64,000 bases of DNA from Micromonospora chaiyaphumensis. Lineage in GTDB: Bacteria; Actinomycetota; Actinomycetes; Mycobacteriales; Micromonosporaceae. The stretch is from contig NZ_FMCS01000008.1 of NCBI RefSeq assembly GCF_900091435.1, positions 124,001-188,000 of the forward strand, in the 5' to 3' direction. Below are positions 1-64,000 of the stretch, piece by piece. Position 1 is the first letter of the stretch. The number at the start of each line of letters is the position of its first letter. The position numbers were made by a program, and so were the translations under genes. Under the pieces are notes generated by a model. That model ran no database searches, was not told the origin of the DNA, and worked only from the letters and a program-made list of their open reading frames with translations.

Positions 1-1821
1 CAGCTCGACCTGGCCCAGAAGACGAAGTTCGGCGACACCACCACCGACCGGATCGAGGCCCAGTTCCCCTACGAGGTGGGCGGCCAGGTCTGGAACGAGG
101 TGCTGGACGCCAAGGCGGCCAACCGGGTCACCGGCCCGGCCGACACCAAGGTCTCCTCGGACAGCATCTGGGTGAGCCTGCTGGTCAACCTCCTGCCCAT
201 CGCGCTGCTGGTGCTCTTGCTGCTGTTCTTCATGTCGCAGATGCAGGGCGGCGGCTCGCGGGTGCTCAACTTCGGCAAGTCCAAGGCGAAGATGATCACC
301 AAGGACACGCCGAAGACCACCTTCGCGGACGTGGCCGGGGCGGACGAGGCCGTCGAGGAACTGCACGAGATCAAGGACTTCCTGCAGAACCCGGCGAAGT
401 ACCAGGCCCTGGGTGCCAAGATCCCGAAGGGCGTGCTGCTCTTCGGCCCGCCCGGCACCGGTAAGACCCTGCTCGCCCGCGCGGTGGCCGGCGAGGCCGG
501 TGTGCCGTTCTACTCGATCTCCGGCTCGGACTTCGTGGAGATGTTCGTCGGTGTCGGCGCCAGCCGGGTCCGCGACCTCTTCGAGCAGGCCAAGTCGAAC
601 GCGCCGGCGATCGTCTTCGTCGACGAGATCGACGCGGTCGGCCGGCACCGCGGCGCCGGCATGGGCGGCGGTCACGACGAGCGGGAGCAGACCCTCAACC
701 AGCTGCTCGTCGAGATGGACGGCTTCGACACCAAGGGCGGCGTCATCCTGATCGCCGCCACCAACCGGCCGGACATCCTCGACCCGGCGCTGCTGCGCCC
801 GGGCCGCTTCGACCGGCAGATCCCGGTCGACGCCCCCGACATGGAGGGCCGCAAGGCCATCCTGCGGGTGCACGCCAAGGGCAAGCCGTTCACGCCCGAC
901 GTCGACCTCGACTCGGTCGCCCGGCGCACCCCCGGCTTCAGCGGCGCCGACCTGGCCAATGTGATCAACGAGTCCGCGCTGCTCACCGCCCGAAAGGACC
1001 AGCGGGCGATCACCAACGACTCCCTGGAGGAGTCGATCGACCGGGTGATCGCCGGTCCGCAGCGCCGGACCCGGGTGATGAGCGACCAGGAGAAGAAGAT
1101 CACCGCGTACCACGAGGGTGGGCATGCGCTGGTCGCCTGGGCGCTGCCGCACGCCGCGCCGGTGCACAAGGTGACCATCCTGTCCCGGGGCCGGTCGCTG
1201 GGCCACACGCTGGTCCTGCCGACCGAGGACAAGTACACCCAGACCCGGGCCGAGATGATCGACACCCTGGCGTACGCGCTGGGTGGCCGGGCCGCCGAGG
1301 AGCTCGTCTTCCACGAGCCCACCACCGGCGCCGGCAACGACATCGAGAAGGCCACGCAGCTGGCCCGCGCGATGATCACGCAGTACGGCATGAGCTCCAA
1401 GCTCGGCGCGATCAAGTACGGCACCAGCGGCGACGAGCCGTTCCTCGGCCGCAACATGGGCCACGAGCGGGACTACTCGGACGCGGTGGCCGCCGAGATC
1501 GACGGCGAGATGCGGGCGCTGATCGAGCTGGCCCACGACGAGGCCTGGGAGATCCTGGTGGAATACCGGGACGTCCTGGACAACATCGTGCTCGAGCTCA
1601 TGGAGAAGGAGACCCTCTCCACGGCCGACATGGCCCGGATCTGCGCCCGGGTGGCGAAGCGCCCGCCGATGGCCCCCTACCACGGCTTCGGCAAGCGCCA
1701 GCCCTCCACCGAGCCGCCCGTGCTCACGCCCGCCGAGAAGGAGACCCTCAAGGCGCAGGCTCAGGCCGACGGCGCCTCGGTCGGCGGGTCGCCCTCGAAC
1801 AACTCGGACGGTACCCACTGA
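1..1821 (+). CDS. ftsH: ATP-dependent zinc metalloprotease FtsH (5' end outside window)
   Basis: Membrane-anchored AAA+ protease that degrades misassembled membrane proteins and some short-lived cytosolic ones. The frame is open from base 1, so the start and first transmembrane segment lie upstream; 606 residues are visible. Seen: a hydrophobic membrane helix (bases ~175-235), Walker A GPPGTGKT (445-468), Walker B VFVDEID, arginine-finger region [17 protein letters not shown], and the zinc site HEGGH at 1111-1125 followed by [11 protein letters not shown]. The C-terminal ~60 residues are hydrophilic and low in complexity, as usual for actinobacterial FtsH. The stop codon runs straight into the folE coding signal, which suggests cotranscription. 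Identification is secure. Confidence 0.98.
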
Positions 1822-2522
1822 CCACCGACCCGACGGCCAGCTCCCGCAAGCGGGAGCTGGCCGTCTCCGCGACCGAGCCCGACGGGGACGACGCGCTCGA
1901 CTACGTCGCCGCGCGCCTGATCAGCGGCAAGCTGACCGGGCGCCCGGTGGAGGAGAGCGTCGACCTGGCCCGCATCGAGAAGGCGGTCCGGGAGATCCTC
2001 GTGGCCGTCGGCGAGGACCCGGACCGGGACGGTCTCCAGCAGACGCCGGCCCGGGTCGCCCGCGCGTACGCGGAACTCTTCGCCGGCCTGCGGGTGGACC
2101 CGGCGCAGGTGCTCAGCACCACCTTCGAGGCCAACCACGAGGAGTTGGTGCTCGTCCGGGACATCGACGTGATGAGCCTCTGCGAGCACCACCTGCTCCC
2201 GTTCCGGGGCAGCGCCCACATCGGCTACATCCCCGGCCCGGACGGCCGGATCACCGGCCTGTCCAAGCTGGCCCGGCTGGTCGAGGTGTTCGCCCGGCGC
2301 CCGCAGGTGCAGGAGCGGCTCACCTCGCAGATCGCCGACCTGCTGATGACCAAGCTGGCGCCGCGCGGCGTCGTGGTGGTGCTCGAGTGCGAGCACATGT
2401 GCATGGCGATGCGCGGCATCCAGAAGTCCGGTGCCAAGACGATCACCTCGGCGGTCCGGGGCACCCTCCAGAACGACGCCAAGTCACGCGCCGAGGCGAT
2501 GGCACTGATCATCCCGCGCTGA
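1818..2522 (+). CDS. folE: GTP cyclohydrolase I FolE
   Basis: Converts GTP to 7,8-dihydroneopterin triphosphate, the entry step to folate. Seen: [32 protein letters not shown] (zinc ligands Cys and His), RLTSQIAD and [11 protein letters not shown]. The conventional start is GTG at 1947 (191 aa, about the normal family length). However, all 42 codons between 1821 and 1946 in this frame end in G or C, and the upstream peptide (ending [16 protein letters not shown]) looks coding. I therefore place the start at the CTG at 1818, which overlaps the ftsH stop (234 aa). No ATG, GTG or TTG occurs in frame between these points. Product certain; start uncertain. Confidence 0.93.
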
Positions 2523-2530
2523 CCGCACCG

Positions 2531-2564
2531 ACAGCGGGCCCTTCCCACGGGAGGGGCCCGCTGT
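2531..2564. terminator. Hairpin between convergent genes
   Basis: Perfect 11-bp inverted repeat ACAGCGGGCCC / GGGCCCGCTGT (2531-2541 and 2554-2564); the stem can extend inward through CTTCCC/GGGAG. It lies between the folE stop and the stop of the convergent minus-strand gene, so it can serve both directions. There is no long T-tract, which is normal in high-GC actinobacteria. Confidence 0.8.
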
Positions 2565-2575
2565 CGTGTCCGGAC

Positions 2576-3277
2576 TCAGCCGGCCAGCATGGCCAGCAGC
2601 AGGCCGGCCGTGGCCAGCACCGCCGGGACCAGGCAGACCAGCGCACCGAAGCGGGGCGTCCGGTCCACGCGGTCGGTCGGTCGGGGCCGGAACAGCCGCC
2701 CCACCGCGAGCCACCCCAGCATGAACGCGACCGCCGGCAGCGGCAGCCCCACCACGAGCGCGAGCAGCGTCACCGCGCCGGTGCCCGTGACCAGGAAGAT
2801 CGCGAGCTGGACCAGCGGGACCAGCAACGCCAGCGGCCCGTAGACCAGCAGGTTGCGGGGATACGCCGGCCAGCGCGCCAACCGGGGCAGGCCGCGCGCG
2901 GCGAGACTGTCGTCCGCCGCGTCCGCCCAGCCCCGGGCGGTGCGCAGCGCGGCCAGCACGGCCGCCGGCCCGGCCGCCATCGACCGGGCCGCCTCGGACA
3001 CCTCCGGCGGCGTCGGCAGCAGCGAGATCGCCGGGACGCCCAGCTCCCGCAGCCGCGACTGCTGCGGGGCGAGGCGCTCGCGGACCGCGGTCAGCTCCTC
3101 CCGGGCGGCCGCCACCGACCGGGCCTGCTCACTGGCGGCGGTCGCCGCGGCCCGGCGTACGCCGTCGAGCTGGCGGGCGGCGGCCACATAGTCCGCCCAG
3201 GCCGCCCCGGCCGGGTCCGGGTCGACCGTCGGGCCGCCGGACCGGGGCGCGGGCACCGCCGTGCCGGTCTCGCTCAC
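2576..3277 (-). CDS. Coiled-coil membrane protein, function unknown
   Basis: A 233-aa protein I do not recognise. Seen: an acidic/proline N-terminus (1-25), a helical, probably coiled-coil cytoplasmic region with Arg/Glu/Gln heptads (~residues 30-80, e.g. REELTAVRERLAPQQSRLRELG), then after ~residue 140 three or four hydrophobic segments (LLVYGPLALLVPLVQLAIFLV, LLALVVGLPLPAVAFMLGWLAV, ALVCLVPAVLATAGLLLAML). The GTG start at 3277 overlaps the TGA of the preceding mini-ORF (GTGA), so it sits at the end of a coupled chain that begins with the FtsK-like gene. AGGAGG lies 4 bases before the GTG. A partner role with the FtsK-like protein is inferred from operon position only. Confidence 0.75.
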   Translation of the reverse strand: MSETGTAVPAPRSGGPTVDPDPAGAAWADYVAAARQLDGVRRAAATAASEQARSVAAAREELTAVRERLAPQQSRLRELGVPAISLLPTPPEVSEAARSMAAGPAAVLAALRTARGWADAADDSLAARGLPRLARWPAYPRNLLVYGPLALLVPLVQLAIFLVTGTGAVTLLALVVGLPLPAVAFMLGWLAVGRLFRPRPTDRVDRTPRFGALVCLVPAVLATAGLLLAMLAG

Positions 3278-3513
3278 GGTGCCTCCTGGGTCCGCGACTG
3301 CGGGGCTCGCAAGACCGGCTCACTCCTCGCGCTCACGATGTCTCCTGGGTTCGCGACTGCGGGGCTCGCAAGACCGGCTCACTCCTCGCGCTCACGATGT
3401 CTCCTGGGTTCGCGACTGCGGGGCTCGCAAGACCGGCTCACTCCTCGCGCTCACGATGTCTCCTGGGTTCGCGACTGCGGGGCTCGCAAGACCGGCTCAC
3501 TCCTCGCGCTCAC
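3274..3513 (-). other. Chain of four translationally coupled 20-codon mini-ORFs
   Basis: Minus-strand ORFs at 3513-3451, 3454-3392, 3395-3333 and 3336-3274, each starting GTGAGC and ending TGA, each overlapping the next by the 4 bases GTGA. The FtsK-like gene stop (3512-3510) overlaps the first GTG, and the last stop (3276-3274) overlaps the GTG of the 233-aa gene at 3277. Each encodes VSARSEPVLRAPQSRTQE plus TS (AP in the last copy). Every unit has its own AGGAG ribosome site. They could pass ribosomes down the operon, or they could be inert spacer DNA that tolerates coupling; nothing shows that the peptides are functional. The layout resembles mycobacterial MIRU elements. Confidence 0.6.
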
Positions 3514-3517
3514 GATG
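3284..3517. repeat. Four tandem copies of a 59-bp repeat carrying coupled mini-ORFs
   Basis: Copies start at 3284, 3343, 3402 and 3461 (the last lacks 2 bases) with an exact 59-bp period. The first copy, next to the downstream gene, has a few substitutions; the others are essentially identical. There are no spacers, so it is not a CRISPR array. On the minus strand each unit contains an AGGAG five bases before a GTG and ends with TCGTGA, in which the stop and the next start overlap. Because 59 is not a multiple of 3, each copy shifts frame and so encodes a separate 20-codon ORF rather than a longer repeat protein. Confidence 0.95.
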
Positions 3518-6020
3518 ATCCCTCCCCGAACGGCACCAGGACCGTGCCCTGCTCGCCGGGGCCGTCCCAGAGCACCGCGCGGCCCGGCCGTGGCCGCCAG
3601 AGCACCGGGCGGTCGAAGAGCTGCTCCAGCCGGGCGCCGGGCACGTCGGTGACCACCACGGCGGTGAGCTTGTCCACCTCGCCCTCGGGACCGAGCAGCC
3701 CGGCCAGCGGGGCCACCGTGCGCCACCAGCCGAGCAGGTGCCGGCCGGCCGGTGGGCCCTCCAGCAGCAGCGCCCGCAGCAGGTCGGGCGGCAGTTCGTT
3801 CGCGTCCGGCACGTCCAGGCCGAACACCACGAGGTAACCCGGCTCGTCCGAGGCCATCGCCGCCCGCAGCCCGGTCACGTCGACGATCTCCACCCGGTGC
3901 CGCCCGGCCAGCTCGGCGGCCAGCACGCCGGCCGGCTCGGCCGACCCGTTGGCCAGCGGCGCCAGCACGAACCGCGTCGCGCCGGGGTGCGCCGCCGCCG
4001 CGCTGCGGACCGCCGTGCCCAGCAGCCGCTCGGCCTCCTCGTCGCGGCCCAGCACGGCCAGGTTCCGGCCGGCGGCCGGCCCGAGCGGCACGGCCACCGT
4101 GGAGCGCCGGACGTCCACCGCCCGGCCGAGCAGGGCGGCGGGCGCGTGCGCCCGCCCGGCCAGCGCGGCCCGGTGCCGCGGGTCGTTGGCGAGCAGCGGG
4201 CGGGCGAACCCGGCGAAGACCACCGGCGGGGCGGTCCCCTCGGGCCGGGCCGACCAGAGCCGGTGCCGCAGGTCGGCGAGGACGGCCGGGTCGTCGTGCG
4301 GGTCGGGGAACCGGATCATCCGTTCGTGGCCCCGGGTCGCGCCGCGCGGGCCGCCCAGCCCACCGGCGGTGTTCACCACGGCGCTGCCCACCGGCAGGCC
4401 GGCCGCCGCGTCGTTGGTCGGCTCCAGCACGGCCGAACCGCCCGGCAGCGCCACCCGCACCGGGAACTGGCCGAGCAGCGGGTCCCGCGGGCCACCGATG
4501 CCGAGGTCGCCCTCGCCGGCCAGGACCAGGTGGATCCCGTACGACCGGGCGGCGCGGGCCAGCCCGTCGAGCCGGGTCAGCAGGTCGGCGGCGAGCCGGT
4601 CCCGCTCGCGCAGCAGCAGCGGGAAGTTGTCGATCACGCAGACGATCCGGGGCAGCGACTGGTGCTGGCGCAGCTCGGCGTAACGCTGCCCGCCGGCCCG
4701 CCGGGCCGCCTCCTCCCGGCGGCGCAGCTCGGCCTCCAGCTCGCCGAGCAGGTCCGCCACGTACTCGCGGTCGGCGGCCATCCCGGCGGCCCGGACCTGC
4801 GGCACCCACGACCGGTCCCGCTCGGTCTGGAGGAACTCCACGAAGGACTCGCCGTCGTCGACGTCGGCCAGGTAGAGGACCAGCTCGTCGGGGCCGTAGC
4901 GGGCGGCCAGGCCGAAGAGCGCGTCGGTGAGGAACGCCGAGCGCCCGGCCTGGGAGCGGCCGCTGACCAGCCAGTGCGGGGTCAGCTCGGTGAAGCCCAG
5001 GCTGACCGGCCGCCCCGCGGCGTCACCGACCGTCGTGGTGAGCCCGTCGACCGAACCCTCCGCCCACAGGTCGCCGGGCAGCAGGTCGGTGAGGGCCAGG
5101 CGGGAGCCGTCCTCGATCTGCCGGACCAGCCGCCGGCACACACCGGTGACCAGCTCGCCGGGCGGATCCTCGTCAAGGAAGACCGGCGAGTTCAGCCCGC
5201 CCGGCGACTCCGCCGCAGGGCTGCTGAAACCGGCGCCGGGCGGGTCACCGACCAGCGCGTACGCGGTGCGCACCGCGAGCGGGGTGGCCTGCGGCAGCGG
5301 CGTACCGGCGGGCCAACCGGCCACCACCAGGTGCAGCCCGGCCCGCGGACCCCGGTCGGCCAGTTCGGCGAGCCGGTCGAGATCGGACGGTGCGACCCCG
5401 TCGGGCAGGGCGGCCACCACCACCAGCAGCGTGCGGTCGTGCCCGCGCTGGCGGGCCGTGCCGGCGGCCACCCACTGCTCGGCCTCGGCCAGCACCGCCC
5501 GGAGCCCGGCCAGGTCGGTGGCGGGCGGCGGCAGCAGGCCCGCGTCGGCCAGCGCCGCGTATCCGGCGAAGGTGGCACCCGAGCCGCCGTCGACCGCGCG
5601 GGCCAGCAGGGCGCCGGCCGGACTGGCCGCGAACAGCCGCAGCAGCAGGGCCCGGAGCAGCCCGGCCACCCTCGGATCGCCGGCGTCGGCGTCGACGCTC
5701 AGATGTCCACTGCCGAGCAGCGGCACGAGGGTGGGGAACCGGGCGTCGTCCAGCGGTGCGGCGACACCGACCCGCACGAAGGCGGGCGGACCGTCTCCCG
5801 GCGCGGTCGTCGGGGTCAGCGTCTCCAGCGGCTCGCCGGCCCAGCCCGGCGCGGCGACCGCCGCCGCGGCACGGAGCCGCTCGGCCAGCTCGTACTGCCG
5901 GTGGTGATCGGCGGGAGCGGGCCGGATCTCGTCGAGGATCCCGGCCGCCGCGGTCGCGGTGGCCTCGGCCCTGCGGTGCAGCGCGGCGGCCCGGCCGGCG
6001 CGCGCCTTCGGACTCGCCAC
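3510..6020 (-). CDS. FtsK/SpoIIIE-like protein with degenerate ATPase motifs
   Basis: An 836-aa protein with the fold pattern of FtsK/EccC-type ATPases. The N-terminal ~330 residues are mainly helical (first ~70) plus an alpha/beta region. The ATPase-like module has GRSQAGRS at residues 354-361, where Walker A lysine is Arg360, and VIDNF at 462-466, where the Walker B glutamate is Asn465. A second module after ~residue 590 (LGPAAGRNLAVLGRDEEAERLL) has no P-loop at all. YGIHLVLAGEG resembles the GIHLVLATQ strand of FtsK proteins. Catalysis is therefore doubtful; it may be a scaffold. Start ATG at 6020. Its stop overlaps the first mini-ORF of the repeat chain. Confidence 0.75.
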   Translation of the reverse strand: MASPKARAGRAAALHRRAEATATAAAGILDEIRPAPADHHRQYELAERLRAAAAVAAPGWAGEPLETLTPTTAPGDGPPAFVRVGVAAPLDDARFPTLVPLLGSGHLSVDADAGDPRVAGLLRALLLRLFAASPAGALLARAVDGGSGATFAGYAALADAGLLPPPATDLAGLRAVLAEAEQWVAAGTARQRGHDRTLLVVVAALPDGVAPSDLDRLAELADRGPRAGLHLVVAGWPAGTPLPQATPLAVRTAYALVGDPPGAGFSSPAAESPGGLNSPVFLDEDPPGELVTGVCRRLVRQIEDGSRLALTDLLPGDLWAEGSVDGLTTTVGDAAGRPVSLGFTELTPHWLVSGRSQAGRSAFLTDALFGLAARYGPDELVLYLADVDDGESFVEFLQTERDRSWVPQVRAAGMAADREYVADLLGELEAELRRREEAARRAGGQRYAELRQHQSLPRIVCVIDNFPLLLRERDRLAADLLTRLDGLARAARSYGIHLVLAGEGDLGIGGPRDPLLGQFPVRVALPGGSAVLEPTNDAAAGLPVGSAVVNTAGGLGGPRGATRGHERMIRFPDPHDDPAVLADLRHRLWSARPEGTAPPVVFAGFARPLLANDPRHRAALAGRAHAPAALLGRAVDVRRSTVAVPLGPAAGRNLAVLGRDEEAERLLGTAVRSAAAAHPGATRFVLAPLANGSAEPAGVLAAELAGRHRVEIVDVTGLRAAMASDEPGYLVVFGLDVPDANELPPDLLRALLLEGPPAGRHLLGWWRTVAPLAGLLGPEGEVDKLTAVVVTDVPGARLEQLFDRPVLWRPRPGRAVLWDGPGEQGTVLVPFGEGSS

Positions 6021-6230
6021 CGTCCACCTCTCTTCCCGAGGCCGACACTCCTCCCCGGCTGTGACGGTATCCCAGCCGGGGGCCGTCCTCCGGGATGTCG
6101 GTCGGCGCGGTGCCCGGCTCCGCGGTGAGCAGGCTCACGCGCCGGCCCGGGTCGGCGGTTCGCCACGATCCGCCAGTTCTGAGGCATTGGGTACGCGGCG
6201 TGCAGCCGATAGCCTCAGGAGGTGGAATCA

Positions 6231-6785
6231 GTGCAGCCCCCCGCCGGTTCCCAGGTCTCCCGCGTACCGGCGCAGCGGACCCCGCCCGAGCAGTTGGCGC
6301 CGCCCGCGCCCGCTCCGGCGCCGGTACGCCCGAAGCGGCGGCTGCGGACCGTGCTCGCCGTGGTCGCCGGGGTGCTGGCGCTGGTCTGCATCGGCGGCGG
6401 CATCGTCGGGTTCGTGCTGTACGACCGAGCCACCGCGCCCGATCGCAGCAGCCCCGAGGTCACGGTGGCCAACTACATCCAAGCCTTCTTCGACGATCGC
6501 AATGACACCAAGGCGAATGAGTTCGCCTGCGAAAACGGCGCTGACCTGGGGGACTTGAAGCTTCTCCGCGACGACCTCGTGGCCCGAGAAGGGCGCTTCG
6601 GGACAAAGATCTCCGTAGGGTGGGAGGCGCTCACTGTGCAGCAGCAGGGGGAGCGCGCCGACGTCCGGGCCGATCTGGTCATCTCGGCCTTCGTGGACGG
6701 GATCTCGCAGAGCGACCGGCAGAGCTGGCGCTTCGAAGCGGAGCACCGGGACGGATGGCGCCTCTGCACGGCCAAGCGTTCCTGA
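6231..6785 (+). CDS. Single-pass membrane protein with NTF2-like outer domain (predicted)
   Basis: Function unknown. Seen: a proline-rich cytoplasmic N-terminus (~45 aa), RPKRRLR positive stretch, one membrane helix (TVLAVVAGVLALVCIGGGIVGFVLY), then ~120 residues starting SSPEVTVANYIQAFFDDRND that resemble NTF2/DUF4878-type extracytoplasmic domains. The start is GTG at 6231, because AGGAGG at 6217-6222 is 8 bases upstream; the in-frame GTG at 6222 overlaps that ribosome site. Several codons in the C-terminal half end in A or T, so this gene is slightly less GC-biased than its neighbours. It is the only plus-strand gene between the FtsK-like gene and the VirB-like operon. Confidence 0.7.
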   Translation: MQPPAGSQVSRVPAQRTPPEQLAPPAPAPAPVRPKRRLRTVLAVVAGVLALVCIGGGIVGFVLYDRATAPDRSSPEVTVANYIQAFFDDRNDTKANEFACENGADLGDLKLLRDDLVAREGRFGTKISVGWEALTVQQQGERADVRADLVISAFVDGISQSDRQSWRFEAEHRDGWRLCTAKRS

Positions 6786-6791
6786 CCGATC

Positions 6792-7391
6792 TCACTCCAG
6801 CCACAGCAGGTGCACCGGCACCTCCAGGGTGGTGGGTGCCTGGCCGCGCCAGGCCCACCGGTACCACTCCAGCTCCGGGGCCACCCGGACGCAGATGTCC
6901 CCGTCCGCGCCCGAGTAGGTCTCGGTGACCGCGCGGAGGTCCCGCTGCTCCACCGAGCCGGTCACGTGCACCACGCGCCGACCGGCCACCGCGTCGGCCT
7001 CGAAGACCGGTGTGGGCGGACGCCGGGTGGGCGCGTCGAGCGAGACCAGCCGGAGGCCCGGCTCGGTCGGCGCCGCCGACGGCCGCCGCTCGCCCACGGT
7101 CTCCACCCAGACCCGCTCCACCGGCACCAGCGGTGCGAAGACCTCCACCTGCTCGGACTCGGCGCGATACCACTCGTGTTCCGGGATGACCGGCACGTAG
7201 GTCCGGCTGCCCTGCACCACCCGCTCGTCGGCGCGCAGGTCACCGCGCCAGCCGAGGCCGGGCAGGCCGACGAGCACGCGGCGGCCACGCAGCTCGATCC
7301 GGCCGGTCGCCGGGACGATCTCGACCGGTCGGGGTGGCTGCGGAGCCCAGTCCGGCTGGTCCGCGAAGGGGTCGGGCAGCGGGTTGCTCAT
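6792..7391 (-). CDS. Conserved protein of the VirB-like operon, function unknown
   Basis: A 199-aa soluble protein with no signal peptide or membrane helix. It is beta-rich, with repeated patterns such as GRIELRGRRVLVGLPG and GRRVVHVTGSVEQRDLRAVTETY, and a repeated EWYR motif (EHEWYRAESEQ, ELEWYRWAWRG) suggesting two related halves. Start ATG 7391 (MSNPLPDPFADQPDW), 13 bases after the stop of the hydrolase gene. It is the last gene of the minus-strand operon from 15319, so it may be a cytosolic accessory factor or substrate of that apparatus; this is inference from position. Confidence 0.65.
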   Translation of the reverse strand: MSNPLPDPFADQPDWAPQPPRPVEIVPATGRIELRGRRVLVGLPGLGWRGDLRADERVVQGSRTYVPVIPEHEWYRAESEQVEVFAPLVPVERVWVETVGERRPSAAPTEPGLRLVSLDAPTRRPPTPVFEADAVAGRRVVHVTGSVEQRDLRAVTETYSGADGDICVRVAPELEWYRWAWRGQAPTTLEVPVHLLWLE

Positions 7392-7404
7392 GTTCCGGTG
7401 CGCC

Positions 7405-8580
7405 TCACGCCGTCCCGTCCACCGGGGCGCCCCGCTCCCGCATGAACGGCACGGGGTTGATCGCCCCCCGGCTGGAGCGGTCGCCCTCCACATGCACCTC
7501 GAAGTGCAGGTGCGGGCCGGAGGAGTTGCCGCTGCTCCCGGAGAGTCCGATCTGGTCGCCGGCCTCCACCATCTGCCCCGGCACGACCTGCGGCCGGTGG
7601 ATCATGTGGCAGTAGCGGGTGATGTAGCCGCCCGCGTGCAGGATGTCGACGAACCAGCCGCAGCCGCCCTTGCCCGGCCAGCCGTCCCGGTCGCAGTCGC
7701 GCTTTCCAGAGTGGTCGGGGTCGCAGCGGGCCACCAGTACCCGACCGGCGGACGCGGCGTGGATCGGCGTCTCCTTGTCGGCGGCGAGGTCGACCCCGTT
7801 GTGGCTGGGCCGCTCGGTGGTGCGGAAGCCCGAGACGACGCCACCGGGGAGCGGGGCGGTCCAGCCGGAGGCGGCGATCCGGGCCCCGGCGGCGGCGTCG
7901 CAGACCGCCTTGCCGTCGATCTCGACGGTCCGGGCCGCCCCGCCCGCGAGGGCGTCCACGATCCGGCCGGCCAGGTCCTCGTGCTTCGCGTAGGCGTCCG
8001 GGAAGGCGCTGACCTGCACCCGCTGCGCCACCACGGTGAGCGGCCGGTGCTGCCAGTCCCGCACCTTGACCAACTTCTCGTAGAACTTTCGGGCCGTGTA
8101 GGACGGGGTCATCCGCTGCTCCACGCTGCCCCACCCGGGCCGCTGCTGGAACAGGCCCAGCGAGTCGTGGTCGGCGCCGACGCCCTCGTGCGGCAGGGCC
8201 AGGGACGCCGGTACCTTCCGGTTCGCCAGGTTGCGCAGCGCGGACTCCTGCATGGCGGTGGCCAGCGCGATGACCCAACCGCGGGCGGGCACCTTCATGT
8301 CCTGGCCGACCTTGACGATGACGGCGGCGTTGCGAAGCTGGGCGTCGCCGTACTCCGTGAAGCGTGGCATGTCCCCGGTGAGGTCGACCTGGTAGGCCGG
8401 GTCGCAGTTCAGGCCGGCGAGCACGCCGTCCTTCTGGTCGCCGCCGAGCTCGGTGAGGAGGAAGGCGCCCGCACCCCCGACGCAGCAGAGCAGGGTGAGC
8501 ACCGTGGTGACCGCGGTGACCAGCACGCCGACCCGCAGCTTGCGGCGGATCGGCGCGGTGACACCGGCCACGGCGCTCAC
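7405..8580 (-). CDS. Two-domain cell-wall hydrolase (lytic transglycosylase-like + M23 peptidase)
   Basis: A 391-aa membrane-anchored enzyme expected to open peptidoglycan. Seen: one membrane helix (residues ~18-42), a lysozyme/SLT-like domain (~85-205) with AMQESALRNL (Glu112 the likely acid) and SLGLFQQRPGWG, and a C-terminal LytM/M23 domain (~240-380) with zinc ligands His260 and Asp264 (HNGVD) and HLHFEVH (His357, His359). Start GTG 8580 overlaps the stop of the preceding gene (GTGA); SAVAGVTAPIRRKL then precedes the helix. This domain pair is what VirB1/Orf14-type hydrolases of Gram-positive conjugation systems use to let the machine cross the wall. Confidence 0.9.
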   Translation of the reverse strand: MSAVAGVTAPIRRKLRVGVLVTAVTTVLTLLCCVGGAGAFLLTELGGDQKDGVLAGLNCDPAYQVDLTGDMPRFTEYGDAQLRNAAVIVKVGQDMKVPARGWVIALATAMQESALRNLANRKVPASLALPHEGVGADHDSLGLFQQRPGWGSVEQRMTPSYTARKFYEKLVKVRDWQHRPLTVVAQRVQVSAFPDAYAKHEDLAGRIVDALAGGAARTVEIDGKAVCDAAAGARIAASGWTAPLPGGVVSGFRTTERPSHNGVDLAADKETPIHAASAGRVLVARCDPDHSGKRDCDRDGWPGKGGCGWFVDILHAGGYITRYCHMIHRPQVVPGQMVEAGDQIGLSGSSGNSSGPHLHFEVHVEGDRSSRGAINPVPFMRERGAPVDGTA

Positions 8581-9137
8581 TGCCGCTCCCAGTCGACCGC
8601 GTCCACCAGCCACCGGCCGTCGGGCGCCACCAGTTCGAGCCGGAGCCGGCCGTCGTCGAGCGGGACCAGCGCCTCCACGAAGGACTCCGTCCGCGCCCGG
8701 AGGGTCACGGCGCCGGTGACCCGCCGCGCGGGCACGGTTTCCGGGTCGGCGCCGGTCATCTTCTCGAGGAGCGCGGGCGTGGAGAGCGGCCGCAGCCGCG
8801 ACTGCCAGGCCTCGGCGGTGCTGCCCGGGCCCGTCAGCCAGGCCGTGGTGAACCGCCCGGCGGTCTGCTCGGGGGTGGCCTCGCCCGGTCGCGTCTTCGG
8901 GGCGACCGCCGCCGGCGGGCTCGACAGCACCCCGTCGTCACCGGCGTGCGGGTCCACGGTGCTGATCGGCTGGCTCGGGCGGGTGCTCAGGCCGAGGGTC
9001 GAGTCGACCGGCCCGGAGACCAGCCGGGCCGCGCCGATCACACCGAAGACCAGGACGGCGATCACCAGCGCGACGCCCAGCCGAGAGCGCAGCACCCGGG
9101 TGAACAGGAACTCCAGCGCCCGCCGCACCGGATTCAC
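8577..9137 (-). CDS. VirB8/TcpC-like single-pass membrane protein
   Basis: 186 aa. Seen: a short basic N-terminus, a membrane helix at ~20-40 (GVALVIAVLVFGVIGAARLV), a Pro/Ser linker (45-90), then a ~95-residue domain starting TPEQTAGRFTTAWL that fits the NTF2-like fold of VirB8/TcpC and ends LVAPDGRWLVDAVDWERQ. Start GTG 9137 overlaps the upstream stop (GTGA). It lies between the VirB6-like and hydrolase genes, where VirB8-like subunits of Gram-positive systems often occur. The family call rests on architecture and context; identity of individual residues is not decisive. Confidence 0.65.
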   Translation of the reverse strand: MNPVRRALEFLFTRVLRSRLGVALVIAVLVFGVIGAARLVSGPVDSTLGLSTRPSQPISTVDPHAGDDGVLSSPPAAVAPKTRPGEATPEQTAGRFTTAWLTGPGSTAEAWQSRLRPLSTPALLEKMTGADPETVPARRVTGAVTLRARTESFVEALVPLDDGRLRLELVAPDGRWLVDAVDWERQ

Positions 9138-11056
9138 CGCGCCTCGGAGCGAACCCGCGGCGCCGGCTTCGGCGCCGGGGCGCGGTCGGCCGAGTCCGGC
9201 CGGTAGACGGTGAAGGCGGGCGCCTCCTCGGGCACGTCGGGGCCGGTCCAGCTCGCCGGTGCGCGGCGCGGCCGCGGTGCGGCCGTGCGGCCGGACCGGC
9301 GTTCGGCCGCCGGAACCTCGTCGGGCTGCTCCCGCCCGTCGGGGCGCTCCCGTTCGACCACGGTGTGCGCGGGGTCCTCGTGCCGTGCCTCGGGCCGGAG
9401 GCTGCGCTGGTCGGCGGTCACGGCCCGCCGCCGGCCCATCGTCGGCTCGGCGGTGCCACCCGGCTCGGCCACGTCGAGCCGGGCGGCGATCCGCATGTCC
9501 CGGAAGAAGCGCCGGTGCCAGGAGCCGGCCGAGCTGACGGCCTCGCTGCTGTCCTTGCCGCCGAGCTGCGTGATTCGCCGGTACGGGCGGAGCAGCAGCC
9601 AGCCCACCACGCCGCAGAGCCAGACCAGGACCACCTGGAGCCAGCCGGGCAGCGTCGGTGTGTTCATGATCAGATCCACGGCGAACAGGTAGATGGCCGC
9701 GCCGGTGCCGAAGATGGCGATGTTGAACACGGCGGCGACCACGGCGTTCGCCAGTCGCCGCAGGCCGGCGCTCGCGGGACGCATCAGCCCGACGGTGCCC
9801 AGGATCGGCGCGGCGATCACCGCCCAGCGGAAGATCAGGAAGCCGAGCAGCACCAGCAGCGACGCGGTCAGGTCGAACATGGCAAAGAGCAGCGAGGCCA
9901 GCACCGCGATGAAGCCCGCCCCGACCCGGTCCATGTCCCGGACGCCCTGGAGGTACTCGTACGCCTCCGGATCCTCGGACTTGATCTGCTCGGCCACCCG
10001 TGCCCACTGCTGCTGCTTTGCCTTGATGATTACTTCGCGGGTAGCGGGCTTGGCGCGGATCGACTCCGCTTCGCCCCAGGTCAGGGACTTGGCGTCGTAG
10101 AGCGCCGGACCGTACTTCTTGGCGGTCTCACTGTCGGCGGAGCCGAGCACGCCCCGTAGCCAGTTGCGGTAGAGCATGGTCTCGGTTGCGGTGTCGCTGG
10201 CACGGACTGCGGGCGGGCGCTTGTCGATACAGGCATCTGGATTCGGCAGGACGCACTTGTCCGGGGGGATGTCCTTGGACGTCGGACCGACGGCATCGTG
10301 CACCACGCCGAGGGTGGTGATGAGGGTGTTGTCGGCGATGTTCGCCGACTTGACCGGCCAGGCGGCCAACGCCGTCACCGCCACCATCACGAGGATGGCC
10401 CAGCCGGCCGTGGTCATGGCGTTGCTCATGTCCGACTGGCGGGAGCGCCAGAGCAGATAGAGGCCGACCACGCAGATGGTGATGATGCCGAAGACGCTGA
10501 ACACCTTCTGGTAGACGGCCTTGGTGGCCTGTTCCACCAGCGGGTCCGCCCAGCCCCACATGGTGCGCGGGTCCCAGGCGCGCTCGCGCAGCGCGTTGGA
10601 CGCGCCGATGATCGCGTTGGCGAACATGAACTCGCCGTTCGCCACCATCGTGGTGAAGCGGTAGTCCGGATGCAGCACCGAGGAGGCGCAGCCACCGTCG
10701 ACGTCGTACGTCGTGTAGCTGTATCCGGCGTACCCGTAGTCGCTGTAGAGGCCCTTGGGGCCGGGCTGCTTCGCGGAGTCGGGGCGGGACGCGAACCACC
10801 CGGCCAGGCCGGAGTCCGGAGCGCCGGGCACCGGGGCGTTGCGGCACTCGACCTGATCCTCGCTGACCGCCTTCAGCTTGGCCACGCAGGCGCGGAAGTC
10901 CGCCTGCCACTCCTTGGTGCTGCACAGCTCGGCCCGGGCCTGGGCGGCCGGCACGGCGGCGTACGCGGGTGTCGCCCCGACCAGCGGCCAGGAGATCGTG
11001 GCCCCGGCCAGCAGGCCGAGTGCGAGGAGGAGCGCCGCGATCCGTGCCCGCGCCAT
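9134..11056 (-). CDS. VirB6/TrbL-like polytopic membrane protein
   Basis: 640 aa with a Sec signal peptide (MARARIAALLLALGLLAG, cleavage near ATPAYA-A), a ~180-residue extracytoplasmic cysteine-containing region (CSTKEWQADFRACVAKL, ECRNAP, GGCASS), then about six membrane helices (e.g. VFSVFGIITICVVGLYLLW, AGWAILVMVAVTALAAW, GFIAVLASLLFAMFDLTASLLVLLGFLIF, AVIAAPILGTVGLM, NIAIFGTGAAIYLFAVDLIM). A charged, proline-rich cytoplasmic tail (~130 aa) follows. Start ATG 11056, one base after the VirB4-like stop. The layout matches TrbL/VirB6 channel proteins. The tail is unusually long and disordered. Confidence 0.75.
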   Translation of the reverse strand: MARARIAALLLALGLLAGATISWPLVGATPAYAAVPAAQARAELCSTKEWQADFRACVAKLKAVSEDQVECRNAPVPGAPDSGLAGWFASRPDSAKQPGPKGLYSDYGYAGYSYTTYDVDGGCASSVLHPDYRFTTMVANGEFMFANAIIGASNALRERAWDPRTMWGWADPLVEQATKAVYQKVFSVFGIITICVVGLYLLWRSRQSDMSNAMTTAGWAILVMVAVTALAAWPVKSANIADNTLITTLGVVHDAVGPTSKDIPPDKCVLPNPDACIDKRPPAVRASDTATETMLYRNWLRGVLGSADSETAKKYGPALYDAKSLTWGEAESIRAKPATREVIIKAKQQQWARVAEQIKSEDPEAYEYLQGVRDMDRVGAGFIAVLASLLFAMFDLTASLLVLLGFLIFRWAVIAAPILGTVGLMRPASAGLRRLANAVVAAVFNIAIFGTGAAIYLFAVDLIMNTPTLPGWLQVVLVWLCGVVGWLLLRPYRRITQLGGKDSSEAVSSAGSWHRRFFRDMRIAARLDVAEPGGTAEPTMGRRRAVTADQRSLRPEARHEDPAHTVVERERPDGREQPDEVPAAERRSGRTAAPRPRRAPASWTGPDVPEEAPAFTVYRPDSADRAPAPKPAPRVRSEAR

Positions 11057-11057
11057 G

Positions 11058-14000
11058 TCACGCCTCCAGATCAGCCAGGACGGTCGGCAGCTGCCCGGCG
11101 GCCCGGGCGACCGCGGCGGGGGTGGTGTCCAGGTGCTCCAGCAGCCCGTCGACGTACGACACGTCGACCCGGACCTTCTGCACGCGGCCGTCGACGTCGC
11201 GCATGACGAACTCGCGGAAGCCGAGCCGGGCGGCCGAACCGCTGTCGGCCTGGGACAGCGAGGCGAGGGTGGCCTCGTAGCCGTCGTTGACCGGCACCCG
11301 GAGCAGCCGCAGCGCCTCGGAGGCGATCTCGGTGTCCTCGGCGATCCGGCCGACGAAGACGGTGGAGACCAGGTTCTGCACGTCGAGCCCGAGGATGTCC
11401 TTCGGGTTCTGCGAGGCGACGAGCGCGGCCAGGTTCCACTTGCGTGAGTCGCGGGCCAGGCGGACCAGGAACGACCGGCCGGAGCGCCAGCCCTCCATGA
11501 AGTGCGCCTCGTCAAGGCCGACCAGCTTGCGGGAGGACATCGAGCCGCCGTAGCAGCGGCGGACGGCCAGCCGGTGCGCGGTGTGCAGCATCGGCAGGGC
11601 CAGCGCCTCCTCGGCGGACCAGTACTCCCGCTCGATCTTGAGGTCGGGCAGCCGGAGCCCGGCCATGGTGATCACGGTGAGCGCCGCGTCGGCGCCGAGC
11701 AGCCCCTCCGGCGGGCGGCCGAAGAAGAGCATGGCCAGCGGCATCTCGGCGGTGTCGAGGAGCAGGTTGGCCAGTTCCCGGCCGGCGTCGTCGTCGAGGC
11801 CCTGAAGGCAGGCGACCACGTCGTCCAGGGTGGAGGTCTCCTCGGCCGGCACCTGGCGTACGGCGTGCCGGAACAGGGTGGCGGTGGACGCCTCCCGGGC
11901 CACCTGCGGCGGCACCAGCATCATGCAGATGTCCTGCACGAGCATCCGGCGCTCGGCGCGGGCGTTGGAGACCGCGATCTCGAACTCCCGGTCGCCGGCC
12001 GCCCCGGCGCCGAACTCGCTGCGCAGCGGCGTGGGGATCAGCGCGTACGGGGCCAGGGTGCCCTGCTCCGAGCCGGTCAGGTTGAGCACCCGCGAGTAGG
12101 GCGCCAGCTCGGGCATGGCACAGAGCCGGGCCAGCGGGCCGGACGGGTCGAGCAGGGTCACCTGCACGCCTCGGCGAGCGGCCAGGTAGCCGAGTGCGCC
12201 GAGCAGGGTGGACTTGCCGCCGCCCGGCTCGGCCACGAAGACGGCGAGACCGGAGCGCTCACGGACCTCCATGGGGAAGTGCAGGTCGAGGAAGACCGGG
12301 CGGCGGCAGGTGCCGGCGGTCCGGCCGATCAGGTCACCACGCCGGTCGCCGACCGTGGAGGCGGCCTGCGGCAGCGCGGCGGCGAGCAGGTTGACCGGCA
12401 TCCGCCGCACGTAGCCGGTGTTGGCGATCGGCTCGCCGGGGATGAACTCGCGGGCCAGCCAGTCCTGGTTCTTCGGGTGCTGCAGCGAGATGCGCAGCTC
12501 GCGCTGGTAGAGCTGGATGAGCCGGCGGGCCCGTTCCAGGCACTCCTCGCGGGTCCGGCCGCCGACCGCGATGCGGTGCCAGCCGTGCGCGCGGGCCGAG
12601 TCCACCGGCAGGCCGGTGGTCATCTCGTCGCCGATCACCAGCGCCCGCTTGGCCAGCCGCTCCAGCTCGGGTGGGGCGTCGATGCCGTGCTCGGCGTAGT
12701 CGAGCTGCTGGGACCGGATCATCCGGAGGCGGTGTTCGAGGTTCCGGAAGGAGTCGCCGGGGCCGAGGATGTCGACCCGGGTCGAGAGCTCCATGGGCCA
12801 GGGCAGCCGCTCGTGGAAATGCAGCCACGGCTCGTGCCGTTCGGGGATCTCCAGCGGCTCCATCCGGCCGACCGCGAGCACGGCCACGTGCCGCTCCTCG
12901 CCGGTCATCCGGTTGACCAGCTTCACGGTGGAGCCGTACGGGGTGCGGTAGCGCTCGACCTGCTCGGTGAGCGCCAGCAGGTCGCCGCGTTCCCACCGCC
13001 CGTTGGTGACCGGGGAGAGCACGCCGGGCGGGGCCATGCACAGCGCCACCGAGCGGTAGAGCAGCCACTCCAGCTCCTGGGCGGTGACCCGGCGGCCACG
13101 CATGCCGAACGCGCCGAGCACCTCGTCGAACTGCTCGACGGTGCGGCCCAGCCGGCGCCGCTCGCCGTCGGCGGTGCCCCGCCCGAAGGTGCGCAGCAGC
13201 CGTTCGGTGAGCGAGTCGCCGAGTGACCGGCGGGCGAAGGTGACGCCGAGGTAGGTCTGGCCCTCGGCGTGGTTGACCGCCATGAGGTGCCGTTGCGCCG
13301 CGACCAGGTGGTCGGCCCAGCCGGTGGTGCCAGGCACGTCGGGCAGCGGCGCGGCGGTGTGCGCGTCGATGGTGCGGGCCCACTCGTCGGCCGGGAACGG
13401 CCGGGTGGTGCGGCGCAGGTGCAGCCGGAAGCCGGCGAGGCCGGCGTACTGCTCGGAGATCGCGGAGAGCAGCGCCTCGCGCTCGGCGTCGGGGCGGAAC
13501 GCCCAGCGCACCTCGGGCAGCCAGTACCAGGCGGTGACCGTGTTGGGGGTGAAGGTGAGGTGGCCGGCGATCTCGGTGATGGCCAGCTCGACCGACGGGT
13601 CCCGGTCACCGAACTTGATCTTCGGAGCCCTGACCCGGACCGGCTTCGCGGGCTTCCCGCCGCGCTCCGGGGACCGCTGCCGAGGCGGCGCCACCTCCCG
13701 GCCGGACGGGGTGGCCAGCTCACGCGCCTCCGGCCGCGGCTCCGCCTTCCGCCGGTCGCGTCGGCGGGCGGGGCGCTCGATCGGGGTCTCCGGCCCGGCC
13801 TGCTCCGGCTCGACGGTGGACCGGAGGGCCGGGAGCCGGTCGCCGACCTGGTGCGGCACCCGGGTACGGGTGGCCGGCGCCGGTTCGAGGGCGGGCTGCT
13901 CCGGCGCTTCGGGGCCGGCGTGCGCCGCCGGGCGGGCGGCCTCGACCGCCTCGCGGGGCCGGCCCACAGGGCGGACGCCGGGCGCGCTCTCCCGGAATCG

Positions 14001-14579
14001 GGCGGCCGGTGGCTCGTCCTCGGGCCGCGCGGGCAGGGCCGGTGGCGGCAGGGGTCGCTCGACCGGCTCCGCCGGAGCGGCGTGCTGGAGCGGGATCGGC
14101 AGGGGCGGCTCGACCGGCTCGACCGACTCGACCGGGGCGGCGTGCTGGGACGGGACGGCCCGGGGCGGCGGGGCCGGCTCGACCGGCGCCGCGTGCTGGT
14201 GCGGGATGGGCAGCGCGTCCCGGCCGACGCCGCGCCGGGGCGGCGCCACCACCGGCTCCACCGGGACGGGCGGGCCGGAGGGCGGGCTCGCCGGCCGGCG
14301 GACCCGGGGCTGCGCGCCGCCGAAGAGGTCGAGGAAGGGGGAGTCGATGTCGCCGCTGTCGGTCACCACCGGCTCGCGCTGCTCGGCGCCGCGCGGGGCC
14401 AGCGGCCGGGGCGGCTGGAAGACCCCGACGCGACCGTGCTGGGGGCTGGGCACCAGTGCCGGGTCGAGGGTGGCCTCGTCCAGCTCCTCGTCCGGTGGGT
14501 AGTCGAACGAACGCGCACGGTTACCGTGGGGTCCGGCCGGACGTCCGGCCGGGGAACCCGGCGTGGAAGAGCGACTCAT
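11058..14579 (-). CDS. VirB4-like ATPase with long disordered N-terminus
   Basis: 1173 aa, the probable motor of the VirB-like apparatus. Residues ~1-320 are Pro/Ala/Glu-rich and disordered and carry three QHAAP-containing repeats. The conserved part starts near PKIKFGDRDPSVELAITEI. Walker A is FVAEPGGGKSTLLG (~residues 780-793) and Walker B VGLDEAHFMEGW (~1017-1028), followed by DSRKWNLAALVASQNPKDI, typical of VirB4/TraC motor domains. Start ATG 14579. The extended N-terminus is not usual for VirB4 and may bind partners. No relaxase or coupling-protein gene accompanies it here. Confidence 0.9.
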   Translation of the reverse strand: MSRSSTPGSPAGRPAGPHGNRARSFDYPPDEELDEATLDPALVPSPQHGRVGVFQPPRPLAPRGAEQREPVVTDSGDIDSPFLDLFGGAQPRVRRPASPPSGPPVPVEPVVAPPRRGVGRDALPIPHQHAAPVEPAPPPRAVPSQHAAPVESVEPVEPPLPIPLQHAAPAEPVERPLPPPALPARPEDEPPAARFRESAPGVRPVGRPREAVEAARPAAHAGPEAPEQPALEPAPATRTRVPHQVGDRLPALRSTVEPEQAGPETPIERPARRRDRRKAEPRPEARELATPSGREVAPPRQRSPERGGKPAKPVRVRAPKIKFGDRDPSVELAITEIAGHLTFTPNTVTAWYWLPEVRWAFRPDAEREALLSAISEQYAGLAGFRLHLRRTTRPFPADEWARTIDAHTAAPLPDVPGTTGWADHLVAAQRHLMAVNHAEGQTYLGVTFARRSLGDSLTERLLRTFGRGTADGERRRLGRTVEQFDEVLGAFGMRGRRVTAQELEWLLYRSVALCMAPPGVLSPVTNGRWERGDLLALTEQVERYRTPYGSTVKLVNRMTGEERHVAVLAVGRMEPLEIPERHEPWLHFHERLPWPMELSTRVDILGPGDSFRNLEHRLRMIRSQQLDYAEHGIDAPPELERLAKRALVIGDEMTTGLPVDSARAHGWHRIAVGGRTREECLERARRLIQLYQRELRISLQHPKNQDWLAREFIPGEPIANTGYVRRMPVNLLAAALPQAASTVGDRRGDLIGRTAGTCRRPVFLDLHFPMEVRERSGLAVFVAEPGGGKSTLLGALGYLAARRGVQVTLLDPSGPLARLCAMPELAPYSRVLNLTGSEQGTLAPYALIPTPLRSEFGAGAAGDREFEIAVSNARAERRMLVQDICMMLVPPQVAREASTATLFRHAVRQVPAEETSTLDDVVACLQGLDDDAGRELANLLLDTAEMPLAMLFFGRPPEGLLGADAALTVITMAGLRLPDLKIEREYWSAEEALALPMLHTAHRLAVRRCYGGSMSSRKLVGLDEAHFMEGWRSGRSFLVRLARDSRKWNLAALVASQNPKDILGLDVQNLVSTVFVGRIAEDTEIASEALRLLRVPVNDGYEATLASLSQADSGSAARLGFREFVMRDVDGRVQKVRVDVSYVDGLLEHLDTTPAAVARAAGQLPTVLADLEA

Positions 14580-14628
14580 GCGACCGCCTCACCCGCGTCG
14601 TTCGTCTGCGCCGTCGGCGTACGCCCGG

Positions 14629-14991
14629 TCATGCCAGTTCCTCCCGGATCCTGATCCGGCTCGCGACGAGGCGCGGGTCGCGCTGCTCGGCGGCCGGCTC
14701 CCGGGTGCGTCGCCAGTCCGTCAGCGCGGTCCGGATGACCATGCGCGCCGGCCGGTCCGGGTCGACGTACCGGAAGATGAACGAGGTGGTCACGATGGCG
14801 AGCGAGATCTCCCAGGCGGGAAAGAGCTCGACCTGGAGCGTGAACAACCAGTGGATGAACATGTAGAGGGGTACGAGCAGCATGAACAGGCCGTACTGGG
14901 CGTACGGCAGGTGGACGGGAAGGGTGTACCCGGGCGGGCCCAGGTAGACGAGGCGTGCCCGGTAGATGTCGTCGTCGGTGCGCAGCCGCAT
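14629..14991 (-). CDS. VirB3/PrgI-like small membrane protein
   Basis: 120 aa. Seen: a soluble N-terminus (MRLRTDDDIYRARLVYLGPPG), two adjacent membrane helices (~31-53 QYGLFMLLVPLYMFIHWLFTL and ~57-76 EISLAIVTTSFIFRYV), and a basic cytoplasmic tail with TALTDWRRTRE. Small two-helix proteins directly before a VirB4 ATPase are typically VirB3, TrbD or PrgI homologues. It is 49 bases upstream of the VirB4-like ATG and 13 bases after the VirB2-like stop. The family is inferred from size, topology and gene order. Confidence 0.65.
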   Translation of the reverse strand: MRLRTDDDIYRARLVYLGPPGYTLPVHLPYAQYGLFMLLVPLYMFIHWLFTLQVELFPAWEISLAIVTTSFIFRYVDPDRPARMVIRTALTDWRRTREPAAEQRDPRLVASRIRIREELA

Positions 14992-15004
14992 CGTCGCCCA
15001 ACGC

Positions 15005-15319
15005 CTATTCGAACATCAGGTTGATGAGGTAGTCGCCGACGAAGAAGAGCGTGGCGGCGCCGGCGATGAAGGCCAGCCCGATGATCGCGATGGCCGAGCT
15101 GGTGAGCACCTTGGAGATCTCACCCCGGCTGGCCCGGCCGATGAAGATCACGCCGAGCACCGCGAGCAGGATCGGCGCGATCTTGCTGGCGAAGAAGGAG
15201 ACGACACCGTTGGTGTCGATGCCCTTGGGTGCCGGCTCGGCGAGTGGAGTCGACGCCAGGGTGTGGAGCGCGTGGTCGACGGCGGCGTGCGCCGTCCCCA
15301 TGAGCTCGATGGCGATCAC
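15005..15319 (-). CDS. VirB2/TrbC-like pilin-type membrane protein
   Basis: 104 aa with two helices (~42-62 FFASKIAPILLAVLGVIFIG; ~74-98 SSAIAIIGLAFIAGAATLFFVGDYL) separated by a short basic loop GRASRGEISK, the usual layout of TrbC/VirB2 proteins. Start chosen at GTG 15319 because GGGGAGG stands 7 bases upstream; ATG 15301 is the alternative. No clear Sec cleavage site is present, so it may stay an integral membrane subunit rather than form a pilus. First gene of the minus-strand operon; its promoter should lie in 15320-15480. Confidence 0.7.
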   Translation of the reverse strand: MIAIELMGTAHAAVDHALHTLASTPLAEPAPKGIDTNGVVSFFASKIAPILLAVLGVIFIGRASRGEISKVLTSSAIAIIGLAFIAGAATLFFVGDYLINLMFE

Positions 15320-15680
15320 TGGAAACCTCCCCAGGGGTCGCGGCCGGGGGTGCCGCGATGGTGCAAGTAAGGCAAGCCTGGCGGGATGGTGCTCGATAAG
15401 CACAGCGTCCTCGACGCTGCGTTCGTCACCCACCACGGAGGGTGGTGAGCTTTGGGGGATTTTTTCCCGCTTCGGCCCTCCCTCCAGGCTTCGCCGTCTC
15501 GCTGCTGGCCAATTCCAAAGCGTACGGCCCGGTTACCTTTGCGACAACCCGCGAAGAGTCGACCCGGAACGGACCGGACGACCGATCGTACACCTGTTCC
15601 AACTCGCACGTCAGGGGCGTCGTCCGGCGGGCTTGCCGGGGTCGCCGGAAGCCCTGTTGGCGACCGGTACTGTCGGGTCC
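15320..15680. promoter_or_regulatory. Divergent intergenic region, VirB-like operon / folP
   Basis: 361 bp without a convincing gene. It must hold the minus-strand promoter of the VirB-like operon and the folP promoter. A TACTGT at 15668-15673, 7 bases before the folP GTG, is a candidate leaderless -10. An imperfect dyad (TCACCcACC...GGgTGGTGA, about 15426-15450) and an A/T run (15462-15467) are present. I could not pick a convincing promoter for the minus strand. Confidence 0.45.
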
Positions 15681-16538
15681 GTGACCGATCTGGTACGGGC
15701 GGAGACCCCGGTGGTGATGGGCGTCCTCAACGTCACGCCCGACTCCTTCTCGGACGGCGGCAGATACGCCGACCTGGACGCCGCCGTCGCACACGGAGTG
15801 CGACTGCGGGCCGCCGGCGCGGACCTGGTCGACGTGGGCGGCGAGTCGACCCGGCCGGGCGCCGACCGGGTCGACGCGGAGACCGAGATCGCCCGGGTGC
15901 TGCCGGTGATCCGCGAGCTGAGCGCAGCCGGCATCCCGGTCAGCATCGACACCAGCCGGGCCCGTGTCGCCGAGGCGGTCCTCGGCGCCGGTGCGGACGT
16001 GGTCAACGACGTCTCCGGCGGCCTCGCCGACCCGGACATGGCCCGGGTGGTCCGGGACGCCGGCTGCCCCTGGGTGCTGATGCACTGGCGGGGCCACTCG
16101 CGCGAGATGCGGGACCTGGCCCGCTACACCGACGTGGTGGCCGACGTACGCGACGAGCTGAGCCGCCGCGTGGACGAGGCCCTGGCCGCCGGGGTGGCCG
16201 CCGACCGGATCATCGTCGACCCGGGCCTGGGCTTCGCGAAGACCGCCGCGCACAACTGGGAGCTCAGCGCCCGCCTGCCCGAGCTGGTCGACCTCGGCTT
16301 CCCGCTGCTGTTCGGGTCGAGCCGCAAGTCCTACCTGGGCCGGCTGCTGGCCGACCCCGACGGCAACCCGCGGCCGACCGCGGAGCGGGAGGCGGCCACC
16401 GTCGCCACCAGCGTGCTCGCCGTGGCTGCCGGCGCCTGGGGGGTCCGCGTGCACGACGTCCGGGGCACGGCCGACGCGCTCGCCGTCTGGCGGGCCACCG
16501 GCCGCCCGCGCCTTGCCCGGCCCACCACGAAGGAGTGA
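15681..16538 (+). CDS. folP: Dihydropteroate synthase FolP
   Basis: Joins p-aminobenzoate to 6-hydroxymethyl-dihydropterin pyrophosphate. 285 aa. Seen: VMGVLNVTPDSFSDGG (signature 1), GADLVDVGGESTRPGA (signature 2), SIDTSRARVAEAVLGAGADVVNDVSGG, DPGLGFAKTAAHNW, LFGSSRKSYLG (substrate lysine loop) and VRVHDVR. Start GTG 15681, preceded by TACTGT 7 bases upstream and no ribosome site, so leaderless translation is likely. The stop at 16538 is 5 bases before folB, so folP-folB-folK form an operon. Confidence 0.97.
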   Translation: MTDLVRAETPVVMGVLNVTPDSFSDGGRYADLDAAVAHGVRLRAAGADLVDVGGESTRPGADRVDAETEIARVLPVIRELSAAGIPVSIDTSRARVAEAVLGAGADVVNDVSGGLADPDMARVVRDAGCPWVLMHWRGHSREMRDLARYTDVVADVRDELSRRVDEALAAGVAADRIIVDPGLGFAKTAAHNWELSARLPELVDLGFPLLFGSSRKSYLGRLLADPDGNPRPTAEREAATVATSVLAVAAGAWGVRVHDVRGTADALAVWRATGRPRLARPTTKE

Positions 16539-16543
16539 GAGCC

Positions 16544-16903
16544 ATGACCGACCGGATCGAGCTGACCGGCCTGCGCGCGCACGGCCGGCACGGCGTCTAC
16601 GACTTCGAACGCGCCCAGGGGCAGGAGTTCGTGGTCGACGCGGTGCTCGAACTCGACCTGGCCCCGGCCGCCCGCTCCGACGAGGTGACCGACACCGTGC
16701 ACTACGGCGAGCTGGCCGAGAAGCTGGTCGGCGTGGTCACCGGCGAGCCGGTCAACCTGATCGAGACGCTCGCCGACCGCCTGCTCGCGATCTGCCTGGC
16801 AGAGCCGCTGGTCGCCGCGGCGACGGTCACCGTGCACAAGCCGGAGGCCCCGATCCCGCACACCTTCCGGGACGTGGCGGTGACCATGCGGCGTACCCGA
16901 TGA
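16544..16903 (+). CDS. folB: Dihydroneopterin aldolase FolB
   Basis: Cleaves 7,8-dihydroneopterin to 6-hydroxymethyl-dihydropterin and glycolaldehyde. 119 aa, typical length. Seen: ELTGLRAHGRHGVYDFER (RxxHGV with the active-site region), DTVHYGELAEKL, NLIETLADRLL and VHKPEAPI with the conserved lysine. AGGAG (16530-16534) precedes the ATG at 16544. Its stop overlaps the folK start (ATGA), so translation is coupled. Confidence 0.97.
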   Translation: MTDRIELTGLRAHGRHGVYDFERAQGQEFVVDAVLELDLAPAARSDEVTDTVHYGELAEKLVGVVTGEPVNLIETLADRLLAICLAEPLVAAATVTVHKPEAPIPHTFRDVAVTMRRTR

Positions 16904-17427
16904 GCCGGGCCGTGCTGTCGATCGGCAGCAACCTGGGCGACCGCCTCGCCCACCTGCGCGCCGCCGTGGCCTCGTTCGGCGACACCGTGCTGGTGGTCTC
17001 CGGCGTCTACGAGACTCCACCGTGGGGGGACGCCGACCAGCCCGCGTACCTCAACGCGGCGCTGCTGGTGGCGGACCCGGCGGCGACCCCGCGCGACTGG
17101 CTGGCGCGGGCCCGGGCGGCCGAGGCGGCGGCCGGGCGCACCCGGGACCCGGAGCGGCGGTACGGGCCGCGCACCCTCGACGTCGACGTGATCGCGGTCT
17201 GGGACGCGGCCGGGGAGCCGGTGCACAGCGCCGATCCGGAGCTGACCCTGCCGCACCCCCGGGCCCACCTGCGGGCCTTCGTGCTGCGGCCGTGGATCGA
17301 CATCGAGCCGCACGGCCGGCTGCCCGGGCACGGCTGGCTGACCGACCTGCTGAACGCCGAGCCGCTGGCCTCCGACGCGCTGGAACTCGGTCCGCGCCCC
17401 GATCTGGCGTTAGAGTCGGACGCATGA
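16900..17427 (+). CDS. folK: 6-hydroxymethyl-dihydropterin pyrophosphokinase FolK
   Basis: Transfers pyrophosphate from ATP to the pterin, producing the FolP substrate. 175 aa. Seen: LSIGSNLGDRLAHL, VYETPPWGDADQPAYLNAAL, RDPERRYGPRTLDVDVI (Mg/ATP site) and LPHPRAHLRAFVL. ATG 16900 overlaps the folB stop. Its own stop overlaps the ATG of an 8-codon ORF that leads to the next gene. Confidence 0.97.
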   Translation: MSRAVLSIGSNLGDRLAHLRAAVASFGDTVLVVSGVYETPPWGDADQPAYLNAALLVADPAATPRDWLARARAAEAAAGRTRDPERRYGPRTLDVDVIAVWDAAGEPVHSADPELTLPHPRAHLRAFVLRPWIDIEPHGRLPGHGWLTDLLNAEPLASDALELGPRPDLALESDA

Positions 17428-17450
17428 CCCAGTGGAGCCGGACGGCATGA
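17424..17450 (+). CDS. Eight-codon coupling ORF between folK and the DUF3180 gene
   Basis: ATG at 17424-17426 overlaps the folK TGA (ATGA); the frame reads MTQWSRTA and its TGA at 17448-17450 overlaps the ATG of the next gene at 17447 (ATGA). GGAG inside it (17434-17437) is positioned to serve the downstream ATG. It may only carry ribosomes across a 20-base gap, or it may be chance. No function for the peptide is implied. Confidence 0.35.
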   Translation: MTQWSRTA

Positions 17451-17974
17451 GCCAGGCGCAGTCCCCGCGCGACCCCGACCGTTTCCGGATGGGTCCGACC
17501 CGGATCTCCACGCTGGTGGTGGCCGCGCTGGCCGCCGCCGCGCTGGCCTGGCTGCTGATCAGCAGTTTCTACGGGAGCGCCCCCGACCTGCCCTGGCTGC
17601 CGGTGGTCACCCTGGCGGGCCTGGCCGTGCTGGAGGCGTACGCGGCGGTCAACACCCGCGGCCGGATCGAGCGCCGCCCCGGCCGGGACCCGGTGAACCC
17701 GCTGCTGGTCGCCCGGTTCGTGGCGCTGGCCAAGGCGTCCGCGCTGGCCGGGGCCATCTTCGCCGGCTTCTATGCGGGGCTGACCGGCTGGCTCTTCCTG
17801 GAGCCGACCAACGCCGCCATGGACGACCGGCCGGCCGGCGGGGCGGGCCTGCTCGCCTCGCTCGCCCTGGTGGCGGCGGCGCTTTGGCTGGAGCGGTCCT
17901 GCCGGGTCCCCGAGCAGGAGGACGACGAGGATCGGGAGCCCGGCGACCGGGAGACTCCGCGCGGCCGCCTCTGA
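17447..17974 (+). CDS. DUF3180 family membrane protein
   Basis: 175 aa. Seen: four membrane segments (ISTLVVAALAAAALAWLLISS; LPVVTLAGLAVLEAYAAV; ALAGAIFAGFYAGLTGWLFL; GLLASLALVAAALWLERSC), with the motif NPLLVARFVALAKASALAGA that is characteristic of DUF3180 proteins, which routinely follow folK in actinobacteria. The C-terminal tail is acidic. Start ATG 17447 rather than the GTG at 17432, because the ATG overlaps the 8-codon ORF stop and follows GGAG. Molecular role unknown. Confidence 0.85.
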   Translation: MSQAQSPRDPDRFRMGPTRISTLVVAALAAAALAWLLISSFYGSAPDLPWLPVVTLAGLAVLEAYAAVNTRGRIERRPGRDPVNPLLVARFVALAKASALAGAIFAGFYAGLTGWLFLEPTNAAMDDRPAGGAGLLASLALVAAALWLERSCRVPEQEDDEDREPGDRETPRGRL

Positions 17975-18093
17975 ACAGGGGGTTCCCAGCACCTGTCCCC
18001 GCAGGTACCGTGCCTGGCGACCGGAGAGCAACGGCCGCCGCCGGTCCGCCCGCGCGTCGGACCGCACGGCTGGCCATGTGGGAGGCGCGGGCC

Positions 18094-19323
18094 ATGGCGT
18101 ACGACGAGACGGGCCGGAATGCGCCGGTGGAGACGTCGTCCGGTGTGCCCGCGGCCGTGCTGGAGAACGTCTTCGACGACCCCTCGCACGGTGAGCCCGG
18201 CCGGGACCGGATCGCCGTGCACGTGGTCTGGGAGTTCCTGCTGCTGCTCGGCCTGGCCGCGCTGACCTGGCTGCTCTGGCGGGAGGACGCGGACGCGCTG
18301 CGCGGCGGTGCCCTGAAGACGCTGCTGGTCGACGTGGCCGGGCTCGGGCTGCTCACGCTGGCCGCCGGGCTCAGCCTGCGCGCCGCCGCGGTGAACCTGG
18401 CGATCGGGCCGGTCGCGCTGGCCGCCGCGCTGCATTTCGCCGAGCAGGGCGACCGGGGCGTGCGGGAGGCGCTGCTCCCGGCGCTGGTGGTGGCGACGGT
18501 CGGCGGGCTGGCGCTCGCGCTCGCCGTGGTGGTGCTGCACGTGCCCGGCTGGGCGGCCAGCCTGGCCGGCGCGGCCGGCGTGATCGTGTACATCGAGCGG
18601 CGGACCACCCCGGTGGTGGTGCAGGGCGGCTACGACCCCCGGCGCACCGCCCTCTACCTCTTCGTCGGCTTCGCCGCGGTGGCCGTCCTGGGCGGGCTCT
18701 TCGGCGCGATCAAACCGGTCCGCCGGCTGGTCGGGCGGTTCCGGCCGGTCAACGACCCGGCCCGGCGGCGGGGTGCCGTGGCCGCCACGGTCGCCGCGCT
18801 GGCGCTGGTCGCCTCGACGGTCCTGGCCGTGCTCGGCGGGGTGCTGATCGCCGCGAACGGGGACGGTCCGGTGACCCCCGCCACCGGCCTCGACTGGTCG
18901 GTGCTGGCCATCGGCGCCGTGATGCTCGGCGGCACCAGCGCGTACGGCCGGCGCGGCGGGATCTTCGGCACCCTGCTGGCGGTCTGCACGGTGGCGGTGT
19001 TCCTGGCCTGGGCCGTGGCGCAGGACTGGTCGTTCAGCCGGTGGGCCGTGGGCGGGGCGACCCTCGGCGCCGGCCTGCTGGTCACCCGGCTGGTCGAGAC
19101 GTTCGGCCGGCCCCGACCGGCGGCACCGAACCCGGTCCCGGCCGGCCCGACGGGGCCGGGTGGCGACGGCGCGATCAGCACCGGCTGGGCGCTGACCCCG
19201 CCGCCCGACCCGGCCGACGCCTGGCCCTCGGTGCTGCCGGTGCGGACCACCGACACCGTCGACTCGTGGGAGTCGCCGCGCTGGGAGAGCGAGCCGCGCC
19301 GCTGGGACGCCGGGGACCGCTGA
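18094..19323 (+). CDS. Polytopic membrane protein, ABC-permease-like
   Basis: 409 aa. About nine or ten hydrophobic helices between residues ~40 and 330, containing small-residue-rich segments (LLLLGLAALTWLLW, LGLLTLAAGLSLRAAAVNLAIGPVALAAAL) that resemble the inner-membrane branched-chain/ribose permease family (BPD_transp_2). There is no ATPase or binding protein next to it, so transport is unproven. The C-terminal ~75 residues are Pro/Trp/Ser-rich and cytoplasmic. Start ATG 18094, with GGAGG (18081-18085) 8 bases upstream; ATG 18076 lacks a ribosome site. Confidence 0.6.
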   Translation: MAYDETGRNAPVETSSGVPAAVLENVFDDPSHGEPGRDRIAVHVVWEFLLLLGLAALTWLLWREDADALRGGALKTLLVDVAGLGLLTLAAGLSLRAAAVNLAIGPVALAAALHFAEQGDRGVREALLPALVVATVGGLALALAVVVLHVPGWAASLAGAAGVIVYIERRTTPVVVQGGYDPRRTALYLFVGFAAVAVLGGLFGAIKPVRRLVGRFRPVNDPARRRGAVAATVAALALVASTVLAVLGGVLIAANGDGPVTPATGLDWSVLAIGAVMLGGTSAYGRRGGIFGTLLAVCTVAVFLAWAVAQDWSFSRWAVGGATLGAGLLVTRLVETFGRPRPAAPNPVPAGPTGPGGDGAISTGWALTPPPDPADAWPSVLPVRTTDTVDSWESPRWESEPRRWDAGDR

Positions 19324-19381
19324 CCGCGCCGGCGTCGCGTCCGTCCGGCCGGAGCTGATCTCGCCGGTTAGGCTCGGCGGC

Positions 19382-19690
19382 ATGACGGAGACTCCTGCCC
19401 CCGGCGGCCGTACCTTCGACGAGCTGGACAAGCTCTCCACCGAGGACCTGCGCGAGCAGGCGTTCCACCTGGCCCGGGAGCGCCGCGACGTCGAGTTCTT
19501 CTGGACGGTGCTGCGGCACATGCCCAACGCGGACGAGGCCGCGATCCTGGACGGCGCCCCCAACTCGATCGGGCCGATCATCGACGAGGCCAACGCCCTG
19601 TGGCGGGAGATGACCGGGCACGGCTACCAGGAGCAGGAGTCCACGCCGCTGCTGCGGGCCGCCTTCATCGACTACCTGCTGAAGCACTAG
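19382..19690 (+). CDS. Small conserved actinobacterial protein, function unknown
   Basis: 102 aa, soluble, mostly helical and acidic: FDELDKLSTEDLREQAFHLARERRDVEFFWTVLRHMPNADEAA, then NSIGPIIDEANALWREMTGHG and RAAFIDYLLKH. I know of similar proteins across high-GC actinobacteria but no function. ATG 19382 is preceded by TAGGCT (19369-19374) 7 bases upstream and no ribosome site, fitting a leaderless transcript. The next gene starts 3 bases after the stop, so they are probably cotranscribed. Confidence 0.75.
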   Translation: MTETPAPGGRTFDELDKLSTEDLREQAFHLARERRDVEFFWTVLRHMPNADEAAILDGAPNSIGPIIDEANALWREMTGHGYQEQESTPLLRAAFIDYLLKH

Positions 19691-19693
19691 ACG

Positions 19694-20272
19694 ATGACCA
19701 CCCGCCGGCCCTCGGCGGTTTCGCGGGTACGCAGGTTTGCCCGGCGCGGCGGCCCGGGAACTGACCGCTCCATGGCCCTCACCAACCGCCCCCGCACCGT
19801 CGCCGCCTACGGCACGGCCGCCGGCACCGGCACGCTCGCCGCGCTCCTGCTCGTCGCGGTGGGCGGCAGTCCGATGTACGTGGGCTGGGTGCAGGACCAC
19901 ACCGACCCGACCGGGGCCGGCGGCTGGTTCCTCCGGCTGCTCGCCTGGCCGGCCTGGCGGCTGCACGCCGACGACCCGTCGCAGGGCGTGCTCGCCACCA
20001 ACCTGCGGGCGATCCTGCTGGTCGTGCTGGCCGCGGCGCTGCTCTACCTGCTGCCCGGCCCGCAGGTGGCCCGGGTCGACAGCTCGGGCAGCCAGTTTTT
20101 CTCGGGCTGGGGCGCGTACGCGCTGGCCGCCGGGTGCACGGCCCTGCTGGCCACCCTCCTCGGGCCGCACGGCTCGCTCTTCGCCGCCTTCCAGGCCGCC
20201 AGCACCGGCGTCACCTACGGCTTCTTCGCCGGCTGGATCGTCGGCCTGGCCAGCCTCGGCGGAAGGGCCTGA
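19694..20272 (+). CDS. Four-helix membrane protein, function unknown
   Basis: 192 aa, not recognised. Seen: a basic N-terminus rich in Arg, then helices TLAALLLVAVGGSPMYV, AILLVVLAAALLYLLPG, WGAYALAAGCTALLATLLG and TYGFFAGWIVGLASLGG. The first outer loop carries HTDPTGAGGWFLRLLAWPAWRLHADD. ATG 19694 gives the longest frame; ATG 19772 (MALTNRPRT) is an alternative, and neither has a strong ribosome site. The stop is 31 bases before the convergent transporter ATPase gene. Confidence 0.6.
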   Translation: MTTRRPSAVSRVRRFARRGGPGTDRSMALTNRPRTVAAYGTAAGTGTLAALLLVAVGGSPMYVGWVQDHTDPTGAGGWFLRLLAWPAWRLHADDPSQGVLATNLRAILLVVLAAALLYLLPGPQVARVDSSGSQFFSGWGAYALAAGCTALLATLLGPHGSLFAAFQAASTGVTYGFFAGWIVGLASLGGRA

Positions 20273-20303
20273 CCGAACCGGTCGACGCGGCCGGGACGAC
20301 GGC

Positions 20304-21290
20304 TCAGTCCAGGACGCCCAGGCCCAGCAGCCGGGCCCGGCTGAGCAGCCCCAGCGGCCGGCCGTCCTCGGTGACGACCGCGTGCTCGGCGCCCGAGGTG
20401 AGCAGGCCGCCCAACGCGTCGTACGCCGAGCCGCCGAGCGGCACGGTCGGCAGGTCGGCCCCGCCGTCGGCCGGGAGCGGGTCGAGCACGTCCCGGGTCA
20501 CCGGGGTGACCGCCAGCCGGCGGATGCCCCGGTCGGCGCCCACGAACTCGCGCACGAACGGCGAGGCGGGGGAGCCGAGCAGGGCGGCCGGCGTGTCGTA
20601 CTGCTCCAGGCGGCCGCCCTCGGAGAGCACCGCGATCCGGTCGCCCAGCCGGACCGCCTCGTCGAGGTCGTGGGTGACCAGCACGATGGTCTTGCGGACC
20701 TCGGCCTGGAGCCGGAGGAACTCCTCCTGGAGCCGGGTCCGGACGATCGGGTCGACGGCCGAGAAGGGCTCGTCCATGAGCAGCACCACCGGGTCGGCGG
20801 CGAGTGCGCGGGCCACGCCGACCCGCTGCCGCTGGCCGCCGGACAGCTCGTGCGGGTAGCGGCGGCCGAACTGGCCCGGGTCGAGGCCGACGAGCTCCAG
20901 CAGCTCGTCCACCCGGGCCCGGGTCCGCTCCCGGGGCCACCCCAGCAGCCCCGGCACGGTGGCCACGTTGGCGGCGACGGTCTGGTGCGGGAAGAGACCG
21001 ACGTTCTGGATCACGTACCCGATCCGGCGACGCAGCGTCACCGGGTCGACCCGGGTGACGTCGTCGTCCCCGAGCAGGATCCGCCCGTCGGTGGGCTCGA
21101 TCAGCCGGTTGATCATGCGCAGCACGGTGGACTTGCCGCAGCCGGACGGGCCGATCAGCACCACCAGTTCGCCGGCCTTCACCTCCAGGCTCAGCTCCCG
21201 CACCGCCTCGGTGCCGTCCGGGTAGCGCTTGCGGATGCGCTCCAGCGTGATCGAGGCGGCGCCGTGTCCGGCACCCGGGGTAACGTCCAC
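20304..21290 (-). CDS. opuCA: Osmolyte ABC transporter ATPase (OpuCA/ProV-like) with CBS-type C-terminus
   Basis: 328 aa. ATPase for uptake of glycine betaine, choline or similar solutes. Seen: Walker A IGPSGCGKST, Q-loop VIQNVGLFPHQTVAANV, signature LSGGQRQRVGVARAL, Walker B VVLLMDEPFSAVD and the switch VTHDLDEA. After ~residue 250, RRLAVTPVTRDVLDPLPA... and EHAVVTEDGRPLGLLSRARLL form a CBS-type regulatory module. GTG 21290 has GGAGG 6 bases upstream. The permease genes run the other way, starting only two bases away. Confidence 0.92.
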   Translation of the reverse strand: MDVTPGAGHGAASITLERIRKRYPDGTEAVRELSLEVKAGELVVLIGPSGCGKSTVLRMINRLIEPTDGRILLGDDDVTRVDPVTLRRRIGYVIQNVGLFPHQTVAANVATVPGLLGWPRERTRARVDELLELVGLDPGQFGRRYPHELSGGQRQRVGVARALAADPVVLLMDEPFSAVDPIVRTRLQEEFLRLQAEVRKTIVLVTHDLDEAVRLGDRIAVLSEGGRLEQYDTPAALLGSPASPFVREFVGADRGIRRLAVTPVTRDVLDPLPADGGADLPTVPLGGSAYDALGGLLTSGAEHAVVTEDGRPLGLLSRARLLGLGVLD

Positions 21291-21292
21291 GT

Positions 21293-21979
21293 GTGTCCCT
21301 CCACCTGAGCTACCGGGCCGCGCCCGGTAACCCGTGGTTCTCCTGGCAGTACGTGCGGGACAACTCTGACACGATCCTGGCCGCGCTGCGCGAGCACACC
21401 TGGCTGACCGCCCGGGCCGTGCTGATCGCGGCGCTGGTGGCGCTGCCGCTGGCGGTGGCCGCGTACTGGTTCCGCTCCCTGGCCGGGCCGATCCTGGCGC
21501 TGACCGGGGTGCTCTACACGGTCCCGTCGCTGGCGCTGTTCGCCTTCCTGGCGCCCTACCTGGGCATCGGCGCGATCACCGTGCTCACCGTGGTGGCGCT
21601 CTACGCGCTGCTGGTGATCGTGCGCAACGCGCTGGCCGGGCTGAACCAGGTGCCCCCCGAGGTGCGCGAGGCCGCCGAGGGCATGGGCTACGGCCGCTGG
21701 GGCCGCCTGTTTCGGATCGAGCTGCCGCTGGCGCTGCCCGGCATCCTCACCGGCGTACGCCTGGCCACGGTCTCCACGGTGGCGCTGGTCACGGTGGGCG
21801 TGGTGGTCGGTCGGGGCGGCCTCGGCCAGCTGATCTTCGCGGGCTTCCAGAACAACTTCTACAAGGCCCAGATCATGACCGGCACCGTGCTCTGCGTGCT
21901 GCTGGCGCTGGTGCTCGACCTGATCCTGGCCGGCGTCGGCCGGGTGCTCACCCCCTGGCTGCGAGGGCGGAACTCGTGA
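21293..21979 (+). CDS. opuCB: Osmolyte ABC transporter permease (OpuCB-like)
   Basis: 228 aa with five or six membrane helices and the inner-membrane-component motif EAAEGMGYGRWGRLFRIELPLALPGILTGVR (EAA loop that contacts the ATPase). Also LYTVPSLALFAFLAPYLGIG and VGVVVGRGGLGQLIF. GTG 21293 has no clear ribosome site and sits two bases from the start of the divergent ATPase gene. Its stop overlaps the next permease start (GTGA). Confidence 0.92.
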   Translation: MSLHLSYRAAPGNPWFSWQYVRDNSDTILAALREHTWLTARAVLIAALVALPLAVAAYWFRSLAGPILALTGVLYTVPSLALFAFLAPYLGIGAITVLTVVALYALLVIVRNALAGLNQVPPEVREAAEGMGYGRWGRLFRIELPLALPGILTGVRLATVSTVALVTVGVVVGRGGLGQLIFAGFQNNFYKAQIMTGTVLCVLLALVLDLILAGVGRVLTPWLRGRNS

Positions 21980-22698
21980 ACCCGGTGCAGCAGGCGGTCG
22001 TCTGGTTGAACGACCCGCTCAACTGGACGAACCCGGGCGGCATCCTCGATCGGCTGGGCGAGCACCTGAGCATGTCCGCGCTGGCGGTGCTGCTCGGCTG
22101 CCTGGTGGCCTGGCCCATCGGGCTCTGGCTCGGGCACACCGGCCGGGGCGGCGGCCTGGTGCTGCTGGTGTCCAACGTCACACTCGCCATCCCGACGCTG
22201 GCCCTGCTGACCATCCTGCCGCTGACCTTCCTCGGCTTCGGCCGGCCGGCGGTGGTGGTCGCGCTCGCCGTCTTCGCGGTGCCGCCGCTGCTGGCCAACG
22301 CGTACACGGGGGTGCGGCAGGCCGACCCGGAGGCCCGGGACGCGGCGCGCGGGATGGGGCTCTCCGGCGGGCAGGTGCTGCGCCGGGTGGAGCTGCCGCT
22401 CGCGGTGCCCTACCTGGCGGCCGGGTTCCGCACCGCCGCAGTCCAGGTGGTGGCCACCGCGGCGCTGGCCTCGTTCGTCAACGGCGGGGGGCTCGGGCAG
22501 ATCATCCGGGCCGGCTTCGGGCTCGACATCGCGGCCGGCGGCGGCCAGATCATCGCCGGCGGTGTCCTGGTGGCCGGGTTGTCGCTGCTCGTCGAGGGGG
22601 CGCTGGCGCTGGTCGAGCGGGCGGTCACGCCGCGCCCGCTGCGCCGGGCCCGGCGGGTGGCGAACCGGCGCGCGGCCGACGCGACGGCGGGGGTCTGA
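21976..22698 (+). CDS. opuCD: Osmolyte ABC transporter permease (OpuCD-like)
   Basis: 240 aa, paralogous to the previous gene, with the EAA-loop motif DARDAARGMGLSGGQVLRRVELPLAVPYLAAGFR and FVNGGGLGQIIRAGFGLDI. NVTLAIPTLALLTILPLTFLGFG aligns with the VPSLALFAF region of the first permease. GTG 21976 overlaps the upstream stop, so the two permeases are coupled, as expected for a heterodimeric channel. Confidence 0.92.
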   Translation: MNPVQQAVVWLNDPLNWTNPGGILDRLGEHLSMSALAVLLGCLVAWPIGLWLGHTGRGGGLVLLVSNVTLAIPTLALLTILPLTFLGFGRPAVVVALAVFAVPPLLANAYTGVRQADPEARDAARGMGLSGGQVLRRVELPLAVPYLAAGFRTAAVQVVATAALASFVNGGGLGQIIRAGFGLDIAAGGGQIIAGGVLVAGLSLLVEGALALVERAVTPRPLRRARRVANRRAADATAGV

Positions 22699-22851
22699 AC
22701 CCCTCGGGGATGACGATCAGGTGACGAATCCCTCTCGGAGTTGTCGGTCGGGTCCGGAAGATATTGGCTGAAGACGCGGGCGTTCGATCGGACCGCCCGT
22801 CGGACACGCGGCCGGCCCGAGACGGGTCGCGCCGGGACACGGAAGGCGGGC

Positions 22852-23859
22852 ATGATGCACGCACGTTCACGGCTGGCCGTGGGGGCGCTCGGCGTCCTCA
22901 CCGCGGCGACCTTCCTCACCGGCTGCGGTGACGCCGGTTCCTCCGGCACCGACGCGCCCCAGCAGGGCGCCTCGGGGGCCGGCTGCGCCCCGGTGGCGGG
23001 CGACAAGCTCACCGTCCTCACCGACGACAAGAAGCTCCAGAACACCGACAACGTCATCCCCGCGATCAACGCGAAGGCGGCCACGCCGCAGCTCGTCGCG
23101 GCGCTCGACAAGGTCTCCGCGAAGCTCGACACCCCCAAGTTGATCGAGCTGAACCGGGCGGTCGACGTCGACCGGAAGACGCCGCAGGTCGCGGCGAAGG
23201 AGTTCGCCGACGCCAACGGCCTGACCGACGGCGTCGAGAAGGGCCCCGGCGGCCAGATCACGGTCGGCGCCGGCAACTTCAGCGAGAGCCAGACCATCGC
23301 CGAGCTCTACAAGATCGCGCTCACCGCGGCCGGCTACCAGGTCAAGGTGCAGACCATCGGCAACCGGGAGCTCTACGAGCCGGCTCTGGAGAAGGGCCAG
23401 GTCCAGGTCGTCCCCGAATACGCGGCGACCATGGCCGAGTTCCTCAACACCAAGGCCAACGGCAAGGACGCCCAGCCGGTCTCCTCGCCGGAGCTCGACA
23501 AGACGGTCAGCGCGCTGAAGGCGGCCGGCGACAAGGTCGGCATCAGCTTCGGCCAGCCCGCCCAGGCGCAGGACCAGAACGCCTTCGCGGTGACCAAGGC
23601 GTTCGCCGACAAGTACCAGGTCGCCACCCTCTCCGACCTGGCGGCCAAGTGCTCCGGCACCGCCACCGTGCTGGCCGGCCCGCCGGAGTGCCCGCAGCGA
23701 CCGAAGTGCCAGGCCGGCCTCGTCGAGGTCTACGACTTCAAGGCCGGCTCGTTCAGCTCGCTGGACGCGGGCGGCCCGCAGACCAAGAACGCCCTGAAGA
23801 CCGGCGCGGCCAGCGTCGGGCTGGTGTTCTCCTCCGACGCCGCGCTCGCCGCGAGCTGA
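22852..23859 (+). CDS. opuCC: Osmolyte-binding lipoprotein, circularly permuted OpuCC-like
   Basis: 335 aa. Lipoprotein signal with lipobox LTGC (Cys25), then a Ser/Gly linker. Residues ~51-125 (LTVLTDDKKLQNTDNVIPA...VSAKLDTPKLIELN...PQVAAKEFADANGL) match the part that normally ends OpuCC/ProX proteins. The usual N-terminal domain (ITVGAGNFSESQTIAELY..., VVPEYAATMAEF, QDQNAFAVTKAFADKY, GGPQTKNALKTGAASVGLVFSSD) follows and forms the C-terminus. The order is therefore swapped relative to the family. GGAAGG (22841-22846) precedes ATG 22852/22855. It is 153 bases after the permease genes. Confidence 0.9.
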   Translation: MMHARSRLAVGALGVLTAATFLTGCGDAGSSGTDAPQQGASGAGCAPVAGDKLTVLTDDKKLQNTDNVIPAINAKAATPQLVAALDKVSAKLDTPKLIELNRAVDVDRKTPQVAAKEFADANGLTDGVEKGPGGQITVGAGNFSESQTIAELYKIALTAAGYQVKVQTIGNRELYEPALEKGQVQVVPEYAATMAEFLNTKANGKDAQPVSSPELDKTVSALKAAGDKVGISFGQPAQAQDQNAFAVTKAFADKYQVATLSDLAAKCSGTATVLAGPPECPQRPKCQAGLVEVYDFKAGSFSSLDAGGPQTKNALKTGAASVGLVFSSDAALAAS

Positions 23860-23871
23860 CCACCGCCGCCG

Positions 23872-23901
23872 CGCCGGCGGGCCGCCCCCGGCCCGCCGGC
23901 G
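23872..23901 (+). terminator. Strong hairpin after the transporter operon
   Basis: Perfect 12-bp inverted repeat CGCCGGCGGGCC / GGCCCGCCGGCG (23872-23883, 23890-23901) with a 6-base C-rich loop, 12 bases after the binding-protein stop. No U-tract follows, as is common for high-GC intrinsic terminators. Confidence 0.8.
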
Positions 23902-24006
23902 CCGGCGGGCCGCCGCCGTGGCCGGAGGGAAGCCCTGGTCACCGGCTCTACATCGAGGCTTTCGGCCCGTTCCCTACCGGGGCAACTCTCGGTAGTCTGC
24001 TCAGCC

Positions 24007-25947
24007 ATGCCCGCCTCGGTCGCCCCCGCCGGAAACCGCAGTCCCCAGCTGCTGACCGTCCTGTTCTGGATCGGAGTGGGGCTCGCGCCTCTGGCGGCGC
24101 TCATCCTGCTGGTGGCCGACGGCAACGGCCCGCTCCGGTTCGGCGCCGTGCTGGCGATCCTCGCGGTGGTGCTGATCGGTCTCTCCGTGGCGCTGCGCGC
24201 CGAGAGCGGCGGCGGGGCGGCCGCCATGGAGGATCTGCACGAGGAGATCGAGCGGCTCCGCCGGGAGTTGCGCGGGGAGATCGTGGCCGCCGCCCAGCGC
24301 GGCAACCAGGCGCTCGACCAGGCCCAGCGGACCGAGGAGTCGGTCACCGCGATGCGCCGCCGGCTCGACGCCGCGGCTGCCGGCATCGCCGCCGCGGCGG
24401 GGTTGACCACGTCCCCCGCCGACGAACCGGCCGGCGGCCGGGCCCGGGTGCCGGTCACCGAGCCCCACGACGAGGGGCGGTCGCGCACCGAGCCGGGCCG
24501 GGCGCAGCCCGCCGGGCGGGACGAGGACGAGGCCGCGCGCCGCCCGCAGTCCGGCACCCGGTACGGCGCCGCCGCGGCCGACCGCCCCGGCCACGGCACC
24601 GACCGCGCCCAGTCGGGCGTCTACGGCGCCGACCGCGCCCAGGCCGGTGTCTACGGCGGCGACCGCTCCCAGGCCGGCGGCTACGGTGGCGACCGCCCGC
24701 AGGCCGGTGTCTACGGCGCGTCGCGGGCTCCCGAGCCGGAGACCCGCCCGGAGCCCCGGCCGGTCGGGGTGGTGCACCACACCGAGACCGTGCACGTCAC
24801 CACCCGGCACACCATCGTGGACGGCGGCGCGGACCCGGCCGGCAGCCGGTACGGCGGGTACGCCGGCCGCTGGTCTCCGGCACCGGACGACCGCCCGTGG
24901 TCCGGCGCCGAGCCGGAGGACCGCCTCCGCGCCGGGTACCGGGACGCCGACGACGACCGCCCCCGCGCCGGATACCGGGACGCCGACGACGACCGCCCCC
25001 GCGCCGGGTACCGGGACGCCGACGACGACCGTGCCCGGCCCGGTCGGGACGAGCGCTCCCGGTCGGCCCAGGCCGGCTGGTCCGGGTCGGCCGGCTCCCG
25101 GGAGGACGCCTCCTGGTCGGGTACGGCCGGCGGTGCGCACCCGTGGGCGGGCGTCGGCCGGGCACACGGCGAGGACCGGGGCTGGCCCGCGCGCGAGAGC
25201 GACGACCGGGGCCGGTCGGCGCGGGAGGACGAGGACCGCGGCTGGTCCGCACGGCAGACGGACGACGACCGGGCCTGGTCGGCACGGGAGGGCGACGATC
25301 GAGGCTGGTCCGCCGACCCGGCCGACGACCGGTCCTGGTCCGCCGCCCGCGACGACGTCGGCCGCGGTGGCCCGGGCACCTGGGCGGGTCAGGCCGACCG
25401 CGCCGGGCAGGGCGGTCCGTGGGCGGGTCAGGCCGACCGGACCGGGCAGGGCGCCTGGGCCGGCCGGGGCAACTGGTCGGGTCAGGGTGACCGCGCCGGC
25501 TACGGCGAGCAGGCGGCCGACGGCTGGGCGGGGACGGACGCGGGCCGGGCGGCGGCCGACGACCCGGACGGCGACTACTGGTCGGAGCTGCGCACCGGCA
25601 ACCGGTGGGCCGCGGTCCGCGACGACGAGCACGGCCGGGAGATCCGGGTCGGGGAGCGGCGGGCCGCGGTGCACGCCGACGGTGGCGGCACCGAGTACCG
25701 GATCGAGGACCGCTGGGCGTCCGTACGCGGCAGCGCCGGCGAGCCGGGTGGCGGCTGGGCCGAGGAGAGCCGACCGGCGCTCCCGGCCGGCGGGGTGCCG
25801 GTGCCGGACGAGTGGCGGCCACCGGCGCAGCGCAGCGGCCAGCCGGAGTGGCGTCAGGCCGAGCCCGAGCCGGCCCGCTACGGCTACCCGCCGCGCGACG
25901 ACGCTCCCCGGGCCGGCGGCACCCGGGCCACCGACCGCTGGCGCTGA
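24007..25947 (+). CDS. Membrane-anchored protein with long disordered repeat region
   Basis: 646 aa, function unknown. Seen: two N-terminal helices (~17-39 and ~46-63), a coiled coil (MEDLHEEIERLRRELRGEIVAAAQRGNQALDQAQR), then ~370 residues of low complexity: four DRAQxGVYG-type units (~200-240), three exact 12-residue RAGYRDADDDRP units, seven or so DDRGWSAR-like units and four WAGQADRAGQG-like units. The C-terminal ~110 residues are less repetitive: NRWAAVRDDEHGREIRVGERRAAV and EYRIEDRWASVRG look like two related beta strands pairs. ATG 24007 follows TAGTCT (23993-23998) by 8 bases, consistent with a leaderless start. Confidence 0.7.
   Translation: MPASVAPAGNRSPQLLTVLFWIGVGLAPLAALILLVADGNGPLRFGAVLAILAVVLIGLSVALRAESGGGAAAMEDLHEEIERLRRELRGEIVAAAQRGNQALDQAQRTEESVTAMRRRLDAAAAGIAAAAGLTTSPADEPAGGRARVPVTEPHDEGRSRTEPGRAQPAGRDEDEAARRPQSGTRYGAAAADRPGHGTDRAQSGVYGADRAQAGVYGGDRSQAGGYGGDRPQAGVYGASRAPEPETRPEPRPVGVVHHTETVHVTTRHTIVDGGADPAGSRYGGYAGRWSPAPDDRPWSGAEPEDRLRAGYRDADDDRPRAGYRDADDDRPRAGYRDADDDRARPGRDERSRSAQAGWSGSAGSREDASWSGTAGGAHPWAGVGRAHGEDRGWPARESDDRGRSAREDEDRGWSARQTDDDRAWSAREGDDRGWSADPADDRSWSAARDDVGRGGPGTWAGQADRAGQGGPWAGQADRTGQGAWAGRGNWSGQGDRAGYGEQAADGWAGTDAGRAAADDPDGDYWSELRTGNRWAAVRDDEHGREIRVGERRAAVHADGGGTEYRIEDRWASVRGSAGEPGGGWAEESRPALPAGGVPVPDEWRPPAQRSGQPEWRQAEPEPARYGYPPRDDAPRAGGTRATDRWR
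24928..25035 (+). repeat. Three in-frame 36-bp tandem repeats inside the disordered protein gene
   Basis: Units 24928-24963, 24964-24999 and 25000-25035, nearly identical, each encoding RAGYRDADDDRP (last residue varies). Length 36 keeps frame, so copy number could change without frameshift. There are no spacers. Confidence 0.9.
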
Positions 25948-25962
25948 CCGGGCGCCCGCGAG

Positions 25963-27132
25963 CTACTTGTCGATGTCGCCGACCACGAAGAACATCGAGC
26001 CCAGGATGGCGATCAGGTCCGGCACGAGGCAGCCCGGGAGCAGGGTCGCCAGCGCCTGCACGTTGGCGTACGAGGCGGTGCGCAGCTTGAGCCGCCAGGG
26101 CGTCTTCTCGCCCCGCGACACCAGGTAGTAGCCGTTGATGCCGAGCGGGTTCTCGGTCCAGGCGTAGGTGTGCCCCTCGGGCGCCTTCACGACCTTGGGC
26201 AGCCGGGTGTTCACCGGCCCGGTGAGCCGGTCGACCCGGTCCAGGCACTGCTCGGCGAGGTCCAGCGAGGCGTACACCTGGTCGAGCAGCACCTCGAAGC
26301 GGGCGTGGCAGTCCCCGGCGGTCTTGGTCACCACGGGCACGTCGAGCTGGTCGTAGGCCAGGTAGGGCTCGTCCCGGCGCAGGTCCAGGTCGAGCCCGGA
26401 GGCCCGGGCGACCGGCCCGGAGGCGCCGAACGCGGCGGCGTCGGCCGCCGACAGCACGCCCACCCCGACGGTGCGGGCCAGGAAGATGTCGTTGCGCCGG
26501 ATCAGGTTGTCCAGGTCGGGCATCCGGCGGCGGACCTCGCCGATGGCCGCCCGGGCCCGCCCGGTCCAGCCCGCCGGCACCTCCTCCTTGAGCCCGCCGA
26601 CCCGGTTGAACATGTAGTGGATCCGGCCGCCGGAGACCTCCTCCATCACCGCCTGGATGGTCTCCCGTTCGCGGAACGCGTAGAACATCGGCGTGATCGC
26701 GCCGATCTCCAGCGGGTAGGAGCCGAGGAACATCAGGTGGTTGAGCACCCGGTTCAGCTCGGCGAGCGCCATCCGCAGCCAGGTCGCCCGCTCCGGCACC
26801 TCCATGCCCATGAGCCGCTCGACGGCGAGCACCACGCCCAGCTCGTTGGAGAACGCGGAGAGCCAGTCGTGCCGGTTGGCCAGCACGATGATCTGCCGGT
26901 AGTCGCGCACCTCGAACAGCTTCTCGGCGCCCCGGTGCATGTAGCCGACGATCGGCTCGGCGGACACCACCCGCTCGCCGTCGAGCACCAGCTTGAGCCG
27001 GAGCACGCCGTGCGTCGACGGGTGCTGCGGCCCGATGTTGAGCACCATGTCGGTGCCGAGCTGCTCCCCGCCGGCCCCGGTGCCGACGGTCAGTTCGCGG
27101 AGGTCGCCGGCGTCGGTGGTCATGTCCGTCAT
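25963..27132 (-). CDS. nuoD: NuoD-like 49-kDa subunit of NADH-quinone oxidoreductase (orphan)
   Basis: 389 aa, homologous to complex I subunit D/NDUFS2, which helps form the quinone site. Seen: [125 protein letters not shown] and the C-terminus [19 protein letters not shown]. No other nuo gene is in the window, so it is an isolated copy. ATG 27132 overlaps the stop of the MidA-type methyltransferase gene (ATGA). Whether it replaces or supplements a main-operon NuoD cannot be told here. Confidence 0.93.
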
Positions 27133-28256
27133 CGTGCCATGAGCGGATTGAGGGTGACGCCGACCGGTTGCAGGAGCCACCAGTGCCCGCCGAGGCCGGC
27201 CGGGTCGGTCAGCTCGGCCACCGCCGACGCGGCGGCGAGCGCCCGCACGTAGCCGGCCGGGTCCCGCGAGGCCAGGCTCAGCGGCGGTCGCCCGCCGTCG
27301 GCCCCGAGCGCCCGCAGCCCCTCCCGCTGCGACACCAGGGTGTACGCACACCGCGCGACCCGCTCACCGGCAGAGGCGACCGAGTCGACGGCCACGTGCG
27401 CCGTCACGTCACACGATCCGTCCGGCACCGGCGCCACCTGCCGCCCACCCCGATACCCGGTCATCGTCCCGCCGGCCGGCCGACCCTCCCGCAGGTGCCC
27501 GTAGTCCACGGCCAACGCCACCCCCCGATCGAGGTGCGTGATCGCCGCCGCCCAGGCCTCATCCCGGCTCCGCCCCACCTCGCCACGCCCGCCCACCCCG
27601 TTGATCAAGAAGTTTGCGTCCGACTCCGGGCCCATTCCTGACGCAAACTTCTTGATCGACGCCGGGGCCGGGGCTGGGGCCGGGGCCGGGGTCGGGGCTG
27701 GGGCTGGGGCGGGCCACCACTGGTCCAGCCAGTCGGCGTCCTCGGCGTCGACCGGGTCACCCGTCGACTCCTCGCCCGTCGCCGGGTCCACCAGCAGATA
27801 CCGCCAGCCCTCGGGGGTGTGCACGGCAAGGTCCAGCGGGACGTTGTCCAGCCACTCGGTGGCCACCAGCAGCCCCGTGACGCCCTGCGGGATCTCGTCC
27901 ACCCACTCGATCTCCGCCGGCAGGTCGTCCGGTCGGGGCGCCTTCTCGACGGCGACGAGGCGTACCCGCTCGGCAAGCGGAAGCGGCGCGGCGGCGGGCT
28001 CCCCCGAAACCCGAAGCGCGACCGACAACGACCGCAACAGCTCCCCCCGACCGGCGCCCACGTCCACCACGTCGAGCCGCGCGGGATGGCCGAGGGCGGC
28101 ATCGACAGAAGACAGCAACCGAAGCAGACACGAGGAGAAGACCGGAGAGGCGTGGACGCTCGTGCGGAAGTGGGCCACGGGCCCCGGGCCGGAGACGAAG
28201 AAGCCGTCGGGCCCGTAGAGGGCCGTGGACATCGCCTCGCGCCAGCGGAGCGCCAT
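27129..28256 (-). CDS. MidA/NDUFAF7-type SAM-dependent methyltransferase (DUF185)
   Basis: 375 aa. Seen: the family start [47 protein letters not shown]-binding [50 protein letters not shown] and [34 protein letters not shown]. Mitochondrial NDUFAF7 of this family dimethylates an arginine in NDUFS2 during complex I assembly; here the gene is coupled to the NDUFS2 homologue. Residues ~180-220 are an insertion: an Ala-Pro run followed by a segment encoded by an 18-bp inverted repeat. Start ATG 28256 fits the conserved N-terminus. Confidence 0.85.
27603..27657. repeat. 55-bp inverted-repeat element inserted in frame in the methyltransferase gene
   Basis: Perfect 18-bp arms GATCAAGAAGTTTGCGTC (27603-27620) and its reverse complement (27640-27657) around a 19-base centre. 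The arms are about 44% GC in DNA that is otherwise far richer, so it looks foreign. On the gene strand it is read in frame without a stop. A GGCTGG/GGCCGG simple repeat (27661-27712, Ala-Pro codons) lies next to it. No obvious target duplication. No second copy is visible in this window. Confidence 0.85.
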
Positions 28257-28310
28257 CAGTTCATTCCTCGTTCAGGGGGCGTCACCGTGCCGACCCTACG
28301 GTGAGCGGAC

Positions 28311-29588
28311 ATGAGACGAACCGCGATCCCCGCGCTGGCCGTCGTGCCGCTGCTGCTGGTCGCCGCCCCCGCCGTGGCCGCGCCGGCGGCCGACACCCCG
28401 CGCCCGGTCCGGGCGGTGACCGAGACCGCCTCCCTCTTCGACGACGAGGCCGGTGGCGACGCGGACGCCGACGACCCGGCGATCTGGGTGCACCCGACCG
28501 ACCGGGCGGGCAGCCTGGTCATCGCCGCCGCGAAGAACGGCGGCCTGCGGGTGTACGACCTGCGGGCCCGTGAGCGGCAGTCGATCGCCACGCCGCCGGC
28601 CCCGGGACCCGACGACGAGCCCGGCCGATTCAACAACGTCGACCTGGTGGCCGGCTTCCGGCTGGGCGGGCGGGCCGCGGACCTGGCCGTGGTCACCGAC
28701 CGGGGGCGGGACACGCTGCGCTTCTACCGGATCGACCCGGTCACCCGGCGGCTCACGGACGTCACCGCTCCGGACGTGCCGTTCGCGTTCAGCCGGGACC
28801 AGGCCGAGGTGAACGAGCAGCGCACCGCGTACGGGCTGGGCACCTTCGTCGACGCCGACGGGGCCACGTACGCGGTGGTGAGCCGGCGCAGCACCCCCGA
28901 GGTGGGGGTGTTCCGCCTGGTGGAGCGGGCGGGCCGGGTCAGCTACCGGCCGGTGGACCGGCTCGTGCTCCCGTCGGCGTTCACCCTGCCGGACGGGACC
29001 ACGTGGTCGCCGTGCACCGACCCGGGCGACGGCCCGCAGGTCGAGGGGACCGTGGTGGATCCGGGCACCGGCGTGGTCTACCTGGCCCAGGAGAAGGTCG
29101 GCCTGTGGCGGACCCGGCTGGTCGGCGGCCGGTTCGCCGGCGCCCCGCGGCCGGTCGAGCGGGTCCACGAGTACGGCGTCCCGGCGGCGTTCGACCCCGA
29201 GCAGGACGACTGCGTGACCGACCTCTCCGCCGATCCGGGCTTCGGCGGGCGGATCGCCCAGGACGTCGAGGGGCTGACCATCCACCGGAGCGGCCGGCTG
29301 ACCGGCACCCTGATCGTCTCCAGCCAGGGCGACGACACCTTCTACACCTACGACCGGCGCACCAACCGGCCCACCGGGCGGTTCGCGGTGGTCGACGGCC
29401 GGGTCGACGGCGCGCAGGAGTGTGACGGCGCGGCGGTGACGGCCACCCCGTTGCCGGGCTTCTCGGGGGGCCTGCTGGTGGTGCACGACGGCCGGAACAC
29501 CCCGGAGACGCCGGGCGGGGACGGCGAGGCGCGCCCCGACACGGACTTCAAGTTCGTCGACGCGGGCTTCCTGCGCGACCGGCGCTGA
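28311..29588 (+). CDS. Secreted beta-propeller phytase-like protein
   Basis: 425 aa with a Sec signal peptide (MRRTAIPALAVVPLLLVAAPAVAA). The mature protein has the hallmarks of beta-propeller phytases, which release phosphate from phytate using calcium: DADDPAIWVHP, RFNNVDLVAGF, QVEGTVVD, AQDVEGLTIH, LIVSSQGDDTFYTYDRR and DGAQECDGAAVT, ending DTDFKFVDAGFLRDRR. ATG 28311 is 7 bases after TACGGT (28298-28303), so the transcript is probably leaderless. Divergent from the methyltransferase gene. Activity on phytate is inferred from family. Confidence 0.88.
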   Translation: MRRTAIPALAVVPLLLVAAPAVAAPAADTPRPVRAVTETASLFDDEAGGDADADDPAIWVHPTDRAGSLVIAAAKNGGLRVYDLRARERQSIATPPAPGPDDEPGRFNNVDLVAGFRLGGRAADLAVVTDRGRDTLRFYRIDPVTRRLTDVTAPDVPFAFSRDQAEVNEQRTAYGLGTFVDADGATYAVVSRRSTPEVGVFRLVERAGRVSYRPVDRLVLPSAFTLPDGTTWSPCTDPGDGPQVEGTVVDPGTGVVYLAQEKVGLWRTRLVGGRFAGAPRPVERVHEYGVPAAFDPEQDDCVTDLSADPGFGGRIAQDVEGLTIHRSGRLTGTLIVSSQGDDTFYTYDRRTNRPTGRFAVVDGRVDGAQECDGAAVTATPLPGFSGGLLVVHDGRNTPETPGGDGEARPDTDFKFVDAGFLRDRR

Positions 29589-29598
29589 CGTAACAGAA

Positions 29599-29628
29599 GG
29601 GGCCGCTCCGCGCTTCCGGAGGGGCCCC
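29599..29628 (+). terminator. Hairpin after the phytase-like gene
   Basis: Two-part stem GGGGCC (29599-29604) and CTCC (29606-29609) pairing with GGAG (29618-29621) and GGCCCC (29623-29628), one G-G mismatch, 8-base loop; 10 bases after the stop codon. Confidence 0.75.
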
Positions 29629-29733
29629 GTCGCGCCGTCGGTGAAGGTTTTCACACATCCTTGTTTCGGCTCTGTGGCCCCGGCGCATACTTGCGATCGA
29701 CCGGTACCCCCTTCGAGGACTGGATCGATTGCC

Positions 29734-30681
29734 ATGAGCGCACCGCTGCGTTCGCGTCCGGCCGCCCCGCACCGGGCCGCCGACGCCCCGCTCGTCTTCC
29801 CGCGCACCCTCACGGTCGGCGTGATCGGCGCCGGCCGGGTCGGCGCCGTGCTCGGCGCGGCCCTCGCCGCGGCCGGCCACCGGGTGGTCGCCGCCGCGGG
29901 TGCCTCCGGCGCCACCCGGGCCCGGATGGCGCTGCTGCTGCCCCAGACCCCCACCCGCTCCGCGGCCGCCGTGGCGCGCGCCGCCACCGACCTGCTGGTC
30001 GTCGCGGTCCCCGACGACGCCCTCGCCGGCGTGGTGGCCGGCCTGGCCGAGGCCGGCGCGCTGCGCCCCGGTCAGGTGGTCGCGCACACCTCCGGCGCGC
30101 ACGGGCTGGCCGTCCTCGCCCCGGCCGCCACAGTGGGCGCGCGGCCGCTCGCGCTGCACCCGGCCATGACCTTCACGGGTACGCCGGACGACCTCACCCG
30201 CCTCGCCGGCATCTCCTACGGGGTGACCGCCCCGGCCGAGCTGCGTCCGCTCGCCGCCCGGCTGGTGGCGGACCTGGGCGGCGTGCCCGAGTGGGTGGCG
30301 GAGGGCGACCGGCCGCTCTACCACGCGGCCCTGGCACACGGCGCGAACCACCTGGTGACCCTGGTCAACGAGGCGGCCGACCGGCTCCGTGACGCCGGGG
30401 TGGACCGGCCGGAGAAGGTGCTCGCCCCGCTGCTGCGGGCCGCCCTGGAGAACGCGTTGCGGCTCGGCGACGACGCGCTCACCGGCCCGGTCTCCCGGGG
30501 CGACGCGGGCACCGTACGCCGGCACCTGGAGCGGCTGGCCGCGACCGCCCCGGAATCCGTGCCCCCCTACCTGGCGTTGGCCCGACGGACGGCGGATCGC
30601 GCGATCGCGGCGGGCCGGCTGCGGCCGGCCGACGCGGCGCCGCTGCTGGACGTACTCGACGGTATGGAGGTTGCGGCCTGA
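29734..30681 (+). CDS. Rossmann-fold DUF2520 protein upstream of panC
   Basis: 315 aa. Seen: an NAD(P)-binding start [23 protein letters not shown] (residues ~25-47), [47 protein letters not shown], and the helical DUF2520 half with [20 protein letters not shown] and [16 protein letters not shown]. The fold matches ketopantoate/6-phosphogluconate-type dehydrogenases. The TGA overlaps the panC ATG (TGATG), so it may supply or use a pantothenate-pathway intermediate, for instance by reducing ketopantoate; this is inference from context. Start ATG 29734; longer frames lack support. Confidence 0.8.
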
Positions 30682-31529
30682 TGACCGAGTTGGTGCACAC
30701 CCGCAAGGAGCTGGCGGCGGCCCGCGAGGGGCTGACCGGCACGGTCGGTGTGGTGATGACCATGGGTGCGCTGCACTCGGGGCACGAGACCCTGCTGCGG
30801 GCCGCCCGGGAGCGGGCCGACCACGTGCTCGTCACGATCTTCGTGAACCCGCTCCAGTTCGGCCCGAACGAGGACTTCGACCGCTACCCGCGCACGCTGG
30901 ACACCGACCTGGAGATCTGCCGGCGGGCCGGTGCGGACGTGGTCTTCGCTCCCGCCGTCGAGGACATGTACCCGGAGGGCCAGCCGAAGGTGCGGCTGAA
31001 CCCGGGGCCGCTCGGCGAGGACCTGGAGGGGCTGAGCCGCCCCGGCTTCTTCCACGGCGTGCTCACCGTGGTCCTGAAGCTGCTCCAGCTCACCCGCCCC
31101 GACCTGGCCTTCTTCGGCGAGAAGGACTACCAGCAGCTCACCCTGGTCCGGCGGATGGTCCGTGACCTGGACGTGCCGACGGAGATCGTCGGCGTGCCGA
31201 CCGTGCGCGAACCGGACGGGCTGGCCCTGTCCAGCCGCAACCGCTACCTGTCGGCGGACGAGCGGCAGGCCGCGCTGAGCCTCTCCGCGGCGCTGCGGGC
31301 CGGCGTCGCGGCCGCCGAGCAGGGCGCCGACGCCGGTGCGGTGCTGGCCGCCGCCCACCGGGCCTTCGACTCGGGTACGCCCGGCGCCCGCCTCGACTAC
31401 CTGGTGCTCACCGACGCCGACCTGGAGCCCGGCCCGGTCTCCGGCGCGGCGCGGCTGCTGGTCGCCGCCTGGGTGGGCGCCACCCGCCTGATCGACAACA
31501 CGGCGCTCCACCTCGCTCCGCGTTCCTGA
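30681..31529 (+). CDS. panC: Pantothenate synthetase PanC
   Basis: Condenses pantoate with beta-alanine using ATP. 282 aa. Seen: [20 protein letters not shown] (HIGH-type motif SGH), [51 protein letters not shown] and the KMSKS-type [11 protein letters not shown]. Starts in the TGATG overlap with the DUF2520 gene and is 32 bases before panD. Confidence 0.98.
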
Positions 31530-31561
31530 CTCCACCAGCTTCTTTTCCGAAAGGCACTTCG

Positions 31562-31990
31562 ATGCTCCGGACCATGCTCAAGTCGAAGATCCACCGGGCC
31601 ACGGTGACCCAGGCCGACCTGCACTACGTCGGCTCGGTGACGGTGGACGAGGATCTGCTCGACGCGGCCGACCTCATCCCCGGCGAGCAGGTCGCGATCG
31701 TGGACATCACCAACGGCGCCCGGCTGGAGACCTACGTGATTCCCGGGCGGCGGGGCAGCGGCGTGATCGGCATCAACGGCGCCGCCGCGCACCTCGTGCA
31801 CCCGGGTGACCTGGTCATCCTCATCTCGTACGGGCAGATGGACGACGCCGAGGCGCGCGCGTACCAGCCCCGGGTGGTGCACGTCGACGCCGACAACAAG
31901 GTCGTCGACCTGACCGCCGACCCGACCACGGCCGCGCCGGGCACGGCCGGCGACCCCGTCCCCAACCCGCTGGCCGCCGCCCTCAACTGA
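31562..31990 (+). CDS. panD: Aspartate 1-decarboxylase PanD (proenzyme)
   Basis: Makes beta-alanine from aspartate; a pyruvoyl enzyme produced by self-cleavage. 142 aa. Seen: [25 protein letters not shown] with the cleavage pair Gly24-Ser25, [38 protein letters not shown]. The tail after ~120 is Pro/Ala-rich and dispensable-looking. AAAGG in the 32-base gap after panC precedes ATG 31562; panC-panD form one operon. Confidence 0.97.
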
Positions 31991-32086
31991 CCCGGGGCCG
32001 CACGCACGGTCTGTCACCGGAAGGTCATTTCCCGCTACCCTTGTCGGGCCGTCGGAATCGACGGTCGTCGGGCTGGGGGAGGCGCG

Positions 32087-32980
32087 ATGGGCCGGGCGAT
32101 GCGGAGTCTCGTCGCCGCGTTGGTCGCGGGGGCGGCGCTGGCCGGTTGTGCCTCGGCGGGCGGCCTCGACGGGGATCTCACCGACGACTGGGGCGCGCTG
32201 CCGCCGGCCGGCGCGTTCACCCCGGCCGCCGGGGCCTGCCAGGTCGCCGACTTCACCCCCACGGTGAGCCTGTCGGGCTACGACCCGGTCGGCTGCGACC
32301 TGCCGCACCGGGTGGAGACGGTGCACGTGGGGACGTTCCCGGCGGAGCGGCCCGGTCCGCCGGCGCTCGGCTCGCCCGGGCTGCGTGCCGCCTTCGCCGA
32401 GTGCGACACCCGGGCCGGCGGCTACCTCGGCGACAACTGGCGGGCGGGCCGGCTGCGGCTGGCCGTGGCGCTGCCCACCGGGCCGGGCTGGGCGGCCGGG
32501 TCCCGCTGGTACCGCTGCGACCTGACCGAGTTGACCACGGTCGAGGCGGCGGCGACCGTGGTGACCCGGACGGGCAGCCTGCGGGACGCGCTCAAGGGGC
32601 CGTCCCCGCTGCGCCTGGGCTGCCAGCGCACCGGCCGGGACGCCCGCCGGGTGCAGACCCTCACCCCGGTCGACTGCCGCACCGCGCACGACGCCGAGTT
32701 CGTCGGGGTGTGGGCGGCGCCGGACCGCCCGTACCCGACGAAGGACGCGGACTGGGCGCCCCTCTACACCGGCTGCAACAGCGTCCTGGCCCGGTACGCC
32801 GGCGTGCCCGACGACCCGACCCTGCGGTTCCGCAGCGGCGTGGTGGTCCGCCCGCCCGGCGCCGGCCGGTGGGCGGCCGGTGACCGGGGCGTGCGCTGCT
32901 ATCTCTGGCTGAGCGACCGCACGGTGACCGCCTCGCTCAAGGGGGCCGGCACGGCGGGCCTCCCGGTCCGGACGAGGTAG
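32087..32980 (+). CDS. Lipoprotein with two septum-formation-type domains
   Basis: 297 aa. Lipoprotein signal (LVAALVAGAALAGC, Cys near residue 23). Two repeated cysteine-bearing halves: FTPAAGACQVADF...VGCDLPHRVETVHVGTF...FAECDTRAGGYLGDNWR...RWYRCDL, then LRLGCQRTG...VDCRTAHDAEFVGVW...YTGCNSVLARYAG...GVRCYLW. This cysteine/His pattern fits the Septum_form family. GGGGGAGG directly precedes ATG 32087. A candidate -10 TACCCT is at 32036-32041. The exact function is unknown. Confidence 0.75.
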   Translation: MGRAMRSLVAALVAGAALAGCASAGGLDGDLTDDWGALPPAGAFTPAAGACQVADFTPTVSLSGYDPVGCDLPHRVETVHVGTFPAERPGPPALGSPGLRAAFAECDTRAGGYLGDNWRAGRLRLAVALPTGPGWAAGSRWYRCDLTELTTVEAAATVVTRTGSLRDALKGPSPLRLGCQRTGRDARRVQTLTPVDCRTAHDAEFVGVWAAPDRPYPTKDADWAPLYTGCNSVLARYAGVPDDPTLRFRSGVVVRPPGAGRWAAGDRGVRCYLWLSDRTVTASLKGAGTAGLPVRTR

Positions 32981-33041
32981 CCGAAACCACTCGTCCCGCC
33001 CCCGCCGCCCGGGACGAGAGCCCTTCGGGTTGACTGTGTTC

Positions 33042-34727
33042 ATGGACCTTCCGACCGTCGACCTGCCGGCCCTGCCGAGGCTGCTCGCCGCGCCCGCACC
33101 CGGCTGGGTGGAGACCACCGACGTCATCGTCGTCGGCTCCGGGGTCGCCGGGCTGACCGCCGCGCTGCACCTGCGCGAGGCCGGCCTGCACGTCACCGTG
33201 GTCACCAAGGTCAATATGGACGAGGGCTCGACCCGCTGGGCGCAGGGCGGCATCGCCGCGGTGCTCGACCCGGCGGACACGCCGGCCGCGCACGCGTACG
33301 ACACCGAGGTGGCCGGCGTCGGCCTGTGCGACCCGGCGGCGGTCCGGGTCCTGGTCGAGGAGGGCCCGACCCGGCTGCGCGAGCTGATGCGGATCGGGGC
33401 GGAGTTCGACCGCAACCCGGACGGCTCGCTGATGCTCACGCGCGAGGGCGGCCACCGGGCCGACCGGATCGTGCACGCGGGCGGCGACGCCACCGGGGCC
33501 GAGGTGCAGCGGGCGCTGCACGCCGCGGTCCACCGCGACCCATGGATCCGGCTCGTCGAGCACGCCCTGGTGCTGGACCTGCTGCGCGCTCCCGGTGACG
33601 GGCCGGACGGGCTCGGCCCGGCCTGCGGGATCACCCTGCACGTGCTCGGTGAGGGCAGCGAGGACGGCGTCGGGGCCATCCTGGGCCGGGCCGTGGTGCT
33701 GGCCACCGGCGGGATGGGCCAGATCTTCGCGGCCACCACGAACCCGGCGGTCTCCACCGGCGACGGCGTGGCGCTCGCGCTGCGGGCCGGCGCGGCGGTC
33801 ACCGACCTGGAGTTCGTGCAGTTCCACCCGACCGCGTTGATCGTGCCGCCCGGTGAGCCGGGCGCGGGCCTCGCCCAGCAGCCGCTGGTCTCCGAGGCGC
33901 TGCGCGGCGAGGGCGCCCACCTGGTCGACGGCGACGGCAAGCGGTTCATGGTGGGCCAGCACGAGCTGGCCGAGCTGGCGCCCCGCGACGTGGTGGCCAA
34001 GGGCATCCACCGGGTGCTGGTGGCCACCGGCGCCGATCACGTCTGGCTGGACGCCCGCCACCTGGGCGGCGACTTCCTGGCCCGGCGCTTCCCGACCATC
34101 GTGGCCTCCTGCCTGGCCATCGGGGTCGACCCGGCCACCGACCTCATCCCGGTCGCCCCGGCCGCCCACTACGCCTCCGGCGGCGTCCGGACCGACCTGC
34201 GCGGTCGCACCTCCATCCCCGGCCTGTACGCCTGCGGCGAGGTCGCCTGCACGGGCGTGCACGGCGCCAACCGGCTGGCCAGCAACTCGCTGCTGGAGGG
34301 GCTGGTCTTCTCCCGCCGGATCGCCGAGGACATCGCCGCCGGGCTGCCGGAGCAGGCGAAGCCGGCCGAGGTCGGCGCCTGGGTGGGCGGCCAGGGCTGG
34401 CTGGTGCCGGCGGGCGCCACCCTCACCCTGCAACGGGCCATGACCCGGGGCGCCGGGGTGCTCCGGTCGGCGCCGGGGCTCGCCGGGACCGCCGCCACCC
34501 TCACCGAGGTGGGCCAGGCCCGCGGCGTGCCGCGCACCGCGGACTGGGAGGCGACGAACCTGCTCACCGTGGCGTCCACGCTGGTCGCCGCCGCGTACGC
34601 CCGCCGCGAGACCCGGGGCTGCCACTGGCGGGAGGACTTCCCGACGGCCGACGAACGGTGGCGGGGCCACCTCGTGGCCGGGATCGGGACGGAGGGCTTC
34701 TTGAACGAGCGCTGGGAGGCACAGTGA
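33042..34727 (+). CDS. nadB: L-aspartate oxidase NadB
   Basis: FAD enzyme converting aspartate to iminoaspartate, first step of de novo NAD synthesis. 561 aa from ATG 33042 (a TTG at 33030 is possible). Seen: DVIVVGSGVAGLTAALHLREAG (FAD), DEGSTRWAQGGIAAVLDPAD, REGGHRADRIVHAGGDATG, LATGGMGQIFAATTNP, LEFVQFHPTAL, HYASGGVRTDLRGRTSIPGLYACGEVACTGVHGANRLASNSLLEGLVF. Its stop overlaps nadC (GTGA). No quinolinate synthase (nadA) gene is next to it in this window. Confidence 0.97.
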   Translation: MDLPTVDLPALPRLLAAPAPGWVETTDVIVVGSGVAGLTAALHLREAGLHVTVVTKVNMDEGSTRWAQGGIAAVLDPADTPAAHAYDTEVAGVGLCDPAAVRVLVEEGPTRLRELMRIGAEFDRNPDGSLMLTREGGHRADRIVHAGGDATGAEVQRALHAAVHRDPWIRLVEHALVLDLLRAPGDGPDGLGPACGITLHVLGEGSEDGVGAILGRAVVLATGGMGQIFAATTNPAVSTGDGVALALRAGAAVTDLEFVQFHPTALIVPPGEPGAGLAQQPLVSEALRGEGAHLVDGDGKRFMVGQHELAELAPRDVVAKGIHRVLVATGADHVWLDARHLGGDFLARRFPTIVASCLAIGVDPATDLIPVAPAAHYASGGVRTDLRGRTSIPGLYACGEVACTGVHGANRLASNSLLEGLVFSRRIAEDIAAGLPEQAKPAEVGAWVGGQGWLVPAGATLTLQRAMTRGAGVLRSAPGLAGTAATLTEVGQARGVPRTADWEATNLLTVASTLVAAAYARRETRGCHWREDFPTADERWRGHLVAGIGTEGFLNERWEAQ

Positions 34728-35620
34728 GGAAGTCGACGGAGCGGGCGCTGCGGGACGGTGGCCTGGACCCGGAGCGGGTCCGGCGCGTGATCGTCGACGC
34801 GCTCACCGAGGACCTGGGGCCGGACTTCCTCGACGTGACCAGCGTCGCCACGATCCCGGACGCGCAGAACGACACCGCCGACCTGGTCGCCCGCGCCGAC
34901 GGCGTGGTGGCCGGGCTGCCGGTGGCCGCGGCCGTGTTCGAGCTGGTGGGCGAGCTGACCGGGGCGGACCGTACGGTCGAGGTGTCGCTCGTGGCCCAGG
35001 ACGGGCAGCGGGTGGCGCGCGGCGACGTGCTGGCCACGATGACCGGCCCGACCCGGCTGCTGCTCACCGCCGAGCGGACGGCGCTCAACCTGCTCTCCCG
35101 GATGTCCGGGGTGGCCACGCACACCCGGGCCTGGGCCGACGCGCTGGCCGGCACCAAGGCGACCGTGCTCGACACCCGCAAGACCACCCCCGGCCTGCGG
35201 GCCCTGGAGAAGTACGCGGTCCGCGCCGGCGGCGGCACCAACAAGCGGATGGGCCTGCACGACGTCGCCATGATCAAGGACAACCACAAGGTGGCCGCGG
35301 GTGGGATCGGGGCGGCCTTCCGCCGGGTCCGGGAGGCGTTCCCGGACGTGCCGGTGCAGGTGGAGGTGGACACCCTGGCCGAGGCCGTGGAGGCGGTGGA
35401 GGCCGGTGCCCGCTTCCTGCTGCTGGACAACATGACCCCGGCGCAGCTGCGCGAGGTGGTCGCCGCCGTGGGCGACCGGGCGGAGCTGGAGGCGACCGGC
35501 GGGCTCACCCTGCCGGTGGCCGCCGAGTACGGGGCGACCGGCGTCGACTTCCTCTCCGTCGGCGCGCTCACCCACTCGTCGCCGATCCTCGACATCGCGC
35601 TGGACCTGCGGGAGGAGTGA
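34724..35620 (+). CDS. nadC: Nicotinate-nucleotide pyrophosphorylase NadC
   Basis: Converts quinolinate and PRPP to nicotinate mononucleotide. 298 aa. Seen: ALTEDLGPDFLDVTSVATIP, TAERTALNLLSRMSGVATHTR, TVLDTRKTTPGLRALEKYAVRAGGGTNKRMGLHDVAMIKDNH, QVEVDTLAEAVEAVEAGARFLLLDNM and LEATGGLTL...VDFLSVGALTHS. GTG 34724 overlaps the nadB stop; AGGCA lies before it. The stop is 3 bases from the convergent gene. Confidence 0.97.
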   Translation: MRKSTERALRDGGLDPERVRRVIVDALTEDLGPDFLDVTSVATIPDAQNDTADLVARADGVVAGLPVAAAVFELVGELTGADRTVEVSLVAQDGQRVARGDVLATMTGPTRLLLTAERTALNLLSRMSGVATHTRAWADALAGTKATVLDTRKTTPGLRALEKYAVRAGGGTNKRMGLHDVAMIKDNHKVAAGGIGAAFRRVREAFPDVPVQVEVDTLAEAVEAVEAGARFLLLDNMTPAQLREVVAAVGDRAELEATGGLTLPVAAEYGATGVDFLSVGALTHSSPILDIALDLREE

Positions 35621-35623
35621 CGG

Positions 35624-36724
35624 TCAGCCCAGCCGGGCGGTGAGCGCGGTGGCCGGCACCAGGTTGAAGATGACCTGACTCTCGGTGTCGTCCCGGGCGT
35701 CCAGCCCGTACTTGGCGCGGAAGAGCTGGAGTGCCCGGTGGTAGACCTCGGGTTCCAGCTCGTCGGCCTCGGCGAGGGCGTACGCCTGGCCGGCGGCCTC
35801 CGGCCGGTCCAGCACCACGGTCAGCCCGGTGAGGCCGTGCCGGGCGACGTTGCGGACGAGGTCGCCGCCGGCGATGTACCAGGTGCCGTCCAGCCGGACG
35901 TAGCGGGCGTCGCAGGACTCCAGTTCGGTGTCGCCGCGGCGCAGGCAGACGCTGAGGGTGAGGCAGGCGTCGAGGTCGCGCACCGGGGCGGTTTCCCACA
36001 GCTCGTCGAACCGGTCGTCGACGAACTCCCCGAGCGGGGTGGAGACGAAGGCCTCCAGCTGCTGGGCGTCGAAGGTCTTGCCGTGCACCGGGAAGAACGA
36101 GATGAACGCCTTGTCGTCCCAGCGGTACATCTGGACCGAGGGGGCGGTGGCGTAGATCCGGACCCGCAGGCGTGAGCGGGCGGCCGGCGCGAGCTGCTGC
36201 TGGAGCCGCCCGAAGTGGTAGAGGTTGTTCATGATGGCGACGGCCGTGTCGGCGCGGCGCAGCTCCTCGGCGCGCAGCCGGACGGCGGGGGAGTCCGGGT
36301 CGAGCAGCAGCACCTTGACCGTGGCGCCGTTGGCCAGGGCGAAGCGCAGCGCGGCGAGGAACCGGGTGGTGTACGGCCCCTCCAGCATGCTGGTGAAGGT
36401 CTCCAGGATGGCGACCACCTCGCGGGACTGCGCCACCCGCTGGATCAGCGCGTCCCGGTCCAGCCGCGGGTGCTCGATGATGGTGGCGGTCCGGAGCTCG
36501 CGGAAGAGCGGGTTGAGCACCAGGTAGGTCAGGAGCGTCATGACCAGGGCGGCGCCGATGTTGAGGTAGAGGTCGCCGCGAAAGGTCTGCCCGTGGCGTT
36601 GCCAGGACTGCCGGGCCTGGACGATCATCCAGAGCGCCCCGCCGGCCAGCACCGCGAGCACGAGCACGTGCCGGCGACGGCGCAGCAGGGCGCTGCGTCC
36701 CCGGACCCACCACATCCTCGACAT
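35624..36724 (-). CDS. Membrane protein with phospholipase-D-like domain (predicted)
   Basis: 366 aa. Two helices near the N-terminus (~17-34 and ~50-70), then a cytoplasmic ~280-residue domain: ALIQRVAQSREVVAILETFTSMLEGPYTTRFLAALRFALANGATVKVLLLDPDSPAVRLRAEEL, RVRIYATAPSVQMYRWDDKAFISFFPVHGKTFDAQQLE and TPLGEFVDDRFDELWE. The pattern 'IRILLLDP...R...RIY...P' resembles PLD-fold/DUF5919-type domains, but no HKD motif is present, so it is probably not a phospholipase. Start ATG 36724 with GGGGAG 6 bases upstream. Possible sensor or scaffold; function unknown. Confidence 0.6.
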   Translation of the reverse strand: MSRMWWVRGRSALLRRRRHVLVLAVLAGGALWMIVQARQSWQRHGQTFRGDLYLNIGAALVMTLLTYLVLNPLFRELRTATIIEHPRLDRDALIQRVAQSREVVAILETFTSMLEGPYTTRFLAALRFALANGATVKVLLLDPDSPAVRLRAEELRRADTAVAIMNNLYHFGRLQQQLAPAARSRLRVRIYATAPSVQMYRWDDKAFISFFPVHGKTFDAQQLEAFVSTPLGEFVDDRFDELWETAPVRDLDACLTLSVCLRRGDTELESCDARYVRLDGTWYIAGGDLVRNVARHGLTGLTVVLDRPEAAGQAYALAEADELEPEVYHRALQLFRAKYGLDARDDTESQVIFNLVPATALTARLG

Positions 36725-36842
36725 GTCCGCTCCCCGTCCGGCCGTGCCGTGGATAGAACCATGTTCATGCCGCGATGTGTCCAGGATACGGTTCGGCCGC
36801 CGCTGCGCGCCCACCCATGAGGCCGTTGTCTAGGCTGCGATC

Positions 36843-37601
36843 GTGCTGCTCTGCATCGACATCGGGAACACCAACACCGTGCTGGCGACCTTCGACGGCG
36901 ACAAGCTGGTGCACAACTGGCGGATCAAGACCGACGCCCGGTCCACCGCGGACGAGCTGGGGCTGATGTTCCGCGGGCTGCTGGCCGGTGACGCCGTGGA
37001 GATCACCGGGGTGGCCGCCTGCTCGACGGTGCCGGCCGCGCTGCGCTCGCTGCGCACCATGCTGGCCCGCTACTACGCCGACCTGCCCAGCGTCATCGTC
37101 GAGCCGGGGGTGCGCACCGGCGTGCAGCTCGCCATCGACAACCCCAAGGAGGTCGGCGCGGACCGGGTGGTCAACACCCTGGCCGCGTACACCCTCTACG
37201 GCGGGCCGTCGATCGTCGTGGACTTCGGCACCACCACCAACTTCGACGTGATCAGCGGCCGGGGCGAGTTCCTCGGCGGCGCGTTCGCGCCGGGCATCGA
37301 GATCTCCTTCGACGCGCTCGCGGCCCGGGCCGCCCAGCTGCGCAAGGTCGAGGCCACCCGGCCCCGCTCGGTGATCGGCAAGAACACCGTCGAGTGCCTC
37401 CAGGCCGGCCTCTACTTCGGCTTCGCCGGCCAGGTCGACCGCATCGTCGAGCGGATGACCGAGGAACTGGGCGAGGTGAAGGCGGTGATCGCCACCGGCG
37501 GCCTGGCCTCGCTGGTGCTCAGCGAGTGCCGCACCATCACCCACCACGAGCCGATGATCACCCTGATCGGCCTGCGGATGGTCTACGAGCGCAACACCTG
37601 A
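36843..37601 (+). CDS. coaX: Type III pantothenate kinase CoaX
   Basis: Phosphorylates pantothenate, first step from pantothenate to coenzyme A. 252 aa. Seen: LLCIDIGNTNTVLATFDGDKL (phosphate 1), VGADRVVNTLAAYTLYG, SIVVDFGTTTNFDVISGRGEFLGGAFAPGIEISFDAL, and VIATGGLASL. GTG 36843 is 6 bases after TAGGCT (36831-36836), so leaderless. It complements panC/panD a few genes upstream. Stop 3 bases before a convergent gene. Confidence 0.97.
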   Translation: MLLCIDIGNTNTVLATFDGDKLVHNWRIKTDARSTADELGLMFRGLLAGDAVEITGVAACSTVPAALRSLRTMLARYYADLPSVIVEPGVRTGVQLAIDNPKEVGADRVVNTLAAYTLYGGPSIVVDFGTTTNFDVISGRGEFLGGAFAPGIEISFDALAARAAQLRKVEATRPRSVIGKNTVECLQAGLYFGFAGQVDRIVERMTEELGEVKAVIATGGLASLVLSECRTITHHEPMITLIGLRMVYERNT

Positions 37602-37604
37602 GCG

Positions 37605-38345
37605 TCAGCGCCGCCGCGAGCGCAGGACGAACGTGCGGTAGGGCAGCTCGACGGTCGCCCGGCCGGCCAGGTCGGGGTGGGTGGCGAACAGGTCGCGCAG
37701 GTCCCGGTCGATCCGCTCCTGCTCGGCCGGTGGCGCGGTCAGCCAGTACGAGCGGGTGTGCAGCATGCCGACCACCTCGTCCGGGGTCAGCGTGGTGGTG
37801 TGGGCGAACTCGCCCAGCTCGACCGGGGTGAAGGCGGGGCCGAAGTCGGTGTACTTCTCGGTCACGTCGCCGGCGTTGTCGCCGAGGTGGGCGATCCGGG
37901 TCAGCTCCGCCACCCAGGCGACCCGCTCGTCCCGCACGTTCCAGATCGGCGCGAACGTGCCGCCCGGGCGCAGCACCCGGGCGATCTCGGCGTGCGCGGG
38001 CTCCCGGTCGAACCAGTGGTAGGCCTGCCCGACCAGCACCGCGTCGGCCGACCCGTCCGGCAGCGGGACCGACTCGGCACTGCCGGCCAGCGCCGTCGTG
38101 CCCGGGGTGGCGGCCGCCAGTTGCGCCCGCATCCCCGGATCCGGTTCCACGGGTACGACCTGGAGCCCGAGCGCGAGCACGCCGCGGGTGAGGATGCCGG
38201 TGCCCGCGCCGAGGTCAACGACCCGGGCCGGGGCGGCCAGCCCGTTCAGCGCCCAGCGCAGCGCCTCCTCGGGATAGCGGGGGCGGAACCGGTCGTAGTC
38301 GGCGGCGGCGGCGCCGAAGGAGAGTGCCTGGTTCACGTCGGCCAT
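37605..38345 (-). CDS. Class I SAM-dependent methyltransferase (copy 1)
   Basis: 246 aa. Methyltransferase-11-type fold: [21 protein letters not shown] (motif I), [41 protein letters not shown] and IARVLRPGGTFAPIWN. N-terminal [20 protein letters not shown] is typical of a large uncharacterised actinobacterial group. About 60% identical by eye to the next gene, which has the same length, so the pair is a tandem duplication. Substrate unknown. Confidence 0.85.
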   Translation of the reverse strand: MADVNQALSFGAAAADYDRFRPRYPEEALRWALNGLAAPARVVDLGAGTGILTRGVLALGLQVVPVEPDPGMRAQLAAATPGTTALAGSAESVPLPDGSADAVLVGQAYHWFDREPAHAEIARVLRPGGTFAPIWNVRDERVAWVAELTRIAHLGDNAGDVTEKYTDFGPAFTPVELGEFAHTTTLTPDEVVGMLHTRSYWLTAPPAEQERIDRDLRDLFATHPDLAGRATVELPYRTFVLRSRRR

Positions 38346-38465
38346 GCGCCGAGGCTAGTGCGAGCCTGCTCCGGCGTGTGCCCTGGTGCGGTGGCCCGCC
38401 GGGTCGGTGGCGGCGGTGGGCGAGGGCCCGGCTCCCGGCGGGGGCGCGGTGGCCGGCCGCGCCGG

Positions 38466-39206
38466 TCAGTGGCGGCGTGCCCGGGCGACCAGGGTGCGGT
38501 AGGGGAGGTCGACGGTGCCCCGGCCGGCGAGGTCCGGGTGGGTGGCCAGCAGGTCGCGCAGTTCGGCGTCGACCTCGCGGCGCCGGTCCGGCCCGGCGGT
38601 CAGGTAGTGCGAACGGGTGCGCACCATGCCGAGCAGGTCGTCCGGGGTCAGCGTGGTGACGTGGTCGAACACGGCCCACTCGGGCGCCGTGAACCGAGGA
38701 CCGAAGCCGGTCACGGTCGCGCGCAGGTGGTCGACGGTGTCCCCGATCTCGGCGATCCGGTTCAGCTCGGTCACCCAGCCGACCCGGTCGTCCCGGAGGT
38801 TCCACACCGTCGCGAAGATCCCGCCGGCCCGCAGCATCCGGGCGATCTCCGGGTGCGCCCGCTCCCGGTCGAACCAGTGGTACGCCTGGCCGACCAGCAC
38901 CGCGTCCGCGTACCCGTCGGGCAGCGGGACCGACTCGGCGCTGCCGGCCAGGGCGGCGACGCCCGGAGTGGCGGCCTCGAACTGGGCGCGCATCCCCGGG
39001 TCGGGTTCGACGGCGGCCACCTCGTGCCCGAGCGCGAGCAGGCCGCGGCTGACGATCCCGGTGCCGGCGCCCAGGTCGACGGTGCGGGCCGGAGCGGTGC
39101 GGTCGTCGAGCGCCCAGCGCAGCGCGGCCTCGGGATAGCGGGGCCGGTAGCGGTCGTAGTCGGCGGCGGCGGCGCCGAACGAGAGGGCCTCAGTGGGGTC
39201 GGTCAT
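38466..39206 (-). CDS. Class I SAM-dependent methyltransferase (copy 2)
   Basis: 246 aa, paralogue of copy 1 with the same motifs: [81 protein letters not shown] and [23 protein letters not shown]. The 120-base gap to copy 1 is GC-rich and holds no recognisable element. It is divergent from lysS, with ~92 bases between starts. Substrate unknown. Confidence 0.85.
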
Positions 39207-39298
39207 GGCGGGCAGGTTATCCCGTAACGGCCCGGCAGCCCCTTGAGTACGCTCGGGGCCTGAACCCCGCCCGAATTCTCCGTCTGAGGAAGCGTGCC

Positions 39299-40807
39299 GT
39301 GACCGAGCAGAACGCCCTGCCAGTAGACCCCGCCGACGACCTTCCGGAGCAGATGAAGGTCCGCCGGGAGAAGCGGGACCGGATGCTCGCCGAGGGCGTC
39401 GAGCCCTACCCGGTCGGCTTCCCGCGGACCAGCACGCTGGCGCAGATCCGCGAGCGGTACGCCGACCTGCCCACCGACACGGCCACCGGCGACCGGGTCT
39501 CGGTCACCGGCCGGGTGATCTTCGTGCGCAACACCGGCAAGCTCTGCTTCGCCACCCTCCGGGACGGCGACGGCACCGAACTCCAGGCAATGCTCTCGCT
39601 GGACCGGGTCGGCGCCGAGCGGCTGGACGACTGGAAGCGCCTGGTCGACCTGGGCGACCACGTCGGCGTGACCGGCGAGGTGATCACCAGCCGGCGCGGC
39701 GAGCTGTCGGTGCTGGCCGAGGAGTGGGCCGTCACGGCCAAGGCGCTGCGCCCGCTGCCAGTGGCGCACAAGCCGCTGAGCGAGGAGGCCCGGGTCCGCC
39801 AGCGCTACGTGGACCTGGTGGTGCGCCCGCAGGCCCGGCAGATGGTCCGCACCCGGGCCACCGCGGTGCGCAGCCTGCGGGACACCCTGCACGGGCAGGA
39901 CTTCGTCGAGGTCGAGACCCCGATGCTCCAGTTGCTGCACGGCGGCGCGGCGGCCCGCCCATTCGTGACCCACAGCAATGCGCTGAACACCGATCTGTAT
40001 CTGCGAATCGCGCCGGAACTGTTTCTGAAGCGCGCGGTCGTCGGTGGCGTCGACCGGGTCTTCGAGATCAACCGCAACTTCCGTAATGAGGGCATCGACT
40101 CCTCGCACTCGCCCGAGTTCGCGATGCTCGAGGCCTACCAGGCGTACGGCGACTACAACACGATGGCCGAGCTGACCCGGAATCTCGTGCAGCAGGCCGC
40201 TCTCGCGGTCGCCGGCTCGACGGTGGTCACCCACGCCGACGGCCGCGAGTTCGATCTGGGCGGCGAGTGGCGTTCGGTGTCGCTGTTCGGTGTCCTTTCC
40301 GAAGCGCTCGGTGAGGAGGTTACCGTCCGCACCGAAAGGTCCCGCCTGGTCGAGTACGCGGACAAGGTCGGCCTCTCCGTCGACCCGAAGTGGGGCCCGG
40401 GCAAGCTGGCCGAGGAGCTGTTCGAGGAGTTGGTGGTGCCGTCGCTCCAGGCGCCCACCTTCGTCCTCGACTACCCGGAGGAGACCAGCCCGCTGACCCG
40501 GGCCCACCGCAGCGAGCCGGGCCTGGCCGAGAAGTGGGACCTCTACGTGCTCGGTTTCGAGCTGGGCACCGCGTACTCCGAGCTGGTCGACCCCGTGGTG
40601 CAGCGGGAGCGGCTGGTGGCCCAGGCGCAGCTCGCGGCGCGGGGCGACGACGAGGCCATGCGGCTGGACGAGGACTTTCTCCGCGCGATGGAGTACGGAA
40701 TGCCGCCGGCCGGTGGTATGGGAATGGGAATCGACCGGCTCTTGATGGCGCTGACCGGCCTGGGAATTCGGGAAACCATCCTGTTCCCGTTGGTCCGGCC
40801 CGAGTAG
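39299..40807 (+). CDS. lysS: Lysyl-tRNA synthetase, class II
   Basis: 502 aa. N-terminal OB-fold anticodon-binding domain ([33 protein letters not shown]), then the class II core: motif 1 [24 protein letters not shown], motif 2 [32 protein letters not shown] and motif 3 [27 protein letters not shown] with the substituted 'QLLHGGA' is a slight variation on the usual 'Q...GGA'. GTG 39299 start; AGGAAG (39288-39293) 5 bases upstream is the ribosome site. Some internal codons near 39960-40050 end in T or A. Confidence 0.96.
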
Positions 40808-40841
40808 CACAGAACCTTCTCCGGGTCGTTACCGCATCCTA

Positions 40842-40895
40842 TTGACGGAGCAAGCAGCGGGCGGGTTATTGTGCTCCTGTATTGCAGGAGCACAA
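40842..40895 (+). promoter_or_regulatory. lsr2 promoter and operator-like hairpin
   Basis: A -35-like TTGACG (40842-40847) and -10-like TATTGT (40867-40872, spacer 19; GTTATT at 40865 gives 17). A perfect 11-bp inverted repeat TTGTGCTCCTG / CAGGAGCACAA with 5-base centre (40869-40879, 40885-40895) overlaps the -10 and the expected start of transcription. It could be an operator or a 5' hairpin of the mRNA. The A/T content is higher than around it, which also suits Lsr2 autobinding. Confidence 0.6.
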
Positions 40896-40919
40896 CCCTG
40901 CTCGAAAGGAATGTGGGAC

Positions 40920-41270
40920 GTGGCCAAGCAGATCATTCACAAGCTGGTCGATGACCTGGACGGCGGGGACGCTGACGAGACCGTCAAGTTCGCGCTCGAC
41001 GGTGTGCAGTACGAGATCGACCTCTCGGCTTCCAACGCTGAAAAATTGCGTGACGTATTCGCGCAGTACATCGCTCACGGCACGAAGGTGGGCCGCGGCG
41101 GCGTGGTCGTGGGTGGCCGGGCCGCCCGGGGCCGGGGCGGCGCGACCGCCGACCGCGAGCAGAACAAGGCCATCCGGGCCTGGGCCAAGAAGGCCGGCAA
41201 GGACATCTCCGACCGGGGGCGCATCCCGCAGGAGATCGTGGACGAGTACCACGCGAAGGCGGGGCACTGA
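40920..41270 (+). CDS. lsr2: Nucleoid-associated silencer Lsr2
   Basis: 116 aa. H-NS-like protein of actinobacteria that coats AT-rich DNA and silences acquired genes. Seen: N-terminal dimerisation domain (VAKQIIHKLVDDLDGGDADETVKFALDGVQYEIDLSASNAEKLRDVFAQYIAHG), a Gly/Arg linker (GRGGVVVGGRAARGRGG), then the DNA-binding domain with NKAIRAWAKKAGKDISDRGRIPQEIVDEYHAKAGH, including the AT-hook-like RGR. GTG 40920 fits the usual Lsr2 start and follows AAAGGAA by 9 bases. Confidence 0.96.
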   Translation: MAKQIIHKLVDDLDGGDADETVKFALDGVQYEIDLSASNAEKLRDVFAQYIAHGTKVGRGGVVVGGRAARGRGGATADREQNKAIRAWAKKAGKDISDRGRIPQEIVDEYHAKAGH

Positions 41271-41298
41271 CCCCGACGACCCCCGCAGCGGGCGACAC

Positions 41299-41333
41299 GA
41301 CGCCGGACCGGAGCGCGACTCCGGGCCGGCGTC
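41299..41333 (+). terminator. lsr2 terminator
   Basis: Stem GACGCCGG + CCGGA (41299-41306, 41308-41312) pairing with TCCGG + CCGGCGTC (41320-41324, 41326-41333), one mismatch, 7-base loop, followed by GCCGTTT. 28 bases after the lsr2 stop. Confidence 0.85.
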
Positions 41334-41754
41334 GCCGTTTCCGCCCGGCTGCGCCGTCTGTCCGGTCCGGGCCCGGTGCGTGCGGCGGCGTCGCCGGACC
41401 CGGGAAGAAACCGGGCCCCGGGGGAGTTGTCCACAGGCGGTGGAGATGCTGTCCACAGGTTGTGGAAGACCGCGGCCGGGCACTGACGCCCCCGCCCCAG
41501 CCCCTCGACCGGGCTTTTCCACCGGCGGTCGAATTTCGCTCTGCGCGTACAGGCAGGGGTACCGGAACACCTCCTGAGCGCGGACGGTTGTCAGAAACGA
41601 CGCGTGAACGGCCATTCGCGGGGACACACGACCTCAGCGGAGTCGGTCCGCGGCGATAGAGTAAGGAGGCACGGACGCCCGTCCCGGACGTCCGCGCACC
41701 GGCCCCGCCGAGATCTGACCATCAAGGCGCACGGCACGTGAGGAGCACGAGGGC
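41334..41754. promoter_or_regulatory. Intergenic region before clpC
   Basis: About 420 bp with no credible gene. Contains the DnaA-box cluster (41427-41469), an imperfect dyad GCGTGAA-6-TTCGCG (about 41603-41620) that could bind a regulator, a -10-like TAGAGT (41657-41662) and the clpC ribosome site AGGAG (41741-41745). The dyad was considered as a ClgR site, but it does not clearly match that consensus. Confidence 0.5.
41427..41469. promoter_or_regulatory. Cluster of DnaA-box-like sequences
   Basis: TTGTCCACA at 41427-41435 matches the high-GC actinobacterial DnaA box exactly; CTGTCCACA at 41449-41457 matches 8 of 9; TGTGGAAGA at 41461-41469 is a reverse-oriented 7 of 9 match. The last two form CCACAggtTGTGG. 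No dnaA, dnaN or other origin genes are near, so this is not oriC. Confidence 0.6.
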
Positions 41755-44292
41755 ATGTTCGAGCGGTTCACCGACCGAGCGCGACGGGTTGTCGTCCTGG
41801 CCCAGGAAGAGGCCCGGATGCTCAACCACAACTACATCGGTACGGAGCACATCCTGCTGGGCCTGATCCACGAGGGTGAGGGTGTCGCGGCAAAGGCCCT
41901 GGAGAGCCTCGGCATCTCCCTCGAGGGCGTCCGTCAGCAGGTCGAAGAGATCATCGGCCAGGGCCAGCAGGCGCCGAGCGGGCACATCCCGTTCACGCCG
42001 CGGGCCAAGAAGGTGCTGGAGCTGTCGCTGCGCGAGGCGCTGCAGCTCGGCCACAACTACATCGGCACCGAGCACATCCTGCTCGGCCTGATCCGTGAGG
42101 GCGAGGGCGTTGCCGCCCAGGTGCTGGTCAAGCTCGGCGCCGACCTCAACCGGGTCCGCCAGCAGGTGATCCAGCTGCTCTCCGGCTACCAGGGCAAGGA
42201 GCCGGCCGCGGCGGGCGCCGCGCCGGGCGAGGCCGCGCCGTCGACCAGCCTCGTGCTGGACCAGTTCGGCCGGAACCTGACCCAGGCCGCCCGCGAGGGC
42301 AAGCTCGACCCGGTCATCGGGCGCGAGAAGGAAATCGAGCGGGTCATGCAGGTGCTCTCCCGCCGGACCAAGAACAACCCGGTCCTGATCGGTGAGCCCG
42401 GCGTCGGCAAGACCGCCGTGGTGGAGGGGCTGTCCCAGAAGATCATCAAGGGCGAGGTGCCCGAGACGCTCAAGGACAAGCAGCTCTACACGCTCGACCT
42501 CGGCGCCCTGGTCGCCGGTTCCCGCTACCGCGGTGACTTCGAGGAGCGCCTCAAGAAGGTGCTCAAGGAGATCCGCACCCGCGGCGACATCATCCTGTTC
42601 ATCGACGAGATCCACACCCTGGTGGGTGCGGGTGCCGCCGAGGGCGCGATCGACGCCGCCAGCATCCTCAAGCCGATGCTGGCCCGCGGCGAGCTGCAGA
42701 CCATCGGTGCCACCACCCTCGACGAATACCGCAAGCACCTGGAGAAGGACGCCGCTCTCGAGCGACGCTTCCAGCCGATCCAGGTGGGTGAGCCCTCGCT
42801 GGCCCACACCATCGAGATCCTCAAGGGCCTGCGGGACCGCTACGAGGCGCACCACCGCGTGAGCATCACCGACGCGGCTCTCGTCGCGGCGGCCACCCTG
42901 GCCGACCGCTACATCTCCGACCGCTTCCTGCCGGACAAGGCGATCGACCTGATCGACGAGGCCGGCGCCCGGATGCGCATCCGCCGGATGACCGCGCCGC
43001 CAGACCTGCGTGACTTCGACGAGCGGATCGCCCAGGTCCGCCGCGACAAGGAGTCCGCGATCGACGCGCAGGACTTCGAGCGGGCCGCGCAGCTCCGCGA
43101 CAAGGAGAAGCAGCTCCTCGGGCAGAAGGCCCAGCGGGAGAAGGAGTGGAAGGCCGGTGACCTGGACGTCGTCAGCGAGGTCGACGACGAGCAGATCGCC
43201 GAGGTGCTCGGCAACTGGACCGGCATCCCGGTCTACAAGCTGACCGAGGAGGAGACCTCGCGCCTGCTGCGCATGGAGGACGAGCTGCACAAGCGCGTCA
43301 TCGGCCAGGAGGACGCGGTCAAGGCGGTCTCGAAGGCGATCCGGCGCACCCGGGCCGGCCTGAAGGACCCGAAGCGCCCCTCCGGCTCGTTCATCTTCGC
43401 CGGCCCGTCCGGCGTCGGTAAGACCGAGCTGTCCAAGGCGCTCGCCGAGTTCCTGTTCGGCAGCGAGGACGCCCTCATCCAGCTGGACATGTCCGAGTTC
43501 CACGACCGGTACACGGTGTCCCGGCTGGTGGGTGCCCCTCCCGGCTACGTCGGCTACGACGAGGGCGGGCAGCTGACCGAGAAGGTGCGTCGCCGGCCGT
43601 TCTCGGTGGTCCTCTTCGACGAGATCGAGAAGGCCCACCCGGACGTGTTCAACACGCTCCTCCAGATTTTGGAGGACGGGCGCCTCACCGACGGCCAGGG
43701 TCGGATCGTGGACTTCAAGAACACGGTCATCATCCTGACCACCAACCTCGGCACGCGGGACGTCGCCAAGGCGGTGTCGCTGGGCTTCCAGGCCTCTGAG
43801 GACTCCGAGTCCAACTACGACCGGATGAAGCAGAAGGTCAACGACGAGCTCAAGCAGCACTTCCGGCCCGAGTTCCTGAACCGGATCGACGACACCATCG
43901 TCTTCCACCAGCTGCGTGAGAACGAGATCCTCTCGATCGTGGACATCATGATCGCTCGGATCGAGACGCAGCTGAAGAACAAGGACATGGGCCTGGAGCT
44001 GACCGACAACGCCAAGAAGTACCTGGCGAAGAAGGGCTTCGACCCGGTGCTGGGCGCGCGGCCGCTGCGTCGCACGATCCAGCGCGACATCGAGGACAAC
44101 CTGTCCGAGCGGATCCTCTTCAACGAGCTGACCCCGGGTCAGATCGTGGTGGTGGACTGCGAGGGCGACCCGAGCGACATCGACAAGTCCAAGCTCGTCT
44201 TCCGGGGCGCCGACCGGCCGGTGGCCGTGCCGGACGCGGTCCCGGCGGACCTCGGCGGCACCGCCGCCACGGGCGCGGACGACGCGGCGTAA
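41755..44292 (+). CDS. clpC: AAA+ unfoldase ClpC
   Basis: 845 aa. Hexameric chaperone that feeds proteins to ClpP. Seen: two N-terminal Clp repeats ([43 protein letters not shown] and the paired repeat near residue 100), first AAA domain with Walker A GEPGVGKT (213-220), the UVR-containing middle region ([19 protein letters not shown]), second AAA domain with Walker A GPSGVGKT (550-557), and the ClpP-binding loop VLGARPLRR region at the C-terminus. AGGAG is 9 bases before ATG 41755. The upstream region is discussed separately. Confidence 0.98.
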
Positions 44293-44311
44293 GTTCGGGC
44301 AACCGATCGAG

Positions 44312-44356
44312 GGCGACGGCCCCGGCAGGCGAAAGCCGCCGGGGCCGTCGCCTTTT
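44312..44356 (+). terminator. clpC rho-independent terminator
   Basis: Perfect 15-bp stem GGCGACGGCCCCGGC / GCCGGGGCCGTCGCC (44312-44326, 44338-44352), 11-base loop with GAAA, followed by TTTT. Textbook intrinsic terminator 19 bases after the clpC stop. Confidence 0.95.
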
Positions 44357-44378
44357 GCGCGACCGGGGATCGGGTGGG

Positions 44379-45284
44379 TCAGGGGCGGGGGAGCGGGACC
44401 GGAGGGCCGTCGCCGACGAGCCGGAAGGACTCCTCGCCGACCGGCTCGACAAGGCCGTCGGTGACCAGCCCGGCGAGCGCCCGGGCACGCTGCACGTCGT
44501 CGTGCCAGACCTGGTCCAGCCGCTGGTGCGGCACCGGCCCGGTGGCGTCGCGGAGCACCCCGAGCAGCAGGCCACGCACCTGACGGTCGGTGCCGGCGTA
44601 GCGCTGGGGGCGGCGGGTCGGCCCGGCCGGGGCCGGCTGGCCGGAGGCCCGCCAGGCACAGACCGCCTCGACGGGGCACACGGCGCAGCGTGGGGCACGG
44701 GCGGTGCACACCACCGCACCCAGTTCCATGAACGCGGCGCTGGCCAGGGCCGCCGCGGCCGGCTCGACGGGCAGCAGTTCCTCGGTGGCGACCAGGTCGG
44801 CGGGGCGGGTGGCCGGTCCCGCGTCGGGCTCACCGGCGATGGCCCGGCACACCACCCGCCGAACGTTGGTGTCCACCACGGGGTGCCGCTGCCCGTACGC
44901 GAAGGCGGCCACGGCCCGCGCCGTGTACGTGCCGACCCCGGGCAGTGCCAGCAGCTGGTCGAGCCGCTCCGGGACCTCGCCGCCGTGCCGTTCCACGATG
45001 GCCACCGCGCAGTCGCGAAGGCGTACGGCCCGGCGGGGATAGCCGAGCCGGCCCCACATCCGGATCGCCTCGGCCGGCGTGTCCTCGGCCAGCGCGGCCG
45101 GCGTCGGCCAGCGGGACAGCCACGCCTCCCAGGCGGGCAGCACCCGGACCACCGGTGTCTGCTGGAGCATGACCTCGCTGACGAGGATCGCCCAGGCCCC
45201 GACCCCCGGCTCACGCCAGGGCAGGTCGCGGGCGTTGCGCTCGTACCACCGGCTGACCAGGGTGGCGAAAGTGGGCTCGGACAT
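44379..45284 (-). CDS. mutY: A/G-specific adenine glycosylase MutY
   Basis: 301 aa. Removes adenine mispaired with 8-oxoguanine. Seen: WAILVSEVMLQQTPV with catalytic Glu37, HhH motif LPGVGTYTARAVAAFAYG, VDTNVRRV with Asp138, and the 4Fe-4S loop CTARAPRCAVCPVEAVC (Cys193, 200, 203, 209; spacing 6-2-5). The C-terminal ~70 residues lack a recognisable MutT-like 8-oxoG domain; instead QRLDQVWHDDVQRARALAGLVTDGLVE suggests a small helical domain, as in many actinobacterial MutY. ATG 45284. Confidence 0.95.
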   Translation of the reverse strand: MSEPTFATLVSRWYERNARDLPWREPGVGAWAILVSEVMLQQTPVVRVLPAWEAWLSRWPTPAALAEDTPAEAIRMWGRLGYPRRAVRLRDCAVAIVERHGGEVPERLDQLLALPGVGTYTARAVAAFAYGQRHPVVDTNVRRVVCRAIAGEPDAGPATRPADLVATEELLPVEPAAAALASAAFMELGAVVCTARAPRCAVCPVEAVCAWRASGQPAPAGPTRRPQRYAGTDRQVRGLLLGVLRDATGPVPHQRLDQVWHDDVQRARALAGLVTDGLVEPVGEESFRLVGDGPPVPLPRP

Positions 45285-45380
45285 CGCGCCGTCGATGATG
45301 TCACGGGCCGCCTTCCCGCAGGTTGGGCGGGGCGGGCGGGCCGTCGCGGCCGGGCGGCGGGGACCGGGCAGAATGTCCGG

Positions 45381-45893
45381 ATGAACGAGCTCGCGATCAC
45401 CGTCATCGGCCGGGACCGGCCGGGCATCGTGGCCGACGTCGCCGAGGCCCTCGCGCGGCTCGGTGCGAACCTCACCGACTCCACGATGACCCGGCTGCGG
45501 GGACACTTCGCGATGACCCTGATCTGCGTGGGCCCGGCCGCCGCCGACGTCGAGGCCGCCCTCGCCCCGCTCGCCGCCGAGGGGAAGCTGCTGGCCACCG
45601 TCCGTGCGGTCACCCCCGACGGGGAGACCGAGCCCACCGGCGAGCCGTACGTGCTGGCGGTGCACGGCGCGGACCGGATGGGCATCGTCGCGGCCATGAC
45701 CCGGGTGCTGGCCGACGCGGGCGGGAACGTGACCGACCTGAGCACCCGGCTGACCGGTTCGCTGTACGTGGTGGTCGCCGAGGTCGAGTTGCCGCCCGGT
45801 ACCGCCGACGAGGTGGCCGGCCGCCTCGCCCGTACGGCCGCGGACCTGGACGTCGGGGTCAGCCTCCGCCCGGCGGACACGGACCTGCTGTGA
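45381..45893 (+). CDS. Two-ACT-domain protein (GcvR-like)
   Basis: 170 aa with two ACT modules: LAITVIGRDRPGIVADVAEALARLGANLTDSTMTRLRGHFAMTLI and YVLAVHGADRMGIVAAMTRVLADAGGNVTDLSTRLTG. GRDRPGIV and GADRMGIV are the ligand-binding turns. Such proteins bind amino acids; GcvR represses glycine cleavage genes in Gram-negatives, but no glycine cleavage gene is here, so the ligand is unknown. Its stop overlaps def (GTGA). Confidence 0.88.
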   Translation: MNELAITVIGRDRPGIVADVAEALARLGANLTDSTMTRLRGHFAMTLICVGPAAADVEAALAPLAAEGKLLATVRAVTPDGETEPTGEPYVLAVHGADRMGIVAAMTRVLADAGGNVTDLSTRLTGSLYVVVAEVELPPGTADEVAGRLARTAADLDVGVSLRPADTDLL

Positions 45894-46453
45894 CGGCCGA
45901 GGAGTACGCCGGCCTGGGCGGCTGGACCCCGGAGAAGCTCGGCCTTCCCGGGGCCGTACGCGCCGTCGTGGCCGCGCCGGATCCGGTGCTCAGCCGGCCC
46001 GGCCCGGCGGTCGACCCGACCTCGGCCGAGGTGGTCCAGCTCGCCGCCGACCTGGTCGCCACCATGCGGGTGTCGCCGGGCTGCGTGGGCCTGGCCGCGC
46101 CGCAGGTCGGGGTGAGCGCCCAGGTGTTCGCGGTGGACGTGACGGGGCACCCGAAGGCGGTCACCGTGCACGGCGCCTTCGTGCTCTGCAACGCCACCGT
46201 GGTGGAGGCGAGCCGCTGGAAGGCCGGGCGGGAGGGCTGCATGTCGGTGCCCGACCTGACCGGCGACGTTAAGCGGGCCAGCCGCCTGGTGGTCGAGGGC
46301 GTGCTGCCGGGCAGCGGGGACCCGGTGCGGCTGGTGACCGACGGGTTCGAGGCGCGGGCGCTCCAGCACGAGATCGACCACTGCGCCGGCCTGCTCTTCC
46401 TCGACCGGGTGGCCGGGGCGCACGCGGTCTACCAGCGCAAGGTCTACCTCTGA
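45890..46453 (+). CDS. def: Peptide deformylase
   Basis: 187 aa. Removes the formyl group from new proteins. Seen: motif I GCVGLAAPQVG, motif II EGCMS (metal ligand Cys117), motif III HEIDHC (His160, Glu161, His164). GTG 45890 overlaps the ACT-gene stop. The N-terminus (EEYAGLGGWTPEKLGLPG) is slightly extended and divergent. The cell may carry other deformylases. Confidence 0.95.
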   Translation: MTAEEYAGLGGWTPEKLGLPGAVRAVVAAPDPVLSRPGPAVDPTSAEVVQLAADLVATMRVSPGCVGLAAPQVGVSAQVFAVDVTGHPKAVTVHGAFVLCNATVVEASRWKAGREGCMSVPDLTGDVKRASRLVVEGVLPGSGDPVRLVTDGFEARALQHEIDHCAGLLFLDRVAGAHAVYQRKVYL

Positions 46454-46583
46454 CCGGCCGTGGTCCGGCGGTGCCTGTCGGTGACCTCCGCCGTCCATTG
46501 TGGACCCGGGAGGGGCCGGGGCGAAGGGCCTCCGGCGCGTCGCGCCAGCGGGCCGGGCGTCGCGCCGTTACGGTGAACGCATC

Positions 46584-47330
46584 ATGCGTATGACGGTCGG
46601 CCCGCTGCCTCCCGCCGTGTACTGGCGGCGTCGAGCCGTCGTCTTCGGAGCCGGGCTGCTTTTCCTGATTGTCCTGCTCTATTCGTGCACCGGCCCCGAC
46701 CGGAACTCCGGCGCCCCCACGGGCAACCCGGGTGGGTCCCCGTCGGCCGCCGCGCCCGGCCCGACCGGTTCGCTGCTGACCCCGCAGTCCGGCAGCCCGT
46801 CGCCCACCCCGGGCGACTCGGGCGGCGGCAGCGGGACGAACGGCGGCAGCGGGACGAACAGCGGCGGCACGGGCACCGACAACGGCGGCGGCACGAGCGA
46901 CGGTGGCGCGCCGGCCGCCCCGGTGGTCGACGACGGCACCTGCGCCGACTCGGAGCTCCAGGTGACCCCGGTGGCGGTGCCGGCCACCGCGCAGCGCGGC
47001 ACGGTGGTCACCCTGCGCCTCAAGGTCAAGAACGTCTCGGAGCGCACGTGCAACCGGGACGTCGGGGCCGACCTCCAGGAGCTGTACATCAAGGCCGGCG
47101 CGAACCGGATCTGGTCCTCCGACACCTGCGGCACCGGCAAGGGCTCGGACCCGCAGTCGTTCACGCCGAACTTCGAGCGCTCCTACGAGCTCGGCTGGAA
47201 CGGCAAGCTGGACAGCCGCTGCGCCAACGGGGTGGCCAACGGCCAGTTCGCGCCGATCGGCACGTACCAGGTCTTCGCCCGGGTCGGCACCAAGCTCAGC
47301 GAGCCGGTGAAGCTGACGATCACCGGCTGA
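46584..47330 (+). CDS. Membrane-anchored extracytoplasmic protein with Ser/Gly/Thr linker
   Basis: 248 aa. One membrane helix (AVVFGAGLLFLIVLLYSC), then a ~90-residue linker rich in Gly, Ser, Thr and Pro with a GSGTNGGSGTNSGGTGT repeat, then a ~115-residue domain: CADSELQVTPVAVPATAQRGTVVTLRLKVKNVSERTCNRDVGADLQELYIKAGANRIWSSDTC...YELGWNGKLDSRCANG. Four cysteines suggest disulfides; the fold looks like an immunoglobulin-like sandwich. Start ATG 46584 (or 46590), after TACGGT at 46569-46574. Function unknown. Confidence 0.7.
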   Translation: MRMTVGPLPPAVYWRRRAVVFGAGLLFLIVLLYSCTGPDRNSGAPTGNPGGSPSAAAPGPTGSLLTPQSGSPSPTPGDSGGGSGTNGGSGTNSGGTGTDNGGGTSDGGAPAAPVVDDGTCADSELQVTPVAVPATAQRGTVVTLRLKVKNVSERTCNRDVGADLQELYIKAGANRIWSSDTCGTGKGSDPQSFTPNFERSYELGWNGKLDSRCANGVANGQFAPIGTYQVFARVGTKLSEPVKLTITG

Positions 47331-47335
47331 CCGGC

Positions 47336-48526
47336 TCAGACGTACCGCTCCAGGATGGACGCCTCGGCGAGGCGGGACAGCCCCTCGCGGACGCCCCGGG
47401 CGCGGGCGTCGCCCACCCCCTCGACGGCCTGCAGGTCCTCCACGGTGGCGCCCAGCAGCCGCTGGAGGCTGCCGAAGTGCACCACGAGCCGGTCGACCAC
47501 GGCCGCGGGCAGCCGGGGCACCTTGGCCAGCAGGCGGAACCCGCGCGGGCTCACGGCGGCGTCGAGCGCGTCGGAGGCGGACGGGTAGCCGATGGCCTTG
47601 GCCACGGCGACCAGGTCGATCAGCTCGGTGGCGCTGAGCAGGTCGAGCTCGACCAGGGCCTCGTCGAGGGTGCGCGACTTCCGGCCCACCGGCAGGTAGT
47701 CCCGGATGACCAGGGTGCGGTCGGCGTCCACGCCCGCCATCAGCTCGTCGAGCTGGAGGGCGAGCAGGCGGCCGTCGGTGCCCAGCTCAACGACGTAACC
47801 GGCGATCTCGTCGGCGATCCGGCGGACCATCTCCAGCCGCTGCACCACGGCCACGGCGTCGCGGACGGTGACGAGGTCCTCGATCTCCAGGGCGGAGAGC
47901 GTGCCGGAGACCTCGTCCAGCCGGAGCTTGTAGCGCTCGAGGGTGGCCAGCGCCTGGTTGGCCCGGGAGAGGATCGCCGCCGAGTCGTCCAGCACGTGCC
48001 GCTGGCCGTTGACGTAGAGGCTGATGATCCGCATCGACTGGCTGACCGAGATCACCGGGTAGCCGGTCTGCCGGGCGACCCGCTCGGCGGTGCGGTGCCG
48101 GGTGCCGGACTCCTCGGTGGGGATCGACGGGTCGGGCATGAGGTGCACCGCGGCCCGGACGATGCGGGTGCCGTCGCTGGAGAGCACCACGGCGCCGTCC
48201 ATCTTGCACAGCTCGCGGACCCGGGTCGCGGAGAACTCGACGTCGAGCGGGAAGCCGCCGGTGCAGATCTGCTCGACGATCTTGTCGTAGCCGAGCACGA
48301 TGAGCGCGCCCGTGCGGCCGCGCAGGATGCGCTCCAGACCGTCGCGCAGCGCGGTGCCCGGCGCCATGAGAGCGAGGTTGGCCCGCAACGGGTCGCCGCC
48401 GGCCCCGCCGACGCTTCCGGTGACGCTCACGCTGATGGCACGGGCGGGGGAGCCCACGGCGCCGGTGCGGGCGTGCGGCGTCGTCGCGGCGGGCTTGGTG
48501 GCATCGCGGTCGATCGGCACGGGCAC
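47336..48526 (-). CDS. disA: DNA integrity scanning diadenylate cyclase DisA
   Basis: 396 aa. Makes c-di-AMP and scans DNA. Seen: the cyclase domain with [13 protein letters not shown] (DGA 110-112) and [12 protein letters not shown] (RHR 143-145), a helical linker ([28 protein letters not shown]), and a C-terminal HhH DNA-binding domain ([29 protein letters not shown]). The first ~45 residues are Ala/Ser-rich and unlike the core. GTG 48526 is the longest start; GTG 48520 is 6 bases after TAGACT (minus strand 48532-48527) and may be the leaderless start. Directly downstream of radA. Confidence 0.96.
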
Positions 48527-48662
48527 AGTCTACGGACTGCGGTGCGGTGGGTGCTCTCGTGGTTACTGTGATGTGTCACGATGTCCGGCTCCCCCGGTCG
48601 TCGACCCGCTGCGCCGGCTGTCCGGAATCGCCCGGCCGGTCCCGCCCCACGCCTACCGACCG

Positions 48663-50111
48663 TCACTCCGCCGACGCGCGGGCGGCAGCCTGAAGGGCGG
48701 CACGGACATCGGTGACCTCCGTCACCCGCATGTTCTCCGGGGCCACGCCACTGCTGCCCGGGCCGCAGCCGGGCGGTACGAGGGCCTGCCGGAAACCGAG
48801 CCGGGCCGCCTCGGCCAGCCGCCGCGGCACGGCACCCACGCGGCGTACCTCGCCGGTGAGACCGACCTCGCCGATGGCCACGAGCTGCGGGTTGAGGGCC
48901 AGGTTGAGCCCGCCGGAGGCGACCGCCAGCGCCACGGCCAGGTCGGCCGCCGGCTCGACCACCCGGATGCCGCCCACCGTGGCGGCGAAGACCTCGCGGT
49001 CGTGCAGCGTCAGCCGCTCGGTGCGGCGCTGGAGCACGGCGAGCACCATGGCCAGCCGGGCGCCGTCCAGCCCGGAGACCGTGCGCCGGGGGGAGCCGGC
49101 GACCGTGGCGCCGATGAGCGCCTGCACCTCGGTGACCAGGGCCCGCCGGCCCTCCATGGCCACCGTCACGCAGGTGCCCGGCACGGGCTCGGAGTAGCGG
49201 GTCAGGAAGAGGCCGGACGGGTCGGCAAGGCTGCTGATGCCGCCCTCGTGCATCTCGAAGCAGCCCACCTCGTCGGCCGCGCCGAACCGGTTCTTCACCC
49301 CGCGGACCATGCGCAGCGAGGAGTGCTTGTCGCCCTCGAAGTGCAGCACCACGTCGACCAGGTGCTCGAGCACCCGGGGGCCGGCGACCTGGCCGTCCTT
49401 GGTGACGTGCCCGACCAGCACGGTGGCGATGCCGCGCTCCTTGGCGACCGCGACCAGCGCTGCGGTGACCGCCCGGACCTGGGTGACCCCGCCCGGCACG
49501 CCCTCGGTGCCGGTGGTGGAGATGGTCTGCACCGAGTCGAGGACCAGCAGGCCCGGCTCGACCGCGTCGAGGTGCCCGAGGACCGCCGACAGGTCGCTCT
49601 CGGCGGCCAGGTAGAGCCGGTCGTGCAGGGTGCCCATCCGCTCGGCGCGCAGCCGCACCTGGCTGACCGACTCCTCGCCGCTCACCACCAGCGACGGGCT
49701 GCCCGCGTTGGCCGCCCACTGCTGGGCGACGTCGAGCAGCAGGGTCGACTTGCCGACCCCCGGCTCGCCGGCGAGCAGCACCACGGCGCCGGGAACCAGG
49801 CCGCCGCCGAGCACCCGGTCGAGCTCGCTGACCCCGGTGGCCCGGGCCCGGGCCGGCGCGGCGCTGATGGTGGCGATCGGGCGGGCCGGCTCGGCGGGCA
49901 TCCGGGAGCTGACCACCCGGCCGGAGACCAGCGGGCCGGTCACCGTGCACTCGACCACCGAACCCCACTCGCCGCACTCGGGGCAGCGCCCGACCCACTT
50001 GGGGGGCTGGTGGCCGCAGGCGTCGCACTCGTAGGCCGGGCGCGGCTCGCGGGCGGCGGCGCGGCCGCGGCCGGCGGTGGCGCGGGGGGAGGTCGATCGG
50101 GACGTGCTCAC
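48663..50111 (-). CDS. radA: DNA repair protein RadA
   Basis: 482 aa. RecA-like helicase acting on recombination intermediates. Seen: zinc finger YECDACGHQPPKWVGRCPECGEWG (Cys29, 32, 43, 46), Walker A GEPGVGKS (115-122), KNRFGAADEVGCFEM (RadA motif) and a C-terminal Lon-protease-like domain (VFAATVGGIRVVEPAADLAVALAVASGG). An N-terminal ~25-residue basic Ser/Arg extension precedes the zinc finger. radA is followed by disA after 136 bases, a neighbour pair common to many Gram-positives. Confidence 0.97.
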   Translation of the reverse strand: MSTSRSTSPRATAGRGRAAAREPRPAYECDACGHQPPKWVGRCPECGEWGSVVECTVTGPLVSGRVVSSRMPAEPARPIATISAAPARARATGVSELDRVLGGGLVPGAVVLLAGEPGVGKSTLLLDVAQQWAANAGSPSLVVSGEESVSQVRLRAERMGTLHDRLYLAAESDLSAVLGHLDAVEPGLLVLDSVQTISTTGTEGVPGGVTQVRAVTAALVAVAKERGIATVLVGHVTKDGQVAGPRVLEHLVDVVLHFEGDKHSSLRMVRGVKNRFGAADEVGCFEMHEGGISSLADPSGLFLTRYSEPVPGTCVTVAMEGRRALVTEVQALIGATVAGSPRRTVSGLDGARLAMVLAVLQRRTERLTLHDREVFAATVGGIRVVEPAADLAVALAVASGGLNLALNPQLVAIGEVGLTGEVRRVGAVPRRLAEAARLGFRQALVPPGCGPGSSGVAPENMRVTEVTDVRAALQAAARASAE

Positions 50112-50218
50112 CCCAGGACGCTAACCGGACCGTACGACGAAAGCCCACCCGGAAACGGCGACACCGCCGGCGTGGCGTCGGCCACGGCGGCGGTGCCGTC
50201 GAAAGAGTGGTCGGGCGG

Positions 50219-51028
50219 TCAGCTGTGGCCGCCGCCCTCGCTGCCGCCCTCCTCGAGGCCACCGGGGTGGCCGGCGCCACCCTCCTCGCGCGGCTGCACC
50301 ACGGGCGAGGGCGGCGCGGCCGGGGTCAGCGGGACGCCGACGGCCGCACCGGTCCTGATCACCTTGCCGTCGCCGAAGTCGAAGGTCAGGTTGACCGGCT
50401 GGCCGACGCGCAGGGCCTGGTTCAGGCCGACGAGCCGGAGAGCCTGCGGGCTGCTGGCGGTGAGCTGGACGTAACCCAGGGCCGGGATCTCGAACCGCGC
50501 CGGCTGGCCGGCCGGGGCCGAGCTCTCGGACGGCGACGGGTTGGCCGAGGCGGAGCCGCTGGCCGAGGGGGAGCCGCTGCCGGACGGCGACTCCTCGGTG
50601 CCGAGCGACTGGCTCGGCGAGGCGCTCGGGTCGGTCGCGGTGGGTGACGCGGAGGCCGGCTCGGTCGGCGAGCCGGTCGGGGTGGCCCCGCCGCTGCCCG
50701 CACCGGCGCCGCTGAGGACGACCTCCCGGGCGCTGTCGGTGGTGACGGTCACGGTCACCGGCTCGCGGCTGTCGTTGTAGAGCACGACGTTGACCTGCGC
50801 GTCGGCGCCGGCCTTGTAGCCCTCCGGGCCGGGGAACTCCAGGTAGAGACCGCGCACCTTGTAGAGGTTGTCGGGGGTCTGGACGTTGATGCCCTGCACC
50901 GACGGGATCTTGTTGGCCGTCTCGGCCACCTGGCCGGCGCCACACCCGGTCAGCAGCAGGCTCGCCGCCGCCGCCGTACCGGCCAGCAACAGGGCCGCCC
51001 GCCGGGAACCCCTGATCGAGCGCGTCAC
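50219..51028 (-). CDS. PCuAC-like lipoprotein (possible copper chaperone)
   Basis: 269 aa. Lipoprotein signal SLLLTGCGAG. First conserved part: NIQTPDNLYKVRGLYLEFPGPEGYKAGADAQVNVVLYNDSREPVTVTVTT (N is V in part); then a ~75-residue Ser/Pro/Ala linker; then RFEIPALGYVQLTASSPQALRLVGLNQALRVGQPVNLTFDFGDGKVIRTGAAVGVPL, which resembles the C-terminal strands of DUF461/PCuAC proteins. The copper-binding H(M)x10Mx21HxM pattern is not evident, so copper binding is doubtful. GTG 51028 with AGGAGG upstream. C-terminal tail Gly/Glu/His-rich. Confidence 0.65.
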   Translation of the reverse strand: MTRSIRGSRRAALLLAGTAAAASLLLTGCGAGQVAETANKIPSVQGINVQTPDNLYKVRGLYLEFPGPEGYKAGADAQVNVVLYNDSREPVTVTVTTDSAREVVLSGAGAGSGGATPTGSPTEPASASPTATDPSASPSQSLGTEESPSGSGSPSASGSASANPSPSESSAPAGQPARFEIPALGYVQLTASSPQALRLVGLNQALRVGQPVNLTFDFGDGKVIRTGAAVGVPLTPAAPPSPVVQPREEGGAGHPGGLEEGGSEGGGHS

Positions 51029-51169
51029 GTCGGTCCTCCTCGTCACGATCCCCACCCGGCCGGACGCCGGACACGGGGTGGCCATACCCGCGCAGACCGC
51101 GCTCCAGGGTAGTTGGAGCTGATCGAGGCCCGCACGCCGACCCGGTAATGCCACCTGCGAGGGGAAGGG

Positions 51170-52009
51170 TCAGACCACCCGACCGCTCGCCACCAGGAGC
51201 ACCACATCGATCAGCGCCACCACCATCACCGCCCGGAAGGCGGCCACCGGCCGGGCGCCGGCCCCGGTCGCCGTGCGTCCGGCGTACCAGCCGAGGGCCG
51301 GCACCCCGACGGCGGCGGCGACCGCCGCGAGCCCGGCCCACGACGGCCGCCCGGGCGGCCCGACGACCAGCGCGACCGTGGCCGCGAGGAGCAGCCCGGC
51401 GGCGGCCACCCGGCTGCCCGCCGCCCCCAGCCGGTGGGGCAGCCCCCGCACCCCGGTCCGCGCGTCGTCGGCCAGGTCCGGCAGCACGTTGGCGAAGTGC
51501 GCCCCGGCGCCGAGCAGTGCCGCGGCGGCGACCAGCCACACCGGGGGCGCGGGTGCGCCCGGCAGCGCCAGCACCACGAAGGCGGGCAGCGCGCCGAACG
51601 AGACCGCGTAGGGCAGCACCGAGACCGGGGTCGACTTCAGCGGCCAGTTGTAGAGCAGTGCCGAGACCAGGCCGAGAGTGGCGCAGAGCGCCGCCGCCGG
51701 ACCGGTGGCCAGCGCCAGCAGCGGCGTGGCCACGGCGGCCGGCACGGTGGCGCGGGCCAGGACCTGCCGCGAGACCGCGCCGGTGGTCACCGGCTTGTCG
51801 GTACGCCCCACCGTGGCGTCCCGGTCGGCGTCGATCAGGTCGTTGCTCCAGCCCACGGCGAGCTGGCTGGCCAGCACCGTGAGCGACACGGCGGCGACCC
51901 CGCCCGGCCCGTGCCCCACCGCCCGGGCGAGCAGCCCGGCCACCACGGTGACCGCGGCGGCCGGTTCCGGGTGGCTCGCCCTGACCAGCCCTAACACCGA
52001 CATCGACAT
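51170..52009 (-). CDS. UbiA-family prenyltransferase
   Basis: 279 aa, about nine membrane helices. Transfers a prenyl group to an aromatic acceptor. Seen: first Asp motif SNDLIDADRDATVGRTDKPV (NDxxDxxxD), YNWPLKSTPVSVLPYAVSFGALPAFV, and second Asp-rich loop NVLPDLADDARTGVRGLPHRLG. ATG 52009 or 52003; start 45 bases from the divergent methyltransferase. Its neighbours (methyltransferase, acyl-CoA dehydrogenase, type III PKS) suggest it prenylates a polyketide phenol or quinol rather than making menaquinone. Confidence 0.85.
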   Translation of the reverse strand: MSMSVLGLVRASHPEPAAAVTVVAGLLARAVGHGPGGVAAVSLTVLASQLAVGWSNDLIDADRDATVGRTDKPVTTGAVSRQVLARATVPAAVATPLLALATGPAAALCATLGLVSALLYNWPLKSTPVSVLPYAVSFGALPAFVVLALPGAPAPPVWLVAAAALLGAGAHFANVLPDLADDARTGVRGLPHRLGAAGSRVAAAGLLLAATVALVVGPPGRPSWAGLAAVAAAVGVPALGWYAGRTATGAGARPVAAFRAVMVVALIDVVLLVASGRVV

Positions 52010-52054
52010 AAGGGAAGTCTGGTCGTTACCGGGGAGTCGTGCCACGCTCGGTCC

Positions 52055-52810
52055 ATGCGAGACGCGGCCCCGGTGTCCACCCCGCCCCGGGTGCTGCCGC
52101 CCAACGATCCCCGCCAGTACGACGACCTGGCCGGCGAGTGGTGGCGACCGGGCGGCGCGTTCGCGATGCTGCACTGGCTGGCCCGGGCCCGCGCGGCCCT
52201 GGTGCCACCGGCGTCCGAACCGGACGATCTGCTGGTCGACCTGGGCTGCGGCGCCGGGCTGCTCGCCCCGCACCTGGCCGGCAAGGGCTACCGGCACGTC
52301 GGTGTGGACCTGACCCGTTCGGCCCTCGACCAGGCCGCCGAGCACGGCGTGACGGTGGTCCAGGGCGACGCCACCGCGGTTCCCCTCCCGGACGGCTGCG
52401 CCGCCGTGGTCTCCGCCGGCGAGCTGCTGGAACACGTGCCGGACTGGCGACGCGCGGTGGCCGAGGCGTGCCGGCTGCTGCGGCCCGGTGGCCTGCTGGT
52501 GCTCGACACCCTCAACGACACCCTGCTGGCCCGGCTCGTCGCCGTCGAGCTCGGCGAGCGGCTGCCGACCGTGCCGCGCGGCATCCACGATCCACGGTTG
52601 TTCGTGGACGCCCGTGCGCTGGTCGCCGAGTGCGCCCGGCACGGCGTGGCGTTGCGCCTTCGCGGGATCCGCCCCGAGCTGGGTGGCACGCTGACCTGGC
52701 TGCTGCGTCGGCTGAGCGGCGCCGACCGTCCCGTCCGGACGGAGCCGCGCATCGTGCCGACCTGGTCGACCGCGGTGCTCTACCAGGGCCGCGGGCACCG
52801 GAGCGGGTAG
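52055..52810 (+). CDS. UbiG-like SAM-dependent methyltransferase
   Basis: 251 aa. Seen: YDDLAGEWWRPGGAFAMLHWLARAR (typical of UbiG-like O-methyltransferases), LLVDLGCGAGLLAPHLAGKGYRHVGVDLT, VVSAGELLEHVPDWRRAVAEACRLLRPGGLLVLDTLN. Probably O-methylates a hydroxyl of the polyketide-derived ring in this locus. It is followed after 43 bases by the acyl-CoA dehydrogenase gene with the ribosome site GAAGGGG. Function inferred from family and context. Confidence 0.82.
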   Translation: MRDAAPVSTPPRVLPPNDPRQYDDLAGEWWRPGGAFAMLHWLARARAALVPPASEPDDLLVDLGCGAGLLAPHLAGKGYRHVGVDLTRSALDQAAEHGVTVVQGDATAVPLPDGCAAVVSAGELLEHVPDWRRAVAEACRLLRPGGLLVLDTLNDTLLARLVAVELGERLPTVPRGIHDPRLFVDARALVAECARHGVALRLRGIRPELGGTLTWLLRRLSGADRPVRTEPRIVPTWSTAVLYQGRGHRSG

Positions 52811-52853
52811 CGGGGGCCGCCCGGGGTAAAGGGGACGCCGAGAAGGGGGCTAC

Positions 52854-54020
52854 ATGACTGTGCACGCGCTGGAGGCGGCCCGCAGGCTGGCGCCGCGACT
52901 GGCCGCCCGCGCGGCCGACCACGACCGGGACGGCTCGTTCCCGGTCGACGACTTCGCCGACCTCCGGGAGGCCGGCCTCTTCGGGCTGATGGTGCCGCGC
53001 GAGCTGGGCGGCCTGGGTGCCAGCTTCGCCGAGTACGCGGCCGTCGCCACCGAGCTGGCCCGCGGCAACGGCGCGACGGCACTGGTGTTCAACATGCACG
53101 CCTCGGTCACCGGCGCGCTGGGCGCGGTGACCGAGGAACTGGCCGAGGCGCTCGGCGTACCGGACGAGGCGCTGGCCGCTCGGGACCGGCTGCTCCGCGC
53201 GGCGGCCGAGGGCGCCTGGTACGCGGTGGCCATGAGCGAGCGTGGCGCCGGCGCTCGGCTCTCCCAGCTCAGCACGGTCTACGAGGCGGTCGAGGGTGGC
53301 TGGCACCTCAAGGGCAGCAAGACGTTCTGCTCCGGCGCGGGCCACCCGGACGGCTACCTGGTGGCCGCCCGCAGCGCCACCGACCAGTCGGTGGTCTCCC
53401 AGTTCCTGGTCCCGGCCGGCGAGGGGATCACGGTCGAGCCCACCTGGGACTCGCTGGGCATGCGCGCCACCTCCTCGCACGACCTGCACCTGGACGTGAC
53501 CGTCCCGGCCGACCGGCTGCTCGGTGGGGTGGAGGGGTTGGCCCTGGTGGTCGCCCAGCTCATGCCGCACTGGCTGGTGGCCAGCTACGCGGCCGTCTAC
53601 GTCGGGGTGGCCCGGGCCTCGATCGACGCCGCCGCCGAGCACCTGAACGCGCGCAACCTGGCCGGCCTGCCCGCGGTCCGGGCCCGGCTGGGCCGGGCGG
53701 ACGCGGCCGCCGCGGCGGCCGAGCTGGTGGTCGCCGAGGCCGCCCGCCGGGTGGACGAGGCGCCCGGCGACGCGGAGACCAACCGCTGGGTGTGGCGGGC
53801 CAAGCTGCTCGCCGGCACCACGGCCGCCGACGTGGCGGCGTCCATGCTGGAGGCCGCCGGCACCTCGGCCACCCGGCGGGGGCATCCGCTGGAGCGGCTC
53901 TACCGGGACGCCCGGTGCGGCTCGCTGCACCCGGCCACCTCGGACGTCTGCGCCGACTGGCTCGGCATCGCCGCTCTCGGCGGCGACCCGGACCGCGACG
54001 GCTCGACGCCTCGTTGGTGA
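52854..54020 (+). CDS. Acyl-CoA dehydrogenase family protein
   Basis: 388 aa. FAD-dependent family fold: DLREAGLFGLMVPRELGGLGASFAEYAAVATELARGNGATALVFNMHASV, AVAMSERGAGARLSQLSTVYEAVEGGWHLKGSKTFCSGAGHPDGYLVAAR, and a helical C-terminal domain with KLLAGTTAADVAASMLEAAGTSATRRGHPLERLYRDAR. The classical catalytic Glu is not obvious; the DARCGSLHPATSD end fits the DszC/isobutylamine-hydroxylase-like subgroup as well as dehydrogenases. In this locus it could desaturate a starter or oxidise the ring. Start ATG 52854. Confidence 0.85.
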   Translation: MTVHALEAARRLAPRLAARAADHDRDGSFPVDDFADLREAGLFGLMVPRELGGLGASFAEYAAVATELARGNGATALVFNMHASVTGALGAVTEELAEALGVPDEALAARDRLLRAAAEGAWYAVAMSERGAGARLSQLSTVYEAVEGGWHLKGSKTFCSGAGHPDGYLVAARSATDQSVVSQFLVPAGEGITVEPTWDSLGMRATSSHDLHLDVTVPADRLLGGVEGLALVVAQLMPHWLVASYAAVYVGVARASIDAAAEHLNARNLAGLPAVRARLGRADAAAAAAELVVAEAARRVDEAPGDAETNRWVWRAKLLAGTTAADVAASMLEAAGTSATRRGHPLERLYRDARCGSLHPATSDVCADWLGIAALGGDPDRDGSTPRW

Positions 54021-54061
54021 AGCGTGGGGTTGGGGGACGAGAGGTGGGGGACGTGGGGGAC

Positions 54062-55111
54062 ATGGGCGTGCCGGTGATCGCGGGCCTGGGCACGGCGCAG
54101 CCGCCGTCCGCCGCGCAGGACGAGCTGTGGGCGGGCTTCTTCGCGAAGCACTTCTCGGGGACCACCCGGGCGCTGGCCGAGCGGATATTCGCCAACTCCG
54201 GCGTGTCCCGCCGGCAGGCGGCCGTGAACCCGCTGCTGGAGGACGTCTCGGAGTGGCCCACCGAACGCCGGATGCGGCGCTACCAGGTCGAGGCGTTGCC
54301 GCTGGGCAAGGAGGCGGTCGGCCGGGCGCTGACCGCCGCCGGCCTGGACGCCGGTGACGTGGGCCTCTTCGTGGTCTGCTCCTGCACCGGCTACGCGACG
54401 CCCGGGCTGGACATCCTGCTCGCCCGGGACCTCGGCATGGCCCCGGACACGCAGCGCATGTTCGTGGGGCACATGGGCTGCTACGCGGCCCTGCCCGGGC
54501 TCGGCGCGGCGAGCGACTTCGTCACCGCCCGGGGCCGCCCCGCGCTGCTGCTCTGCGCGGAGCTGACCAGCCTGCACATCCAGCCGCCGGGCGCCCGGGT
54601 GGACACCCAGCAGATCGTCTCCCACGCGCTGTTCTCGGACGCCGCGGTCGCCGCCGTGGTCGTCCCCGGTGGCCGGGGGTACGCGCTGCGCGAGGTCACC
54701 TCGGTCACCGACACCTCGACGGCCGACCACATGACCTGGGACGTCACCGACACCGGCTTCCGTATGGGGCTGTCGCCGAAGGTGCCGCAGGTGCTCTCGC
54801 ACCACGTGCGGGGCCTGGTGGACGACCTGCTGGCCCGGCACGGGTGGCACCGCGGCGAGGTGGACGGCTGGGCGGTGCACCCGGGCGGTCCCCGCATCCT
54901 CAACGTCGTGGAGCGGGAGCTGGCGCTGCCACCGGCGGCGCTCGCGGCGTCCCGGGCCACCCTGGACGAGCACGGCAACTGCTCGTCCCCGACCGTGCTG
55001 CTCATCCTCGACCGGCTGCGCCGGGCGGAGACGCCCCCGGAGCGGGTCGTGATGCTGGCCTTCGGGCCGGGCCTCACCCTCTACGCGGCCCTACTGGAGC
55101 ACACCACCTGA
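54062..55111 (+). CDS. Type III polyketide synthase
   Basis: 349 aa from ATG 54062. Condenses an acyl starter with malonyl units to a phenolic or pyrone product. Catalytic triad: Cys140 in GHMGCYAALPGLGAA, His273 in AVHPGGPRIL, Asn306 in HGNCSSPTVL. LSPKVPQVLSHHVRGLV and MLAFGPGLTL are family motifs. In-frame GTGs at 54017 (overlapping the previous stop) and 54053 are alternative starts. With the UbiA, methyltransferase and dehydrogenase genes it resembles loci for prenylated alkyl-hydroquinones such as the alkyl-dihydrogeranyl-methoxyhydroquinones of Actinoplanes; the product here is an inference. Confidence 0.93.
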   Translation: MGVPVIAGLGTAQPPSAAQDELWAGFFAKHFSGTTRALAERIFANSGVSRRQAAVNPLLEDVSEWPTERRMRRYQVEALPLGKEAVGRALTAAGLDAGDVGLFVVCSCTGYATPGLDILLARDLGMAPDTQRMFVGHMGCYAALPGLGAASDFVTARGRPALLLCAELTSLHIQPPGARVDTQQIVSHALFSDAAVAAVVVPGGRGYALREVTSVTDTSTADHMTWDVTDTGFRMGLSPKVPQVLSHHVRGLVDDLLARHGWHRGEVDGWAVHPGGPRILNVVERELALPPAALAASRATLDEHGNCSSPTVLLILDRLRRAETPPERVVMLAFGPGLTLYAALLEHTT

Positions 55112-55151
55112 CGGGACGGTGGCCGCCGCCCGGCGCCGATACGCTCTGCGC

Positions 55152-55712
55152 GTGGCTTCCGACGAGCGGATCCGGCGTGCGCTGCTGGCCGGGCTGACCG
55201 TGGTGGCGCTGGCGGTCGGCGCGGGCTGGTGGCGGGCGGCGGCGCCCACCCTCGGCCCGACCGCACCGGATCCCACCCCGTCGGCCGACGCCTCCCTCCA
55301 ACCGGGCATCCGGGTGGTTGACCCGCGGACCGGGCAGGTGCTTCCCGGGCCGGAGGCCGACCCGGGCGAGGCGGTGGTCATCCACCAGGAGCCGGGCGAC
55401 CCGACCGTGAGCGTGGTGTCCGACGTCCTCTGGCACGACGGTTCCCACCTGCGCCCGGGGGACCTGGTGGAACGGCAGATCAGCGCGTCGCCCGGCCAGC
55501 GGTACCTGCTGACTGTCGGCTGCGCCGGCGCCGGCGCCGGCGCACTCACGGTCAGGTGGTCCGGCACGGACGAGGACGACCAGGGGCTCGAGGTGGCCTG
55601 CGGGACACGTGTGGACCACCCGCTCACCGCGGGCGGCGGGCCACTGCTGGTGCGGTTCACCGCCACGGGTTCGGCGGTGGACCTGGACGCCCGGCTGGCG
55701 TGGCAGTCCTGA
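55152..55712 (+). CDS. Membrane-anchored extracytoplasmic protein, function unknown
   Basis: 186 aa. One N-terminal helix (ALLAGLTVVALAVGAGWW) followed by a Pro/Thr-rich stretch and a beta-rich domain: GIRVVDPRTGQVLPGPEADPGEAVVIHQEPG, LVERQISASPGQRYLLTVGCAGAGAGALTVRWSG, LEVACGTRVDHPLTAGGGPLLVRFTATG. Two cysteines may pair. GTG 55152 is 6 bases after TACGCT (55140-55145), suggesting a leaderless start; a GTG at 55119 would put that promoter inside the gene. Convergent with the next gene. Confidence 0.65.
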   Translation: MASDERIRRALLAGLTVVALAVGAGWWRAAAPTLGPTAPDPTPSADASLQPGIRVVDPRTGQVLPGPEADPGEAVVIHQEPGDPTVSVVSDVLWHDGSHLRPGDLVERQISASPGQRYLLTVGCAGAGAGALTVRWSGTDEDDQGLEVACGTRVDHPLTAGGGPLLVRFTATGSAVDLDARLAWQS

Positions 55713-55719
55713 GCGGCGG

Positions 55720-56421
55720 TCAGCCGGCCAGCCGGGCCAGGTCGTCGCGGTAGTCCGCCACCGGCCCCAGCTCGGGCACCATCCGGACGAGGGTGCCCTG
55801 CCGGTCCACCAGCAGGGCGGCGGCCGTGCCGGGGTGGGCGGAGAGGTGCAGGTAGGAGCGGAGGCCGCCGGCCGGGTCGGCGAGGGGGCGTACCCCCGGC
55901 GCCGTGGCGGAGGCGGCGGTGCGGTCCTCGGTGACGGTGACCACGGTGACCCCCGGCGGCGCGGCGGCGGCCGCGGTGCTGACCTGCTCCGCGCAGGAGC
56001 ACGCGTCCACCAGGACGATCATGGCGGGCAGCAGGCTGCGCAGTGGCACCGGCGCGTCGTCGGGGCCGACCAGATCGAGCGCGGGCAGCGGCCCGACGGG
56101 TGCCGTCGGGTACGGCAGCACGGTGGGCGCGCCCCCGGAGCGGCTCGACCGCGGCCAGGTGACCGCGGCCAGCCCCGTGAGGGTGACCAGCAGGGCGACC
56201 AGCAGGACCAGCACCGGCAGCCCGACCGAGGGCCAGGCGGCTCCGGCGGGCCGCCGCCGGCCGGCGGCCGGCCGGCGGGCCTGGCGCAGCTCGCGGCGGA
56301 CCTGGCGGGCCTCCTCGGCCAGCGCCGAGGCGTCGTCGGGGACGACCACCCGACCCCACTCCGGAGGCAGGTCGGGCAGCCCGTCCGACGGCCCGTGGCC
56401 TTCAGCGTCAGGCATGCCCAT
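55720..56421 (-). CDS. Membrane-anchored thioredoxin-fold-like protein with CxC motif
   Basis: 233 aa. N-terminal acidic/cytoplasmic part with a helical Arg-rich stretch (LAEEARQVRRELRQARR), a membrane helix (VGLPVLVLLVALLVTLTGLAAV), then an outer domain: PALDLVGPDDAPVPLRSLLPAMIVLVDACSCAEQVSTAAAAAPPGVTVVTVTED and AALLVDRQGTLVRMVPEL. The order strand-CSC-helix-strand-strand mimics thioredoxin/TlpA proteins with CSC instead of CxxC. Redox activity is only a possibility. ATG 56421. Confidence 0.65.
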   Translation of the reverse strand: MGMPDAEGHGPSDGLPDLPPEWGRVVVPDDASALAEEARQVRRELRQARRPAAGRRRPAGAAWPSVGLPVLVLLVALLVTLTGLAAVTWPRSSRSGGAPTVLPYPTAPVGPLPALDLVGPDDAPVPLRSLLPAMIVLVDACSCAEQVSTAAAAAPPGVTVVTVTEDRTAASATAPGVRPLADPAGGLRSYLHLSAHPGTAAALLVDRQGTLVRMVPELGPVADYRDDLARLAG

Positions 56422-56748
56422 CGGACCCCCAGGAGCCGTCTCGGTGAGCGGACGTCAGTCCCTCTCCAGCGTCCCGCACCGGTCGTCGTACCGCCACACC
56501 TGGGCGCACGTGGAATTCCGGAGCTACCATGGAAGGAGCGCATAGCCCTAGATATGAACGCTTCCGTCACTCTTACCGGGTTGTCATCCGCTGGTCACGG
56601 AGCGTGTCGAAACCATCGGCTTGACCGCCTGTCAAGCTGAAGAAATACCTCTCACAGGGCCCCTGAGCTGCGCCAACGGTCAGGACAGCGGTGAGACATC
56701 GGTGCCTGAGCGTGTTACCCTAGACACAGCGAAAGGGGTTTCGAACCT
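56422..56748. promoter_or_regulatory. carD regulatory region
   Basis: 327 bp, visibly less GC-rich. Candidate P1: -35 TTGACC (56621-56626) and -10 ATACCT (56645-56650), spacer 18. A perfect 7-bp inverted repeat GCTTGAC-5-GTCAAGC (56619-56625, 56631-56637) lies over that -35. Candidate P2: TGAGAC (56692-56697) and TACCCT (56716-56721), spacer 18. Ribosome site AAAGGGG (56732-56738). A 28-codon ATG frame at 56554 has no ribosome site and is not called. Confidence 0.55.
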
Positions 56749-57234
56749 ATGGTTTTCAGTGTCGGCGAGACCGTTGTTTACCCCCACCACGGGGCCGCAC
56801 TCATCGAGGCAATCGAGACTCGGGTCATCAAGGGCGAGCCCAAGCAGTACCTCGTCCTGAGGGTCGCGCAGGGTGACCTGACGGTCCGGGTGCCCGCTGA
56901 GAACGCCGAGATCGTGGGTGTGCGAGAGGTGGTCGGCGAAGAGGGCCTGGGCAAGGTCTTCGACGTGCTCCGTGCACCGCACACCGAGGAGCCGACCAAC
57001 TGGTCGCGGCGTTACAAGGCGAATCTGGAGAAGCTGGCCTCCGGTAACCCGCTGAAGGTGGCCGAGGTCGTCCGCGACCTGTGGCGCCGGGAGCGGGAGC
57101 GGGGTCTCTCCGCGGGTGAGAAGCGCATGCTGGCCAAGGCGCGCGACATTCTCGTCGGCGAGGTCGCGCTGGCTGAGAAGAGCACCAAGGACGAGGCGGA
57201 GACGCTGCTCGACAAGGTGCTGACCGAGGCCTGA
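56749..57234 (+). CDS. carD: RNA polymerase-binding transcription regulator CarD
   Basis: 161 aa. Binds the RNA polymerase beta subunit and stabilises open complexes at many promoters, including rRNA. Seen: N-terminal Tudor-like domain [59 protein letters not shown], then a helical DNA-contact domain with [49 protein letters not shown], which carries the conserved Trp near the fork. Two possible promoters precede it. Adjacent to ispD as in many actinobacteria. Confidence 0.97.
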
Positions 57235-57288
57235 TCCGCACCAGGTCGTCGTACCCAGCCCGTAGCAAACGAATCCGAGGACCGCGAC

Positions 57289-57984
57289 GTGACCGCGCAG
57301 CTCAATCCGCGCGGTGACGTCGCGGTCCTTGTTCCTGCGGCCGGAGCCGGGGTACGCCTCGGCCCGGGCGCTCCCAAAGCCCTCCGGCCGCTCGCCGGCG
57401 AGCCCCTGCTCGTGCACGCGGTCCGCCGCATCGCCGCCGCGCCCTCGGTGCACACGATCGTGGTGGCCGCCCCGGCCGCCGACGTCGGGTCGGTCCGGCG
57501 GATGCTCGCGCCGGTGGCCCCGGTGACCGTGGTCCCCGGCGGCGCCGAACGCCAGGCGTCGGTGGCCGCCGCGCTGGCCGCCGTCCCCGCCGGCCCGGAG
57601 ATCGTCCTGGTGCACGACGCGGCCCGGGCCCTCACCCCGCCCGAGCTGGTCGAATCGGTGGCCGCAGCGGTTCGCGGCGGCCACGACGGGGTGATCCCGG
57701 TGCTGCCGGTGGTCGACACCGTCAAGGAGGTCGACGCCGGCGAACGGGTCCTCGGCACGGTCGACCGGGCCGCCCTGCGCGCCGTGCAGACCCCGCAGGG
57801 CTTCCGCCGGTCGGTGCTGACCGCCGCCCACGAGGCGGCCGGCGACCCGCTCACCGACGACGCGGGCCTGGTCGAGAAGATGGGCGTCCCGGTGGTCTGC
57901 GTGCCGGGGTCGGACCTGGCTTTGAAGATCACCCGCCCGTTCGACCTGGCCCTGGCCGAGCACCTGCTGAGCACCGGCGCCTGA
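57289..57984 (+). CDS. ispD: 2-C-methyl-D-erythritol 4-phosphate cytidylyltransferase IspD
   Basis: 231 aa. Third step of the MEP isoprenoid pathway. Seen: [38 protein letters not shown] (CTP-binding), [40 protein letters not shown] and [28 protein letters not shown] 57289 with GAGGA upstream. 16 bases before ispF. Confidence 0.97.
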
Positions 57985-58000
57985 CGCGTACGCTCGGGTC

Positions 58001-58483
58001 ATGATCGTTCCTCGGGTGGCCATCGGCACCGACGTGCACGCCTTCGCGCCGGGCCGGCCCTGTTGGGTCGCGGGCCTGCACTGGCCGGGCCAGGACGGCC
58101 TGGCCGGCCACTCGGACGCCGATGTCGCCGCGCACGCCGCCTGCAACGCCCTGCTCTCCGCGGCCGGCCTGGGCGACCTGGGCGCCAACTTCGGGGTCGA
58201 CCAGCCGGAATGGGCGGGCGCGTCCGGGGTGGCCCTGCTCACCGAGAGCGCCCGGCGGGTGCGGGCGGCCGGCTTCGAGATCGGCAACGTGTCGGTGCAG
58301 GTGGTGGGCAACCGGCCGAAGATCGGCCCGCGCCGGGACGAGGCGCAGGGGGTGCTCTCCGCGGCCGTCGGCGCGCCGGTCACCGTTTCCGCCGCCACGA
58401 CCGACGGCCTGGGCTTCACGGGCCGCGGCGAGGGGCTCACCGGGATCGCCGTGGCCCTGGTCTACGAGGCGCCGGCGGCGTGA
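58001..58483 (+). CDS. ispF: 2-C-methyl-D-erythritol 2,4-cyclodiphosphate synthase IspF
   Basis: 160 aa. Forms the cyclic diphosphate of the MEP pathway; zinc enzyme. Seen: [22 protein letters not shown] (metal ligands Asp and His of DVH), [29 protein letters not shown], and [25 protein letters not shown] 58001 is 6 bases after TACGCT (57989-57994), so it has its own probable leaderless promoter in addition to read-through from ispD. Confidence 0.97.
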
Positions 58484-58518
58484 CGCGGCGACCGGGGTGG
58501 CCCGGTCGCCGCACCCGA

Positions 58519-59046
58519 TCAGTCGACGTCCGTGCAGACGTTGTGGGTCGTGCCGTGGAGCATCGTGATGGTCTTCTCGAAGGTGGGCGTGAACTCCACG
58601 GTGAACTGGCCGTCGACGATCCACAGCCCCTTCGGCAGCGAGCCCGCGTTCTCCCGGAAGCCGAGCAGCACCGGCCCGGTCACGTACCAGGTCATCGACC
58701 CGTCCGTGCCGTAGACGACCAGGGACGTGCCGCTCGCGTCCGCCGTGGAGGTGGCGCCGGTCTCCAGGTTGGTCACCCGGTCGATCAGCGCGCCGGTGAA
58801 CAGCTCCCGCCTCGGCGAGCCGTCCGGGTACGTCGCCAGGGTCAGCTTCCGGACCTCGTCGACGATCGGTTCGACCCGCACCGCGAAGTCACATCGGGCC
58901 CCGGCGGGCAGCTCGAACGCCTCCTGCGGGGCCGGCTCCCAGGCGCCGGGGGCGATGTCGCCGCTCGCGGCGGACGCCGAGCCGGGCAGGGCCGTGACGA
59001 TCGCGGCCACGACCGACGCCACCGCGACGCTCATCTTGAAACGCAT
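58519..59046 (-). CDS. Secreted protein, function unknown
   Basis: 175 aa with a clear Sec signal peptide (MRFKMSVAVASVVAAIVTALPGSASA-A). Mature part: DIAPGAWEPAPQEAFELPAGARCDFAVRVEPIVDEVRKLTLATYPDGSPRRELFTGALIDRVTNLETG and MTWYVTGPVLLGFRENAGSLPKGLWIVDGQFTVEFTPTFEKTITMLHGTTHNVCTDVD. Beta-rich, two cysteines likely bonded. Divergent from the SARP regulator across 187 bp with direct repeats, so it may be its target. I do not recognise the family. Confidence 0.75.
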   Translation of the reverse strand: MRFKMSVAVASVVAAIVTALPGSASAASGDIAPGAWEPAPQEAFELPAGARCDFAVRVEPIVDEVRKLTLATYPDGSPRRELFTGALIDRVTNLETGATSTADASGTSLVVYGTDGSMTWYVTGPVLLGFRENAGSLPKGLWIVDGQFTVEFTPTFEKTITMLHGTTHNVCTDVD

Positions 59047-59098
59047 GGTCACTCCATCCGTGCTTCTGGTCAGGGCCGGACCAGGATCACCAGCCCCG

Positions 59099-59191
59099 CT
59101 CACCACGGACTCACCACTCGTCCAGCCGGAGTCGGGCCGAACACGCCCCGGTGCCGGGCCGGTCGCCGCGGCACTCACCATCCGCTCACCC
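59099..59191. promoter_or_regulatory. Two pairs of 11-bp-spaced heptamer repeats (candidate SARP operator)
   Basis: CTCACCA at 59099-59105 and 59110-59116 (11-bp step), CTCACCA at 59174-59180 and CTCACCC at 59185-59191 (11-bp step). SARP regulators recognise heptameric direct repeats spaced by about 11 or 22 bp. They lie between the secreted-protein gene and the SARP gene. A -10-like TAGCCT (59217-59222) is 11 bases before the SARP ATG. Confidence 0.5.
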
Positions 59192-59233
59192 CCGGATGAC
59201 AACCGGCGGGCCGCCCTAGCCTGTCCTGTTCGT

Positions 59234-60589
59234 ATGGAGTTCCGCCTGCTCGGACCCTTCGAGGCCCGCCACGAGGGCCGGCCGGTCGAGGTCGGCAGCC
59301 GCCGCCAGGAGCGCTGCCTGCTCGGTGTCCTGCTGCTCGACACGGGCCGGGTGGTCCGGACCGACCGCCTCATCGATCTGCTCTGGAACGGCCGGCCGCC
59401 GGCGTCGGCGCGCGGTGCGGTGCAGACGTACATCGGTCGGTTGCGGGGGGCGTTGACGCCGTACGGGGTGCGGATCAGCACCCGGGCCGAGGGTTACCTC
59501 GTCGAGGCGGACGGGCACCGCGTCGACGTCGACGAGTTCGGCGAGCTGGTGCGGGCGGCCGGCGCCGCCGCCGATCCCGCCGAGCGGGTGCGGCTGCTCG
59601 ACCGGGGGTTGGCCCTCTGGCGAGGCCCGCTGCTCGTCGACGCGGCCGACGGCGAGCTGCGGGACCGCCTGCACGGCACCGTCGAGGAACTCCGGCTGGT
59701 CGCCGTCGAGCTGCGCGCCGAGGCCCAGCTCGCGCTGGGCCAGCACGCCCGGGCGATCGCTGAGCTGATGCCCCTGGCCGCCCGCCACCCGACCCGGGAA
59801 CAGCTCGTCGCCGTGCTGATGACCGCGCTGTACCGGGGCGCCCGCCAGGCCGACGCGCTGCGGCTGTACCGGACCACCCGGCAGCTGCTCGTGGACGAGC
59901 TGGGCGTCGAACCGGGGCCACGCTTACGGGAGGTGCACCGCCGTATCCTGCGCGGCGACGACCGGCTGGACCGGCCCGGGCGGCCGGTGTACGAGGTCCG
60001 GGTCCGCGACGAGTGCCTGCCCTGGAGCGTCGGGGGCCACCCCGCGTTGGACTTCTGCAACACCTTCGCCGGGTGGGGGCACGAACCACCGTTGCCCGGC
60101 GCCGAGTGGCTGCGCGGCTACCGCACCCTGGCCGTGTGGGCCGGGCACGTGGGGCTGGTCGACGACGTCTCGGTGAGCCGGCTGCTGCACCTGTGCCGGC
60201 GTGACCCGGACCAGGCCGAGGCGGTGCTCGCCGAGGCCCGGAGCCTGCGGTACGCGCTGTACGGATGCCTGACCGAACCAAACGACCGGCACGCGTTCGA
60301 CGTGGTCGCCCGGTACGCGGAGACCGCCGCCAGGGAGCTGGTGTTCCGGCGCGAGACCGACGGTCGCGGGCGCTGGTGGCCGGAGCTCGCGGCCGGACTC
60401 CGGATGCCCCTGCACGCGGTCGCGTGGAGCGCCGCCCAACTGCTCACCGACCCGCGCCGGCTCACCCTCCGGACCTGTCCGGACGAGCGGTGCGGATGGC
60501 TCTTCCTGGACGGGAGCGGGCTGCGGCGCTGGTGCAGCCTGGGCACCTGCGGGCGCTCGCTGGACCGGCCCCGCTGCCACAGCGCCTGA
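59234..60589 (+). CDS. SARP-type regulator fused to a CGNR zinc-finger domain
   Basis: 451 aa. N-terminal OmpR-like DNA-binding domain (MEFRLLGPFEARHEGRPVEVGSRRQERCLLGVLLL, TDRLIDLLWNGRPPASARGAVQTYIGRLRGAL, ISTRAEGYLVE), then the bacterial transcriptional activation domain (~95-245) with ALWRGPLL, TREQLVAVLMTALYRGARQADALRLYRTTRQLLVDELGVEPGPRLREVHRRIL. Residues ~265-451 form a second module: GGHPALDFCNTFAGWG, RSLRYALYGCLTEPNDRHAFDVV, and CPDERCGWLFLDGSGLRRWCSLGTCG, the ABATE/CGNR stress-response zinc finger. The usual CGNR is CGRS here. Fusion of the two regulator types is unusual. Confidence 0.85.
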   Translation: MEFRLLGPFEARHEGRPVEVGSRRQERCLLGVLLLDTGRVVRTDRLIDLLWNGRPPASARGAVQTYIGRLRGALTPYGVRISTRAEGYLVEADGHRVDVDEFGELVRAAGAAADPAERVRLLDRGLALWRGPLLVDAADGELRDRLHGTVEELRLVAVELRAEAQLALGQHARAIAELMPLAARHPTREQLVAVLMTALYRGARQADALRLYRTTRQLLVDELGVEPGPRLREVHRRILRGDDRLDRPGRPVYEVRVRDECLPWSVGGHPALDFCNTFAGWGHEPPLPGAEWLRGYRTLAVWAGHVGLVDDVSVSRLLHLCRRDPDQAEAVLAEARSLRYALYGCLTEPNDRHAFDVVARYAETAARELVFRRETDGRGRWWPELAAGLRMPLHAVAWSAAQLLTDPRRLTLRTCPDERCGWLFLDGSGLRRWCSLGTCGRSLDRPRCHSA

Positions 60590-60642
60590 CCGGCGTTCGC
60601 GCCAGGCGGCGGAGGCAGCGGCCGGCGGTTACGCTCGCCGGG

Positions 60643-61680
60643 ATGCCGAACGACGCCGCCCCCGACCAGTCCGCCGCCGACGGCTACGTCCAGCGCGCGC
60701 AGCTCCTCGCCGAACTGGGCCGGTACGACGAGGCCGCCGAGGAACTCGACGCCGCGCTCTCCGCTCATCCGGGCAACCCCGAGGCGTTGACCATGCTGGC
60801 CCGGGTGCACCTCGCCGCCGACCGGCCCGCGGCGGCGCTGCCGGCCGCCGAGGCCGCCGTGGCCGCCGCTCCGGGCGCCCTGTCGCCGCTGGTGGCGCGC
60901 GGCCTCGCCCTGATCGACCTGGGCCGGTGGAAGGCCGCCGCGAGCACCGGGGACCGGATCCTGGCGCTCGGCCCGGCCGACGCGTACGCCCAGCGGAGCG
61001 CCGCCGCGATCCTGGCCGGCGCCCGCAACGGGCAGCCGGCGCTCAACGCCGCCTGGCGCGGTGTGGAACTCGCCCCGGACACCGCGCAGGCGCACCTGGT
61101 GCTCGGCCTGGTCGCGGCGCGGCTGGAGCTGTACGACCTGGCCGAGCGGGCCTACCGGGAGGCGTTGCGGCTGGACCCGGAGGTGGCCGGGGCGCAGCAC
61201 GACGTGGGCGTGATCCGGCTGGAGCAGCGCCGTTACGCGCAGGCGCTGGAGCACCTGGCCGGGGTGGCGGCCCTGGAGCCGGACGCCCGCGACGCCGGCC
61301 GGACCGTCGCCGACGGGGTGCACCGGCTGGTCCTCCGCGGCGCGGGCTGGTCGCTGCTGGCCGGCGTGCTCGTCGCCGTCCTGGCGCCGGTCGCGCCGGG
61401 ACCGTCCCGGCTCCTCGCGGTGCTGGCCGCGCTCGGCGGGGCGGTGCTGGTCTGGCGGTCCGCCGCCCGGGTGCCCGGCCTGCGGGACACGGTCCTGCCC
61501 GGGCTGTTCCGCGCCGACCCCAGCCTGGCCCTGGCCGTGTGCGCGGTGGCCGCCGCCCCGGCGCTGCTGGTGCTCTACGCGCTGGTGGGCGGCCCGTGGC
61601 CGCTGGTCACCGGGATCGCGCTGACGCTGGTGGCCGGGTTCGTCGTGCTCGCCCGCACCGGCCACCAGCCCCGGCGCTAG
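60643..61680 (+). CDS. TPR-repeat membrane protein
   Basis: 345 aa. About five or six TPR-like helix pairs in residues ~10-225 (AQLLAELGRYDEAAEELDAALSAHPGNPEALTMLARVHL; AHLVLGLVAARLELYDLAERAYREALRLDPEVAGAQHDVGVI), followed by four membrane helices (LLAGVLVAVLAPVAPG; LLAVLAALGGAVLVWRS; LALAVCAVAAAPALLVLYALV; TGIALTLVAGFVVLAR). Probably a scaffold at the membrane. ATG 60643 is 7 bases after TACGCT (60630-60635), consistent with a leaderless transcript. Its TAG overlaps the TAG of the convergent hmgA gene (CTAG). Confidence 0.75.
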   Translation: MPNDAAPDQSAADGYVQRAQLLAELGRYDEAAEELDAALSAHPGNPEALTMLARVHLAADRPAAALPAAEAAVAAAPGALSPLVARGLALIDLGRWKAAASTGDRILALGPADAYAQRSAAAILAGARNGQPALNAAWRGVELAPDTAQAHLVLGLVAARLELYDLAERAYREALRLDPEVAGAQHDVGVIRLEQRRYAQALEHLAGVAALEPDARDAGRTVADGVHRLVLRGAGWSLLAGVLVAVLAPVAPGPSRLLAVLAALGGAVLVWRSAARVPGLRDTVLPGLFRADPSLALAVCAVAAAPALLVLYALVGGPWPLVTGIALTLVAGFVVLARTGHQPRR

Positions 61681-62843
61681 GCCCGGCGCGCCCAGGTCCA
61701 GGCGTACGCGTCGTCCTCGCAGGCGGTCGCGGCGTCGCAGAGGTCGAGCGGGCGGAAGGTGTCGACCATGACCGCCAGCTCGTCGAAGAACTCCGCACCG
61801 ATCGACCGCTCGGCGGCACCCGGCTGGGGGCCGTGGGTGAAACCGGACGGGTGCAGCGAGATCGAGCCCTGCTCGATGCCGGAGCCGCGCCGGGCCTCGT
61901 AGTTGCCGCCGGTGTAGAAGAGCATCTCGTCGGAGTCGACGTTGTGGTGGTTGTACGGCACCGGGATGGCGCCCGGGTGGTAGTCCACCTTGCGCGGAAC
62001 GAACGAGCAGACCACGAAGTTCGGGCCCTGGAAGGTCTGGTGCACCGGTGGCGGCTGGTGGATCCGGCCGGTGATCGGCTCGAAGTCGTGGATGGAGAAC
62101 GCCCACGGGTACATGTGCCCGTCCCAGCCGACCACGTCGAACGGGTGGTTCGCGTAGACGTACCTGGTCCACCCGCGCCGGTGCCGGACCAGCACCTCCA
62201 CGTCGGTCTCGTCGACCAGGAGCGGCGTGTCCGGCCCGCGGACGTCGCGCTCGCAGTAGGGGGAGTGCTCCAGGAACTGGCCGCGCACCGAGAGGTAGCG
62301 CTTGGGCGGGCCGACGTGGCCGGCGGCCTCGATGGCGAGCAGCCGGGTCGGCTCGTCGCCGGTGGGCACGAGGCGGTGGATGGTCGAGGTGGGGATGATG
62401 ACGTAGTCGCCGGCCACCGCTTCGAGCACGCCGAACGGCGACTCCACCCGCAGCGTGCCGGACTCCAGGTAGAGGCAGTGGTCGCCGGTGGCGTCCCGGA
62501 ACAGCGGTGAGGGCCGGTCGGCCAGCACGTACGCGATCCGCACGTCGTCGTTGGCGAGCAGGTACTGGCGGCCGAGCACCGGGTCCGCGCCGGCGCCGTC
62601 GAGCTTGTGGGTGCGCAGGTGCCGGGGCTTGAGCGGCAGGTTGGGCACCCGGGTGAAGGCGGGCGGGGTGAACTCCTCGGCGGCCACGATCGCGGTGGGC
62701 GCGTGCCGGTGGTAGAGCAGCGAGGAGTCGGAGGAGAAGCCTTCCTGGCCGACCAGCTCCTCGGCGTAGAGCGTGCCGTCGGGCTGGCGGAACTGGGTGT
62801 GGCGCTTGCGGGGCACCTCGCCGACGCTGCGGTAGTACGGCAT
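61677..62843 (-). CDS. hmgA: Homogentisate 1,2-dioxygenase HmgA
   Basis: 388 aa. Opens the ring of homogentisate in tyrosine breakdown. Seen: MPYYRSVGEVPRKRHTQFR, LAAEEFTPPAFTR-like region, DGAGADPVLGRQYLLANDDV, TGDHCLYLESGTLRVESPFG, YVIIPTSTIHRLVP, and the iron-site area HPSGFTHGPQPGAAERSIG (His and Glu ligands) with VPYNHHNVDSDEMLFYTGGNYEARRG. ATG 62843 with GGAGG upstream. Divergent from the gene starting at 62938 across a palindromic regulatory region. Confidence 0.94.
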   Translation of the reverse strand: MPYYRSVGEVPRKRHTQFRQPDGTLYAEELVGQEGFSSDSSLLYHRHAPTAIVAAEEFTPPAFTRVPNLPLKPRHLRTHKLDGAGADPVLGRQYLLANDDVRIAYVLADRPSPLFRDATGDHCLYLESGTLRVESPFGVLEAVAGDYVIIPTSTIHRLVPTGDEPTRLLAIEAAGHVGPPKRYLSVRGQFLEHSPYCERDVRGPDTPLLVDETDVEVLVRHRRGWTRYVYANHPFDVVGWDGHMYPWAFSIHDFEPITGRIHQPPPVHQTFQGPNFVVCSFVPRKVDYHPGAIPVPYNHHNVDSDEMLFYTGGNYEARRGSGIEQGSISLHPSGFTHGPQPGAAERSIGAEFFDELAVMVDTFRPLDLCDAATACEDDAYAWTWARRA

Positions 62844-62880
62844 CTCGCCTCCCGATATGTCCCGTTCTCCGGCCGGGAAC

Positions 62881-62929
62881 GTCCGATAATCGGACGCAGT
62901 TGTCCGTTCCTTGTAGCGTCCCGTAGATT
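62881..62929. promoter_or_regulatory. Palindromic operator and promoter of the homogentisate locus
   Basis: Perfect 15-bp palindrome GTCCGAT-A-ATCGGAC (62881-62895), then a plus-strand -35 TTGTCC (62900-62905) and -10 TAGATT (62924-62929), spacer 18, 8 bases before GTG 62938. A second, imperfect dyad (CGTTCtCCGG/CCGGGAACG) lies at about 62863-62882. The palindrome is placed to control both divergent genes. Confidence 0.65.
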
Positions 62930-62937
62930 CTTGTCTC

Positions 62938-63795
62938 GTGTCAACGCAGGTGCCCCGCCTCTTCGCCGGCCTGGTCGACGACGCGGCGGTCTTCCCGCCC
63001 GGCAGCGCCGCGCTGCCGGACGCCGTGACCGCCCATCACCGGCACCGGGCCGGCTGGTACGCCGACCTCGTCGGCCCGCTGCTGCTGCCCGCCTCGACCC
63101 TGCCCGACCTGCCCGACCTGCTCGCCGCGGAGGCGACCCTGGCGGTCGGCGTGATCGGCGACGTGCCGGTCGGCCGGCTGGAGGAGTCCCTCGCGGAGGC
63201 GGACGCCCGGCTCGCCGTCCGCCAGGTCGAGGCGCCCGTCGCCAAGCGCGGCGAGGACCCGCAACCCGGCCTGGCCGACCTGCTCAAGCTCGCCGAGCGC
63301 CTCGGCGGCACCACCGTCTACGCGGAGGTCCCGCTGACCTTCGGGCTGATGGGCGCGCTGGACGCCCTCGCCGAGGCGCGGGCCGGCGGGCTGCCCGTGG
63401 CCGCCAAGTTCCGCACCGGCGGGCTGGCCGCCGAGCTCTTCCCGACCCCGGTCGAGCTGGCCGCGGTGATCTGCGCCTGCCGCGACCGGGAGCTGCCGTT
63501 CAAGCTGACCGCCGGGCTGCACCAGGCGATCCGGCATCGGGACCCGGAGACCGGCTTCACCCACCACGGGTTCGTCAACGTGCTGGCGGCGACGCTGGCC
63601 GCCACCGGGGGCGCCGAGGTGGCCGGCGTGGCCGAGCTGCTCGGCGCCACCGACCCGCTCCGGGTGGTCGAGCCGGCCCGGTCGGAGCGGGAGGCCGAGC
63701 GCCCGCTCTGGGTCGGCTACGGCTCGTGCAGCATCTCCGAACCACTGACCGATCTGATCCGGCTGGGGCTGGTGAACGGGGGCTATGAGGAATGA
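62938..63795 (+). CDS. Conserved protein of the homogentisate locus, function unknown
   Basis: 285 aa, soluble. Seen: RLFAGLVDDAAVFPPGSAALPDAVTAHHRHRAGWYADLVGPLLLP, TVYAEVPLTFGLMGALDALAEARAGGLPVAAKFRTGGLAAELFPTPVELAAVICACRDRELPFKLTAGLHQAIRHRDPETGFTHHGFVNVL and LWVGYGSCSISEPLTDL. The 'VAAKFRTGG...PFKLTAGLHQAIR' pattern suggests a TIM-barrel-like enzyme. It lies between hmgA (divergent) and the fumarylacetoacetase gene, where a maleylacetoacetate isomerase would be expected, but it resembles neither glutathione- nor mycothiol-dependent isomerases I know. GTG 62938; stop overlaps the mini-ORF cassette. Confidence 0.75.
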   Translation: MSTQVPRLFAGLVDDAAVFPPGSAALPDAVTAHHRHRAGWYADLVGPLLLPASTLPDLPDLLAAEATLAVGVIGDVPVGRLEESLAEADARLAVRQVEAPVAKRGEDPQPGLADLLKLAERLGGTTVYAEVPLTFGLMGALDALAEARAGGLPVAAKFRTGGLAAELFPTPVELAAVICACRDRELPFKLTAGLHQAIRHRDPETGFTHHGFVNVLAATLAATGGAEVAGVAELLGATDPLRVVEPARSEREAERPLWVGYGSCSISEPLTDLIRLGLVNGGYEE

Positions 63796-63875
63796 GCGAG
63801 CGCAGCGAGCGAATCAGCAGGCTCAGCGCGATGGTGCCTCATGGCGCCACGGAGCGAAGCGGAGTGGCGGCATGA
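63792..63875 (+). repeat. MIRU-like 27-codon mini-ORF cassette between coupled genes
   Basis: ATG 63792-63794 overlaps the TGA of the upstream gene (ATGA). The frame reads MSERSERISRLSAM then VPHGATERSGVAA and stops at TGA 63873-63875, which overlaps the ATG (63872-63874) of the next gene (ATGA). The DNA contains short palindromic stretches such as GCGAGCGCAGCGAGCG and CCACGGAGCGAAGCGGAGTGG. Same logic as the repeat chain at 3274-3513, but with a different sequence and length. Confidence 0.7.
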
Positions 63876-64000
63876 GCTGGGTGTCGGGTGCGGCGGGTTC
63901 GCCGTACGGGGTGAGCAACCTGCCCTACGGGGTGTTCCGGCAGGGCGACCGCGAGCCGCGGATCGGCGTGCGCATCGGTGACTTCGTGCTGGACCTGGCG
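63872..64000 (+). CDS. fahA: Fumarylacetoacetase (3' end outside window)
   Basis: First 43 residues: MSWVSGAAGSPYGVSNLPYGVFRQGDREPRIGVRIGDFVLDLA. SPYGVSNLPYGVF and RIGVRIGDFVLDL are typical of the N-terminal domain of fumarylacetoacetate hydrolase. It catalyses the last step after HmgA, giving fumarate and acetoacetate. ATG 63872 overlaps the stop of the mini-ORF cassette. Truncated by the window edge. Confidence 0.88.
   Translation, partial: MSWVSGAAGSPYGVSNLPYGVFRQGDREPRIGVRIGDFVLDLA

Follow-up and report, generated by a model that had tools for sequence, protein, structure and literature searches.

The window analysed here, a stretch of 64,000 nucleotides of Micromonospora chaiyaphumensis DNA, contains four short repeats in tandem between two minus-strand genes, and the locus raises the question of what this array is and how it came to lie there. 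The TRF analysis indicated a 59-bp period with 4.2 copies and 98% matches at window positions 3271-3517. The unit as read on the minus strand is GTGAGCGCGAGGAGTGAGCCGGTCTTGCGAGCCCCGCAGTCGCGAACCCAGGAGACATC, repeating from 3513 to 3278. An earlier note on this DNA had described four exact copies; four 59-bp units are indeed present, but only three of them are identical, and the gene-proximal unit carries three substitutions within its last 20 nt. Its account of 20-codon GTG mini-ORFs with AGGAG, joined into six cistrons by five GTGA overlaps, agrees with the coordinates on the minus strand (Table 1). The AGGAG motif stands 5 nt upstream of each next GTG, and the chain of overlaps runs from the FtsK/EccC-like gene through the four mini-ORFs to the membrane-protein gene. 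Each unit also has an internal GTGAGC (3323, 3382, 3441, and 3500, minus strand), from which a second, interleaved ladder of mostly 20-codon ORFs arises in another frame.

Table 1. The repeat array, the genes it joins, and the flanks of the locus (window coordinates).
Feature	Position	Strand	Remarks
FtsH-like AAA/M41 protease gene	76..1821	+	locus flank
P0001, downstream gene	2576..3277	-	233-aa predicted membrane protein
Repeat unit 4, 59 bp	3278..3336	-	three substitutions; mini-ORF 3274-3336, 20 codons, GTG start; stop overlaps P0001 start, GTGA 3274-3277
Repeat unit 3, 59 bp	3337..3395	-	same as unit 1; mini-ORF 3333-3395, 20 codons, GTG start; overlap with next start, GTGA 3333-3336
Repeat unit 2, 59 bp	3396..3454	-	same as unit 1; mini-ORF 3392-3454, 20 codons, GTG start; overlap with next start, GTGA 3392-3395
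Repeat unit 1, 59 bp	3455..3513	-	mini-ORF 3451-3513, 20 codons, GTG start; overlap with next start, GTGA 3451-3454
P0002, upstream gene	3510..6020	-	FtsK/SpoIIIE domain, EccC-like; TGA stop inside GTGA 3510-3513
M23 peptidase gene	7405..8613	-	locus flank

When the array was used as the query against its own genome, 27 dispersed matches were obtained, and the 15-base left end of the unit occurs there exactly 23 times, the window units counted in. Of 301 Micromonosporaceae genomes, 145 contain the exact 19-base core; the reversed-pattern control gave zero matches in the same set. Every sampled Micromonospora genome contains the core, in 2-49 copies each, and it is rare in other genera of the family; the named carriers include many Micromonospora, as well as Plantactinospora, Phytohabitans, Catellatospora, and Planosporangium. 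Among 299 genomes sampled across the order, the exact core was absent from the approximately 240 that lie outside Micromonosporaceae. The class-wide search likewise gave no match in the same order beyond this family, and weaker homologues came from two genomes of a single genus of f52, another actinobacterial family, and from one genome of a further family (f49). Carriage on a plasmid was seen in one record, M. terminaliae pLB1, with a unit at the plsC/gpsA junction, and phage records gave no match to the repeat. As the unit is dispersed across the family and reversed-pattern controls gave zero matches, chance or a mere VNTR was ruled out. The core sequence was not found printed in the open-access literature searched, and nothing relevant on Micromonospora or Micromonosporaceae repeats stood among the titles listed.

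The search of Micromonosporaceae genomes for the unit, which the earlier note had proposed, found dispersed copies that stand overwhelmingly ahead of gene starts. At 165 of 177 distinct sites, a same-strand gene start (an ORF of at least 70 codons with a GC3 of at least 0.82) follows 8-33 nt after the core, compared with 28 for the opposite direction. A TGA directly precedes 180 of 196 copies (168 GTGA, 12 ATGA), and at 117 of the 177 sites an upstream coding ORF of at least 50 codons ends at this left TGA. In a RefSeq-annotated record, the end of plsC is the TGA of the unit and gpsA starts 59 bp past the unit start; since this annotation is independent of our analysis, it backs the placement of the unit between the two genes. 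Exceptions to the start-codon position include one copy that interrupts a promoter-like region (L017) and one after a stop codon (L018). At two further loci (L016, and L426 in genome G116), a deletion of 2 bases seemingly removed the native ATG, and the gene now reads in frame from the GTG of the element, an apparent capture of a new start with an N-terminal extension of roughly 20 aa. Three copies (L119, L131, and L154) have an extra hairpin-like stretch of ~25-30 nt between the left end and the core.

The history of the window junction could be followed in relatives, as an orthologue of P0001 is present in 110 of the 111 Micromonospora genomes searched. Of 106 readable orthologous junctions, four contain units (one each of 1, 2, 3, and 4) and three have some other insertion at this xTGA, the majority of the rest being empty; the copy number thus ranges from 0 through 1, 2, and 3 to 4 among different species. 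In the nearest relatives, with P0001 93-94% identical, the junction is empty and the overlap is ATGA, which indicates that the window array is a recent event. Empty alleles were also found in close relatives at other sites, among them the following (the slash marks the junction): TGTGCGCC/ATGAGC at bioF-bioD, ACCGA/GTGAGCGGG at plsC-gpsA, CCTC/GTGACCGACC at a further site of the own genome, and GGCTGGTGCC/GTGAGCGAACC (junction GGTGCC/GTGAGCGAACC) at a leaderless-like promoter and start. When filled and empty sites are compared, the native start and the next codons are intact at the right and the native upstream bases at the left. GTGAGC stands on the left even at sites with a native ATG start or with a next codon other than AGC, and it therefore belongs to the element.

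One copy (L010) stands at a leaderless-like start without an upstream gene end, and relatives are empty there. Because copies occur at such starts too, the target is the start site and not the stop/start overlap as such. The earlier note had derived the array from a cassette flanked by GTGA that entered an ancestral GTGA overlap and was then amplified. Insertion at an ancestral xTGA start site followed by local amplification is supported by the empty and the 1-4-unit orthologous junctions; the restriction to GTGA overlaps has to be dropped, since the start is the target and the empty site of the nearest relatives is ATGA. The bases before xTGA are duplicated above chance at positions -1 to -4 (z 9.1, 3.6, 5.2, and 4.0). 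The size of the duplication varies, averaging ~4-5 nt plus xTGA, with 9-13 bases at a few sites and none at others, and we therefore claim no fixed target-site duplication, which is unsupported across sites. At one site (L005) and its orthologues (L306-L335), the 9-base stretch ahead of the start (GGAGGCACA or GGAGGCCCA) matches on both sides of the unit within each species and differs among species, a pattern suggesting repeated insertion or gene conversion.

Tandem arrays of 1-4 units were seen across the sampled genomes. The spacers of neighbouring units are 0.98 identical, compared with 0.43 between arrays, which indicates that arrays grow via local duplication and not by repeated insertion. 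No inverted repeats were detected in the unit, the ends of which (GTGAGCGCGAGG... and ...CGAACNNAGG) are unlike each other, and a MITE with terminal inverted repeats was rejected. No transposase was found for the element.

The variation in copy number among species would also be expected if the array were an adaptive rheostat, in which the number of mini-cistrons sets the output of the membrane protein relative to the FtsK-like protein, and each unit, if translated, would add one termination-reinitiation step. We consider this improbable, as any unit at all is present in only 4 of the 106 orthologous junctions, units elsewhere precede functionally unrelated genes, and no link between copy number and function emerged, while a spreading element would account for the distribution. 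Expression may be tuned by copy number, though nothing here favours this over the nearly neutral spread of an element.

A set of 83 independent downstream genes showed what the units have in common. Measured from the start of the unit to that of the gene, the distance was 2 mod 3 in 66 of them, 0 in 15, and 1 in 2, and the unit stop overlapped the gene start by exactly 4 nt in 64; these counts are not fully independent, since many 59-bp copies and copies of one subfamily share descent. With the founder (commonest) length of 59 excluded, the classes were 26:15:2 (chi-square P 4e-5). Frame 0, a read-through that would fuse the unit to the downstream gene, is common (15 of the 83 terminal units and about 40% of the internal ones). 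Frame 1, which would enter the gene out of frame, appears to be avoided. In one subfamily, a left part of 17 nt goes with a right part of 16 nt, and in the other, 22 nt goes with 14 nt; as the length of the right part compensates for that of the left, units of 56 and 59 both retain the overlap. The two subfamilies read one core in different frames, and diversity is equal at all three codon positions (0.062/0.066/0.064). Frame classes, length compensation, and equal diversity together suggest that the overlap, and not the peptide, is the conserved thing.

A second repeat family shows the same arrangement. It begins with GTGAGC GAGCGGAGCGAGCGAACCA (GTGAGCGAGCGGAGCGAGCGAACCA...), sits at xTGA starts, including an orthologue of the window junction (L203), and occurs in 14 of 61 Micromonospora genomes in up to 8 copies (L203, L447, and L458-L477). 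Most copies are 80 bp long, with a 27-codon ORF, the stop of which overlaps a GTGA or ATGA start by -4. Two further loci (L204 and L217) look like relatives of this family. Most of the distant f52 homologues also retain the coupled overlap, with units of 56 bp and 89 bp (L485, L487, L490, and L491 in genomes G778 and G852); it is not kept in an array of 90-bp units (L484).

The equal diversity at the three codon positions, together with conservation at the nucleotide level and a single length common to most copies, is also what untranslated intercistronic DNA or RNA, acting as a hairpin or a spacer, would show, with the frame as a by-product of a fixed element length. This is unlikely in our opinion: the length variants 53, 56, and 62 retain the overlap and frame 1 hardly occurs, right-end length offsets left-end length between subfamilies, and the second family and the distant homologues retain the overlap at other lengths. 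The family consensus has a modest hairpin; the unit folds no better than shuffles (z -0.72), and a structured RNA was rejected. The mini-ORF can hardly be a functional peptide, with the element as a small gene family, since third-position variation is not in excess, the frame in which the core is read differs among the two subfamilies and the f52 homologue, so that their peptides would differ, and no family match was obtained. In favour of a peptide, this ORF is open in every one of the 62 independent long-form units, of which 62 and 59 have the other two frames closed.

We consider it likely that the window array arose by local amplification of one copy of a dispersed, mobile miniature element, which nests a coupled mini-cistron at start codons in the manner of the mycobacterial interspersed repetitive units (MIRUs), reportedly described by Supply et al. 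in 1997. This reading draws on the dispersal, target site, empty sites, frame conservation, and local amplification as they appear in the compared sequences. An insertion enzyme would place the element of about 55-60 bp directly ahead of a native start; in most cases that start forms part of an xTGA stop/start overlap, and in some it is leaderless-like. As the element begins with GTGA, the upstream gene keeps its TGA. The ORF of 19-21 codons would take over the native ribosome-binding site, its stop falls within the GTGA/ATGA at the start of the downstream gene, and the element supplies that gene with a new AAGG/AGGAG motif. Translation and reinitiation would be expected from what is established for overlapping stop and start codons. 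If the mini-ORF is translated, ribosomes would cross the junction by termination-reinitiation, from the first gene through the mini-ORF into the second, and both the insertion and each tandem duplication would therefore cost little and be nearly neutral. Because the mini-ORF stop overlaps the next start, the repeat could land between two genes and break neither.

More tentatively, and with somewhat less confidence than an even chance, start-codon nesting may be a general strategy. Several actinobacterial miniature elements, counting at least two families in Micromonospora and the distant homologues in another family, would then carry a mini-cistron of 2 mod 3 and move by a mechanism so far undescribed, which targets start sites and works without terminal inverted repeats. 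With a length of 2 mod 3, translational coupling would survive both insertion at an xTGA start and subsequent amplification. Related species of Micromonospora, in which the junction naturally contains 0 to 4 units, offer a good setting for studying reinitiation chains. Annotators should be cautious, since units shift or extend gene starts, as in the apparent N-terminal capture described above (L016).

Among known systems, YPAL/RU-2 and other bacterial MITE-like repeats (PMC2229807) are likewise short, non-autonomous, and dispersed, with evidence from filled and empty sites. The target duplications of YPAL vary in size (3-26 bp; PMC2229807), as do those at the Micromonospora repeat. In contrast to these repeats, the latter shows no detected inverted repeats, strongly prefers start codons, and carries a coupled mini-ORF. 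A 2025 review (PMC12548453) places MIRU insertion at start codons, with an ORF coupled at -4 nt and minimal gene impact, and the analogy drawn in the earlier note holds in this respect. The senX3-regX3 MIRUs (PMC4213456) have 77- and 53-bp units, and their only reported carriers are M. leprae and the M. tuberculosis complex, whereas the repeat studied here belongs to a different genus, has units of 56-62 bp, and is present in every Micromonospora sampled. Both are short, dispersed, tandemly repeated, apparently mobile, and variable in copy number. In Micromonospora, interspersed units form tandem arrays (1-4 units, and from 0 to 4 at a single junction), the comparison of empty with filled orthologous sites points to mobility and start-codon insertion, and the internal ORF overlaps the downstream start at -4 nt (64 of 83 independent downstream genes). 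The Micromonospora repeat thus appears to work like a MIRU on every feature compared; we do not class it as one, since the likeness lies in architecture as described and not in a direct sequence comparison. The exact core is absent from the genomes sampled in the order's other families. MIRUs have so far been regarded as a mycobacterial peculiarity. A second widespread system with another sequence and the same architecture suggests repeated use of translational coupling for harmless intergenic insertion.
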